Source: Paulownia fortunei (taxonomy: Eukaryota > Streptophyta > Magnoliopsida > Lamiales > Paulowniaceae). Taken from it: DNA of 64,000 nucleotides. The stretch is from positions 8,127,694 through 8,191,693 of the forward strand of contig CM033120.1 in NCBI GenBank assembly GCA_019321725.1, written 5' to 3'. Made by a program: the position numbers and the translations under genes. Position 1 is the first letter of the stretch; each line of letters begins with the position of its first letter. The notes under the pieces are model-generated. The model had not been told where the DNA came from and did not search any database. It saw only the letters and a program-made list of their open reading frames with translations. Below, one piece after another: positions 1 to 64,000 of this stretch.

Positions 1-1343
1 AGGGTTTCGACTCAATATCCATGCCCTAGGCTCAATCGGGAGATTAGATGATAGAAAGACTGTACTTGCATGGTATTCGTAATTGAAATAGGTTCGCACA
101 TTCACCTTCACATGTCTTGTGGGTTCTTGGAATTAATGAGTTAATTTCAAGAGAATTAATTAATTGGATTAATTAATCAGAACAATTAATTGTTCAACTA
201 AGTTACAAGAGTTGTGAGTCCACGACTAGTTTAAAGTGAACCTAAACCACACACAAAACTTGGACAAGTCCATTTCTAGCCTATAAATTAATCCAAATAT
301 TGGATTAAATTAATTAATGGGATTAAATTAATTCAAGTGTGGAATTAATTTAATTAATTAATTAGATTAATTGATTGAATCTAATTGGATTAGGAAGCCC
401 AATTGAAATATTTAATTAATTGATTGGATCAATTAAGTAAGATGGGTCTAATTAGTTAAATAAATAAATTTAATTAATTGGATCAATTAAAGTAGAATCT
501 AATTGATTACTTAGGCCTAGGCCCATTAGGTGTGGGTTTGTAGGAAGCCCATTAGAAAATTGGATTGAGAATCCAATTCCTAGAGGAAGTTGAATTGAGA
601 ATTCAATTTCTATGAGGTAATAAGGAAAAAGGAAAGTCCTTATGGGATAAGGAAACTTACCAAAATAGTTGGAGATAAGAAAGGAAGAAAAGTCCTATAT
701 AGAAAGAACTTGTGATAGTTTTGATTGACAATCTTCTTGGATATTTTTATGGGATTTTAATTGCAGATTTTTGTGAGAAGAAAAATAGTTTTTTTTCATC
801 CCCAAAAATTTGTCCCTCATTTCCTTTCAATCTCCAAAAGTTCACCAACCTTTTTATCTAGTTTAATTATTGATTTAATTGTTGAATTAATAATTAAATT
901 AAACACCTAAAACACTAATTGTTAGTGTGTTCTTATTCCAAATAAAATCGTTCTGGAATAGAATTATCGAATTGAAAACTACTAGCATAGGATTCGATTG
1001 CGAGTGAGCATCTAAGGTGTGGATACCGTTAGAGGGATAACATTTGGGATCCTAGAAGCGAATCAGATTTCAATCAAAGGGGTTTTGAATTGAACAACAT
1101 GGAGATACTTTCATTCAGGGATAACAATTTGAATAATTTCAATCCCTACATCAGGCGGAGTGCAAATCAATGTAAGAGTTTCTGAATTTTTTTTATTTTA
1201 ACTATCAGAAAACACACCACTGAGTAATCGCGAAAAGGCTCCACGATTCGTTTTAATTACATGTAATGTAATGTATATTTATGTTTTTGAAAAATTTTAA
1301 ATTCCGTTTCGTATATATTTTCCGGGACAGCGCGAACCCAACA
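1..1343 (+). repeat. Ty1/copia LTR, left end outside window
   Basis: The right half (about 790-1343) matches 17107-17695: both share the G-G-A-G-T-G-C-A-A-A-T-C stretch, 'aagtaatcgcgaaa' and a terminal 'cgcgaacccaa'. This is the usual 3' end of many plant copia LTRs, which sits just before a tRNA-Met primer site. No primer site follows at 1344, so this is a solo LTR or a truncated element. The left half is full of 'aattaatt' and has no coding potential. The strand is inferred from the LTR end only. Confidence 0.6.
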
Positions 1344-3015
1344 TAACCAACATTATATTTTTATATTCTTCATTCTTTGTTCATATTTATTTTATAATTC
1401 AAATCTTAAAATAGTATCATAGCAGAATTTGGACCTTTATTATGTATCTTTTTGCTTGCATGGATTGCATCTTGGAAAGCACACAAAATTTCATTTCGTG
1501 CCTATTCCTTCTCATGGGGGATGACTCATTCATATTTTCTTCATCTACAGGAGCACAATTCCTATTTTCTTCTTTACTTTAAGGAGTATCGAAAATTTGG
1601 CAATCCCCAGTTTTTGTGGAAAGTTTTGAGGCCGTTTGTTTATATTATTCAAAGGAATTTTTTTAATTTTTACCATTTAAAAACTCAGAAATATATTTAT
1701 TTTATTAATTTTTTAACATAAACTCCCTTTATTTTTTATTTCCAAGGCTTTTCAATCAAAGCAGAAACTAAAAACGCCCATTTTTAAATTTGTAGATGCT
1801 ATTTTCAGACCTATAATCTCTATTTTGTCAAAAAAGAACCCACATTATTAATGTTTGATATGATCTACTAATTTAAAAATAATTTAAATTCACTAATAAA
1901 TTAAATTATTTTTTCTATCCGCATAACATTGATGTGACATAAGGAACATATCAAATTAAATTCTCTCATTACCATTATATACCTATATAATCAAAATTAC
2001 CATAAACTAATCAAACACACTGATATATTTTTGCATAAAAATCTAGTGAAAATACTTTCACTCTTGAAATAAGGGAAATATGAAAATGAGCCTAAAAATG
2101 AAAACAAACAAACTCTTTCGGCCGGTTTGTTTTTATTTTCAATGCGGAATTTTTTTATTTTTGCTATTTTAAAATTTAACCTACTTATTACTATTTTAAA
2201 ATTTAACCTACTTATTGCTATTCTAAAAATGAAAACAAACAAACTCTTTCGGCCGGTTTGCATTTGTCTTACTTATTTTCATCAAAGTGATAATTCACTT
2301 TCAAACTTACTAACATTTCAACCTTTTTGATGTACTTATCAAAATTTATTTTCAAACCTACTAATATTTCATATTTTTTCATATAAAAAAAATTATAAAA
2401 TAAATATATTTTTAGTTTCAAACCTATATAGTTAATATAGAAATATAACTCATCAAAATATATTTGTACTTTTACACAAAAATCTACTAAAAATATTTTC
2501 GATCCTGAATATACTAGAAACATAAAAATGATATAAATAAAACCAAAGGGGCTCTTATCCAAGTTAAACACTTTCATTTGAATTTTCATGTTCAATTTGT
2601 GAGAGAGTGGTAACAAAAATCAAGATTTGATTTTTAATGTAATTAAAGATAGCAATAGTCATTATTTTAATTTCAGTCGAAATGTCAAAATCTCGAATTT
2701 CCTAGCTTTCCAAAATGAAATCCAACTTTCAGTTTAATTTTATAAAATTTTCACTGAAATTTGGAACATCTTCAAAATTTCTCACTTAAGTTAAAAAAAA
2801 TGAAAATATCTAAAAAAATTAAATATTCTTTTAGATGATATATTATACATGATTATAATTAATTTAATAATAAAATAATATACAATTATTAACTTCATAA
2901 TGAAATAAATGTAATAAAATATGAGAATGGTAATTTGTAATGAATAAGTATTGGCATAAAATTGAGCTCCAAAATTGAGCTCAATTTGTTATAGATCAAG
3001 TTTAAATACTAATGC
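1344..3015. other. AT-rich intergenic DNA, possible MITE remains
   Basis: No gene is supported. The short open frames here are low-complexity and unlike any protein I recognise. A 38-bp segment containing 'ctctttcggccggtttg' occurs twice without change (2092-2129 and 2223-2260). Near 1629 and 2545 there are weakly inverted 'ggccgtttgtttatatt'-like ends, so a decayed MITE is possible, but its ends cannot be fixed. Confidence 0.4.
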
Positions 3016-3023
3016 ATGTTCAT

Positions 3024-4297
3024 TAGGGGTGATTATCGTGCGGTTTTGCGGTTTTTTTCACTATTTTCAAATCGAATTTTTATATGTGGTTTTGTTGGAA
3101 AATAATTTCAAATTGCGATTTTGTCAAATAAAATGAAAGTGTGGTTTTAAGCGGTTACGGGCGGTTTGACGGTTTTTTACCAAAAAAAGAATTTATTAAG
3201 TTTTAAAAAATTAAGACATTAATACAAAAATTATTTGAACATGAAAATAACGCCATGATTTTTTGACTCTTGGAGGCTTTTGAATTGTTGAAAATCATAT
3301 GAGAGATACCCTAAAGATGGCAAAATGATGATTTTGCCCTTACTTGTCCGCCCGACAGCGCCTATTCTATCCAAGGCAGGGCCTGCAGCGCTTAGGCGCT
3401 ACAAGGCAGCGCCTAGGCGCTGCACTTGTTGCCCAAGATCCAACTCTGCAGCACTAATGACCTCTTTCAATCGATTTTTCACCATGTTCAAGACCAAAAT
3501 GGCTTTTGGTATTTTCATATAAATTGTATCCCTATGTCTTATCTTTCTATATATTCATGCATCAACTCAATATGACATATGTGGAGTGAGTTATATCCAA
3601 AATACCAAAATGTGTCATACCAAAAATTTTCAGTCTAGTGCTGCCTATTTAACTTGATTTTTCTTATTGAAATAGAAATAATTGGGTTTCATGATAAACA
3701 TAAAAGTTATATATCTATCTCTTGAATTTCCAATGGTTCAAAAAAAAGTAAAAATGATATTGGAGAAAAAAGTTATTATTAAAATACGAACACTGCCCTC
3801 AATAGCACAAAACAATGGATTATTCAAAATTTTAACCAAGTTTTATGTTTCTTTTCATTTTCTTCTCATTTTGCTATTACCTACAATATTTCAAACTAAA
3901 TACATAAAAAGTAACATAAACACTCGAAAATTATCAAAAAGTTAAGCAAATGGTACTCAATTAATGGATATAAAATCCATTCATCAATGGTTGTTGCTCT
4001 TGTTTTTTATCTTAGTTTAAGATTGAGAGATGTGAGTTGGAAGAAATAATAATTAGCTTAATTATTAAGGTTTTGTATAATAGGTTAATTACAAAATTAC
4101 TCTTTTAAGGTATAAATAAACGGTTTGGTTTTTTACGATTTTTTTAGCACCCAAACTGCCACCGCACCACTAAAATGGTGGTGTGGTTTTTGTTTCGTAT
4201 TTTAAATTATGATTTTTATGAAAAATCAATATTAACAGTATAGTGCGGGACGATTCGAATGGTTCGAGCGATTTTTTAAAAATTATGATCACCCCTA
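3024..4297. mobile_element. Non-autonomous hAT-like DNA transposon
   Basis: The ends are inverted: 'taggggtgattat' at 3024 and its near complement 'atgatcacccct a' ending at 4297. Subterminal repeats of 'gcggtttt' type lie at 3040-3175, as is common in hAT elements. The flanking 8 bp are atgttcat (3016-3023) and atatttat (4298-4305). They differ by two transitions and fit an aged 8-bp hAT target duplication. No transposase is present. The middle is occupied by an unrelated LTR piece. Confidence 0.65.
3340..3986 (-). repeat. LTR fragment nested in the hAT element
   Basis: This part aligns by eye with the outer third of the element D LTR (32460-33132). It shares the 'gcgcctaggcgc' palindromes, the 'attgtatccctatgtctt' stretch, and 'tttcaaactaaatacataaaaagtaac' near the end. 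It ends in 'cattcatca', matching 'aacttatca' at the D LTR terminus. Only about 650 of roughly 1,900 bp are present, so it is truncated on its left side. The short open frame at 3325-3522 falls in it and is not a gene. Confidence 0.6.
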
Positions 4298-7200
4298 ATA
4301 TTTATAGTAGTAATATACCAGTTCAACAAGGTGCAATGCACACAAGTGTATCACCATCATATTTTTTTGGTTTTTTCTTTTGTTTATAGTTAGGTCGTAC
4401 TATCATCATTTAATGTCATAGGTTGTATATTGTCAATATTTAATAAATAATTTATATTTATAATATGAAAGTGGATGTAGGAGAGAATAATTATAGTGAT
4501 ATTGAGTCTCCTAGAAACTTACGTGGTTATAAATTATGGATTTTATCAATATTACATGTGTTTTGTCTAGGATAATTTTTTATTTAATTTAGTCATTCTT
4601 TATTATCAAAACATAGTATGTTTTATTATTTTTAAATTTACAGCAACCGGTTTGAATCTTATTATTTAGTAAAACATGTTTTATATACATCATATATACA
4701 CATAATAATTAGTTTAAAAAATGCACCATTGTGTTAGTAGTTAAAATTTAATTATTTTTTAAACGTTTCATAGTTTATCTAAAATCGACAACTAAAATTT
4801 GGATATACTTTGTATTTCCATCGATTTTTCATAAATTTACAATTTTAAAATATGCATGATACTGATATTTAATATCTTGACAAAAATATATATATCAAAT
4901 TCTTTGTTCTGATATTTGTGATCCTATATGATTTAATTTTAATTGGGAGAGTTTTTTCCGCAAAAAATATAAAGATGATAGTTGTAATCCAAAGAAAGAA
5001 ATAATGTACTTTATCCCTATGGAGATTACCCATAAATATTAGCCGTATGTCCGAACATTTGTTATATTTTTATATTTTTCTCTCTCTCTCTTCATTTACA
5101 ATTCAAAGCTTAACACCACTTATTGTATCTGAATAAACTACGACCATTCGATTAGGGGCAGTAAATCTGAAATTGTTAGGTTTGAGGATCTCTAAACCAA
5201 CTAATGCTTCAAAAAAAGAATAATTAGGATAGTATTCTTATAAATAAGTCTGGCCTATTTTTATTTACGAGAGTTGATTTGAATGCCTTCATGTCACCCA
5301 TACCCATTCCTTTGTTTTGTATCTTCTTTTTTAGGAACTTTACTGCTTTTTAGAATTACTGAAGACCAGCAATGTTGTTAGGGATAGTGCTAAGGCATGT
5401 GTTAGTTTATTATTTGCTGAATTAATAAAATAATAGTTTATACTTATTTTTTGCATATTGATATGTTTATAAATATTAAAAAAATTGTATTTATTAATGT
5501 GATCATAATCATAGAATGCTGTATGTAAATGTTACATACTAGAGGATTAAGATTGTGAATAATTTCATAATGAAATCAATTAAAGTTGTGGTCTTTAATC
5601 ATTATTAGCGTGGTCCACTAGTATTGAGAATGTAATAGTTTTAACTGAACTATTTTATAGTGACATTTGAATGGATGCACTTTATATAATGTGATTATAA
5701 AAGACTGGGCTAGATGTAATTTTAATTTTTTCACAAATTTTTATTATTTTTTGAAAATTCAAATAACATCATTAGATGATCATACATGGATTGACGTGGT
5801 ATGATTTGCTCGTTAAAGGTTTATTAATTAACATTTCTAAGCACTTGTATTTTAGGATCATATTGAGATAGGTAGCTAGAAATGTAACTTACACATATAG
5901 AATCCATACATTCCTGTGGAAAGTGAAAATACAATTTCCTTGATTAGTTAATTCTAGAATTTGATGTTTAAGTGCTCAATATGTAACTTGCTTTTAAATT
6001 AACTATTTACTAGTGAATTAAATATAGATAAAGAATAAGAAATAATTGGAGAGGTTAAAGAAAAACCTAGTTCTATTTATGAATCGTATATGGAGGGTCA
6101 AACAGTATGTAATGATTATATTGATGGACTACTTTGTATTAATTAGAGTATATTGTTTTATAATTATTAAAGTGCAATTCTAGATTTTTAGTGTAGTAAT
6201 ATTGAAATTAATAAATTTGTATTAATTAAAGAATTTAATTAATTATCAAAATTTGTTGGAGCTTGTAATTGTAGGTCCATAGGTCCCCATTCCACATTCG
6301 TAAATTGTTTGTGGACCAAGCATAGTTATGCCAGAAATTGCTTCAGCTAATGAGAGTATTACACATAATTAAGTTATTCTCAGGTATATTTCTATGATTG
6401 GTGTGATCGCTTATTCCTTTTACTGAGTTTTTGTATAGAGATATGCTCCGAAGGCATGTGAGTAATATGGGATTATGTAGATTTGATTTTTGTGGCTTGT
6501 GAGAATATTTAATGATTAATAAGATATATTTGTGTTCTCATTATCAGGTTGGTACTGGGTTTGTGAGTTGTTACCAAGCTTTGATTGGCCCTCCCACATA
6601 GGCAATCACCCTAGCACTATGAGAGCGAGCAGGATAAGACTTAAAAGATAATATCTTATAATTGAGGTTCGTGAATGATCGCCTTTATGCTTGGATGAGC
6701 GAGGAAGGTTAATCTACATAACTTATAGTTGTCTTAGCTTGGAAGCTAAGATGAGATTAGACTTGATCAATTATGAAGCATGTTCAAACATCACAACAAG
6801 CCTGTTTGTAGATGAACGTGTGAATTGCTAGAAGGCATTTTGGAGAGTGATTTATGGTGGTGTGTAAGTTAGGTGCTTGGATAGCAACTAGATTTAGGCT
6901 CATATGATGTTTAGAGTGTGACATGCCCAAATTGAGTTGAAACTCCATCATATTATATATTCATACTACATGTGGTTTAAGGCAACCTCCTATGAGAAGT
7001 GACTGAATGGATCCCTACTTCGTTACTATGTGAGCCCATATTATTATTTATACCCTTTGGTAGTCTTAACCATGTCATGAAGTATAAGCTTGATGATGTT
7101 ATTGTAGCATGTATCCATTTGCCAAGGATGATTTGGTCTGTCAGAGCATGTCTAGAAAAGCTGTCAAGTCCAAACTGATTGGCATGAGAGGCCGAGGAAG

Positions 7201-8132
7201 AACTAAATTAGTAACGCACTTATGTTCTACGGTTCATAGTCTAGTTGACTATGTTGAAATGTGTTTGACAAGTCATGAATATAGAAACCTATTTTAGTAA
7301 GTCGAGCATGCTCTACTTATTTTCACTAAGGGATCTAGAGATACTTGATCGGGTGTGACCCCTTATTTTGGGGTACACAATGAGTTATTGAGTTGTAAGG
7401 TTATGTTAATTTACTGATGACTATATATAACTCTCCTTACCTATCCTTTCTCACTTGGTCGCACATCTTATTTCTTATATAAAAGAAATGACGTGAGATT
7501 GAGAAAGTATATGATGATGAGATTCAAGGAGATTAGTCAAATATGTATAAATAAGAGACATTGGAAATTGCATTGAGTTGAATGTTAATCCCACAATTTG
7601 GATGGGATTATAATTTCTAATTGGATTGAAATTCTTCCTTGTGCAGGAAAAGATATATATGAATTTTTTCTTGAGTAGGATGAGATAGATATCTCTATAT
7701 TTATCAAATCCCTATTCTAATGGAACAACAAATCAACATATTCTCTTAAGACACTCTCTCCATATTTTTTTCTTTGTACATTTTTCTCTTTACGTCTTTC
7801 CTTAAAGCATCACCATAGAACTCCAAAGATTTGAGGTGTATGATTGAGTGGATAACTTTAGTAGCTATCAACCACCGTGAGATAAAGCATGTCTGTGGTT
7901 AATTTTGAGCAATGAATACATGGATTATGGACATATTCATGGTTTGATTGAAGTGGGGTTTGCAGACGAGCTTGATTCATGATGCATAGATTGGTAATTC
8001 CATTGCGTATAGGTATACTTAATCCACTCGATTATGTGATCGTGCTCATATTGATTATGTGATATGTGTTAACATTCAAAATGAATTATCAATTTTACAA
8101 CACTAACATTATGTATCGTGAATCATTAAGAA
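4298..8132. other. No gene seen; probable old retroelement debris
   Basis: Nearly 4 kb without a credible coding region. From about 5380 to 7990 the base composition is less extreme and phrases such as 'ggtccataggtcccc' suggest a decayed LTR-type repeat, but no primer site, polypurine tract or paired LTR is visible. The open frame at 7109-7297 has no recognisable domain. Confidence 0.35.
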
Positions 8133-8383
8133 ATACTCTCTCCATTTCAATATTATGGGTCTAGTTTGACTCTATACAAAATTTTAGCTTAGAGATGAAA
8201 AAATATAAGTTTTGTATATTTTTATAATATTACTTTAAAAAGTAGTGGTTGAAAGTTGGTAAGGTAACATCATTACTTTAATTTTGAAGATAGTGTAAGG
8301 GAAAAAAATCATTTTACAATCTTAAAACTAATTTTGAAACATCTTAAAAAAATGAAACTAATAAATTTAGGATTGAAATAGTA
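8133..8383. mobile_element. Stowaway-like (Tc1/mariner) MITE
   Basis: The element starts 'tactctctccatttcaatat' and ends with the approximate complement '...tttaggattgaaatagta', flanked by TA on both sides. The 'ctccctccattcca' type of terminus, about 250 bp length and lack of coding capacity fit plant Stowaway MITEs. The inverted ends are imperfect. Confidence 0.6.
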
Positions 8384-8574
8384 TAAAATGGATCATTCTG
8401 CAGTGGATTGGGTAGGTTGCATCTATTCCACTTATGGTCATAGGATCATAGGAGAATAGAGTCAGAATAGTGCCTTGATTTGATCATCCTTATACTCTTG
8501 TGAAATCAATTGTATTCATATTAATATTATTAAATAGCAATCTTCATCTTAAATTCATTATAAAAATTAGATTA

Positions 8575-9389
8575 TACTTGGCATGGTAGATTAGGTTACA
8601 TTGGGCAAGACAAGATGCATCGACTTATGAGAGTAGGACTATTGGGTTCTCTTTCTATAGTCGATTTGCCTACTTGTGAGCATTATCTTGGTGGAAAGAT
8701 GACACGAAAACCATTTGAAAAGGCCATTAGGGCAGAATTTTCATTACAATTAATCCATTTAGATATCTGCGATCCAATGAATATGAAGGCTAGGCATGGA
8801 GCCTCGTATTTCACTATGTTTATAAATGATTTCATGCATTTTGGTCATGTCTATTTGATTTCTCACAAGTCTGCGACACTAGAGTGTTATAAACATTATG
8901 TAAATAAAGTGATGAATCAAATGGATAAAATAATAAAGACTTTAAGAACTGATCGAGGACGTGAATATCTATCTGATCAATTCAAGGATCTATGTAATGA
9001 AAAAGGAATAATTTGACAATTGGCCAATCCTCACACACCTCAATAGAATGGCATTGTTGAGAGAAGGAATAGAACATTATTAGATATGATGAGGTCTATG
9101 ATGGCGCAAGCGAACTTACCCATTTCCTTTTAGAGAGATGCTTTGTTAACTACGACCTATATTTTGAACAAAATGCCTTCAAAATTAGTACCTTCTATAC
9201 CATATGAACTTTAGATTAGTAGAAATCTAGACCTAAGCAACCTTAGACTCTGGGGATCAGCTGCTTACATTCATGATTCTTCTAGTAAATTTGAACAATT
9301 AGGTCCTCAAGGAAATAAGTGTATCTTTAGTAGATACTCTAAGCAGTCTAAATGTTATGTGTTCATAGGTGAACAAGATGATGGAAGTA
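8575..9389 (+). pseudogene. Ty1/copia integrase fragment
   Basis: Translation begins in the GAG-pre-integrase zinc region (T-W-H-G-R-L-G-Y-I-G, then L-P-T-C-E). It continues through the integrase core with LIHLDICDP, LRTDRGREY and NGIVERRNRT, which hold the D, D and E positions. The C-terminal part reads LRLWGSAAYIHDSS and YVFIGEQDDGS. Several in-frame stops (for example after E-K-G-I-I at 9016) show it is dead. It is cut at 9389 by the LTR of element A. The protease, gag and RT parts are absent here. Confidence 0.85.
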
Positions 9390-9882
9390 TGTTACAACTT
9401 TAAGGTTGCGAACACAAATGCATTTTATATCAAGTAATAAATTTTTCATGAGTTCGAGGTCGATCCAAAGGGAAGTTGTTTAAAGTTTTCAAGATTATAT
9501 TTCTTAAAATATGGGCTTTATGTGGTTTAAATTATAAAAGAAAATTTGTGTTATAACTAAGAAATCAAAGTAATAAAAGTATTGAGGATTAGAGATCTAC
9601 TCTTGAGTTTTGGATAGATGAACAATTATTTATTATTCTTTTTACATCTTTTAAATGTCACTATTAGAATCCATATACAATAAAAGTTCTAATGGAAATA
9701 TGTTATCATATAGCTCATGCATTAAAGTGATCACAATATTGTCTTACTATCTGTAAATTATCTCTGAACTCCAACATTTATTTATGGGTTCAAGTATTAT
9801 GCATATCTTTATTTATAATAAATCAAGGTTTCACGTTTTTGCAGTCAGTATAGTAGAACCAGACATTTAGCTAAATGAACCT

Positions 9883-11780
9883 ACAACATCCAAAGCTTCT
9901 TTAAAGCCCGTCCCAAACCACTTCTCGGAGGTGACACTGATGGAGGACTTTACCTTTCTCTTTTAAAGAATGGCCTTTACAGCGCCCTATGCTGATTCCC
10001 ACTTTCACTTTACCCCCTATTCTCCTGTTTGAGCCAGCATAACAGAGCTTGCATGCTCCTCCTCCTTTGATGCTTCTAGATTAGTAGGAACCAACGGACT
10101 CGCTTCTTTCTTGGGACAGATCTCTGCTCAATACCTATATTCTCCATATTCAAAACAAAGAATTTCATTGCCTCTCAATCACTTGCGAATGAGAATTGAC
10201 CCATAGATGTGAGACAAGCTACTTTGTAAAGTCTAGTTTAAGATAAACCCTGGCCTATTTTCCCCTAGATGATTTAACAGATTTAGAATCAATTTTTATT
10301 ACACGACCTAGCTTGCTCCTAAGACGAAGCAAGATATGCTCCTTGAAATATGATATGGATAAGCTTAGAAATCTAATCCAAACAAGGCTTGAATTGATAG
10401 ACGCTAAGGATGGTCTAAACTTTGGGCATAACTTGCTAACCGAAGCGGGCTCACCCGACATGATCGTATAAAGGGACCCATTGAAAGTCTGGCTTTTCAT
10501 TAACTAGATCTTTTTTGATTCTCTCTGTCCTTCCGTATCTACCCTTGCTTAGCTTGATTTGTTCATGGATACTTTTTTTACTTTTGCAGCTAGCATTCAA
10601 ATTTCGATAGAGCTAACCTCACGATGGAGACTCCCATTTTTCCTAAAACCTCTAACTTGCAAGTTCTTTGATAGTTTGGGTGGAGAACATTCACCATTTC
10701 CTAAGAAAGATTCAATCTCGCTATGCGCATCTCGCTCTAAATAGCGTTAAACAGATCCATGTTCTCAAAGAGGAATCCAATGGTAGCTCAAGGGTTTACA
10801 ATGAATACGAATACCAAGTGCAAGGTGATTCGCATATAGCCATTAGATTAGATCCGGACTGGACTTCGTGCCTATGCTATGAAGGTGGGAATGACTAGAC
10901 ACGGATTCACAGGCGAGAGAGACAAGTTGATATTAGCATCTCTAACAGAAAGAGAGAAAAAGTAAGGATGGATCCGAATGAGGCTTAAAGGTAGCGGGTT
11001 GCTACTAAGCTAAAGGACCATTTCGTCACCTAAGCCGAAAAAAGAAAGAGTTAGATTTAGATCCCTAAATTCAAAGTAGGGAAATGAAAATAGAACTGAT
11101 TCAACTTATCCCATACCCAGGGGGCCTTTGAAAATAGTTCAGCTAGCTCTCACTATCAGTTTAGTATCTTATCCCCGCTCTACTGGTTGTTCAACTAGTG
11201 TTAGTCTTCTATATGTTGTCCTCCACTCTATAGTTCTTAGTATACGGTTAGGTAGGGAATATTATTGACTATCTTTATTATTCCACCCACGCCATCCTCT
11301 ATTATATACTCTTAGATCAGTCATCGCGAATGAAACCGTTACATATGCAATGCAATTCTTTGGTTGTCCGTACACGTGCAAGAGAAAGCTTTCCATCATC
11401 AGTTAGTTGTTTTTGCTCCAGACTTCAATAATGAGCCTGAACCTGAACCTGATGGATTACGTCAAACAGTTCTTTGGATTAGCAAGAATTCATGTCACTA
11501 AGAATCGAGAAGAGAGCTCTACCATTGAAATGTCCATCACGTGACGCGGCCTGGGCTTTCATAGCTTCGATGAGACTAAGTGGTCCCTGACATTCATTCT
11601 ACCCCAGTCGATAGCTCTCCAAAGTTCCGACTCTTTCTTTCTATACACAAAAATGGGAATCACCTACTTGCCTTCTGGCACAACACATACTCTCACTCAT
11701 AAGAGCACACCACAAAGGACCCTTCCAAGCAAGCAAGGACCTCGCTAGAGACCCGACTGGGCTTTTCTTTAGAAAGGATT
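9883..11780. other. Mitochondrial-looking insert (candidate NUMT)
   Basis: LTR A stops at 'gctaaatgaacc' and resumes at 'caagcatttgttgtg' 1.9 kb later. The DNA between is unlike its surroundings: G+C is 29/60 in 10021-10080 and 30/60 in 11521-11580, against strongly AT-rich flanks. Its style (balanced composition, runs such as 'gaaagaaagag', no long open frames) resembles plant mitochondrial intergenic DNA. There is no target duplication, as expected for end-joining insertion. I recognise no mitochondrial gene. It contains a LINE ORF1 fragment, which plant mitochondrial genomes can carry. Confidence 0.4.
10050..10500 (-). pseudogene. LINE ORF1 fragment (DUF4283 plus CCHC)
   Basis: The minus-strand frame 10500-10255 contains PKFRPSLASINSSLVWIRFL, I-S-Y-F-K-E-H-I-L-L-R-L and G-R-V-I-K-I-D. 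This is the typical order of the DUF4283 domain in plant L1 ORF1 ('F.PS.A.I....VW.R...LP.EY....L..I...G....ID'). Downstream (about 10165-10105) a degenerate knuckle reads C-F-E-Y-G-E-Y-R-Y-stop-A-E-I-C. Stops and frameshifts make it a relic. It lies wholly within the mitochondrial-looking insert. Confidence 0.5.
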
Positions 11781-12883
11781 TCAAGCATTTGTTGTGTCAT
11801 TACTAATATATAAATAAAAAAAGTGTAGTCATAAATTAAGTCAATAATACAACCATTTAAATGTTATGTACCTTTATAATCATTCATCTTCCTCCATCAT
11901 GAGGTTCATTCTTTCTTTCAGCTAAATAAAATTTAGAATGACATAATAAAAGAAGAAAATATTAAAAATAGAAGAAAAACTAGAGAAGACATTTCTATTA
12001 CTACTAGAAAACTTAGCTTAAAGAAAGGCAACAATAAAACTCTTTTTCTCCCCTCTAAGTTTGTTTGTTAGTATGTTGAATGACATCCAAGAAGCCCTAT
12101 TTATAGTAGAAGAGTGCCCTAAATTGGCATTTCCAAATTCACTCCGAATGTACTCCAAATTTGCTTCAAATGTACCCTAAATTCACATGTCCTTGGATCT
12201 AAATATTGTCACGCATTTTTCTCAATGAAATCAGTTGCTTTTGGAAAAGTGGTCAACATGAAAGTTGTAGATTTTCTATTAGCTTCATTTTACAACTTGA
12301 ATCACTTAATTCAAATCCATAGGGAGAAAGTTATGTATGATTTCAAGAGATATGTCAGCATAGATAATATATCTCTTCCAATACAAATATTTAGATGAAT
12401 TTTTTGATTTTATTAATGCAAAATTATGTTGGGCTTCCAACAACAAAGTTGTAGTTCTATTTCTTAGCTTACAAATGCCATAAGATTAAGGTCTATAATG
12501 ATTTTAAGTATGGAGTTATGCCTAAAATACGAAAATTGCTCAAGTTTAGAAACATGTTGATTTTGAATTTAATACAAGTCCAATAATCACTTATAAAGTT
12601 TAAGTGATTTTTTGTATATATTTTGATCTACAAATGATGGCTTAGGTAAAAATGACTCTTTTCATCTAATTGTGATGCTTTTTTAATCCAATAAAATGTT
12701 ATCTCCCAACTTGCTTACAAAACGTGTTGTCTTCTTCAGTTTCATTTTAGTTTTTTTTTTTATCTTTTTTTGTTCATTGATTCCTTAACACAAACTATTA
12801 TAAAAAAACATTATTAACACGAACAAAATAAGAAAAATATAAAGGATTTGATAAAAAAATATGACAAAAATATACACTTATCA

Positions 12884-12896
12884 AATTCCCCCACTT
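12884..12896 (-). other. Element A polypurine tract
   Basis: On the minus strand the bases are AAGTGGGGGAATT directly before the LTR start TGATAAGTG. This is the expected plus-strand primer of the element and is nearly the same as in C. Confidence 0.75.
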
Positions 12897-14539
12897 AATC
12901 ATTGCTCGTCCTCGAGCAAGCCTAAAAAAATAAACTAATCAACTTTTGTAGAAAATCACAATTGCATTTAGCATATGAAACAAGACTTTAAACCCCTAAG
13001 TGGCCCATAGAGGATAAGTTATAGTCTCGTAAGGGCTTCTAGGAGTGATACCCACAAATACATATGATAACTAACTTCCGACCATTAATCTCAGGAAGAA
13101 ATAAAGTAATATGAAAATAAAATCAAACAAGTGTTGAATCCCTTAGTAATTCAAAAGCCAATATATTTCCACATAATCATACTCAAGTGTGTGTGTAAAT
13201 AGCCAATGTTAATAGCGACGAAATCATGCATACTTCAAACAAGCGAATTCCCATAGAATCTCACAAAAACCATCACCTAATCTAATGAAAGAGTTAAACA
13301 TTATAGGCTCTTCCTTTGGTACAGATCTCCACTACACCGAAGGCACCACACAAAATCAAAAGGTTTTCAACAAAGGTTGTAATGGGGTCAAAGGATAGTG
13401 ATATGGATAAGAAATGAAAGGATAGGAAACAACAAAGATTCTAAAAATTTCATGGGGTTAGAGACATAGAGTTCATCAATGAAAAATTTTCATACGCCTT
13501 AAATTTCAACATCGTGGCCTATTGTTATTGAGTTAGACCTTCTGCATCATTCTTATTAACTTTGTAAATTTTTTTCAAGAACTTCCCCATACCTATTTTC
13601 AATTCCAACCCAAATTTATTTTGCAAGTTCACCTTGTCAATGGAATATATCTTAAGGTTAAAATTATTTTTAGAACAATGGTAGGATAATAGTGTATTTA
13701 GACTAGGTAAAGAGATATGGTTACCACAGAAAAAAAAGGCTTATTTATTGAAAGGCTCAAAGTGGTTCACTATTGGGGATGTTCTCTTAGAACATCACAT
13801 GGGGAACAAACTGATTTGGGCATGGTATTAGAAAGCTTAATGCCTTAATCATTTTTCAAGTAGTACTCAATTAGTTGTTCGCCTCGAGAGACCAAAAGGA
13901 AAAGTTCTAATACCCACCCCTTGTCGAAAATCCAAGTGATTATTAAAGCGAGACCATAAAAACTACTTATTTTGACATGCTTGTCTGCACACCGAATAAT
14001 ATAACTATTTGTGAAAAAACAAATTTGAGTATAGTTATCACAAAAATATATCAACTAAAGAACAACATCAAGGTCCAAAACAACACTCATCACCAATCAC
14101 AACTATATCATTCATGCTTAATTTTAATCATTGAAGTTGGAATAACATCTACAAACTCAAAAAAATAATTAACAATTCACTAACTTTATAATAAAAACTT
14201 CACAAGCATGACATGTTACACAAAAGAAAAGAGTAGTCTCAAGAGTATTAAAGTTATTCTTTACTTTGCCACTTGTTTTCATAGTTTCAACAGACCTAAA
14301 AGAAACACACTTGAATATTTTTTCAAAAAACAAAACTAAAAAAATACACATTGAACGCACAAGACATGATATCAACTGTCCCCTCCCCCAATCTAATCGA
14401 GATATTGTCCCCAATGCTGAAAATAGATAAGAAATTAGAGTTTAAAAAATATCATCTAAAATATGATTTATTGAAAAATAAAGTTGAAACAACACAATAC
14501 ACACACTCTTAGTCAAAACTATTAAGGACAAATTTAATA
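12897..14539 (-). other. Element A 3' non-coding tail
   Basis: About 1.6 kb between the LOG-like region and the polypurine tract. It aligns with 47341-49090 in C and in part with 26690-27340 in B. No conserved open frame is shared among the copies, so the open frames here are chance. Athila elements commonly carry such a long untranslated stretch. Confidence 0.65.
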
Positions 14540-15181
14540 GGCTAAGAGTCAAATTCATTTTGCATTTTTGATCACTGTCCCTGCTGGACCTATCCACACA
14601 AGCCAATGATGGATCAAGTTCTGGCACATATGCTAGAAATTGATCAATCAGTTGGTCAGGTGTTTGTGTAGAAATAAGGATTTATCTCGCAGATTGTGAA
14701 ATAAAATATTTTTCTACAGTATGATCTACAAAAGATGACAAACTATAAAAGAAACCATTAACATTAAGAATACCCACAGATTTTTGGTGAATGTTGAATT
14801 GTGCCCAAGAGACAACTTCAAATAAGTCTAGTGTACCAAAACTACTAGGTAGGTTGATGAATGCATCTATATTATTTAACATGTTAGGCATTCTATCCTC
14901 AATATATGATACTTTTAGCTCATCTTCAATGGTTATACCTATGATATTCTATACTGTTAAAAGTTTTAGGATAACTCCTAAGACTTTGACTCTTCCCACA
15001 TGAGCAGAAGTAGTAACAATCCCCATTAACCCCAGATGTCTCCCCATACATTAAATGAATTCTTTTTTACTAGAGTTCTACCAAGGTTATTAGCTGCCTC
15101 TATAAACTCACTATTTTTTCCTAAATTGGTTCCACAAAAGGCACAAATACAGTTGAACTTGTAAGTGGAAGAGACTTTCAT
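14540..15181 (-). pseudogene. LOG-like pseudogene in element A
   Basis: Starts M-K-V-S-S-T-Y-K-F-N-C-I-C-A-F-C-G-T-N-L-G-K-N, matching the LOG N-terminus, then loses frame before the glycine loop (V-W-G-D in place of V-Y-G-G-G). The frame 14891-14682 keeps the middle: D-A-F-I-N-L-P-S-S-F-G-T-L then FEVVSWAQFNIHQKSVGIL and FVDHTVEKYFIS. The family's P-G-G-x-G-T-x-x-E motif is P-S-S-F-G-T-L-D-L here, so the active-site glycines and Glu are gone. Not functional. Confidence 0.85.
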
Positions 15182-15394
15182 TTTTTTTTCTTTTTTTTTA
15201 AAGTGAGTTGTTCAAAATTGGAGTAAGTACGATGTCATTTATTGAGGTGTGAATAGGGAATACATTTATTGCACATTTTTTCTTTTGTCAGAAAGGTTAA
15301 AAATAAGGACATAAAATTTATAAATTAACTATTTACACGTGAATGTACATGTGGTTGTGATTGTGGCTCATACCTTTATTTGATTTTATGTCCA

Positions 15395-15947
15395 GTAATG
15401 ACTTAAATGCCCTTTATAGATCGATTATATGCTTCCCACATAATTTTCTTATAAACTAGCAAACATGTCTTTTAATATCAGATTCCCAAGAGTATAACAT
15501 TCATATTCATCTTGAAAGTGATTCCATAAATCAAGTATTGCACAATATACTAATCCACAAGGATGCATCTCAAGAGTCAATAGAATGTCATCTAGAAACT
15601 CCTTACTCAATCCATCCTTAATGAATTGAATTTATCTTCTCGATTTTTAGAAACTATTCCTAAGGAATAACATTTTATGTTGCAAGTCCATCGAGCACAT
15701 CTATGACAAACTTGTATTCTTTTTTGGCCTTTGTTTTTTTTTTTTTTGCATATGAGCTTTTACCTAAACAAGGTATGTATCTAGTAAGCAAGATTGAAAA
15801 CTCACCTGCTGCTCTTACCTTTACTTCAATTATCCATCGTATATCCCTTGGGATGTCCTTGTGCATAAGCATCCTTAATATTTCAATCCTGGACTGGTCA
15901 TTTTTAGAAAGAAAAGCCTTCTTGAGAGTTAGAAGGACATTATCCAT
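15395..15947 (-). pseudogene. ORF-X (virus NABP-like) pseudogene in element A
   Basis: Starts M-D-N-V-L-L-T-L-K-K and keeps R-M-L-M-H-K-D-I-P-R-D-I-R-W-I-I-E, then G-K-S-S-Y-A-K-K-K-K before a frameshift in a poly-A run near 15735. Beyond it, other frames read C-H-R-C-A-R-W-T-C-N-I-K-C and then F-I-K-D-G-L-S-K-E-F-L-D-D-I. The four cysteines of the cluster (C-x2-C-x4-C-x3-C) are all present. See the copy in element C for function. Confidence 0.65.
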
Positions 15948-16189
15948 TTTGAAAAGAATAAGGAAAGAGAATGAGAAAAAGATAGAAACTTCTTATAGAG
16001 ATTTCAATTATTTAGAAAATTGATAAGTCTGACTTCAATAGCAATGGAGTATTGTTATCTGTCACTTAATTGGGAAAAGAAAAGAAAATATAAAAGAAAG
16101 AAAGCCTACAAAATAAACAAAGCTAGATAAAATATGTATGTATACACACACTAATCACAACTAGAGTTAGAAAGAAAAAGAATTTCCTC

Positions 16190-17098
16190 TTGTGAAAATT
16201 AATTATCTAGAAATGGTCTGAGTCTTTATCCATTTACTTTGAATATGTTATCATTTCTAACATTCTCGATGTCAATCGCCCTATAAGGATATATCTCTTT
16301 TACAGCAAAAAGACCACTCTACCTTGATCTAAATTTTATAGGGTATAAATGCAATTGAGAATTATAAAGCGAAACCTTTTAACCGACCTCAAATGTTTTT
16401 CTTGAAATTTTATTATTATGAAATTCTTTGATTCTTGCTTTATGAATTTTAAAATTCTCATATGCATAATTTCTCAATTCTTCAAGTTCATTGTTTTGTA
16501 ATTTGCATAATTTTGAAACTTCATCAAGGTTGAAGTTAAAATATTTTGATTGCCCAATAAGCTTTATGTTCAAGTTCAAGAGGAAAATGACAAGGTTTTC
16601 CATAGACTATCCTATAAGGAAACATACCTAATAATGTTTTTGAAAGCAGTTCCATATACCCAAAGTGTATCGGTAAGTCTAAGGGATCAATCTTTACGAT
16701 TTTGGTTAACTATCTTTTCTAAAATTTATTTTATCTCCCTATTTACAAGTTGAACTTGTCCATTTTTCTGAGGGTGCTAAGGGGTTACGAATTTATGTAT
16801 GATTTCATATTTTTTCATTAAAGTTTAAAAAACTTTGTTATAAAAATATTTTCTGCCATTATTGATAATGGATCAAGGAATTCCAAATTGACTTCAAATA
16901 TTTTATTTCAAAAGATTTATCACTATTTTGTGATCATTGTTTCGACAGGAAATTGACTCAATCCAATTAGAGCCATAATTTATGGCGACCAATATGTAAA
17001 TAAAACTAAATAATAATAAAATTGGTCCATTGAAATCATTATTCTAACAGTCAAAGATTTCAATCAATAGGATGAGGTGGAGGGGCATCAAGTTTCCC
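16190..17098 (-). pseudogene. Element A integrase, C-terminal half
   Basis: The minus-strand frame 16603-16379 contains [20 protein letters not shown], the conserved helix after the Athila integrase core. Flanking DNA aligns with 50780-51600 of C, including the P-Q-T-N-G-type region in broken frames. Interrupted at about 17107 by a copia LTR piece and resumed at 17933. Confidence 0.75.
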
Positions 17099-17106
17099 TT
17101 GGATTG

Positions 17107-17932
17107 GAAAAACAGCCCCCCTCTCTTGAAGAAAAATGATTTTCTTCATCTCCAAAAATTTGTCCCTTCTTTCCCCTTCAATCTCCAAAAGTTCGCCAAC
17201 CTTTTACCTAGTTTAATTCTTGATTCAATTATAGAATTAAGAATTAAATTAAACACCTAAAACACTAATTATTTGTGTGTTCTTGTTCTAAATAAAATTA
17301 TTCTATGATAGAATTATCGAATCGAAAACTACTAGCATATGATTTAGTTGTGAGTGGGTATCCAAGGTGTGGATACCGTTAGAGGGATAACATTTGGAAT
17401 CCTAGAAGCGAATCAGTTTCCAATCAAAGGAGTTTGAATTAAAGAACTTGGAGATTCATTCATTTTGGGATAATGATTTGAATTGTTTTAATTCCTACAT
17501 CAGCCGGAGTGCAAATCAAAGTAAGGGTTTTTGAAACCTTCTTACTTTAAGTATCAAAAAACACACAACTAAGTAATCGCGAAAGGGATCCGGAATTCGT
17601 TTTTAATTACATGGGATGTAATATTTGTTTTATTTTAAAATAAATTTAAATTCTGCTGCATATAAATTTTCCAGGATCGCGTGAACCCAATGGTAATATC
17701 ATAACACTTGAACTTAAACTTATTTGAATCCACATTTCCCGAGGTATGCAATTCTAGTAAAATATATATCTTGCCCTATTATGTTAAAAACTCCAAAAAA
17801 AATCTGTATTTAAAATAAAAAAAAAACTAACTTAACATATATGACTTTAATCCATCATTTTAATTAAAAGTTAAAATTTAAATAAAAATATAAAAAAAGT
17901 GATAAGCCAGATCTTGAAGCTCTGTTGGATTG
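17107..17932 (+). repeat. Ty1/copia LTR fragment inserted in integrase A
   Basis: About 17107-17695 matches 790-1343 (same family as the LTR at the window start) and ends in 'gcgtgaaccca atggtaatatcataac', a degraded version of the LTR end plus tRNA-Met primer site. A further 240 bp of AT-rich DNA follows. The whole insert lies between two 8-bp copies of ttggattg (17099-17106 and 17925-17932). Copia target duplications are usually 5 bp, so the mode of insertion is unclear. Confidence 0.6.
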
Positions 17933-18267
17933 AATACCAATGGATCTTAACTTTTTACAATTTTCACAACTTTTGCAGAAAGTGTAAGTGTCTTTGAAAA
18001 GAGTTGGTTAATAAAATCCTCATTATAAGATCTCTACAACGATTTTCTTTGGTGAAAAAATGACCACCACATACTTTTGAATGACAAAATTTAAGAATAT
18101 TACCTTTTTCATTGTCAGGCACGTATCTCCAAAAGATTTGATTAGGATAATATTTGAATAGGTTTGGATCATTCTAATAAATAATTTTCACATTGGTCAA
18201 AAATTTCTTTTTATCTTGGGAATTCTAATGTAGTGTTATCATTCCTATCATAAAAGAATTAACAATG
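17933..18267 (-). pseudogene. Element A integrase, zinc-finger part
   Basis: The sequence resumes homology to 51625-51953 of C. The region encodes the HHCC-type zinc domain and upstream linker ('cacaacttttgcagaaagtgtaagtgtcttt' is the coding strand complement of the C-K-S-C-E-N-C-Q area). Frameshifts break it. At 18268 the element ends abruptly against an LTR-derived block. Confidence 0.7.
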
Positions 18268-19005
18268 CTAGCAAACTGTGTTGTCTTCTTTAATTTCATT
18301 TTAGTTTTTTTTTTATCTTTTTTTGTTCATTGATTCCTTAACACAAACTATTAATAAAAAATCATTATTAACACGAACAAAATAAGAAAAATATAAAGGA
18401 TTTGATAAAAAAATATGACAAAAATATACACTTATCAAATTCCCCCACTTAATCATTGCTCGTCCTCGAGCAAGCCTAAAAAAATAAACTAATCAACTTT
18501 TGTCGAAAATCACAATTGTATTTAGCATACGAAACAAGACTTTAAACCCCTAAGTGGCTCATAGAGGATGAGTTATAGTCTCGTGAGGGCTTCTAGGAGT
18601 GATACCCACAAATACATATGATAACTAACTTCCGACCATTAATCTCAGGAAGAAACAAAGTAATATGAAAATAAAATCAAACAAGTGTTGAATCCCTTAG
18701 TAATTCAAAAGCCAATATATTTCTACATAATCATACTCAAGTGTGTGTGTAAATAGCCAATGTTAATAGTGACGAAATCATGCATACTTCAAATAAGCGA
18801 ATTCCCATAGAATCTCACAAAAACCATCACCCAATCTAATGAAAGAGTTAAACATTATAGGCTCTTCCTTTGGTACAGATCTCCACTACACCGAAGGCAC
18901 CACACAAAATCAAAAGGTTTTCAACAAAGGTTGTAATGGGGTCAAAGGATAGTGATATGGATAAGAAATGAAAGGATAGGAAACAACAAAGATTCTAAAA
19001 ATTAT
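18268..19005 (-). repeat. Near-identical copy of the 12715-13450 block
   Basis: Contains the last ~170 bp of an Athila-type LTR, the polypurine tract (18437-18449) and ~550 bp of adjoining non-coding DNA. I count roughly 14 differences against 12715-13450 over about 735 bp. It is much closer to element A than the rest of B (26690 onward) is. It abuts integrase DNA on the left without a normal element end and a LINE scrap on the right. Confidence 0.75.
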
Positions 19006-19015
19006 AGAAAAAGAG

Positions 19016-19290
19016 TTTCGCCGAGATGCATAATTAAAGTGGACATTAGAAAGGCGTATGATTCCGTGAATTGAGAGTTCCTTTGATCAGTTCTAAGTGG
19101 CTTGGGCTTCCCGGGCAGATTCATTGACTGGGTTATGGAATGCGTATCAACTCGCTCTTATTCAATTGCATTAAATGGTAGCATCTTTGGAATTTTCAAA
19201 GACAATAAGGGACTACGCCAGGGTAATCCCATTCATCGTTTCTGTTTGTTTTATGTTTAGAATACTTCTCAAGATTGGTGGGATTGTGTG
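19016..19290 (+). pseudogene. LINE (L1-type) reverse transcriptase scrap
   Basis: Plus-strand translation reads I-K-V-D-I-R-K-A-Y-D-S-V-N, then L-S-G-L-G-F-P-G-R-F-I-D-W-V-M-E-C-V-S-T, then I-A-L-N-G-S, then K-G-L-R-Q-G-N-P. These are the consecutive RT motifs of plant L1 elements (K.DI.KAYD, GLRQGDP). In-frame stops are present and neither end of a LINE is visible. It sits between block 18268-19005 and the 3' side of the Tekay element. Confidence 0.75.
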
Positions 19291-19389
19291 TTTAACTCAT
19301 GAATATGCACTGTTCATCCATACAACATCCATACATACCCATAGGGTCCTAGATCTTGCGACTGAGTAATTCTTGCAAATGATGGAATT

Positions 19390-19824
19390 TCAGGGGATAT
19401 TACAAATGCAGCAGTTTAAGAGGGTGCCCGGCCCGAAAGCACGTGGAAAGGTATGGGGAAGTTCTTGAAAAAAATTTACAAAGTTAATAAGAATGATGCA
19501 GAAAGGAATGTGAGAGGAATTAGCAATATATTTGCTCAGCATAGACACATGAAATACATTGTGTATTTGGGACATAGATGTTGGTAGATCCAGTCTGTAA
19601 GAAACATCACCAATTCTTTCAATCACCGAGAATGGGCCAATGTATCTGGGACTCAATTTTTCTTTCTTCCCACACCGCATGATGCCCTTCATTAGTGCTA
19701 CTTTTGAAAACACTTGATCTCCTATCGCAAACTCCAACGCCCTTCTTCGTCGATCTGTATAACTTTTTTGCCAATTTTGGACAGTTTGCATTCTTTGTCG
19801 AATTTGTAACACGGCTTCTGTCAT
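19390..19824 (-). pseudogene. Chromovirus integrase C-terminal domain
   Basis: The frame includes R-R-R-R-A-L-E-F-A-I-G-D-Q-V-F, then G-K-K-E-K-L-S-P-R-Y-I-G-P-F and V-F-H-V-S-M-L-S-K-Y-I. This is the beta-barrel domain that follows the integrase core. The usual chromodomain should follow but the reading turns into unrelated sequence after about residue 95, so the element is truncated or rearranged here. Confidence 0.8.
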
Positions 19825-20050
19825 CTCTCAAATCATATCTGGGCCTAAAAGTTTCTTCTCACCAACTTCATCCCAGTATATCAGAGACCTACACTTTTTG
19901 CCATATAATGCTTCATAGGGAGCCATTCCAATACTAGTCTAATAGTTGTTGTTGTATGCAAACTCCACTAAAGGTAGGAATTTACTCCACTGACCTTGGA
20001 AGTCTAACACACAGGCTCTGAGCATATCTTCCAACATTTGTATTGTTCGT

Positions 20051-20593
20051 TCAGATTGCCCATCCATTTGAGGATGATATGTTGTACTGAATGATAATTG
20101 TGTTCCCAAAGCTTTGTGTAAACACCTCTAAAAAGCAGACAAAAATCTCTTTATCAGAAACTATAGACAATGGCACACCATGAAGTCTAACAATCTCCTG
20201 AACGTATAATTGGGCATAACGGTTCATGGAATAGGTAGAACATATAGGAATGAAATGAGCAGACTTGGTCAGTCTGTCAATGATAACCCAAATAGCATCA
20301 TGACCCTTAGTAGTCTTTGGCAAACCAGTTACGAAATCCATGGTGATCCTTTCCCATTTTCATTCTGGAATAAGTAGAGATTGCAAAGTCCCTGTGGGTC
20401 TTTGATGTTCAGCCTTTATCTGCTGACATGTTAGACATTGCTCCACATGCTGGGCGATGTCCTTTTTCATACCCAGCCACCAATAATGCATTTTCAAGTC
20501 TCTATACATCTTGGTAGCCCCTGGATGTACTGAATAAGGGGTTGAATGTGCCTCTTTTAAAATGTCTTCCCAAATGTTATCAATATTTGGCAC
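20051..20593 (-). pseudogene. Chromovirus integrase zinc finger and core
   Basis: Frame 20593-20360 carries HPGATKMYRDLKMHYWW and C-L-T-C-Q, the HHCC zinc domain. Frame 20341-20051 continues M-D-F-V-T-G-L-P and I-V-S-D-K-E (first and second catalytic Asp). A frame break lies near 20345 and the second Asp region is followed by a frameshift, so the third catalytic residue is out of frame. Nonfunctional. Confidence 0.8.
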
Positions 20594-20599
20594 ACAAAA

Positions 20600-21489
20600 C
20601 TACCCTCTAAATTGTAAAATATCATTCTGAGTCATCTTAAATTCAGGAGACTTCCCTGCAGCAACATATTTTCTCATATTGATGAGATATTCATCATCTC
20701 GCTATCCCTATTTGATTCTATCAATTAGCGTAGGCTGAAGTATCAGGGTTGCCAACTTTGCCTCTATTACTCCTGTCTGTAAAATCTCTATATTCATTTT
20801 CTGCAACTCATTCAGTTCCGATTTCTGAATTAAAGCCATAACTATTATACTTTGTGTGGATTTTCGGCTCAATGCATCAGCTACAACGTTGGCTTTACCG
20901 GGGTGGTAATTGATCAGACAATCATAATCTTTTACCAGTTCCAGTCATCTCTGCTGCCGCATATTCAACTTTTTCTGTGTGAAGAAGCATTTGGGGCTAT
21001 TGTGATCAGTATAGATCTCGCACCATTCACCATATAAATAGTGCCTCTATATTTTAAGCACAAATATTACATGAGCAAGTTCCAAGTCATGCGTGGGGTA
21101 ATTCTTTTCGTACTCTTTAAGTTGCCTGGACGCATACATAATTACTTTGCCATTCTGCATCAGTATACATCCTATCCATTCTTCGACGCGTCACTGTAAA
21201 TTACGAATCCTCCAGTACCTGATGGAATTGAGAGAATAAGTGCTGAAGTCAACCTCTTTTTCTGCTCCTGGAAACTTCGCTCACGCATATCTGTCCATGT
21301 AAACGTCACTCATTTTCTAGTTAATTGTGTCAATGGTATAGCAATCTTGGAGAACCCCTCCACAAATCTTTGGTAGTATCCATCTAAACACAGAAAACTA
21401 CGCATCTCCGAAGGATTAGTAGGTTGCATCCAGTTGTTGATAGCTTCAACTTTACTTAGATCTATTGATATTCCCACTCATGATATAAC
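20600..21489 (-). pseudogene. Chromovirus RNase H and linker, decayed
   Basis: Lies between the RT and integrase frames and is the expected site of RNase H. Fragments on the minus strand such as Y-A-S-R-Q-L-K and H-H-P-G-K-A-N-V-V-A-D-A-L can be picked out in broken frames. No long open frame survives. Confidence 0.6.
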
Positions 21490-22806
21490 CTATCCCAGGA
21501 ATACCACGCGATCCAACCAGAACTCGCATTTCTTGAATTTGGCGTATAACTGCTTCACTTCCAGGACCTCTAGTACTTGTGTTAAATGTGCGGCATGCTC
21601 TTCTTTAGTTCTGGAGTAAACTAGAATGTCATCGATGAACACAATAACAAATTTATCTAGAAACTCCTTAAACACTCTATTCATCAGATCCATGAATGCT
21701 GCTGGAGCGTTAGTCAATCCGAACGGCATCACCAAAAATTCATAGTGCCCATATCTTGTACTAAATCCCATCTTGGGGATATCCTCTTTCTTTATTTTTA
21801 GTTGATGGTACCTAGAGTGTAAGTCAACCTTTGAAAATATTGCGGCACCCTGTAGCTAGTCAAATAAATCATCGATTTTGGGTAATGGATATTTATTCTT
21901 AATCGTGACCCTGTTCAACTCTCATTAATCGATGCACAGTCTCATGGTGCCATCCTTCTTACGTACAAACAGAACCGGTTCTCCCCAAGGTGAAAAGATG
22001 GGTTTGATGAATCCATTGTCCAACAAGTTCTGCAATTGTACTTTCAATTCTTTCAACTCCAATGGAGCCATTCTATAGGGAGTTTTAGAAATTGGAGACG
22101 TTTCTAGTTGTATGTCAATAACAAACTCTATTTCATGATCTAGTGGCAGTCCTGGGAGATGATCTGGGAATACTTCAGTATATTCCCGCACTACTGGTAT
22201 TTCACTCAAAGTTGGTGGGTGTTGTTCCTTAATGTTCATGACACTCACCAAGTACCCTTCGCAACCATCATCGAGTAATTGTTGTGCCTTCACTTCTGAA
22301 ATCACAGGGAATCTAAAATTATTCACAATGCTAGCAAATGTAAAAGACTCTGTTCCAGAAAGTTGAAATACCACTGTCTTTTCCTTACAGTCGATAGTAG
22401 CCCCATACTTTGACAACCAATCCATGCCCAAAATAACATCGTAATCATTCATATCCAGTACAATCATATCAGCATGTAATTCTCTACCTTCAACAAGTAT
22501 AGCACAAGCTCTCAAAATCCAATCGGTTTGTCTAGCATCTCTGGAGGGGATTGTTACACTATAATTGATTTCTGCTACATTTGGTATTCTACCCAGCCTC
22601 TTCACGTACTCAGTGGATGCAAATGAATGTGTGGATCCAGAATCAAATAACACAAGTGTTGGAATACTAGAAATATAAAGTTTACCTATCACCATCGATG
22701 GATTTGCCTCTGCATCTGCCCTGGTCATGGTGAACACCTTAGCTGGTACATTCCTTTGGCCGGTCTGATTTTGTTTACCTGGGAAAAATTTAGCAATATG
22801 TCCCAA
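21490..22806 (-). pseudogene. Chromovirus protease and reverse transcriptase
   Basis: Frame 22806-21925 begins just after a zinc knuckle (G-H-I-A-K-F-F; the last Cys is lost), then has the protease motif [10 protein letters not shown] and I-L-G-M-D-W-L, then the start of RT ([22 protein letters not shown]). RT resumes in frame 21771-21490 with [11 protein letters not shown] and the catalytic [10 protein letters not shown] stop follows C-I-D and about 150 bp between the frames is disrupted. Confidence 0.85.
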
Positions 22807-23731
22807 TATTCCGCATCAAAAGCACGTCCTGGTATCTATATAGTAGCCTCCAGTATGTCGATTACCATATTTCTGACACACGAATTCTAGCATCGGTGCT
22901 TTTTCTTATTCGACCTGTGGCCTCTTACTTTGACCTTCTTGTTGTTGGCCTCGTTCTCCTTGAAATTTAAATCCCGGCTTCTATATTTGGATCAGCTTCT
23001 GCATTTGGACCAGCCTCTTTTACCCCACAGTCCATCTCTATCCCTACTGTCTGAATTGCTGTCGAGCCTCCTTTGCACGAGCAATTCTCGATTCAGCCTG
23101 TTCTGCTACTAGTGCCCTTTCAGCGACCTGTGAAAATGTCACCCTTTGAGTACCCACGATATTCATATCCCGGTATAACTCTAGCCTCAAACCCTCTAGA
23201 AATCTCTCTACTTTCAGTGCTTCAGTGCTGACCATGTGCGTAACAAACCTGGACAGTTGTTCAAATTTATGAATATATTCCCCAACAATCATCGCTCCTT
23301 ATTGCAGTTGTATAAACTCATTCATCTTCATCATGAGAAATGGGGCCGTGAAATATTTATTTCGGAATAACTCCTTGAATCTATCTCAGCTCATGGTAGT
23401 AATGTCATCTATGCTGCTGATCATGTCCCACCAATGGCCTGCACTACCGTGATGCATGAAAGTGGCACACATTACCCTCTCCTCTACTAGCACCCTGCCA
23501 TACTGGAACAAGTTTTCCAGGGTCCTCAACCACTCCTCTACAACAGCAGGATCAATAGCATCGTCAAATGTTGGGGGATCCAACCTCCTAAATCATTTTC
23601 CCACCATATATATATATAGTCCGTCCGCTGTTGGTTTACCTCCACCCGCGGTTGCTCACCATTATCCCTCTGCCGAATCAATTATTGAATCTGTTCGGAC
23701 TGTCATTCAATCAACTCTATTAATTGGTTAA
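22807..23731 (-). pseudogene. Chromovirus gag
   Basis: Frame 23583-23386 reads P-T-F-D-D-A-I-D-P and E-E-W-L-R-T-L-E, then G-S-A-G-H-W-W-D. Frame 23292-23044 reads Y-I-H-K-F-E-Q-L-S-R-F and R-F-L-E-G-L-R. These are the standard landmarks of plant Ty3/gypsy gag. A zinc knuckle with an in-frame stop ([14 protein letters not shown]) is at about 22840-22795. At least two frame breaks. Confidence 0.8.
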
Positions 23732-23970
23732 TCATGGTATCTCGATCATTAATCAGAGTGGGTATCTCAATCCTCTTTGCTCTGGCACCAACACTGCTCT
23801 CACCATGACTTCTCACCATTTTGCAGCACTGTTTTACACAAGTTTGACAACATATGACCAATATAATTCATGGAATATGTAACGCAATATATGATAATGC
23901 AAAACTTACTGGCGTGGCTGCGCTCCGTAAGTTCTAAGATCATGTACATGGACAGTCTACAGAATCAATA

Positions 23971-23987
23971 CCTGGGCTCTGATACCA
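23971..23987 (-). other. Chromovirus primer binding site (tRNA-Met)
   Basis: On the minus strand TGGTATCAGAGCCCAGG follows three bases after the LTR end GGGTGTTACA. It is complementary to the 3' end of initiator tRNA-Met, the usual primer in this lineage. Confidence 0.85.
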
Positions 23988-23990
23988 CTC

Positions 23991-26689
23991 TGTAACACCC
24001 CCATTACTACACAACTATATATATAATATAATTTGACATGATAGAACCTATGTGCATGCATGTAATTTTTTTTTTGTAACACTTTAAAGAAAAATAAACC
24101 ACTTCTTACATGCACAATCCTGTTTAAAATACTTTCTCACACATGTCATGTATATAGTAGGATTAGTATTTATATAAAAGCACAACACCCACAATGACCA
24201 CAATATTTACATACTTGTTTATAGTAAAGTTTTAAAAGCGAAATATAGTACCAGTCTAAAAATATAGTACAACAGACTCAAAATATAACAAGCCAAAAAA
24301 ATAGCCCAACAGGTCATCATCCATGTACACACTCCCTCAGACACTTGCAGGAGCTCCAACAGCCGCCCAGCCAGTAAAAGATGCTTCAAGCATCGTCGTA
24401 CTCACCTACAATGCATAAACTATATGAGCTAATGCTCAGCAAATAAAGATTAAGCATGTCAAAGAATAATCCATAATATCAAGTCATGCATCTCAAAATG
24501 CTATGCCCGCAATGCAATTTTATGCATCAAAATATTTCTCTCAAAATCATTTCTTTCTTGGGCCCCTGACCAACCTTACTATCCCATGCACCGGAAAAAA
24601 GCTCTGTACACCACCATAATGCAATGACCAATAATCATATAAGCATGCAAATCTATGCATACTCATACGCATGCAATTCCATGCACGCAAACCTGCAAAT
24701 CTATACATAAAACCATGCAAATCCATGCATGCTTCGGTGCACTAGTAGTGGTCAACAAAATATTTTCCTTTCTCATAATCATATCATGCAATGTACGATT
24801 TATCACAATGCTCGTATATGATGCATGCATATACCAATGACAATGCCCATGTATGTATGCTCAATGGAGAGCCCTCTACTATGCACATATGATATATGAT
24901 ATTACATATAATTCGCACATCCACTATATCGATGCATTGTAATTGCAAATGAATCTTTACTTACCTTTCACTTGGTTGGTGGCTTAGTCTAAATTTGTTT
25001 AGTATTTCTCTCTAACCTTAGATGTAAAATCGCCTGTAATATTACCCAAAATCAAACACCATTCCCAATTTGCCAAGTTGAAAGCACAAAATCTCATACT
25101 AAGACCTTAAACACCAAGTTATCTAGGTAACAATTAGGCTTTCACAAACTAGAACCCAATATAGTCCCTCAAATACCTTAATTTCTCATCTTAAATACAT
25201 GAAAACATCATGTAATTGAATTATTATCACTCTAATATCATGTACCTAATTGTTAGAACTCAATGGCAACATGTTTAGGCTGAAACATACTAAGTTATTA
25301 AATGGGACAGATTTTCACCTCTAATTTCCTTACTGCCGCATTAGGTTTCATAGACATTTTCACATCCTTAGGAATATTTATTCCCTCTAAATTTTTTACC
25401 ACACTTAGATAACATGTAGAAAAATATAACCATGCCATAAAATTTCCAAAACACATGGGTCTAGGTCCTATAATTCAGTCCCCTTCACAGCACACCCGAA
25501 CAGATATTCTTACTTTGGCAGTTTTAAGTGTTTTCTTCAATATCATGCCCAATTTCAATATCTAACCAATGAAAATTTATTCCAATACTCTTAACCCATA
25601 TATAAACATGTATATGATGATAATTATAGGTTTTATTCAACATACCATACACTTTTGAAGCCTAAAACACAAGAAAATAGTAAGGTGACAGTTTCTAGCA
25701 CAAGTGTTTTCTATCAAATATTTCCAACCACAAACCCTTTCTTTATGTATCAAAGCCTATCTAATAACATCCTAACACATTTATAAATATAATTCAAAGC
25801 TTAATCAGCCAATAAACCTCAAAATAAATCTGAAAGTCATGCCAAACCCGTAGGTTAAGCTCACCTTGCACAGTTTTCTACTTGAACTTGGTTATTACTC
25901 CTTCCCTTTGCTTGTTTTGCCTCCGTTTTTGGTTGGAATCACTTAGAACCTATTTAGAGAGCTTTTTACATGTATTTAGAATATGAAATAGTTTAGAAGA
26001 AGGTTCAAGTCGTGGCTGTTAGCTTAAGAGTGAAGAATAGATCGAGGTGCTAGCTTGATAAGTCTAAGCATGAGGTGGCATATAATGGTATATCTGATTT
26101 TCTCCCTTATCTTGCAGCCCTAATCTTGTGTGTCTCACATATTCTTATTTGGTTGCAACCTATCTTCGTCACTATTTATTCCCGTAGCTAATTCCTATGT
26201 CCGTTCATTAGGTTCTTCACCCGAAAAATCATCGGTTCTTGCCCGATTGATAAGTTTGTGCACCGATAGTATTACAAATCTATGAACTTAGTTATATAAC
26301 ATTTAAATTATAGTATTGTATGTCTAGTTGTCCCAAGTGTATAATTTACATATACATATAATATTAAAATTCATGATCAAATCGACTCACTTTCTATAAA
26401 CTTTTCGGTGACACCTTTTGAACTCCTAAGGTTATCACGTGTAACCTAGAACTATTCACTATATTGATACCTAAATTTCTTCTTATCTCAATACAAAATC
26501 AACCACTTAGGTTAGGGAATTCGATAATAAATACCGTGCGAGAGCTTCAAAATTAAGTTGAATGATTAAGAACGCCGTATAAAATAAAATGAATTATATG
26601 ATGTCATATCAATGCAAATAGCACGCAATTAATATGTAATGCATGAATCATATTTGGCCATGTGAGTAGTAAGAGGCTCGAGTATCACA
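23991..26689 (-). repeat. Chromovirus 5' LTR (2.7 kb)
   Basis: In plus orientation it runs from tgtaacacccc (23991) to gagtatcaca (26689). The left end is fixed by the primer site and the right end by the point where Athila-type DNA resumes; both show the TGT...ACA form. It has no coding capacity. About nine CATGCA hexamers fall between 24440 and 24840. The second LTR is missing. Confidence 0.75.
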
Positions 26690-27344
26690 ACTATAGGGAA
26701 TGTTCTCTTGGAACATTATATGGGGAATAAAAAAAGTTCTCACACTCAACCCCTGCATGTCGAAAATCCAAGTGATGATTAAAGCAAGGGCATAAGAACT
26801 ACCTATTTTGACATGTTTGTCTCCACACCAAATAACATAATTATTTGTACAAAAATATTTGAATATAATTATCACAAAAATATATTAACCAAAGAACAAC
26901 ATTAAAGTCCAAAACAATACCCATTATCAATTAAAGCACATTTTTCATGCTTAATTTTAATCAATGAAGTTGGAAGAACATCTACGACTCAAGAAATTTT
27001 TTTGACAATTCACAGATTTTTGTTAAAAACTTCACAAACTTGTATGTTATGCAAAAAAATATAAGGGCACGTCTCAAGAGTGTTAAGTTATCCTCTACTC
27101 TGCCACTCTTTTTTAATTTCAACGGATACAAAAGAAAGCACACTTGAGATTTAAAAAAAAAACTAGAAAAACACACAAGACATGATATCAACTATCCTCT
27201 CCCCCAATATACTCGAGATATTGTTCCCAATATCAATAATAGATAAGAAAGTAGAGTTTAAAATATATTAACTAAAATATAATTTATTGGAAAATAAAAC
27301 TGAAACAACACAATATATACACTATTAGTTGAAACCATTAAGGA

Positions 27345-27966
27345 TAAATTTCACAGTCTGAGAGTCAAATTCATTTTTTATTTTTGACCTTGTCCCTATT
27401 AGACTAATCCACATGAGCCAATGTTGGATCAGGTTCTGGCACATATGCTAGAAGTTGATCAATTAGTTGGTCAGGTATTGGAGTAGAAATGAGAATTCAT
27501 CTCGCAGATGGTGAAGTAAAAACTTTTTCTACAGCATGATATACAAAAAATAGCAAACTATCAAAGACACCATTAACTTTAAGAATACCTACAAGTTTAT
27601 GGTGAATGTTGAGTTTTGCCCAAAAGGCAACTTAGATTAATTCCTCCAATGTACCAAACCACCAGGTAGAGTGATGAATGCATTTACATTGTTTAACTTG
27701 TTAGACATTCTATCCTTAATATGTGACACTTTTACCTCATTCCCGATGGTCATACCTGTAATATTATGTACTATTAAAGGTTTTGAGATAACTCCTAAAA
27801 CTCTGACTCCTCCTATATGAGCAAAAGTAGCAACACTCCCCATTAATCCCAAACTGTCTCCCCATACACTAAATAAATCTTTCTTTTTACTACTCATCAT
27901 TTTTTCCTAGATTGGTTCCTCAAAGACACAAATACAATTGAACTTGCGAGTGGAACAGATTTTCAT
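27345..27966 (-). pseudogene. LOG-like pseudogene in element B
   Basis: N-terminus M-K-I-C-S-T-R-K-F-N-C-I-C-V-F, then frameshift. Frame 27900-27637 keeps D-S-L-G-L-M-G-S-V-A, R-V-L-G-V-I-S-K and N-A-F-I-T-L-P-G-G before a one-base loss in the T run of the P-G-G-F-G-T motif shifts the frame to L-V-H-W-R-N. The C-terminal part (27620-27345) has further stops. Same position and order as in A and C. Confidence 0.85.
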
Positions 27967-28144
27967 TAATTTTTTATTTTTTTTTTAAAATGAATTGTGC
28001 AAAAATAGAGTAAGTACAGTGTTATTTATTAAGGTATGAATAGGGAATGCATTTATTGTACGTATTTTTCTTTTTTTAGAAAGGTTTAAAATAAGGACAC
28101 AAAGTTTGAAAAAAAACACGTGAATGTACACATAGTTGTGATTG

Positions 28145-28757
28145 TGACTCATATTTTCCTTTGTTTTTATGTCTAGTAATGACTTAAATGCCTTATATAG
28201 GTTGAGAATATGCTTCCCATCCAATTTTTTTATAAACTGGCAAATAGGGTCTATTAATATTAGATTCTCAAGATTATAATGCTCATATTTATCCCTAAAA
28301 GTCATTCAATAAATCAAGAATTACACGTTGTACTAATGCACATGAATGCGTCTCAAGAGTTAATATAATATCATCTAAAGACTCCTTACTCAGTCGATCT
28401 ATAATGAATTGAAATTTATCTTCTCGATTTTTAAAAACTATTCCTAAGGAATAACATTTTGTGTTACAAGTCCATCTAGCACATTTATAACAAACTTACC
28501 TTTTTTTTTCCCTTCATTTTTTTTGAATATGTGTTTTTACCAAAACCAAACATGTGTCTAGTAAACAAGTTTGGAAACTTGTATAAAAACTTACCTACTA
28601 CTCTTACCTTTGCTTCAATTATCCATCGTATGTCCATTGGGATGCACTTGTGCATAAGCATCCTTAATATTTCAATCCTGGTTTTATAAATTTTTAAAAT
28701 TGTATTTTTAGGAAAAAAAATAAATCATTTCTTGAGAGTTAGAAGAATATCATCCAT
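28145..28757 (-). pseudogene. ORF-X pseudogene in element B
   Basis: Begins M-D-D-I-L-L-T-L-K-K and ends, in frame 28305-27985, with F-I-K-K-L-D-G-K-H-I-L-N-L-Y-K-A-F-K. At the codon after H-I-L-N-L this copy has TAT, where A and C have stops (TAA, TAG), so it reads on through about 40 more residues. The basic and cysteine stretch near 28,500 is broken by poly-A length changes. Confidence 0.65.
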
Positions 28758-28889
28758 TTTGAAAAGAACAAGAAAAGAAAATGAGAAAAGGAGAAAAATA
28801 TTATACAGAGATTTTAGTTGTTTGAGAAACTGATAAATCTGACTTCAATAGTCACAAAGTACCGTTATGTGCCACTTAACCCAGCATAA

Positions 28890-29065
28890 TCCTAATTTTT
28901 GATAATTTTCATAACTTTTTCAGAAAGTACAAGTGTCTTTGAAAAGAGTGGGTCAATAAAATCCACACTGTAAGATCTTTGCGGCGATTTTATTTGTCAA
29001 AAAGTGATACCATGTGCTCTTGCATGAAAAAATTTAAAACAAATACTACCTATGACATTGTCAGC
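28890..29065 (-). pseudogene. Element B integrase remnant
   Basis: Aligns with 51630-51800 of C (the zinc-finger part of integrase, including the 'gcagaaagtacaagtgtctttgaaaagag' stretch). It directly follows the ORF-X start, so about 0.9 kb of integrase C-terminus has been lost relative to C. Confidence 0.65.
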
Positions 29066-29687
29066 ACACATTTTTTATTAGTACAAAATACGATAGAAAA
29101 AAATAAAAAAAATTAAATGGATAAAAAGAAAAGAGAATGAGAGTTAAAGAAAGTTAATCTGTGATTATCGTCTCTCACAGTCTTCTTTTCCATCTGTTGG
29201 GTTGCCTCCCATCAAGCACTTGGTTTAATATCCTCAGCCCGACATTGCCTTTTTCATCAGTCATCAACATATGTTTCCAAAGCCACCATCCATCCAATCA
29301 TCGTCTTATAATTTCGAAGCACCCAAATAAGGTTGTCTGCTTGTACTTGAATGAGGTCTTTAACAATGCTAGTGGTATTTATTTCTCACCCAAGGAGATA
29401 TATTTAAGATGGTATGAGATTAGTTTATACTCCATTGTAGGTGTCTGCACCACAGAAGGTAGAAACCTTTCATTAGATATTGGCAATTCAACATAAGAGA
29501 CATCATACTTTGATTTTTTTGACAACGAATCCAGCCCCGTTATATCATTTTCCACACCCCCAATATTTGCGCATCCAACTTCTTTTCTTTCAAATTCTCT
29601 GTAAGAAGATATTTTTGTAAAGTAACCTCCACTCCATCCTTGCTAGTGAACTCAAGCATTTGTGGTGATTTGGGATCTATAACTTCT
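29066..29687. other. Gypsy-type non-coding DNA, origin unclear
   Basis: Contains 'ggttgcctcccatcaagc', which recurs in altered form at 34726 in element D ('ggttgcctcccaagaggc'); such wording is frequent in plant Athila/Tat untranslated regions. The open frame at 29161-29496 has no recognisable domain. It replaces the gag-pol part expected here. Confidence 0.4.
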
Positions 29688-30523
29688 AATGCACTCTATA
29701 TTAACTTCAAATGTGCTCTAAATTCACATGTTATTTTTAGATCCAAATATTTTCATGCATTATTCTCCATATAATCAGCTAATTTTGGAAAAGTGATCAA
29801 CATAAAAAATTTAGATTTTCTGTTAGCTTCATTTTTCAACTTGAATCACCTAATTCCAATCACTAGGGAGAAATTTATGATTGATTTAAGAAAATGTGTT
29901 AGCATAAATAAATCCCTTCCAATGCACACACTTTGACGAATTTTCTACTTTAATCAAGGTTGAATTAGGTTGAGCTTCCAACAACAAAGTTGTAATTCTA
30001 TCTCTTATCTTTCAAATTAAGTAATATTCAGGTCCATAGGGCTTTTGGGGATGCACTTATAACCGAAATACAAAAACTGCACAAGTTTGGAAATATGCTT
30101 ATTTTGAATTTAATGCAAGCCCAACAATCACTTGCAAAGTTCAAGTGATTTCTTGCATATATTTTGATGTACACATGATGGATTTAGGCAAATATGACCA
30201 TTTTCTTCTAATTATGATGCTTCTTTGATCCAATAAAAAATTATCTCCCAACTTGCTCACGAAATGTGTTGTCTTTTTTGGTTTCATTTTGGCTATTTTT
30301 TATCTCTTTTTGTTCACTGATTCCCTAACACAAAACATTAATAAAAATATAATATTAACAAGAATAAAGTAAAGAAAGTATAAAGAATTTGATACAAAAA
30401 TATGTCAAAATATGCACTTAGCACCTAACACAAAATATTAATAAAAATATAATATTAACAAGAATAAAGTAAGGAAAATGTAAAGAATTTGATACAAAAA
30501 TATGCTAAAATATGCACTTATCA
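29688..30523 (-). repeat. Element B 5' LTR, partial, with 100-bp duplication
   Basis: Aligns with 12148-12883 of LTR A. Its outer end is duplicated in tandem: 30324-30423 and 30424-30523 are two 100-bp units with a few differences, the second ending in the proper terminus 'cttatca'. About half of the LTR (the primer-site side) is missing. Confidence 0.7.
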
Positions 30524-30600
30524 TTATTTCTAGCAAGATCTTTTACAACTCACTTGACAAGTTGGGAATCAGTGATATCTATATACCAACTTGGGGGGAG
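30524..30600 (+). pseudogene. Copia RNase H C-terminus and polypurine tract
   Basis: Reads as a copia pol tail (K-L-G-I-S-D-I-Y-I-P-T-W-G in one frame) leading into the purine run 'ggggggag' directly before an LTR start 'tgttggtg'. It may be the 3' end of the copia element whose integrase lies at 8575-9389, but RT and RNase H between them are missing, so this is not proven. Confidence 0.5.
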
Positions 30601-30868
30601 TGTTGGTGTAAGTTGTCAATTAAAATCAAATGAGTGATTGTAGGATGATTAAGTTACCAATTTGTAAATTTTAACTTTCCTTTAAGGTCAGACTTATTCT
30701 TAGCCTAAGATAAGTATATCCTAGAATAACATATGTAATTGCGTATATGCACTAATATATATATATATATATATATATTTGTGCTTCTTCAATAAAATAT
30801 ATGGAAAAATCACTTCTTTGATCATCATGAGCACCCATATTCTAGTTGTTATATTGGCAATTTTTTTG
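30601..30868 (+). repeat. Copia 3' LTR
   Basis: Starts 'tgttggtgtaagttgtc' after the polypurine tract and probably ends near 'gttatattggca' at 30868. Contains a (TA)n run at about 30751-30778 and 'ttcaataaaatatatgg', a plausible poly(A) signal. The right boundary is uncertain since no second LTR is available. Confidence 0.5.
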
Positions 30869-31223
30869 CTGCCCTTTTCCAAAGAAATTTAAGGGTGAAT
30901 TATAAAAACTACTCTTGAGGTACGGCCTAGTTTCAAACAAACTTAGCTAACTTTCAAAATTACAAAAATCACCCTTGAGTTTTACATCCATCTTATATTT
31001 TGCACCAGTCGTTAGTGGACCTAATGGATATTACCGCATCATCAAAAAATTATTATGAAAATTCAAGTTTGCTTTGAAATATTGTTCACCAAATGTGTTG
31101 AGACAAAAATACCCTTGAGACTATTTGTGATATTTTATATTTTATGGGGATATAATTGTTATAAATTTTGTATTCATTAAATATCATAATTTAAGTAACA
31201 TTTGAATTCTTTTTGCATATCTT
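30869..31223. other. Dispersed-repeat-like DNA, no gene
   Basis: Non-coding stretch with 'ataaaaactactcttgaggt' and 'acaaaaatcacccttgagtt', two related phrases about 60 bp apart that look like parts of an old dispersed repeat. Ends at the LTR of element D. Confidence 0.3.
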
Positions 31224-33132
31224 TGTTCGTTAAATATTTTGCTAACCACAAGTGAACGGTGTCAAGTTTTAATACAACGGTGAGTTGAGTATTGTATCCA
31301 CAAGGATTGTAATAAAAAATTACATTAAGTACCGTAGTTCAAATAGTCCTAATTTTATCTAGAAAATCGAGTGATGATTGGTAAACAAAGAAAAGTAAGA
31401 TAAAAATGCATAGACAAGAATGGAGTTTATAGAAACAACATAACAAACACCTTATGAACAAGATATTCTAGAGGAATGACTCACCTAATTTCACCTATGT
31501 TCTTCCTTCCAAAATATATCAATTCAAGTCAACAACACATGTAAGTTAAGAATTCCTAAGCTCATCAATTCCCTCTTTCGAGTGCCGAATTGACTATGAG
31601 TTCTAACATAAATTTCGATATCTCTATAAAAATTCAAGAATAAAACTCTACAAAAGTTCAATGAATTCTTCTTCAAAACTTCAAAGGATTCATAAGCTTC
31701 TCAACTCTATGATTCCTAGGTTGTGTTATCCCTATAATCATGTATAAAATTCGCTCTCTCGAGTGCCGAATCTCATACATCAAACAATCTCAATTAGTGA
31801 TCAATTAATCAAGATGAAATACTAAACAAGATAACACAAACAAGATGAAGAACTTGAACTAATATTATTTGGAATTCAAAACATAGGATCAAATAAGGTT
31901 ACATCATCCTCTAGAAATAAATGTTTAGTTCACCATGGATAAATACAACTTCAAGAAATAAATAAGAAAGAACATGGAAATTGTTCACCAATTTGTGAAG
32001 TGGAAGGAATGGTTGAAGCTCTCCTTGTCTCCAAGAATAACTCCTTGTCTTCAATTGCAGAAAATGGAATGGGTCTTGTCTCCAAGCACCCAATGACCTT
32101 CTTTGGTTCCAAGAACCAATCCTCCTCTCTCCCTTTGGTTGATGTTGATCTTGCCCTTTTAAACTTCTCTCCAAGAGTCTTCCAAAAGAAATCCTGAAAT
32201 CCTTCCACTTTTCTTGGCTTTTCTTCAAAAGAAACCTAAAAATCCTCCCACTTTTCTTGGCTTTTCAAAAGGAACCTGAAATTCTTCCCCTTTTCTTGGC
32301 CTTTTCTCCTTCTTCTCTCCACCAATGTAGTGTATCCACTAGAGCATCACATGGGTAATCATATATAGGTGTATCTAATGTGTATATCTAAAAATGCCAA
32401 AATTCGTGTTCCATTGCCACTTGTCGCCAAAAAATTGCATCAACGTCTTTTTTGTTGGAAGGGCAGTGCCTAGGCATGGAATAACAGCGCCTAGACACTG
32501 TGCATTCTGTCTTGGAAGCTTTGGACAGCGCCTAGGCGCTAGGCGCTCTGTTTTGGCGCCTAGGCGCCGGGCATTTTGTCCTGGCAGCTCAATTTCAGCA
32601 TTTTGACACTGTATAGCCCATTGAAACTGATTTTTGACCTCTTTATAAGCTGAATTAGATTTTGATGTCTTGTAATGAATTGTATCTCTATGTCTTTTAG
32701 TTCCATAGGAACTTGAATCAACTGAATAGGACATCGGTGGCCCGAGTTATTCCTGAAATACTAAGATGTGTCGTACCAGAAACTTGCAACCTCTTAAACG
32801 CAGTTTTTCTCATTGACATTGACTGAATTGGATTTTGTGGTAAACATAGAAGTTGTATATATATCTCTTCGCTTTCCAATGGATTAATAATCAATGTGAT
32901 ATGAAATTTGGTCCAAGAAATATGATTTAAATACCAAAACTGCCATCAGTAGCACCACAACTCGAATTCTTCACATTTCAACCAAGTTTTTGATATGTTT
33001 CCATTTTCTTCTCTTATTGTCATTACCTACAAGATTTCAAACTAAATGCATAAAAAGTAACAAAAATACTTGAAAACAAACTAAATGATAATCAAAAGAT
33101 GTATGAATTATCGGTATAAAACCAACTTATCA
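31224..33132 (-). repeat. Element D 3' LTR (1.9 kb)
   Basis: In plus orientation from 'tgttcgttaaatattttgc' to 'accaacttatca'. The first ~140 bp repeat at 35892-36033. Features include three ~45-bp imperfect repeats of 'cacttttcttggctttt' at 32205-32305 and GC palindromes at 32528-32539 and 32555-32568. Open frames in it (for example 31911-32228 and 32375-32734) are not conserved. Confidence 0.75.
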
Positions 33133-34779
33133 AATACCCCCAAACTTTACCTTTTACTCGTCCTCGAGTAAAACGCAAAATCAAACAATCATAGGCTCAT
33201 AATTTGATAATGAATTACAAATCTTGATCAACCAATTTAAATGCCTCATCAATTCTTATGGCACATGAATCCAAGGGTTAGTCCCAAGGCTAGTCAAATG
33301 ACACTACAAAACTTGTGCTTCATTAATCTAGTCATGAATTCAAAACGTGTGTGTGTGAAGTGTCAAGCTCAAGTTTCATGCATGCATTTCAGGTATGAAT
33401 TTTACAATCAATGATTCTCCTGATCTAAGAAAAGGAATTCTAGGTATTCCATAGGCTTGCTTTTCATACACATTCTCCACTAATATAGATACTTGCAAAC
33501 TTGAATCAAAAGGACTTCAATAAGCTTGTAACGTAGGGCCTAGGTATTGGCTTACAAAGAAAGGTAGAGATAAACAATGTAAGAGAGCATAAAGTATTGC
33601 ACATAGAATCTCACTCTCCTACTTTCTTTTCTCTTTCCCAATTTTTTTTCTTTTATTTTCTTTTTCATATTTTTTTTTCTGAATCCCAAAGCTTCATTTC
33701 TTGTTCTTTTGCTTTCACAACCCCCAAACTTGTTTCTTTTCACGAGTTGTGATGTATTTCTTGTACATTTTTCATGCTCATACCCCTAAATACATTCATT
33801 CGTGCCCTCAACATGTCTCCATATGATTCCTTGATAAGATTGTGCGCAAAATGTCATACTTTAAGCTCTCTTAGGGACAATCATTGGTTTTTCGGGCTAT
33901 AAAGGGTCGGTATAGTGAGCTTTCAAGAAATGAAGTCGAATGGTGGTTATTTATATGCCTTTCACATACCATTCCTTAAATCATTTCCAAGTTTGTAGTT
34001 ATCTATAATTTCGCCTCAAAGAGTAATCAAGCAAGTTCTAGAACACCGCAAAATGATCAATTCAACTCATTAGAAGTGAAATCCAACACCAAGTAGCATG
34101 TAATTCACAAGATTTCGACACAACGTGCTCAATAAAAATTCATCATTCATGACAAAGATTAAATACACACATGAATAACCATGTCACAAGACTAGCAATT
34201 TTTCTTTCCTCTAGACTTTATACAATATCAATTAGGTATCATCATAGGCAATCGGTAATTAAGTTATTCATTCAATCACAAAATATGAACTTAACTAAGT
34301 TTGTCAACAAAGCATGCTTGCTCTTGGACTCTCATCATTCAACATAGGTAATTTAATTTGAAAAATTTGGCTCAGTTTTTCATATAAAGCTCAAACACAC
34401 AAAATACAAATCCCACCCCCAACTTTATAATTAACATTGTCCTCAATGTTTAAAGAATTGAAGCACATAAGAGGTGGAAATAAGAAACTCCCCTTTCCAA
34501 TAGATGATGCACTTGGAGTTCATGGGAGATCCATACATATCACCAAGTCGACATCCACCTACACAAGAAAAGAAAGCATCAAAACTTATGGGCAAAAGCA
34601 ACAAAAGTGAGAACACAAAAATAAACAAAGAAATACAATAGCTAAACATACCTAAATCTAAAAAGAGAACATATTTCAAAAACTAACTAAGCAATTATTA
34701 AAAAGCAAAGGAAAAAAGACTTGGGTTGCCTCCCAAGAGGCGCTTGGTTTATAGTCTTTAGTTAGACTATCTTCTTTAC
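33133..34779 (-). other. Element D 3' non-coding region
   Basis: Starts with the polypurine tract (minus AGTTTGGGGGTATT before TGATAAG) and has no recognisable coding DNA. Near 34726 it holds 'ggttgcctcccaagaggcgc', a phrase frequent in plant gypsy untranslated regions. Confidence 0.6.
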
Positions 34780-35211
34780 TCATCCCGGATCTAAAAATAA
34801 GTATTTATCATGCCACATCTTTGTGTGTTGTAAGAGTGTAGGTGATCCTTCTGGATTGGCAAGACGAGGATGATCCGGAGTAGCATCAAGGGCCTTTTGG
34901 ACATCAACAAGTGTATCCCCTATTAATGTGAATGGTCTTCCAAACATGGTGAAGATGTACCTATCTTTTTCCATATTAAAAATGAAAAAAATTATAGAAC
35001 ACAAGAATTGGTCACCATTCCCAAGCATATCTTGAGTCACCCTAGTTGGCCTTGTTTCATCTAATGCATGCTTTTTGAAATTAAACAACGAAACTGAATT
35101 AGTGCTTGCATCTAGATCACATACTGCTATTTCACAACTAGAGTTTCCAATTGAATAAGGGATAACGAAACTCCCTGAATTAGTTTGCACTTGAGGTGGC
35201 TTCTCTTGCAA
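34780..35211 (-). pseudogene. Element D protease, degenerate
   Basis: The frame has G-S-F-V-I-P-Y-S-I-G-N, then A-V-C-D-L-D-A-S-T-N, then K-P-T-R-type 'E-T-R-P-T-R-V-T', and finally F-G-R-P-F-T-L-I-G-D-T-L-V-D-V-Q-K. This is the Athila protease order, whose active site is normally D-L-G-A-S; the Gly is Asp here. The middle is shortened. Likely inactive. Confidence 0.7.
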
Positions 35212-35250
35212 GATGACATTGCACTTTTCAATAGTTTCACATTCCTCGGT

Positions 35251-35769
35251 TTATTGTTGTTGGATGGCTTTAGAATGCTCCCTTGGATTGATTTCCATCT
35301 CTCTTGGAAAGTTTTCTTTGTATTTTTTAGCATTTATTTCAGTAGCAAGCTGTCCAATTTGATTTTCTATTGAATTCATTTGAGCTCCTAAACTTGAAGC
35401 TAGCTGCCCCAATTGAGTCTCAATATTGTCTATCTTTACTTGATTATTATTCAATTGGGCTCTTGTTTCGCCAATGAAAATGCATAGCAACTCTTCCAAT
35501 GATGTCTTTTTCTCATCTTTCGTTTCCATAAATGAAGTGCTAGTGGATGTCATAGAATTCATTCGTTGTGAAGCTCCATTAGAAGTCCAAGCTGCAAAAT
35601 GATTAGAAAGAAAAGAAATTTGTGTAGCTAATTGTGTAAATGGATCTACCTCAAGAACACCGGCAACCTTTTCAAAGGAAGACCTCTCGGAAGGCCAATG
35701 ATAGCTATTAGTAGCCATTTTCTCAAGACTCCTAGCCTTAGGCATACAAATACATATAACCCAATTCAA
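35251..35769 (-). CDS. Element D gag, C-terminal part
   Basis: 172 residues. The second half reads N-I-E-T-Q-L-G-Q-L-A-S-S-L, then I-G-Q-L-A-T-E-I-N, then N-P-R-E-H-S-K-A-I. This coiled 'GQLA' stretch and the E-H-C/S-K-A-I ending are hallmarks of the Athila gag-protease linker. The retrotransposon gag core domain and zinc knuckle are missing. It starts close to the primer site, so the deletion removed the gag N-terminus. Confidence 0.65.
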   Translation of the reverse strand: MNWVICICMPKARSLEKMATNSYHWPSERSSFEKVAGVLEVDPFTQLATQISFLSNHFAAWTSNGASQRMNSMTSTSTSFMETKDEKKTSLEELLCIFIGETRAQLNNNQVKIDNIETQLGQLASSLGAQMNSIENQIGQLATEINAKKYKENFPREMEINPREHSKAIQQQ

Positions 35770-35867
35770 GGGAAGACCACATAAAAAATATGTGAAGAAA
35801 ATAAAAATAATCTAAACTAAAATCAAGACTAAGTCATCACAATATTAATGCAATTATGATAAAACAA

Positions 35868-35885
35868 TCCCCGGCAACGGCGCCA
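35868..35885 (-). other. Element D primer binding site (tRNA-Asp)
   Basis: Plus strand TCCCCGGCAACGGCGCCA, identical to the 3' end of plant tRNA-Asp including CCA. On the element (minus) strand it is therefore the complement, placed six bases from the 5' LTR. Confidence 0.85.
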
Positions 35886-36033
35886 AAAACTTGTTCGTTA
35901 AATATTTTGCTAACCGCAAGTGAACGGTGTCAAGTTTTAATACAACGGTGAGTTGAGTATCGTATCCATAAGAATTGTAATAAAAAATTGCATTAAGTAC
36001 CGTAGTTCAAATAGTCCTAATTTTATCTAGAAA

Positions 36034-37062
36034 AAGATTTGAAGATTTTGTTTGCAAGATAAGACAAGATTTCTTTACTGATAAGGAAAGAATCTTGATA
36101 TATCTTGTATAATCTATGCAGTGTATCTAAACAATTTGAAGTGATTTTTTTTTACAAGATCTCTTTACTTATAAGAAAAGAATCTTGACATATCTTCTAT
36201 AATTTATGCAGCGTAACTAAACACTTTGAAGTGGAGATTGGAGTCTAATTGATTGCTACATAAAAACCTCAAAGAAAGAGAAGAAGTATTCGCCTCTTGA
36301 GAAAGAAATGCATGGCTTCAAGTTTTGAGAGTGTTCTTATATATTTTCACTCTTCAGGAAAAGAGGTGAGCCTTTTGGGATATAGGCGTAATTCTTCGAA
36401 AGAAGAATTTGAAGATCTTCAAGAGAAGGTCGGTCTGCTGTTTAAAGGGATTTCAGCTATGAAAGGAGTTCATTAGTATAAAATTAAAAGTCGAGGGGAT
36501 CTTGCTGGACATTCATTGATTGATTTATTCAAGAACGACATTATTTGTAAAGAGATTCTTTACGTTTTAAATGAATCCTATTATTATAACAGTAAAATCT
36601 GAATTAGTAAAGTGTTTATTACAGGTGGTGACCTCATGCATGTAAAGTAAATTTATATTTGAAGCACGTAAAATATCTCGTGTTGATTTTTTACTTTTTT
36701 TTTGTTACAATAAACTATCTAATTGTTATAACAATTGAATTTAACTAAGAAAAGTTTGTAATAGCACTAAAACAAATCTAACATTTATTCTTCTTCGAGT
36801 TTATATACATTGATTAAAAAATGGGATAATATCCAATTGTATCGGTTGACTAAATCAAATATTATTAACATGCTATATTTGATCATGGAATTAACTATCA
36901 CTGCTACCATCACTTTAAAGAATGTTGGCAAAATCATGATATTGGTGATATACGAGATAAAAAATCTGCAACTGTATGATCTTGTATTACTAGTAATTTC
37001 ACAATTGTCAAACTATATTAATTTGACAAGCGATTTTATTAGAGTAAAATGTTGTAACATTA
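36034..37062. other. Non-coding DNA with a 79-bp tandem pair
   Basis: Two imperfect units begin 'caagat(t/c)tctttac' and end 'tttgaagtg' (36065-36143 and 36155-36233). No gene is supported; the open frame at 36810-37076 has no recognisable domain, though the decayed host gene next to it might extend into it. Confidence 0.35.
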
Positions 37063-37655
37063 GAAAGAACTCCTGAACACCCAATTTTAAAAGAGTTTAG
37101 TGAAAGCTCTGCAATGACAAATAGTTGCATTAGTGGTGGCATACAAGCATCAGAATTTATTGATGTTGTTGAAGTGAGAAGTAAACTAAATCATGATGAC
37201 AATCTTATAGTATTGAGTAAAAATCTAGAGAGATACAACTTCAAGAGTGCAACAAGCTTTACCCACGAATCAAAAATGCTCTAATGAAACTTCACCTCTG
37301 GGTGAGGAGACGAATATAAGTGAAGATCTAATCAAATTCTGTTACCATTTTTTGGGTTGCACAACTAACTTGTGATAGTAATATTCTAACATCAGACAAA
37401 TGTTCTGTCACCTCAAATTTAGAAGAGCCAATACCTTACTCTGTATTTCCAAGATTTGCATAAAGGTTATGTTGCTGGGGATGATGGAAATGTCATTAAT
37501 ATTAAACATGTCACTGGTTTCAATTCCAGGTCCTTGCAAGATGATGATGGCAAGCTAACTAAGCAGAATGATAGTGTTTCTACAATGGATCTATCAGGTG
37601 GTTCATGCAGTAAATCTAATAGTCTAGAAGGGAATAGTTTCAGATAAACTCTCTA
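37063..37655 (+). pseudogene. Decayed host gene, upstream exon
   Basis: Acidic, Ser-rich reading in changing frames: T-P-E-H-P-I-L-K-E-F-S-E-S, then E-F-I-D-V-V-E-V-R-S-K, then C-S-V-T-S-N-L-E-E-P-I-P-Y-S-V-F-P, and a final frame 37456-37647. Composition and the 'L-E-E-P-I-P' type of motif look like a plant nuclear gene rather than a retroelement. I believe it belongs with the fragment at 41398, on the other side of element E, but cannot name the family. Confidence 0.45.
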
Positions 37656-37855
37656 ATCTCTAAATCAATCAAATACAAGATTGTAATTGGTTGATTTAAA
37701 GCCCTAATCTCCTTACTAATTAACATGGTAGTACTGTTTGATCTAGTTTTCAAATATCTACAAGCAAATTTGACTCTCTTTATTTGTTTGTTTATTTGGG
37801 GCTAATTATGGTCCATAAAGTTATATATAGTCTAGTTATCACCTCTGATGTGGCC

Positions 37856-38421
37856 TAAATTAGACCTTGTTATTGGGCCTTACTATTTGGGCCACATTCT
37901 AAGTATTTGGGCTTAGCACTTTCTAAAAGAGCTGACCTGGATAAAGTCGAGCTGACCTAGATAAATTCAAGCTGACCTGGATAGATCTGAACTGATCTGG
38001 ATAGATCCTAGCTAATAAGCTTAATTCAGGTCCAACGGAAGCAAAGTCTTATCCTATTCATGCTAACTTCTGAATAAGGAAATGAGATCCTACCTTATCT
38101 AGATTCCTCAATTCATGTGAGATTTAATACATGAGAATTATCCAATAAGGTAATAGAACCCTTTTTGGTCTCAATTGTCTTCTTATTTGCATGTTATATA
38201 TATATATATAACTCTTATTGATCATAAGGTACGTTCTTTTTTCATGAGATATATGTTTTGATTGAGTGATTGATTGATTATCTTCAAACACTTACTGACT
38301 TGAGCATCGGATAGTTTTCGCTGGACAACCCCCAATGCTTTGCAGGCCAATCTAGGCATGATTTATGGATCAAAGCATTGGATTCAAGGTTATTGATTCT
38401 TGCTGAAAATTGAGCACATTA
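37856..38421 (+). repeat. Element E 5' LTR
   Basis: Starts tgatgtggcctaaat and ends 'gctgaaaattgagcacatta'. Aligns along its length with 40741-41288. Contains four short repeats of 'gagctgacctggatagatc' and a TATA-like '(ta)n' run near 38195-38213. Confidence 0.85.
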
Positions 38422-38423
38422 AG

Positions 38424-38440
38424 TGGCACCATCTGTGGAA
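38424..38440 (+). other. Element E primer binding site
   Basis: TGGCACCATCTGTGGAA directly after the LTR. This is one or two changes from the TGGCGCCGTCTGTGGGA type used by Tat-group elements, usually attributed to tRNA-Arg. Confidence 0.7.
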
Positions 38441-38512
38441 AAATTTTAGTTGAGATGTGAGTTTTGATATGTTGTTCTTGAATTTTTTCTAGGAATTTTC
38501 TTGTAAATTTTT

Positions 38513-39920
38513 ATGGCAAGAAAAGATATGCCTAGAGATTTGAATAAGGAGATAGAGAAACACGATGATTGTGAGAGGAACTATGATAAGGAGAGATGGA
38601 TAAGAAGGAGCAACCACCAGTTACTCCGACACTATTCCCCATCCACAACAAGTTTAAAGAGGAGGAAACAAGGATGGTTTACCTCCAACACCCCTGTAGT
38701 TCTTACCTTGGAGCAATTGCAGGGTATGATTGTTGTTGGATACAGCACTAAAGCAGAAAGAGATTGCATGACCTTCTCTTCCACCTCAAGGATGAGGAGG
38801 TGCAACAACTATGAAGAAGGACATACTAGTGTCAATAATAGATAAGCAGGATGAAGAATGTCATACTTCCATTGGCCTAGGGAAGAACACTGGAAAGGCT
38901 AAGCTTGATGTCAATCCAAACAGGTCACAAAAGATGGATGAGCTTCATCAAGAGTTGGGGGAGATCAAGTAGATGATGTTAGGGAAGATGGTTGTTCAAA
39001 GGAAGGGAATCCCTTTTATTGAAGAGGTCATAGCAGATGAGCTACCCCTAGCTTCAGGCTGCTTAGTTATGAGTATGATGGGACCACAGACCCCTAGGAT
39101 CATGTCTATAGGTTTGAGAATTCAGTTCTTCTTCATTGGTATTTTGATGGAGTGAAGTGCAAAGTGTTTCTGACCACACTGACTAAGTTAGCTCAGTAAT
39201 GGTTCAACCAGTTTCCACTCAATTCTATCCACTCATTCGAGGAATTCAATTTGGCATTCTTGCATCAGTTTGCCAACTCAAGGAGATATCAAAAGACAGC
39301 TCTAACTTGTTCAGCCTTATGCAGAAAGAGAATAAGGGACAGAGGAGTTACATACGGAGGTTCACCTTGGCTGCTTTGAAGGTCCCCTCAGCCACCCAAG
39401 ATGAGTTGGCTAATACCCTAGCTCAGGGCCTCCAAGATGGTGAGTTTTTTAAATCGCTAGCTAAGATACCAGCCCAGAATTTTGATAACCTACTAGGTCG
39501 GGCCGAGAAATATATTAAGATGGAGAAAACTCAAAAGATAAAAAGAGAAAATATTGGGGAGATACGTAAGGACAAAAATGAGGAAATAGCTCCTTAAATA
39601 TTTAAAATTGAGCCTAAGGAGAATGCATTTCATTTGGGTAAATATGAACAGTACACCCCCTGAGTAGACCTAGATTTGAGGTCCTCACAGCGATAGAGGA
39701 CAGGAATTTAGTTCAATGGCTAAAGAAGAGTAAAAGCAGACCTATGAAAGTTAAGTCTGATAAATTCTGCAGGTTTCATAAAGAATATAGGCACATGACG
39801 GATGAATGTTATCACCTGAATGATGAAATTGAAAGGGTCATTGGGAGGGTCATCTGGAAGAGTTCATCCATCAAGATTCATAAGGTCAACAAGGCCCCAA
39901 TAGGATAGAATAGGAAGACC
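38513..39920 (+). pseudogene. Element E gag
   Basis: Starts M-A-R-K-D-M-P-R-D and passes through V-V-L-T-L-E-Q-L-Q. The gag core appears in shifting frames: S-I-H-S-F-E-E-F-N-L-A-F-L-H-Q-F, then S-Y-I-R-R-F-T-L-A-A-L (frame 39199-39597), then F-F-K-S-L-A-K and A-E-K-Y-I-K-M-E. A terminal C-R-F-H-K-E-Y-R-H-M-T-D-E-C-Y-H-L motif ends the region (about 39765-39815). Several frameshifts and stops mean no intact protein. Confidence 0.8.
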
Positions 39921-39989
39921 CACCCTTAACACTTTTAATTTGTAAGTCTATTTTTTGATTAAGATACTTTTAAAATCTCTTGTAATTAT

Positions 39990-40620
39990 TTCTTGATTGC
40001 AAATATCTAAGCTTGTTAATTACAAGCATGAGTTGATAGAGCTCGGCCTTGATATATTTATAGAGCTGAATTTCAAATAATACTTGTTGATTACAAGTAT
40101 CTAAGCTTGTTGATTACAAGCATGACCTAAGAAGAGCTCATTAATTATGAGCAGGGAAGAGTTAATTGATTATAAGTTGGGAAGAGGTCATAAATTATGA
40201 GCCGAGAAGAGCTCATTGATGATAAGCTGAAAATAACTTATTGATGATGAGTTGAGAAGAGCTTATTGATGATGAGCTGAGAAGAGCTCATTGATTATGA
40301 GTAGAGAATAGCTCATTGATGATGAACTAGGAAGAGCTCATTCATGAAGAGTAGAGTAGAGCTCAGTGATGATAAGCTGAGAAGAGCTCATTGATGAGAA
40401 GCTGAGAAGAGCTCATTGATTATGAGCTTAGAAGAGCTCATTGATGATGAGTTAGAAAGAGCTCCTAGCTCATTGATGATGACCTGGGAAGATCTCATTG
40501 ATTATGAGCAAGGAAGAGGAGCTCATTGATCATCAGTTGAAAAGAGTTCATTTGTCATAAGTTGATGAGCTCATTGATTACAAGCTATGAAGAGCTTATC
40601 GATTATGAGTTGATATGAGC
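39990..40620 (+). repeat. 25-bp palindromic minisatellite in element E
   Basis: About 18-20 diverged copies of a 25-bp unit close to 'gagctgagaagagctcattgatgat'. Most units hold AGCTCAT-TGATG-ATGAGCT, a 7-bp inverted repeat around a 5-base loop. The left flank (about 39990-40110) has three related palindromes of the form CTTGT-TGATT-ACAAG. It lies between gag and the 3' LTR and has no open frame. Tat-group elements are known to carry variable tandem repeats in this position. Confidence 0.85.
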
Positions 40621-40725
40621 CCATATGGGCTGGAGTTGTTGAGTTAATCAAATCATTAGGGATCCAAGAGACAAATTTGAGATGAGCTATTACTCTATCT
40701 GACCTAACTATTTTAGCTCAACTAG

Positions 40726-41288
40726 AATAGGGGGACTAAATTATGTGGCCTAAATTAAACCTAGTCATTGGACCTTACTGTTTGGGTCACATTCTAAGTA
40801 TTTAGGCTCAGCACTTCTTGAAAGAGCTGACCTAGATAGATCCGAGCTGACCTGGATAGATCCAAACTGATCTGGATAGATCCAAGCTGATGAGCTCAAT
40901 TTAGATCCGTCGAAAGCAAAGTCCTATCCTATTTATGCCAACTTCTGGATAAGGAAAGGAGATCCTACCTTATCTAGATTACTCAATTCAAGGAAAATTT
41001 AATGGGTGAGAATTATCCAATAAAGTAATAGAACACTTTCTGATCTCAATTACCTTCTTACTTTCATGTTATAAATATACCTCTTATTGATCATAAGGTT
41101 CATTTTTTTCATGAGATATATGTTTTGATTGAGTGATTGATTGATTCTCTTCAAACACTTACTTACTTGAGCATCGGAGAGTTTTCGTTGGGTAACCCCC
41201 AGCGCTTTACAGGTCAATCCAAGCATGATTCGTGGATCAAAGCATTAGATTCAAGGTTCTTGATTCGTGCTGAAAATTGAACATATCA
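40726..41288 (+). repeat. Element E polypurine tract and 3' LTR
   Basis: The tract 'aatagggggactaaa' (40726-40740) precedes the LTR 'ttatgtggcc' (40741). The LTR ends 'aacatatca' at 41288, followed by the duplicated ACCTC. A TATA-like 'ttataaatata' is at 41069-41079. It is 18 bp shorter than the 5' LTR and differs at many sites, so insertion is not recent. Confidence 0.85.
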
Positions 41289-41397
41289 ACCTCCATTTTA
41301 CACATCACATAGTGCACTTTGCTACATACTCCATGTATTCTCATTTTATCACCTGCTTTGTTCAATCAACTGAACATCGCTTTCCTCTCAATCCAAT

Positions 41398-41905
41398 ATG
41401 GTTGTTATTAAAACAAACTCTCAATCACTAGATACATTAGAAATCAATTCCCAAAAGCATAAAACCATAATTGAGGAAGCCCATCCTGACAAAACAGATG
41501 TTTTTGAGACCCCTTATTTCATGACTTTCATTCAATCTGGAGGTAAAGGCTATCATTTTACTACTGCTTCAGAGATTGAAATGGTGCAGAACTATCAACA
41601 ACCAAAAATCTGATGCTCAGCAGGCTGGGTGGCTCCCTTCTCCAACTGATGTGTTGAATGAATCACAAGGCAGAAACAAAAAAGAGGAAACAATAGCCAA
41701 AGTAACTAACTGGACCCACTGAAGCAGCATAGCCCTCTGGAAAAATCTTCTGAATGAAGTCAAGTTACCAAACACAAAACAAATTCCCACTGCGAATCAT
41801 AAAGATGAGACTGCACCAAAAGATAATAGTTATGGCATGACTACTGTGAATTCGATTCTAGCTCCAAACATCTCAAATCTTAGATCTTCACCACTTAAGT
41901 AACAC
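41398..41905 (+). pseudogene. Decayed host gene, downstream exon
   Basis: The first frame (41398-41613) reads V-F-E-T-P-Y-F-M-T-F-I-Q-S-G-G and A-S-E-I-E-M-V-Q-N. After a frameshift at 41610 it continues S-D-A-Q-Q-A-G-W-L-P-S-P-T-D-V, then E-E-T-I-A-K-V-T-N-W, a stop (W-T-H-stop), K-N-L-L-N-E-V-K and S-I-L-A-P. From memory this order resembles a conserved C-terminal region of an uncharacterised plant protein family. I give no symbol. Frameshift and stop mark it as dead. Confidence 0.55.
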
Positions 41906-42428
41906 CTCAGTAACTCATATAATAACTACATTTTTGGAGTGACAAATTAATAAGCTAATTTATTTACATTGGAGGTTATACAGAAACCAAAGAAAAAATG
42001 ATCAACTTGAAATGAAACAAGAAAAAGCATGTTGTATATCAATTAAAACCAAAGAAATGTAAGCATGCATTTTTTGTTCTTTTTTTATACATTCATGTAC
42101 AAAGTTTAAATGAAAATCAATATTTGACAGAGAGCTTACACTATCACCCTAACTTAATGCAATTCAAACAACTTTGTCAAAAACAACAAACATGCCAAAT
42201 AGGATTCCCATCTCTCTCAAAAGAGTTGAATATCCTAACTAACTAACATTATTTTTTCCAACATTAAGAGGGGTTTTCCATTTGATGGTAAGTGAAATGA
42301 TTTGCCTTCTTATGAACCAACAAATTATAGAGTTAATCCTACCTCGGCTCCTATGAAAGTCAAGCATTTATTTTACATGAACCAAAGCTACCTTAACACT
42401 TGTATTCAAATCTATGGTTTCATTCTCC
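41906..42428. other. Intergenic DNA upstream of secreted-protein gene
   Basis: No coding potential seen. It should hold the upstream promoter of the gene at 42500. No repeat family is recognised. Confidence 0.4.
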
Positions 42429-42438
42429 TATAAAAAAG
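42429..42438 (+). promoter_or_regulatory. TATA box of the secreted-protein gene
   Basis: TATAAAAAAG, about 70 bp before the ATG at 42500, which leaves room for a start site near 42460 and a short leader. This is a normal arrangement for a plant pol II gene. Confidence 0.65.
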
Positions 42439-42499
42439 ATCACCTTCTTTTCCTTACCAAGTCATATTTACAGAACTACAAAATCACAGTTCAAGAGTC

Positions 42500-42910
42500 A
42501 TGTCTACTACATACTTGTTAGTGCTCTTCATTTGGTTACTGGTCTCACCCATTCCTTCCATGGCTGATCTTAGTTCCAATTATGGCTTTTGGCAAGAACT
42601 ACACAAGCCATCTCAGTCACCCGCTAGTGAACCGATACCCCCTCCAACTGACCATAAAATCCATGAGTTTCCAAATTCTAAGCACAAGGGAAAAAAGGCC
42701 CCGGCACCCGCTCTTGCACCAGAGCACAATGGAAAAAAGAATCTACCATCCTCTCAAGCCATCGATTATAATTCCAACTCCAACGTTGAGTGGAAAAAGC
42801 CTCCATCACCCGCATCTGCACCAGAGCACAAGGGAAAAAAGCATCCACCATACCCTCGGGCCATCAATTATAATTCAAATTATGATGTTGGCCAGTACCA
42901 GCGCCACTAA
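42500..42910 (+). CDS. Small secreted Pro/Lys-rich repeat protein
   Basis: 136 residues, one exon, intact. Residues 1-22 form a signal peptide (hydrophobic Y-L-L-V-L-F-I-W-L-L-V, probable cut after P-S-M-A). The mature part is hydrophilic with two 34-residue repeats: residues 65-92 and 99-126 share K-K-x-P-x-P-A-x-A-P-E-H-x-G-K-K then A-I-x-Y-N-S-N. A third partial H-K-G-K-K precedes them. It has no cysteines. It could be a cell-wall (AGP or proline-rich) protein or a precursor of repeated secreted peptides. A TATA box and a poly(A) signal frame it. Family not recognised. Confidence 0.75.
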   Translation: MSTTYLLVLFIWLLVSPIPSMADLSSNYGFWQELHKPSQSPASEPIPPPTDHKIHEFPNSKHKGKKAPAPALAPEHNGKKNLPSSQAIDYNSNSNVEWKKPPSPASAPEHKGKKHPPYPRAINYNSNYDVGQYQRH

Positions 42911-43051
42911 AAGGTTCTTACTAAGATGACAACTGAAACAATGGAAAAAGCTTCGCTGAGATCTCCATCTCCACCCCCATCTATTTGCAAATTCAGTCTG
43001 TAGCTTTTTCTCCTTGGAACTGGAGCCATTATAATACTATATGATATCATC

Positions 43052-43057
43052 AATAAA
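43052..43057 (+). terminator. Poly(A) signal AATAAA
   Basis: AATAAATAAATA, about 140 bp after the stop codon of the secreted-protein gene, in a T-rich context typical of plant 3' ends. Confidence 0.5.
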
Positions 43058-43212
43058 TAAATATTCTGTAAGTTTGTCAGAGCATTCTTTTTTAGCTTCT
43101 TACATGGAATCTTATACGTAAAGTTTCACTGGTCAAAGTAACTGATGAAAAAAAGAATAATCCATTTATCAGCAGAAAGATGAAAATACTGAAAAACACT
43201 CCAGGGGATAAA

Positions 43213-44170
43213 AAGATGGCACCGTATATTGATAGTGGTTATAGTAAACCGGTGATAAATCAATTTTATTAAGCATAGATACCTATGTAAATTCTCAAGT
43301 GAAAATGGAGAATGGTGCTCTTATCATGGCACAAGGAAAATGAACAATTTATATTGAAACAAATAGGGAAACTAAATACATTTGTGATGTGATTTTTGTG
43401 TCGGAGTTGGAGCAAAATCTATTGAGTATTGGGCAGCTTACACAACATGGTTATGTAGTCCATTTTGAAGGAATAATTGCATCATTCTTGACAAAAATGA
43501 ACCAAAACAGATTTTGGCAAGAATTCAAATGGAAAAAAATTGAAGTTTCCCATTCACTTTCAAATATGCTGAAAATGTGGCAATGAAGGCTCAAGTGATG
43601 GATGATTCAAGATTATGGCATTGGAGACTTGGTCACTTGAATTTCCAAAGTCTTAAGCTACTTCAACAAAAAAATATGGTGCATGGACTCTCCAAAATTG
43701 AAGAAATGCAGTATGTTTGTGAAGGATGGAAAGCATCATCGACAATCTTTTCGTAAAGGAGTTGCTTGGAGAGCAAAGCAACCTCTAGAACTTGTGCACT
43801 CAGATGTGTGTGGACCTATGTCTACACTTTCTCATGGACAAAATAGGTACTACATCCTCTTTATTGATAATTTTTCTCGTATGACATGGGTTTCTTTCAT
43901 GAAGCAAAAATCTGAAGTCTTTAGCATTTTTTGAAAGTTCAAAAGTCTTGTTGAATATCAAAGTGGTTACTCCATTAAAGTTCTTAGAACTGATAATGGG
44001 AAAGAATATACTTCTAATGAGTTCAACAAGTTTAGTGAAGAAGAAGGCATTGAAGGACAACTCACAATTGCATATACTCTACAACAAAATGAAGTATCAG
44101 AGAGAAAAAATCAAATGGTGATGAAGATTGCAAAATCAATGTTACATGCCAAAGGATTGCCTATGTCCAA
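43213..44170 (+). pseudogene. Copia protease and integrase
   Basis: Protease start Y-I-D-S-G-Y-S-K (active-site D-S-G). The frame at 43389 has L-E-Q-N-L-L-S-I-G-Q-L. GAG-pre-integrase L-W-H-W-R-L-G-H-L-N-F follows, then the integrase core with E-L-V-H-S-D-V-C-G-P, L-R-T-D-N-G-K-E-Y and S-E-R-K-N-Q. Frame breaks occur near 43590, 43680 and 43935. The zinc finger after 43680 lost its second Cys pair (a short deletion near C-E-G). Confidence 0.85.
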
Positions 44171-45711
44171 CTAAAGCCATGATGGATAAAATGCCTCTTG
44201 AAGCATGGAGTGGATAAAATGCCTCTTGAAGCACTTAAGAATTTTTGGATTAGTTTGTTATGCTCAAATTTTGAAAGAGATAAGGCAAAAATAAGACGAA
44301 ATAAGTAATAAATGCATTTTCATTGGCTATAACAGAAGTCGAAGGGTTATCGTCTCTACAACTTGAAAAATAAAAGTATAATAAGCAGTCAGGATGTCAT
44401 ATTTGATGAGAATGCATCTTGGAATTGGGAGATAAGTAAAATTGAGAAATGAGCAGCCTTCTTTGATGAGAAAAATTAAATTTCAGCAAGTGAGCTTGAA
44501 GAAAATGAAGAATTTGCTCCAAATATTTCAGGGGCTGATTTTTCATCTTCTAATTACTCATCTTCAAGTTCAAGTTCAAATTCTACTCCACTAAAAATGA
44601 GAAGCCTAAGTGATGTTTATGCAACGTGCAATTTTTGCACAATTGAACCTAAAAATTTTGATGAAGCAATGAAGAAAGAAGTTTGGATAAAACAATGTAA
44701 GAAGAAATAAATGTCATTGAAAAGAACAAGACATAGGAGTTAGTTAAAAGACCAACCAACAAAGAAGTTGTGGGTGTGAAGTGGATTTATAAGGTGAAAT
44801 TGAATTAGAATGGTTCTTTCCAAAGAAGGAAGGCAAGACTTGTAGCAAAGGGATACACACAACAGCCCGCAATTGATTTTTAATAGACTTTCACTTCAGT
44901 TACTCATTTAGACACAATCCAATGCTCATTGCATTTGCAGCCCAACAAGGATAGTCATCGTATCAACTTGATGTAAAATCTGTCTTTTTGAATGGACAAT
45001 TAAAAAAAGAAATTTTTGTAGAACAACCACAATGTTTTGTGATCAAAGAAGAAGAAGATAAAGTCTACCGACTAAAGAAAACTTTATATGAGCTAAAACA
45101 AGATCCAAGAGCTTGGTATTGCCAAATTGATTCATCAAGGTTTCAAGAAGAGAAAAGGTGAACCAAACTTGTATGTGAAAACTCAAGGTAAGTCCACTCT
45201 CATTATTACTTTATATGTTGATAATTTATTATTTTGTGGTGACAATGAGAACATGATATATGATTTTAAGAATGAGATGATGAAAATATATGAAATGAAT
45301 GATATGGGGATGCTCCATAATTTCTTGGGAATAGAGATTTATCAAGAAAGTGATAGTGTGTTTATTTGTCAAATGACATATGTTAAAAATATTTTAAAGT
45401 TTGGTATGAATAATTGTAATTCAACTTCTATACCATTCATTATGAATGAAAAATTAAAGAAGGAAGATAGTGAGAAAAAAGTTGATGCTACTTTGTATAG
45501 AAGTTTGATTGACAATTTGTTGTATCTCACTACCACAAGGCCAGATATCATGTTTGCCATAAGTTTGTTGTCAAGATTCATGAACAATCCTACTCAAACT
45601 CATTTTGGAGCTGGAAAAAGAGTGCTAAGGTATATCAAAGGTACAACTAACTTTGGTATCAAATATTGGACAAGTTCCAAAGCGAAGTTACAAGGGTATT
45701 GTGATAGTGAT
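44171..45711 (+). pseudogene. Copia reverse transcriptase and RNase H start
   Basis: G-V-K-W-I-Y-K-V-K-L and L-V-A-K-G-Y-T-Q mark the RT N-terminus near 44,775-44,860. The frame 45127-45711 has L-Y-V-D-N-L-L-F, in which the second catalytic Asp of Y-V-D-D is Asn, then L-H-N-F-L-G-I-E, T-T-R-P-D-I-M-F-A and R-Y-I-K-G-T-T. It ends G-Y-C-D-S-D at the LTR of element C. The Y-V-D-N change alone would kill polymerase activity. Confidence 0.85.
45707..45711. other. Target duplication GTGAT, left copy of element C
   Basis: GTGAT here and at 57733-57737 flank the two LTRs exactly, proving a single integrase-mediated insertion of element C into the copia RNase H. Confidence 0.9.
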
Positions 45712-47325
45712 TGCTACAACTTTAAGGTTGCAAACCCAAGTGTAGGTTGTAGTAAGTAATAAATTTCTCGTGAGTCTAAGGTCGATCCACAGGGAAGTTG
45801 TTTGAAGAATTCAAGTTTATATTTATAAAAAGATGGAGTTTATGTGAATAAAAAATATATGAACAATTAATGTATGATGTAACTAAAGAAAAAACTGAAG
45901 TAATAAAAGTACTGAGGATTAGGGATCCACTCTTGAGTTTTGGATAGAGAAATGGTTATTTATTCTTTTTACCTCTATTAATTGCCACAATTGGAATCCA
46001 TACATAATGAAGGTTCCAATGGGAAGATATTATCAAGTAACTTATGCAATAAGGTAATCATGATATTGTCTTACTATTGCAAATTATCTCTTAACACCAA
46101 CACTTATTTATGGGATCAAGCATTTATGTACTCCTTCGTCAACAACAAATCAAGGTTTCACATTAGCAGTCGGTGGGGTAAAACCGTACAATAAGCTAAA
46201 TGAACTCAAGTATTTGTTGTGCCATTGGAGATACATAAATCAAGAATCACCACAAAAACAAGTAGGGTTTAGATCAAAAATAATAATAATAATACAACAT
46301 ACTTAAATAATTTCTACCCTTATAATCATTTCTCTTCCTCCATTAAGAGATTCACCCTTTTTCCTCAGCAAAATAAAGTTTAGAAAGACATAATAAAAGT
46401 AACAAAGACTAAAAATATAAGAGAAACTAAAGAATGCATTTATATTACTACTAGAAAACTTACAATACTAGAAAACATACAAACTAGATAACTTAGCCTA
46501 AAGAAACCCTCTACCCCCTTTCTCTTCCAAGCTTAATACATGGCCTATTTATAGTACTTGGAGTAAACTAGAGGCCAAACAAATAATGGAGGGGTTAATC
46601 AAGTGGTAAGCTAGTTGCCAAGAGTTGGTAAGTTGTTACACAAATTTCTCATCTACTGAATTGAATTACATTTGTCGGTCAGATACAGCCAGATTTTGAA
46701 GATACGTGAAGAATACAAATTGTATATCTTTCAACGCTGATATATTTTCATATATCTTTTGTCAAATTTGGTGATCGGATGAAGGAGATATGATCAAATT
46801 ACCGAGTCATGTCCAAGAGCCGCCCTCTAACATCAGCAGCAACTTGCAGCCTATGGTTTTACCATTTCGATATATTTTCACACCATCTTGTCTTCAGCAA
46901 ACTTGTTTATTTACCTCTTGGGTATAACATATCCTAATTTCAGACCAAAATAAATTTGGACTCAAGATATATAACTAAATTGGTAAAATAAGTCAATACT
47001 GGGCTGAACTCTGATCCGAATTTTGGTGATCCATTTTGTGTAAATACTTGGGCGAATTTTCTGCTATTATCAAGACTGAATTGGGCTGAGCCTCCAACAT
47101 AAAAGTTGTACCTCTATCTCTTGGCTTTCAAATGAAACAAGCTTCAGGTCCATAGAGATTTTGATCATGAAGTTATGCTCAAATTACAAAACTGCACAAG
47201 TCTGAAAACATGCTTCCATTTATTCCCTAACACAAAACATTAATAAAATAAGAATATTAACAAGAATAAAGCAAGAAAAGTATAAAGGATTTGATATAAA
47301 AATATGTCAAAATATGCACTTATCA
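45712..47325 (-). repeat. Element C 3' LTR
   Basis: In plus orientation from tgctacaactttaagg to aatatgcacttatca. On the minus strand a TATA box CTATAAATAGGCC lies at 46543-46555. It contains an (AAT)n run near 46280. Confidence 0.9.
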
Positions 47326-47340
47326 AATTCCCCCCCACTT
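47326..47340 (-). other. Element C polypurine tract
   Basis: Minus strand AAGTGGGGGGGAATT directly followed by the LTR start TGATAAGTG. Confidence 0.85.
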
Positions 47341-49090
47341 AACCCTTGCTTGTCCTCGAGCAAGCTTAAAACAAACATAAACTAATCCACTTTCGTAGGA
47401 AATCACGATTGCATTTAGCATATGCAACAAGCCTTTAAACCCCTAGGTGGCCATAGAGGACGAGTTATAGTCTCGTGAATGTTTCCAGCAGTGATACCTA
47501 CAAACACCTATAATAACTATCTTCCAAATTTTATTCTCATGAAGCAACAAAGTAATATGGAAATAAAATCAAACAAGTGTTGAGTTTAACTCTTAGTCAT
47601 TCAAAAATCAATATATTTCCACAATAATCATACTCAAGTGTGTGTGTGGACAGTTAATGTCAATAGTGATGAAACTATGCATGTTTCAAATAAGTGAATT
47701 CTCATAAAACCTTACAAAAACCATCACCCAATCTCTAACAGAAAAGTTAAACATCATAGGCTCTTCATTTGGTGCAATCTCCACTACACTGAAGGCACCA
47801 CACGAAATCAAAAGGTCTTCAACAAAGGTTGTAATGGGGCCAAAGGGTGGTGATGTAGCTAAGAAATAAAAGGATAGGATGCAACAAAGGTTCTAAAAAC
47901 TTCATGGAATTAGAGACATAAAATTTATCGATGAAGAATTCTCCAACTCCACAAATTTCACACTGGAGTCTATTGTTATTGAATTGGACCCCCTTATTCA
48001 TCTTGCAACATCTCATTTTTAGTTGCAACTTGTAGCACTTTGCAACTTTTTTTTTAAATTGTTTTTCTTTTTTCTTTTTTTTTTCTTTTTTTTTTCTTTT
48101 TTTTTTTAAGAGAAACTCCCCCCACTTATCTTCTATCCCAACCTAAATTTCTTTTGTAAGTCCAAGCTTTCAATTGAATGTCTCTTAAACTCCAATCATT
48201 TTTAGAACAAGGGTTGGATAATAGTGTATTTAGGCTAGGTAAAAAGATATGGTTACAAAAAAAATATTTATTTATTGTAAGGCTCAAAGTGGTTTACTAG
48301 GGGGATGTTTTCTTTAAACATCATATAGGGAACAAGCTGATTTGGCAATGGTGCTAGAAAGCCTAATGCTTTAATCATTTTTCTAGTAGTGCACTATCAG
48401 TCGTTCGCCTCGACAGACCAAAAGTAAAAGTTCTAATACTCAACCCCTACATGTTGAAGATTCAAGTGATGATTAGAGCAAGGGCATAAGAACTATATAT
48501 TTTGACATGATTGTCTTCACACTAAATAACATAACTATTTGTGCAAAATAAAATTTGACTATAATTATCGCAAAAATATATTAACCAAATAACAACATCA
48601 AAGTCCAAAACAACACCCATCATCAATCAAACCATATTATTCATGCTTAATTTTAATCATTGAAGTTGGAAGAACCTATATGACTCAAAAAAAAAAATTA
48701 ATAATTCACAAATACTTGTTAAAAACTTTACAAACCTGCCATGTTATGCAAAAAATAGGGATGCGTCTCAAGAGTGTTACAATTACCCTTTACTCAGCCA
48801 CCTTTTTTTCATGCTTTCAACGGACTCATAAAAAAACACGCTTGATTTATATTTATTTATATATTATATATAATATTATTTTTTTTATTTTTTTTCAATA
48901 CTAAAAAAAAACACATTGAATATACAAGTCATGATATCAATTATCCTCCCCCCAACCTAATCGAGACATTGTCCCCAATGTCAAAAATAGATAGGAAAGT
49001 AGAGTTTGAAAGATATCACCTGAAATACGGCTAATAAAGCTGAAACAAAAAAAAACACATACTATTAGATAAAATTATTAACAATAAGTA
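47341..49090 (-). other. Element C 3' non-coding tail
   Basis: 1.75 kb between the LOG-like gene and the polypurine tract, aligning with A and B. Contains a long T-rich low-complexity run at 48047-48108. No shared open frame among the copies. Confidence 0.65.
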
Positions 49091-49743
49091 TCACAGACTG
49101 AGAGTCAAATTCAATTTGCATTTTCGACCATTGTTCCTATTGGACCAATCCACATTGGCCAAGGCTGGATCAGGTTTTGGCACATATGCTAGAAGTTGAT
49201 CAATCAGCTGGTCAGGTGTTGGAGCAGAAATGATGATTCTTCTCGCAGAAGTTGAAATAAACCCTTTTTTCGCAGCATGATCTACAAAAGATAGCAAACC
49301 ATCATAAAAACCATTAACATTAAGAATACCTATAGGTTTTTGGTGAATGTTGAGTTGTGCCCAAGAGACAATTTGGAATAATTCCTCCAGTGTACCAAAA
49401 CGCTAGGTAGAATGATGAATGCATCCGCATTGTTTAACATGTTAGGCATTCTGTCCTGAATATGTGACACTTTTAGCTCATCTCCAATGGTCATACCTGT
49501 GATATTCTGTACTGTTAAAGATTTTGGGATAACTCCCAGAACTTTGACACCTCCTACATAAGCAGAAATAGCAACACTCCCCATTAACCCCAAACTGCCT
49601 CCCCCATACACTAAATGAATTTTTCTTTCTGCTAAAGTTCTACCAAAATTATTGGCTGCCCCTATAAACTCACCATTTTTTCCTAGATTGGATCCACAAA
49701 AAACACAAATGGAATTAAATTTGCGAGTTGAAGAAACTTCCAT
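49091..49743 (-). pseudogene. LOG-like cytokinin-activating enzyme in element C
   Basis: The best preserved of three copies: about 218 residues if read through one frameshift, a normal LOG length. Starts M-E-V-S-S-T-R-K-F-N-S-I-C-V-F-C-G-S-N-L-G-K, then L-V-Y-G-G-G-S-L-G-L-M-G (phosphate-binding loop) and V-L-G-V-I-P-K-S-L. At about 49398-49402 a one-base loss breaks the P-G-G-x-G-T-x-x-E motif (reads L-P-S-V-L-V-H-W). The C-terminus resumes in another frame with F-V-D-H-A-A-K-K-G-F-I-S and I-S-A-P-T-P-D-Q-L. LOG enzymes release active cytokinin base plus ribose 5-phosphate from cytokinin nucleotides. It has no introns, unlike plant LOG genes. It lies in the env position of the retroelement. 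Confidence 0.9.
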
Positions 49744-49929
49744 ATCTTTTTTATTTTTTTTTGAAAATAAGTTGTGCAAAAATAGAGTGAGTACGGTGAT
49801 ATTTATTGAGGTGTGAATAGGGAATACATTTATTGCATGTCTTTTTCTTTTGTCAAAAGATTGAAAATAAGGACACATACGAAATTTAAAAATTACCTAC
49901 TAACATGTGTATGTACATGTAGTTGTGAT

Positions 49930-50538
49930 TGTGGCTCACATCTTCCTCTGGTTTTACGTCCAGTAACGGCTTAAACGCCCTCTATGGGTCGAGGATATGC
50001 TTCCCATCCAGTTTTCTTATAAACTGGCAAACAGGGTCTTTTAATGTCAGATTCCCAAGACTATAAAGCTCATATTCATTTCGAAAACGATCCCATAAAT
50101 CAAGAATTACACGTTCTACCAATCCACATGAATGCGTCTCAAGAGTCAATATAATGTGATCTAAAGACTCCTTACTCAGTCCATCCATAATGAATTTAAG
50201 TTTATCTTCTCATTTTTAGAGACCATTCCTAAAGAACGATACTTTGTGTTGCAAGTCCATCTAGCACAAATATGACAAACTTTCATTTTTTTCGCCCTTC
50301 GTTTTTTTGAATATGTGCTTTTACCAAAACTAGACATGTATCTAGTAAGCAAATCTGGAAACTCATGTGAAAACTCACCTGCTCTTACCTTTGCTTCAAT
50401 TATCCATCGTATGTCCTCCGGGATGCCCTTGTGCATAAGCATCCTCAATCTTTCAATCCTGATTTTATAAATTTTCAAAATTGCATTTTTAGGAAGAAAA
50501 GGAAATCGCTTCTTGAGAGTTAGAAAAATGTCACCCAT
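49930..50538 (-). pseudogene. ORF-X: virus NABP-like protein in element C
   Basis: Starts M-G-D-I-F-L-T-L-K-K (50538). Residues 24-50 form a helix-like stretch (R-I-E-R-L-R-M-L-M-H-K-G-I-P). Residues 72-99 read G-K-S-T-Y-S-K-K-R-R-A-K-K-M-K-V-C-H-I-C then A-R-W-T-C-N-T-K. After a frameshift near 50210, frame 50188-49982 continues G-L-S-K-E-S-L-D-H-I, L-W-D-R-F-R-N-E-Y-E-L-Y and H-I-L-D-P-stop. The basic G-x-S-x-Y-x-K-x-R-R-A stretch followed by a Cys cluster and a conserved F-I-x-D/E-G is the pattern of betaflexivirus nucleic-acid-binding proteins, some of which suppress RNA silencing. This is similarity recalled by eye. The first three cysteines are kept and the fourth is Tyr in this copy. 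It sits 240 bp upstream of the LOG-like gene. Confidence 0.6.
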
Positions 50539-50589
50539 TTTGAAAATAACAAGAAAAGAGAATGAGAAAAATAAAGAAAATTTGTACAA

Positions 50590-50779
50590 AGATTTCAGTT
50601 GTTTGGGAAACTGCCGTTATCCGCCATTTAACTGGGAAAAGAAAAAAATAAAAAATAAAAGAAGAAGAAGAGAAGAAAAAAAAAATAAAAAATAATGTCA
50701 GACAAAAAAATATATATACAACACTAATCATAACAAGGGTTAGAAAGAAAAAGAATTCCTCTTGTGAAAATTGATTTTC
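50590..50779 (-). other. Spacer between integrase and ORF-X in C
   Basis: A-rich low-complexity DNA (in plus orientation 'aagaaaaaaataaaaaataaaag' type) separating the two genes. The same spacer is in A (15950-16180). A splice acceptor for a subgenomic transcript could lie here, but none is convincing. Confidence 0.4.
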
Positions 50780-52063
50780 TAGAAATGGTTTAACTCTTTG
50801 TCCATTTACTTTGAATATGTTACCATTTCTAGGATTCTCATGTCAATCGCCCCATAAGGATATACTTTTTTTACAACAAAAGGACCACTCCACCTTGATC
50901 TCAATTTTCCAGGAAACAAATACAATCGAGAATTATAAAGCAAAATTGATTTTGCTTTATAAATTTTAGAATTCTTATATGCATCATTTCTCAGTTCTTC
51001 AAGTTCATTGATTTGCAATTTGCGCAATTTTGAAGCTTCATCAAGGTTGAAGTTAAATATTTTGATTGTCCAATAAGCTTTATGTTCAAGTTCAACAGGT
51101 AAATGACAAGATTTTCCATAAACTATCCTATAAGGAGATATGCCTAATGATGTTTTGAAAAAGCAGTTCTATATGCCCAAAGTGTATCGGTAAGTCTAAG
51201 AGACCAATCTTTACAGTTTGGGTTAACTGTTTTCTCCAAAATTTGTTTTATCTCCCTATTTGCAAGTTCAACTTGTCCATTTGTCTGAGGGTGATAAGGG
51301 GTTGCAACTTTATGTATGATTCCATATTTCTTCATTAAAGTTCCGAAAACTTTGTTACAAAAATGTTTTCCCCCATCACTGATAATAGATCTAGGAATTC
51401 AAATCGACTTAAAATATTTTCTTTCAAAAATTTTATCACTATTTTGTGATCATTGTTTCGACAAGGAATTGCCTCGATCCATTTTGAAACATAATCTATG
51501 GCAACCAATATGTAAAGAAAACCAAATGATAATGAAAATGGCCCCATAAAATCAATACCCCAACAGTCAAAGATTTCAATCACTAGGATAGGGTGTAGGG
51601 GTATCATATTTCTCTTTGAAAGGGACCCTAACTTTTGACAATTTTCACAACTTTTGCAGAAAGTGTAAGTATCTTTGAAAAGAGTTGGCCAATAAAATCC
51701 ACATTGCAAGATTTTTGCAGTAGTTTTCTTTACAGAGAAATGACCACCACATGCTTCTGAATGACAAAATTTGACAATATTACCTATCTCATTGTCAGGC
51801 ACACATCTTCGAAAGATTTGATCCGGATAATATTTGAATAGGTATGGATCATCCCAATAAAATTTTTTAACCTCAGTCAAAAACTTCTTTTTATCTTGAG
51901 AGTTCCAATGTGATGGCATCTTTCCTGTCACAAGAAAATTAACAATGTCAGCAAACCAAGGTAAAATAGAAACGTTAAATAATTGTTCATCAGGGAAAGT
52001 GTCATTAATAGGTGTGGTTTGAAATGAGTCATCACAAACAAGTCTCGACAAATGATCAGCCAC
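50780..52063 (-). pseudogene. Element C integrase
   Basis: Frame 52063-51335 has H-S-E-A-C-G-G-H-F and C-K-S-C-E-N-C-Q (HHCC zinc finger), then W-G-I-D-F-M-G-P-F with the first catalytic Asp. The second Asp region reads L-L-S-V-M-G-E because of a frameshift. Frame 51335-51144 has [11 protein letters not shown] with the catalytic Glu. Frame 51027-50806 has [18 protein letters not shown], the C-terminal barrel. At least three breaks, so inactive. Confidence 0.85.
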
Positions 52064-52071
52064 TACATTCT

Positions 52072-52890
52072 CTACTCCCTTTTATCTCGAATAGTAACAT
52101 TAAATTCCTGGAGTAAGAAAATCCACCTAATCAGTCTTGGTTTAGCATCTTTTTTTGACAATAGATATTTCAAAGCTGCATGATCACTGAAAACAACAAT
52201 TGGTGAGCCAACAAGATAAGATCGAAATTTATCCAATGCAAAAACTACAGCAAGTAATTCTTTTTCAGTTGTTGTATAATTCAATTGAGCACCATTTAAA
52301 GTTTTACTTGCATAGTAAATAACATATGATTTTTTATATTTTCTTTGTCCCAAGACAGCTCCAACAGCATAATCACTAGCATCACACATTATTTCAAAAG
52401 GTAAAGTCCAATCTGGAGGCTGCATGATTGGAGCAGACGTAAGCATGCTTTTAAGCTTAACAAAAGTATTTTCACAGTTTTCAGTCCATTCAAAAATAGT
52501 GTCTTTTGTTAGAAGATTACACAAAGGTTTAGATATTATACTAAAATCTTTGATAAATCTTCTATAAAAACTAGCATGTCCTAAAAATGATCTAATCTCC
52601 TTCACAGTCTTTGGTGTTGGCAAATTGGCAATTAACTCAATTTTAGATTTATCAACCTCAATACCTTCTGATGATATAATGTGTCCAAGAACAATACCAG
52701 TTGTTACCATGAAGTGACATTTCTCCCAATTGAGCACAAGATTCTTTTCTTCACACCTGATCAAAACCTTTTCTAAATTAGATAAGCAATCATCAAATGA
52801 ATTACCAAAAAAGAAAAATCATCCATGAAGACTTCAAGAAAACATTCAACCACGTCACTAAAAATACTAAGCATGCATCGTTGGAATGTA
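52072..52890 (-). pseudogene. Element C RT C-terminal half and RNase H
   Basis: Starts after the RT frameshift. On the minus strand [10 protein letters not shown] near 52830 is the catalytic F-M-D-D. Then frame 52764-52072: [40 protein letters not shown] (RNase H), T-E-K-E-L-L-A and [10 protein letters not shown]. It stops at 52072, just before the integrase frame. Catalytic RNase H residues appear intact. Confidence 0.85.
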
Positions 52891-53563
52891 GCTGGTGACA
52901 TAATCCAAAAGGCATCCTTCGATATGCAAAAGTACCAAAAGGACATGTAAAAGTTGTTTTCTCTTGATCTTCAAGTGCAATTGCAATTTGATTATATCCA
53001 GAATATCCATCTAAAAAGCAATAAAATTCGTGTCCTGCAACTCTTTCTAAAATTTGATCCATGAAAGGTAATGGAAAATGATATTTTCTAGTAACTGAGT
53101 TGAGTTTTCTATAGTCAATGCACATTCGCCAACCAGTAACAATCCTAGTTGGAATTAATTCATCATTCTCATTCTTGACTACAGTAACTCCAGATTTCTT
53201 AGGTACAACTTGAGTAGGACTTACCCATTTGCTATCAGAAATAGAATAAATGATTCCATTATCTAAGAGTTTAATGACTTCATTTCTTACTACTTCTTTC
53301 ATATTAGGATTTAGCCTTCGTTGCATTTCTCTAGATGGTTTAGCATGTTCCTCTAGATAGATATTATATGTGCAAATGAAAGGATTAATACCTTTAATAT
53401 CAGCAATGGTCCATCCTAAAGCATTCTTATGCATTTTCAGAGTTTCGATCAACTTACCTTCTTGATATGCATCGAGTTTGGAAGAAATTATTACTGGAAA
53501 AGTTTCATTCTCACCCAAGAAAGAGTATTTCAAATTAATTGGCAAAGGTTTCAATTCAACCAC
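52802..53563 (-). CDS. Element C reverse transcriptase, N-terminal half
   Basis: Opens with [11 protein letters not shown], then [19 protein letters not shown] and [13 protein letters not shown], then [11 protein letters not shown] and [12 protein letters not shown] loss of a few bases right after G-L-C (near 52895) replaces the usual N-A-P-A-T-F and shifts the frame. The residues beyond it (L-H-S-N-D...) are out of frame. The order and wording are Athila. Confidence 0.9.
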
Positions 53564-55566
53564 GGAGCTTTAATACTTGATGGAATAGATTTTACTGTTG
53601 ATGATGAAAGTTCTTCGAACCTTGGCTTCCAAAAATATTTTTCTTGTACCTGCAAAAATTCAGAGATAGTATTAGTGTGTTCCTTTTTATAAATACTTTC
53701 ACTTTCAAAACAAGTCTCCAAAGAATCTGAAGAGTTAGTAGTAGTAAAGTATTCATGAACAAGTTCCTCAATTGAATCCACTTCATGTACTTCGACATCT
53801 TCTGCAGGTTGCATACAAATATTAAACACATTTAGTTCCAAAGTCATATTTCCAAATGATAACTTCAAAATACCATTTCTACAATTGATCAAAGCATTTG
53901 AAGTTGCAAGAAAATGACAACCCAAAATGATAGGAATTTGTGTATGTGTTTGTGCAACAGGCTCTGTATCCAAAACAATGAAATCAACTGGAAAGTAAAA
54001 CTTATCAATTTGTACCAACACATCTTCTACTATTCCCTTTGGAACTTTAATCGAACGGTCAGCTAGTTGGAGTACAACAGAAGTTGTTTTAAGTTCTCCC
54101 AAACCTAACTGTTCATAAACTGAGAAAGGTAGAAGATTTACACTAGCACCAAGATCAAGCAAAGCACGCTCTATTCTAGTGTTTCCTATGATACATGAAA
54201 TGGTTGGACAACCTGGATCTTTGTACTTGGGTGGAGTGAATTGTTGAATGATTGAACTAACACTTTCAGTTAAAAATGCCTTCTTTTGTACATGATGTTT
54301 TCTTTTGATTGTACACAAATCTTTCAAAAATTTGGCATAAGGTGGAACTTGCTTGATTGCATCCAATAATGGAATATTAATTTTGACTTGTTTAAAAATT
54401 TCAAAAATTTCAGCATTTGAGTTCAATTTCTGAGTTGCTTGCAATCTTTGAGGAAAGGGTGCTGGAGGTAAATATTTTTCTTTTTCATCATTTTCACGCT
54501 TACCTTCTTCAAACTTACCTTCATCGTCAAGACTATTTCCATTTTTTATTTCTGGAGGTGGATTAGAAACTTTCTCCTTGGGATGAATAGTCTTGTCAAC
54601 AACTTTTCCATTCCAAAGAGTTGTAACTGAATTAGCCTCCTTGACTGCATTTTCACCTGAAGAAGAAACATGACACTGAGTAGAAGGATTAGGTTGAGGT
54701 TGAGCAGGAAATTTACCTTTTTCATGAGTACGCAAAGAAGTTGTCAGTGTTGAAAGTGTGCTTCTGATCTCATTGATAGCTTGTGAAGTCTGATTATTGA
54801 TGTTTGTTTGTTCATGCATAAATGCTTGCAAAGTCTCCTCAATGGATTTTGTATGTGGAGGTGGATAAGAATGAAAGTTTTGTGGTTTTTGTGAATGCGG
54901 TGGTTGGGCACGGTTATCATCTCGCCAACTGAAATTGGGATAATTTCTCCATTGTGGATTGTAAGTTTCAGAATATGGAGAATGGAAAGGTTTTTTTAAT
55001 GTGTTCATAAAATTTGTTTGTACTGGAAGGTTTGGACATTCATTGGTGGAGTGCCCCAAAATTTCACAATTGCTACAAACTTCTTCCTCTTGTACAGATT
55101 TGATTTCCTTTACTTTTTTAAGTTCTATGGCTTCAACTTTTCTTGTTAAACTAGCAAGCCTAGCATTTAGATCATCTTCTGGGCTAAGGTAATATTTTCC
55201 TTTATTACTATTAGCAAGATTAGATCTAATAGAACCTTCGAAAGAATTAACACTATGCCATGATTGAGAGTTTTCTTCCAAATGATCTAGGTATTCTAGG
55301 GCTTCATCAGGTTCCTTATCAAGAAACTCACCATTACACATTGTTTCAACAAATTGTTTTGTTTCAGGAGTTAAACCTTCATAAAAGAAACTAATTAATC
55401 GCCATTTTTCAAAACCATGATGTGGGCATGAATTCAACAAATCTTTAAATCTTTCCCAACATTGAAAGAAAACTTCATTCGAATTTTGAGAAAAATTTTG
55501 AATTTGTCTTTTCAAAGCATTAGTTTTATGAGTTGGAAAGAATTTTTTCAAAAATTCAGCTTGCAT
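53551..55566 (-). CDS. Element C gag C-terminal part and protease
   Basis: 671 residues open. Gag core: F-L-K-K-F-F-P-T-H-K-T-N-A-L, C-W-E-R-F-K-D-L-L-N-S-C-P-H-H-G-F, F-Y-E-G-L. Zinc knuckle C-S-N-C-E-I-L-G-H-S-T-N-E-C near residue 180. A Pro-rich linker follows, then protease with R-A-L-L-D-L-G-A-S-V-N-L-L-P (D-L-G-A-S is the normal Athila form) and I-I-L-G-C-H-F-L-A. It overlaps the RT frame by 13 bp. The gag N-terminus is separated from it by a stop. Confidence 0.9.
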   Translation of the reverse strand: MQAEFLKKFFPTHKTNALKRQIQNFSQNSNEVFFQCWERFKDLLNSCPHHGFEKWRLISFFYEGLTPETKQFVETMCNGEFLDKEPDEALEYLDHLEENSQSWHSVNSFEGSIRSNLANSNKGKYYLSPEDDLNARLASLTRKVEAIELKKVKEIKSVQEEEVCSNCEILGHSTNECPNLPVQTNFMNTLKKPFHSPYSETYNPQWRNYPNFSWRDDNRAQPPHSQKPQNFHSYPPPHTKSIEETLQAFMHEQTNINNQTSQAINEIRSTLSTLTTSLRTHEKGKFPAQPQPNPSTQCHVSSSGENAVKEANSVTTLWNGKVVDKTIHPKEKVSNPPPEIKNGNSLDDEGKFEEGKRENDEKEKYLPPAPFPQRLQATQKLNSNAEIFEIFKQVKINIPLLDAIKQVPPYAKFLKDLCTIKRKHHVQKKAFLTESVSSIIQQFTPPKYKDPGCPTISCIIGNTRIERALLDLGASVNLLPFSVYEQLGLGELKTTSVVLQLADRSIKVPKGIVEDVLVQIDKFYFPVDFIVLDTEPVAQTHTQIPIILGCHFLATSNALINCRNGILKLSFGNMTLELNVFNICMQPAEDVEVHEVDSIEELVHEYFTTTNSSDSLETCFESESIYKKEHTNTISEFLQVQEKYFWKPRFEELSSSTVKSIPSSIKAPWLN

Positions 55567-55572
55567 TTCTTG

Positions 55573-56022
55573 TCAAGTGCCAATTGACCTAGGTTTTAAA
55601 GAATTAAGCCAATTTTTTGCTTTATCTTTTAAAGAGAAAGGAAATAATTTGAGCTTAACAATCTCATTTGTGCAAGTTTGGTCATCAAAAGTGGCACATA
55701 CTTCATCAAATTCTTTTAAATGCAAGTAAGGACTTTCAGAGTCTAAACCATGAAAATTAGGAAGTAAAGGGATCATACCTGACTTGAATCGAAAATTATT
55801 TGCATTTAGAGGAAAAATAAAACAAGAAGGAGAAGAATTTCGAGGAGGTTGCAAGTAATAACGCATGGTACGCACCTGTTGATTCTCATTTTCATCCTGG
55901 ACACTTTCATTTTCAGCCATGGTGGAAGTGTGTGGAGATGATTCAAACAAATTTCCAAACAAAGTTTCGGAATTATTTCTTACTAAACGTCGAGAATTAT
56001 GACTACGATACCATATAACCAT
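55573..56022 (-). CDS. Element C gag N-terminal part
   Basis: 149 residues: F-K-S-G-M-I-P-L-L-P-N-F-H-G-L, E-S-P-Y-L-H-L-K-E-F, L-K-L-F-P-F-S-L-K-D-K-A-K-N-W-L. It ends I-G-T-stop-Q-E-M-Q-A, where related elements have Trp, so a single TGG to TGA change cuts gag. Starts about 75 bp from the primer site. Confidence 0.85.
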   Translation of the reverse strand: MVIWYRSHNSRRLVRNNSETLFGNLFESSPHTSTMAENESVQDENENQQVRTMRYYLQPPRNSSPSCFIFPLNANNFRFKSGMIPLLPNFHGLDSESPYLHLKEFDEVCATFDDQTCTNEIVKLKLFPFSLKDKAKNWLNSLKPRSIGT

Positions 56023-56096
56023 ATATCCATAAAGAAAATAAACAAACTATATTTACAAAGGAAAAATATTAACAAACCTGAATACTTACTTTGCCT

Positions 56097-56114
56097 TCCC
56101 CGGCAACGGCGCCA
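56097..56114 (-). other. Element C primer binding site (tRNA-Asp)
   Basis: Plus strand TCCCCGGCAACGGCGCCA matches the tRNA-Asp 3' end, the usual Athila primer; six bases separate it from the 5' LTR. Confidence 0.9.
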
Positions 56115-56120
56115 AAAACT

Positions 56121-57732
56121 TGGTACAACTTTAAGGTTGCAAACCCAAGTGCAGGTTGTAGTAAGTAATAAATTTCTCGTGAGTCCGATGTCGATCCACA
56201 GGGAAGTTGTTTGAAGAATTCAAGTTTATATTTATAAAAAGATGGAGTTTATGTGAATCAAAAATATATGAACAATTAATGTATGATGTAACTAAAGAAA
56301 AAACCGAAGTAATAAAAGTACTGAGGATTAGGGATCCACTCTTGAGTTTTGGATAGAGAAATGGTTATTTATTCTTTTTACCTCTATTAATTGCCACAAT
56401 TGGAATCCATACATAATGAAGGTTCCAATGGGAAGATATTATCAAGTAACTTATGCAATAAGGTAATCATGATATTGTCTTACTATTGCAATTATCTCTT
56501 AACGCCAACACTTATTTATGGGATCAAGCATTTATGTACTCCTTCGTCAACAACAAATCAAGGTTTCACATTAGCAGTCGGTGGGGTAAAACCGTACAAT
56601 AAGCTAAATGAACCCAAGTATTTGTTGTGCCATTGGAGATACATAAATCAAGAATCACCACAAAAACAAGTAGAGTTTAGATCAAAAATAATAATAATAA
56701 TACAACATACTTAAACAATTTCTACCCTTATAATCATTTCTCTTCCTCCATTAAGAGATTCACCCTTTTTCCTCAGCAAAATAAAGTTTAGAAAGACATA
56801 ATAAAAGTAACAAAGACTAAAAATATAAGAGAAACTAGAGAATGCATTTATATTACTACTAGAAAACTTACAATACTAGAAAACATACAAACTAGATAAC
56901 TTAACCTAAACAAACCCTCTACCCCCTTTCTCTTCAAGCTTAATACATGGCCTATTTATAGTACTTGGAGTAAGCTAGAGGCCAAACAAATAATGGAGGG
57001 GTTAATCAAGTGGTAAGCTAGTTGCCAAGAGTTGGTAAGTTGTTACACAAATTTCTCATCCACTGAATTGAATTACATTTGTCGGTCAGATACAGCCAGA
57101 TTTTGAAGATACGTGAAGAATAAAAATTGTAGATCTTTCAACGCTGATATATTTTCATATATCTTTTGTCAAATTTGGTGATCGGATGAAGGAGATATGA
57201 TCAAATTACCGAGTCATGTCCAAGAGCCGCCCTGTAACATCAGCAGCAACTTGCAGCCTATGGTTTTACCATTTCGACACATTTTCACACTATCTTGTCT
57301 TCAGCAAACTTGTTTATTTACCTCTTGGGTATAACATATCCAAATTTCAGACCAAAATAAATTTGGGCTCAAGATATATAACCGAATTGGTAAAATAAGT
57401 CAATACTGGGCTGAACTCTGATCCGAATTTTGGTGATCCATTTTGTGTAAATACTTGGACGAATTTTCTGCTATCATCAAGACTGAATTGGGCTGAGTCT
57501 CCAACATAAAAGTTGTACCTCTATCTCTTGGCTTTCAAATGAAACAAGCTTCAGGTCCATAGAGATTTTGATAATGAAGTTATGCTCAAATTACAAAACT
57601 GCACAAGTCTGAAAATATGCTTTCATTTATTCCCTAACACAAAACATTAATAAAACAAGAATATTAACAAGAATAAAGCAAGAAAAGTATAAAGGATTTG
57701 ATATAAAAATATGTCAAAATATGCACTTATCA
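56121..57732 (-). repeat. Element C 5' LTR
   Basis: In plus orientation from tggtacaactttaagg to aatatgcacttatca, 1,612 bp, the promoter-bearing copy. It aligns end to end with 45712-47325. Confidence 0.9.
56949..56961 (-). promoter_or_regulatory. TATA box of element C
   Basis: Minus strand CTATAAATAGGCC, conserved at 46543-46555 and near 12,100 in A. Transcription would start about 30 bp leftward (near 56920), placing most of the upstream LTR in U3. Confidence 0.6.
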
Positions 57733-58197
57733 GTGATTGGGCAGGTTGCTTGGATGATATGAAGAGTACTTCTGGTTATACTTTTTTCCTTGGTTCAAGT
57801 ATGTTTTCTTTGGCCTCAAAGAAGCAACAATTTGTTGCTCAATTCTCAGCAGAAACTGAATATGTTTCAGCTGCAATGGCAACATCTCAAGTCTTTTTTG
57901 GTTGAGAATAATTCTTGAAGATGTTGGGAGAAAACAAGGTGTTGCAACAAAATTACTTTGTGACAACAAATAAACAATTACAATAGGAAATAACCCAATT
58001 TTCACAGCCAGACAAGACACATATCTATCAAGTATCATTTCATTCGAGAAGCAATTGAAGATGGTCAAGTGCAACTCACATTTTACAAGTTTGAAGATCA
58101 AGTTGTAGGCATTCTTACCAAGACTCTTCCTAAGGATAAATTTCTAAAAATAAGATAACTTCTTGGAGTAATGGATCAGCACATTAAGGGGGAGAAA
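57733..58197 (+). pseudogene. Copia RNase H C-terminal part
   Basis: Begins with the duplicated GTGAT. The frame 57711-57905 reads W-A-G-C-L-D-D-M-K-S-T-S-G-Y-T-F and A-E-T-E-Y-V-S-A-A, the catalytic end of copia RNase H. Stops follow. The purine run 'aagggggagaaa' (58186-58197) is the polypurine tract. Confidence 0.85.
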
Positions 58198-58595
58198 TGT
58201 TACAATTAATATGCTGCCAAAAGCAGCAAATTTGGAGTGACATCATGCTTAAATATTGCAATTAATGTGTAGCAAATTTATACTTAATATATCATACTTT
58301 TGTTGAAAATATTTCATCATATGCAATTGTAGGTTGGGTTATAAGTTGGGTTAGTTGATATCCATCACTTCTACCTTAATAATGCTTCTAGATTTTCAAA
58401 AACTTTTGTTTTCATTTTGTAAAAAATATGCAGCATGTTCATGTATTAATTATGGTTGTATGAATGAGAAAGAGGTGTGTGAATCACATTTTGCTCTTCG
58501 TTTTCTCTCTACTTTTTCAGCTCATAAACATATTTTAGCTGCTGAAAATTTGCAATCGATATCTTCCATAATTAAGCCTTCATTTCAATATAACA
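58198..58595 (+). repeat. Copia 3' LTR (398 bp)
   Basis: Starts tgttacaattaatatg and ends catttcaatataaca, with TGTTA...TAACA inverted ends, directly after the polypurine tract. Confidence 0.75.
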
Positions 58596-58619
58596 AACTT
58601 AAAAAAATGATCCAACATA

Positions 58620-59486
58620 AAATGTTAGCCTTTCCCCAACATGTTAGGCAGACACATGGGGAGAATTGATTGCTCACAAGCATTATTCCATCATGGTATG
58701 AAGAAGCCTTGTATTCTCAAAGAACATCATTCCTCATTTGACAAACACTTACATGGACTTTTGAAGCCTCAACCTAAAACTGCTCTTTTTGTTATTTTTC
58801 ATGTCCTTATATAAAGAATTAGCCTTAGTTTAATTTGGAAGATTGAACTCGGGAGAAGAAAATTTGTTGGTTAGCACTATGATTTTAAGCTTCTTCATCC
58901 GACTACTTTGCCAACTAGTCTACAGGATATGATCTTGTTCGAGTTTCATTTCTATCAGTTGGAATAGTTCCTCTTCACTGTACTCAGAAACTAAAGGAAA
59001 TGAAAGATTAGTTATTGTCAGATTGATAGACAGTTCATGTAGATGAAATATATGGTAGAATAAACAACAAAGGCAGGAAAGTTGAAATTTTTAAACGGCG
59101 TCTACATCATGCATGGAAATTTAGAATGCTGACCATCTATTGACTTGAAAAAATTCAATAAACTAAGAATTGCAGAAAGCAACAATACATTCTCCTCAGT
59201 GATGCAGCACTATTCTAAAGATATTTACCAATTCTTCGAAAATTCATTTGATTGGGAAGAATAAGTACATCACATAAAAGTAATGGAGATGTTAATTTAG
59301 TGAGAAGATTTTGACGATGTATAGATATACCTCCCATTTTGATTTCTCACATAACAAGCAAAACCCACTTGGAGGGACTTATGGTACCAATGTGAATTAA
59401 GAGAGAGATATCAAAAGTTTACATCATAAGATCACTAAGACATCATAGATGATGCAAATGGTGTCACTCTATAAGCAACTCAAATA
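58620..59486. repeat. Host duplication, left copy
   Basis: Matches 63128-64000 in the same orientation, with shared strings such as 'caacatgttaggcagacac', 'cttcttcatccgactacttt' and 'gatagacagttcatgtag'. Identity looks about 85%. It is non-coding in the frames I checked. The duplicated unit may extend past the window end. Confidence 0.75.
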
Positions 59487-60274
59487 TTGCAGACCTTGGA
59501 TGTGAACCTTCTTTTTCTTTTCTTTTTTTTGGTTGGGGAGGTGGGGATGAGCATCTTATTTAGGAAATGGGCCAGTGATTTTGGTAAGAAAGTTCAAGTT
59601 GGTGGTTCCTCAATAATCCGGACTTTTGACAAGAAACCTGACACCCCAGGTCAAATTAAGCACATTCCACATTTCAGGGTCTGAAAGGGCGGAGTGTTAG
59701 AAAGAATTAGACTGAAGAGACTCCCTTTGTTGAATAATTCAGCTCTTTACAACTTATTCGACATGCTTTTGCTTTCACTCATTTGTAAAAATCTACTACG
59801 TAAACAATTCTTAAATACTCTTAGTAGTCATTTATATCACTTGCAACTTTTCACCTAGTTCTTCCTATGAACCAGGCAAAAAAGTAAAAAATGCAATCAC
59901 ATGCTGTTGTCGACAAGAAATCTCAGGGTTTGTTATTGGTGAATACTAACAACTGATTACTTTGAGTCTTATGAGGAAAAAGGTAATGCATTTGTAATGG
60001 TCAGCAAAATGCGCAGCTGGAGATAACTCAATGTTACAGTCGGTAGAATTGAACACAAATTGTACCGGAACAAGATATTGTTCATTATTTTTACTGCAAA
60101 GTGCAATAGATTAAACTGTAAAAGAAGGCATATAACAAGCCATGCACATCTCTTTCCACAAAAAAAACAGAGATGTCCATGCCAAGCCATATACCACCGA
60201 AGACTTGGTCACTAATTGATATACAAGGCATGTTTGACAAACAAAAGAAACAACCTATAAATAACATCACCTTC
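59487..60274. other. Intergenic DNA, no gene seen
   Basis: Downstream of the bHLH pseudogene. The open frame 59487-59684 (G-G-S-S-I-I-R-T-F) shows no known domain. Confidence 0.4.
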
Positions 60275-60705
60275 TCACCAGATATCTACAAAAGAAGATG
60301 AATTTGAAGAACTGAAAAATGAAACTCTCCTCGTTCCATAGGGCAGAGCAAATCTTGAAGAGAACTCTTGTGATGCATAAAACCTATCAAGTACAGACCT
60401 CAGATCTTGGCGTACAGAATTAACAAGAAGCAGTCATCCTTCTTCATCACCGATGTTTGCACTCACATTGCGTACAGAAATTTCAAAAACATTCACCATT
60501 CTACTTCCCAAGGGAGTAATTTTAGCCCTCACCTTCTCAAAAATCAGAGAGAAACTCATGTTAAAAATCACAAGATAATGATGCCCGAATGAAAAAATAA
60601 GTTCCATCATTTGCATCTTCCTTTCCTTCAACTTTCACTTCATCAATATCTATTGGCACAAGGGTATCATTAGTAGCTTCAAGCCAATAAGGTTGCTTTG
60701 TCCAT
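60275..60705 (-). pseudogene. bHLH pseudogene exon 2
   Basis: Acceptor 'taacag' is followed by ATGGACAAAGCAACC (M-D-K-A-T-L-L-A), the start of helix 2 in the bHLH30/32-like (AIG1-like) group. A deletion of the rest of helix 2 shifts into L-E-A-T-N-D-T-L-V-P-I-D-I-D-E-V. Then F-I-R-A-S-L-S-C-D-F-stop, A-K-I-T-P-L-G-S-R-M-V-N-V-F and D-L-R-S-V-L-D-R-F-Y-A-S-Q-E-F-S-S-R, which is this group's ACT-like C-terminal domain. Two stops and two frame changes: dead. Confidence 0.8.
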
Positions 60706-61411
60706 CTGTTAATGGGAATTGAACATCAACCAATTCAACAAAATCGTATAAGAAAAAAGTTGTACTAGTATCATCCAATTGGACTAAGCTGGAATCAGCA
60801 ATTCAAATAAAATTCTGAAAAGCTTAGGAAGTATGAGCTTAAAACTTGAAAAATCCCAAATGATCAAGATCAATGTGCCTTCTTCCTCCTTCCTCTCCGC
60901 CACCCCCTGCCAAAAAATGAAAATGCCTTTTCTTCTTTTGTGATGATTGCTTGCAATAGTTCATAAAAGTCTAAGTTACTTGTCAAAATAAAGAATTCCT
61001 TTTCCCCATTACTATGATTAACTATGTACTTGTTTATCGAATGCCCATCTCTCCAACACTAGAGCACCAACATTTTTCTATAGCTCTTTGATATCAGTCA
61101 TATGCACATAAAACATGGCAATCTTGTTCTCATTCCATCAGATTCAGTATATTCACCTCTTTGGGCAAGTACAAAGAACTTTCTTTTGTATAATAGGAAG
61201 GAAAATAAAAAAATATTAACTGAAATATAATAAATAATCTTAAAATTTTGTTATAAGTTTGCCAAACAGATGCTTAAAGCCCAAAGCGCACACATACTAT
61301 TAGAGCAGCTTCTTACATATAAATTTTTCATTCATGAAGCCAGATAAACCACAAAAGCAGATAAAACTAGAATAATCTTCAGTCAGCAAAAATGTAGAAT
61401 AAAAGCATTAC
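60706..61411 (-). other. bHLH pseudogene intron
   Basis: 706 bp with GT (61411-61410) and AG (60707-60706) borders, placed after the loop codon Lys of the bHLH domain. Retention of the intron shows an unprocessed pseudogene. Confidence 0.7.
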
Positions 61412-61573
61412 CTTAATTGTGCCAGGAATGAGGCTCCTAAGGGCGGCTAAATGACCATTAATTCTTTCTCAGCTCCGCCTCTCAGCCTCACTATGATTCC
61501 TCAAAGCTATCAATGCCTTCTCCACATTAGCCACCTTCTTTCCAGGCTTATCAAAGTTTAACAACCTGGCCAT
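61412..61573 (-). pseudogene. bHLH pseudogene exon 1 (basic region, helix 1)
   Basis: M-A-R-L-L-N-F-D-K-P-G-K-K then A-L-R-N-H-S-E-A-E-R-R-S-stop-E-R-I-N-G-H-L-A-A-L and R-S-L-I-P-G-T-I-K. The basic DNA-binding motif H-S-E-A-E-R-R-x-R-E-R-I-N is recognisable, with one Arg codon changed to TGA. The usual long N-terminus of this transcription factor group is missing or beyond recognition upstream. Confidence 0.85.
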
Positions 61574-63127
61574 GCTACAGAATTATGTCAAGTTGTTGAA
61601 TGATGTAGTGATACAATTATTTGCTCTATCATCTTTTGAGTTGATTTCTTCTCACACTCATTCTGATTTACAACATCATCAAAGCGGCATACAGCAACCT
61701 CTCCTTACATCAACATATTCTCTATTTTATTGCATACAAATCATATTAACTATAATATAACAAAAGCCACGAGCAGCTGACTAATTGAGAATTTCTAGGT
61801 GATAATAAAATGAATTCACATGCCATAGCCTGCTATATCAAAGCTATGGCATGCCTCAGGCCTGCAGAAAAAGAGCCACAAGGACTGTACAGATAGGTGG
61901 TGCCACTAAATCAGTTTCCTACAGCCAATCCTTGCCATTTTCACACAAATCAACAGCTAGACATATTGCACAGACCTTTCCATTAGGCGTCCTTGTATAT
62001 CATACTGTATTCAACTATATTTAAGTGCCACAGCCAACCTACTCGTGTAAAGGTATTCACATTATATAATAACAACTGAAATAATATTTAGACCCAAAAA
62101 AAGAACATGACCCCCTAAAATTTAAGTCAGGCATCCTACAGGATCTAACCATACTTAATTTTCATTACTTTCTGATAAAGCGAAGTGGCCAATCTACAAA
62201 TCAAAGTAATTCACCTTTTACAAAGCTGGGGATTGCATGACCAGATGATAGATCTTGAACCAACACCAATAGACTGCAGTAATATTGGTGGCAATTGCAA
62301 AAAAACAAGTAGAGGGGAATAATGCCACAATAGCATATAACCTAAAGTTAAGTTGTCACAGAAGGATTGTTCCAATAACAATATATGTAACTAAGCAAAT
62401 TGATACAGATTAGGTGAATCAACAATTCAGGCTGTCATGAGTCATTTACAAGATAGACAAAGCTATTAAAAAGCAAAAGTTGATGGTAGAGAAGAAGCTA
62501 AACAGGATCCACATGAAATGGAAGAAATAGAATTTTCAAATAGTGTAGTAGGAATAAAAAAATTACAGACCTATTGCAATTTAGAATGGACAATCAAGAG
62601 GAGTTTAGTGAAAATGAATTGTGGTTACAGAGATAATAAGAAACAGTTTACTTCAGTATACAATCTCAGTTTTTCTGTGCGTCAACATTTCCAAATGGTT
62701 ACGTGTTCCGTCAGGATTTTCTATCTTAATCGACTAGACTTAACTTCTAAACAACACTAGAAATGTCAGTCGCAGTTTGTTAATAACCTAAAATTTGAAA
62801 ATGAAGGCAGTTTTCAAGTTTAGCCGCTAACACTTTTTCACAAACCATTCAATCGGGCACCAGATTTCATCAGGATTTTAAGTGCATAGGTAAGAGTTTG
62901 TTCAGACACTAGAAATTAGAGAAGAAAAATGTCTGCATGTCGTCGTGCTTTGTAGAATGTGGCTGCAAGTTTTTGCTTCAAAATTGTAAACTCAGAGGAA
63001 GCTTGATCACACAGAAACCAACATCTGAAGAATGTAAATTGTTGGCCAGCTATAGATATGGATATAAAATTGTTAATTCATCATTTGTCCAAGTAATACA
63101 AATTTCTCAAATACCAGATTCCTGAGA
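61574..63127. other. Upstream host DNA, no gene seen
   Basis: No conserved coding stretch on either strand. Open frames of 60-80 codons here are of low complexity. It would contain the old promoter of the bHLH gene. Confidence 0.4.
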
Positions 63128-64000
63128 GCCAAAATGCCTTTCTCCAACATGTTAGGCAGACACGTGGAGAGAAAATTGATTCCTCACAAGTATTATTCCA
63201 GCATGGTGTGAACGAAGCCTTTCTTTCTTACAGAACATCACTCCTCACGTGACAAACACTTGCATGGAATTTTGCTAGGTAATGGTAACTCACCTCAAAC
63301 CCAAACTCCTCATGTTTTTGCTGGGTTTTTTTTCTTTAAGTAAAGAGTTAGCCATAGTTTATTTGGAAGATGAAACTGGAAAAAATGTAGCATTTAGCAC
63401 TCCTATGATTTTAAGCTTCTTCATCCGACTACTTTGCCTACTGGTCTACAGGATATCATTTTTTTCAAGTCTCATTTCCTATCAAATTGAAATAGTTCCT
63501 CTCAATGTACTCAGAAACATAAATAAAGGAAAACATAGTTACTCTTAGAGTGATAGACAGTTCATGTAGAAGAAATATATGGTAGAATAAACAACAAAGA
63601 TAGGAAGTTAAAATTATCAAGCAACATCTACATCATGCATGGAGACTTGGGATACTAACCATCTACTACCTTGAAAATATTTAATGCTAATTAACTAAAT
63701 ATTGCAAATAGCAACAATATATTCTCCTCAGAAGCAAGCACCATTCTAAAGATAATTATCAATTATTTAAATAATCATTTAATTGGGCAGAATAACTAAA
63801 TCACATAAAAGGAATGGAGATATTGTTTAAATGAGAAATTTTGATGATTTTTAGATATACCTCCCATGTTGATTTCTTACATAGAAAACAAAACCCACAT
63901 AGGGGGGCATATAGGACATGCGAATTAAGTTATAGATATCAAAATTATACATATGGAGACTATCCAATGAGAAACACATCTCGCTATAAGCAACACATAT
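63128..64000. repeat. Host duplication, right copy
   Basis: Direct copy of 58620-59486, still matching at the window end ('ctataagcaac'). The open frame at 63282-63548 is not conserved in the left copy, so it is unlikely to be a gene. Confidence 0.75.

Follow-up and report, generated by a model that had tools for sequence, protein, structure and literature searches.

An ORF-X and LOG-family gene module in a high-copy, putatively Athila-like Ty3/gypsy retrotransposon of Paulownia fortunei

Introduction

Additional ORFs of plant Ty3/gypsy elements mostly have no known conserved domains (PMC9289625), and their roles are mostly open. Sense ORFs located between pol and the 3' LTR, env-like or of other kinds, were described for Athila, Bagy2 and SIRE (PMC7264820), and a LOG-family domain, YgdH, was identified in Gypsy consensus sequences of Citrus sinensis and C. 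clementina and, without filter, of Populus trichocarpa, a finding given as being in line with Steinbauerova et al. 2011 (PMC9289625). The same source describes orchid Gypsy elements with an ORF for a 2-ODD RNA demethylase, a captured gene that was kept through many replication rounds (PMC9289625).

Here we analyze a family of elements of Paulownia fortunei that carries two small genes, ORF-X and a LOG-like gene, starting from element C in a window of 64,000 nucleotides (the whole stretch of DNA that was analyzed, from contig CM033120.1). These genes share with the ORFs of Athila, Bagy2 and SIRE the sense orientation and the position between pol and the 3' LTR, but they are two, they are small and they have other homologies (PMC7264820). 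With the Citrus and Populus elements they share a LOG-family domain inside Gypsy LTR elements; however, the passage on that domain names no viral-type partner, no selection test of the domain and no active-site change (PMC9289625). The orchid 2-ODD enzyme differs from LOG and its activity was shown in vitro (PMC9289625), while that of the Paulownia LOG is predicted from sequence. Extra ORFs were elsewhere counted from at least 250 codons (PMC6317226), and ORF-X and LOG would escape that count, since both are under its limit. A LOG-family domain in Gypsy elements is already known; for the viral-type partner and the pocket change described below, we found no precedent in the open-access literature, i.e. 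no report that an LTR element carries a flexivirus-type gene or that LOG has undergone such a change. The accessory module is real and present in many copies; it has relatives in other eudicots, its LOG gene is clearly selected, and the active site of LOG has changed in a specific way. With one ORF that is related to a viral class for which anti-silencing activity was reported, and another that codes for an enzyme on which selection can be measured, the role of such ORFs becomes open to direct test by enzyme and silencing assays.

Element C and its gene module

Element C (Table 1) has the paired LTRs, target-site duplication (ATCAC, at 57733-57737 and 45707-45711), primer binding site and polypurine tract of a full-length insertion. 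Its LTRs are 97.8% identical across 1615 columns, and its primer binding site, TGGCGCCGTTGCCGGGGA, is one that we take to be of the tRNA-Asp type. A domain scan, conducted piece by piece, gave the order protease, RT, RNase H and integrase, which is that of Ty3/gypsy. A chromodomain and a second (archaeal-type) RNase H had no match in the scanned pieces of C, nor in the 394-aa integrase frame of another copy, in which H2C2 and rve were matched, and the family is, by exclusion, probably Athila-like. The Athila ORF-1 domain, PF03078, was unmatched in the domain scan of element C, yet Athila membership is compatible with this, because PF03078 was found in just 16% of Athila elements (PMC6317226). 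In the stretches that were scanned, none of the Pfam models for env-like proteins or for Athila ORF-1 was hit by ORF-X or LOG. There are two polypurine-tract-like stretches in C, one behind LOG and the other at the 3' LTR, with ~1.6 kb without assigned gene between them. Elsewhere in the window, a 25-bp unit forms a tandem array at 40097-40496.

Table 1. Features of element C and of the older copies A and B (window positions)
Feature	Position	Strand	Evidence or remark
Element C, full-length Ty3/gypsy LTR retrotransposon, broken frames	45712..57732	-	~12.0 kb; LTR pair, ATCAC repeats, domain pieces
5' LTR	56121..57732	-	97.8% identity to 3' LTR
Primer binding site TGGCGCCGTTGCCGGGGA	56097..56114	-	read directly from sequence
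Candidate splice donor GTAAGTAT	56082..56089	-	position relative to primer binding site across copies
gag and protease frames	53551..56022	-	Retrotrans_gag, aspartyl protease matches
RT, RNase H and integrase frames, broken	50806..53563	-	RVT_1, RT_RNaseH, Integrase_H2C2, rve matches
Candidate splice acceptor AG, upstream of ORF-X	50611..50612	-	read from sequence
ORF-X, frameshifted in C	49982..50538	-	PF01623 E 4.7e-5, tblastn in two frames
LOG-like gene, frameshifted in C	49091..49743	-	PF03641 on both pieces, tblastn in two frames
Internal polypurine-tract-like stretch	48944..48957	-	read from sequence
Polypurine tract adjoining 3' LTR	47326..47340	-	read from sequence
3' LTR	45712..47325	-	LTR pair alignment, ends read
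Older copy A, decayed	14556..15947	-	ORF-X 15947-15420, LOG about 15181-14556; tblastn
Older copy B, decayed	27374..28757	-	ORF-X 28757-28201, LOG 27966-27374; tblastn

The two genes lie downstream of integrase on the minus strand, which is sense to gag-pol, with the start of ORF-X at 50538 and the end of the LOG frame at 49091. These coordinates agree with a preliminary description of this DNA, which had placed ORF-X and then LOG between the integrase and the polypurine tract of C. The two genes that it had assigned to C are both present, but both are frameshifted there (ORF-X at ~50197-50209, LOG at ~49399-49405), and neither A nor B holds an open copy of ORF-X or LOG. The PF01623 match on C is above the curated cut-off, and PF03641 matches the two pieces of LOG with E-values of 4.5e-7 and 2.6e-18. 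The recurrence of pair, order and spacing in A and B was reproduced from tblastn coordinates, with distances between the starts of ORF-X and LOG of 795 (C), 766 (A) and 791 bp (B), the LOG start of A being extrapolated by two residues. The observation of an ORF-X and LOG cassette in a retroelement is confirmed.

Distribution in the Paulownia genome

We searched the genome of P. fortunei (509 Mb, 1247 contigs) with the cassette DNA, and all 40 copies scored, out of 2596 first-look candidates, match it with 92-100% identity; query positions 1-1448 are covered in 39 of them and 4-1448 in one. At the profile level, where 150 of 486 candidates were scored, PF01623 gave 23 matches, 23/23 above cut-off; the 14 control genomes had no match. 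By tblastn, ORF-X is present at all of these 23 loci and LOG at 21, the exceptions (L023 and L024) lying in ~3.1 kb stretches. The search with the ORF-X protein gave at least 150 genome matches at 88-100% identity (150/150 scored, of 4058 candidates), and that with PF03641 also at least 150, with 150/150 scored above cut-off (of 2486 candidates). Among the 150 PF03641 matches listed, 115 are free of internal stops and 127 span the full profile within a single frame, which is what a gene without introns would give. Canonical plant LOG genes generally contain introns.

The two genes are physically paired: among the matches listed there are at least 57 ORF-X/LOG pairs, all with ORF-X first and LOG second, within 3 kb and on one strand, none being in the other order, and each gene was hit on 20 of contigs C1-C20. 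Counting as open a match of at least 180 aa for ORF-X and 205 aa for LOG, the 40 best copies hold 16 open ORF-X frames, 15 open LOG frames and eight copies with both, and 22 further loci hold one, one and none, respectively (L028 was dropped, being a copy of L071). That the family, and not just the local copies, carries both genes was thus borne out by a check for local-only occurrence, given the 40/40 genome copies and the relatives in other plants. At C14:18901032-18902344 two ORF-X copies, both 97% identical to the query, face each other in head-to-head orientation, ~200 bp apart, an inverted pair that could give a hairpin RNA. The codon strings of two loci on contigs C533 and C4 (L041 and L042) are identical and may be an unplaced duplicate of one locus.

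Relatives in other plants

Of 482 candidate proteins, 434 are related to ORF-X at E <= 1e-3, and among the best 120 of these are some with names from Xanthoceras, Acer, Populus, Rhamnella and Orobanche. Seven of these non-Paulownia proteins were aligned and share 58-71% identity with the one of Paulownia. In Rhamnella, one gene model (P0119) holds an ORF-X part above the PF01623 cut-off and can be read as a putative integrase end fused to ORF-X. LOG has 5143 relatives, of which the best 120 are named from Paulownia, Reevesia, Orobanche, Rehmannia, Populus, Diplodiscus and Xanthoceras. Asterids and rosids are both among these plants, five of which were checked for their placement. One ORF-X protein (P0009) and one LOG protein (P0235) each lie on a contig of 8723 bases, which suggests that they share one contig, i.e. 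that the genes are associated outside Paulownia.

We noticed that several proteins named or annotated as LOG (P0124, P0125, P0127 and P0132 of Paulownia, P0201 of Populus and P0136 of Rehmannia) are, or by their pocket resemble, retroelement cargo. The four Paulownia gene models are such cargo, and the Populus trichocarpa protein named LOGL10 looks, by its pocket, like cargo too; annotated 'LOG' genes should thus be taken with caution, since they can be carried by retroelements.

The LOG-like protein and its changed pocket

All three LOG proteins of the elements that were scored reach 173-179 bits with TIGR00730, against a cut-off of 96.35. With the plant proteins AtLOG3 and AtLOG8 they have in common the fold family, the PGGxGTxxE motif and the catalytic arginine and glutamate, and they differ from both in the replaced lysine and glutamate of the pocket, in being intron-less and in their high copy number. 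In CgLOG, the proposed catalytic residues are Arg99 and Glu122; the adenine site consists of Met96, Lys100 and Glu121, and a prenyl site was proposed to comprise Met96, His97, Lys100, Glu125 and Trp129 (PMC4979012).

We compared these eight positions in two sets, each gathered around one protein: 120 element-type LOGs (P0002 and the 119 other best-listed of its 5143 relatives, chosen by similarity to this one element protein) and 120 canonical LOGs (the best-listed of 7990 AtLOG3 matches, i.e. the nearest relatives of one LOG). All eight positions are kept in 120/120 canonical LOGs, and AtLOG8 also retains the pocket lysine and glutamate. The element-type LOGs mostly keep the catalytic arginine (111/120), Glu122 (116/120), Glu121 (116/120), the tryptophan (103/120), the methionine (89/120) and the histidine (65/120), but the equivalent of Lys100 is present in only 4/120 and that of Glu125 in 3/120. 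The lysine is replaced by methionine, isoleucine or leucine in 115 of the 120, and the glutamate by glutamine or histidine in 110. Within Paulownia, the 62 copies with a mapped LOG have methionine or isoleucine at the lysine position (62), glutamine at the glutamate position (57), the catalytic arginine (54) and the catalytic glutamate (58). Each of the 120 element-type LOGs presumably sits in an element, the direct demonstration being confined to Paulownia. In a tree, the 120 form one clade (support 0.888) with 0/120 canonical LOGs inside, and in a smaller tree the earliest to diverge are three proteins of Xanthoceras in which the old pocket is retained. Three Xanthoceras gene models (P0134, P0135 and P0181) are LOG-like, with repeated LOG parts, and keep the canonical lysine and glutamate. 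A stretch in P0134 resembles what we take to be a Ty3/gypsy gag-protease linker which, together with the canonical pocket, suggests that an element with the old pocket may exist.

The designation of the gene as cytokinin-activating, given in the preliminary description, is weakened by these results: the assignment to the LOG family and the retention of the catalytic residues stand, but the function becomes doubtful because the lysine and glutamate of the adenine/prenyl pocket are replaced in nearly all element-type LOGs. It is conceivable, if somewhat doubtful, that LOG still activates cytokinin, raising the local hormone and favoring dividing, meristem-like cells, in line with that description, and that the two losses compensate each other, since both residues are at the same proposed pocket and changed together. 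The catalytic arginine and glutamate, PGGxGT and, mostly, the tryptophan are kept; the protein is under selection (see below); the nearest solved structures are those of AtLOG3 (2a33) and AtLOG8 (1ydh); and the NCBIfam cytokinin model (NF058542, cut-off 300) does not tell element LOGs (116-127 bits) from four canonical plant LOGs (116-133 bits), all of them scoring under cut-off. Against this reading, 116 and 117 of the 120 element-type LOGs, but 0/120 canonical ones, lack the counterparts of Lys100 and Glu125, respectively, and CgLOG mutants with alanine at the AMP site, except S19A, lose almost all activity (PMC4979012).

ORF-X and its viral relatives

Among 15 aligned ORF-X members, at E <= 0.01, Carla_C4 (PF01623) is matched by 15/15 (best 1.2e-6) and Viral_NABP (PF05515) by 13/15 (best 3.5e-8). 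The curated cut-off of PF01623 is reached by P0001 and P0009, and that of PF05515 by P0009, in which residues 39-121 are matched; P0001 is under the PF05515 cut-off, and P0071 and P0104 are under the Pfam cut-offs. Over the Paulownia genome, PF05515 had no match at E <= 1e-3 (81/81 candidates scored). From these profile matches, ORF-X is kin of the nucleic-acid-binding/cysteine-rich protein of flexiviruses (carla-, allexi- and mandariviruses), and its earlier portrayal as virus-like and RNA-binding is upheld to the extent that it is a relative of a viral nucleic-acid-binding protein. Viral members of this NABP/CRP class were described as silencing suppressors, and CVB p12 also as a transcription factor that induces hyperplasia (PMC12172455).

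ORF-X has in common with the viral proteins, besides the Carla_C4/Viral_NABP homology, a basic stretch followed by a cysteine cluster, and it differs from them in being encoded by a retroelement, in its compact C-x2-C-x4-C-x3-C motif and in an extra conserved C-terminal part (PMC12172455). The motif is present in 101 of the 120 best-listed relatives (of 434), and the size among these 120 is 176-190 aa in 98 and exactly 182 aa in 66. No virus-named protein is found among the best 120 of the 434 relatives, a search of viral contigs with the ORF-X alignment gave 49 pattern stretches of which none was confirmed, and no ORF-X was found in plasmid records. Against solved structures the ORF-X profile gave nothing under E 0.3, and the structure prediction is poor (mean pLDDT 61.5).

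The origin of ORF-X may also be non-viral, flexiviruses having taken the gene from plants or retroelements, or both having an older common source. The Pfam matches indicate kinship, not direction, and the conserved C-terminal part extends past the stretch matched by the viral profiles. Nothing was found that speaks against this origin, which we hold to be rather less likely than not.

Candidate splicing signals

The primer binding site, as TGGCGCCGTTGC, was identified in 14/20 copies examined, and GTAAGTAT lies within 40 nt of its start in 14/14 copies that have it. A site similar to the candidate acceptor of C, TCAGTTTY, precedes ORF-X in 47/64 copies, at no more than 100 nt from its start, a count without chance control. 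The polypyrimidine-CCCAG of C was rejected as the ORF-X splice acceptor, being present in 1/44 copies versus 45/545 control stretches. By analogy with retroviral env, the module would be expressed from a spliced RNA, probably with the donor just behind the primer binding site and the acceptor upstream of ORF-X.

Selection and proposed function

Codons of natural copies were mapped to the open frames, and on an unrooted tree of 38 copies we fitted, with two starts and shifted-frame controls, a codon model in which internal branches and terminal branches each have their own dN/dS. These 38 are what was left of 39 copies holding 70% or more of all three genes after an identical one had been dropped. 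For LOG, dN/dS is 0.216 on internal branches (profile interval about 0.13-0.36) and 0.975 on terminal ones; an internal value of 1 is rejected (p 5.8e-9), internal and terminal values differ (p 7.2e-8), and the shifted frames give internal values of 1.16 and 2.05. The integrase piece has an internal dN/dS of 0.607 (p 0.004), or 0.317 (p 7e-5) without copies L012, B and L031. While the elements are active, LOG is under at least as much constraint as this integrase piece, and the constraint on LOG is gone thereafter.

For ORF-X, the 38 copies give 0.586 on internal branches (interval about 0.33-1.1; p 0.09 against a value of 1) and 0.761 on terminal ones, and 61 copies an internal value of 0.578 (p 0.035). 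The shifted frames give 0.80 (+1) and 1.44, the +1 frame not being clearly different from the real one, and the terminal value is lowered because 22 of the 64 mapped copies were picked by the ORF-X profile. Purifying selection, which the preliminary description had set as a check for both genes, is strong for LOG between transpositions, with neutral controls, and only borderline for ORF-X within the Paulownia genome (0.58-0.59, p 0.035-0.09), the case for whose constraint rests mainly on full-length conservation in other eudicots. Two analyses were set aside: a midpoint-rooted run, which split a terminal branch into an 'internal' half and was replaced by the unrooted one, and 13-copy fits of all genes, which were unstable, the one-rate value lying outside the two-rate values for several genes.

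From the module, its copy number, its homologies, the purifying selection on LOG and the pocket change, all computed, we infer expression, enzyme activity with some substrate, silencing suppression and a benefit to transposition in the following way. An Athila-like Ty3/gypsy lineage of eudicots would carry, at the env position, a two-gene 3' accessory module. Judged from its viral relatives, ORF-X most likely binds nucleic acid and either counters host silencing of the element or alters host transcription. The intron-less LOG has kept its nucleotide-5'-monophosphate phosphoribohydrolase core while its base/prenyl pocket changed; it is kept by selection between transpositions, so that its product would help the element, most likely as an active phosphoribohydrolase of shifted base specificity that, wherever the element replicates, alters the cell's nucleotide or hormone state. 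We favor this explanation as a whole, if only by a little. In a stronger form, put forward tentatively, a eudicot lineage would long have carried a matched host-manipulation pair, made of a silencing suppressor of plant-virus type and a neofunctionalized LOG with a changed pocket for a new nucleotide substrate; the pair would stand where env is usually located and be expressed by way of a spliced RNA, and the element would be a plant retroelement equipped with virus-like accessory genes.

Some retroviruses use a dUTPase and, by analogy, the LOG-derived enzyme might clean the nucleotide pool for reverse transcription. The kept phosphoribohydrolase core, the changed base pocket and the selection for function would suit such a role, but nothing in the data singles it out, and we consider it quite improbable. 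That both genes are passive passengers copied with the element is hardly credible: most copies are indeed broken (just eight of the 40 best have both frames open) and selection on ORF-X is borderline in Paulownia, but this view is largely refuted for LOG, whose dN/dS is 0.22 on internal branches and neutral on terminal ones and in the shifted frames, and the length and motifs of ORF-X are conserved in other eudicots.
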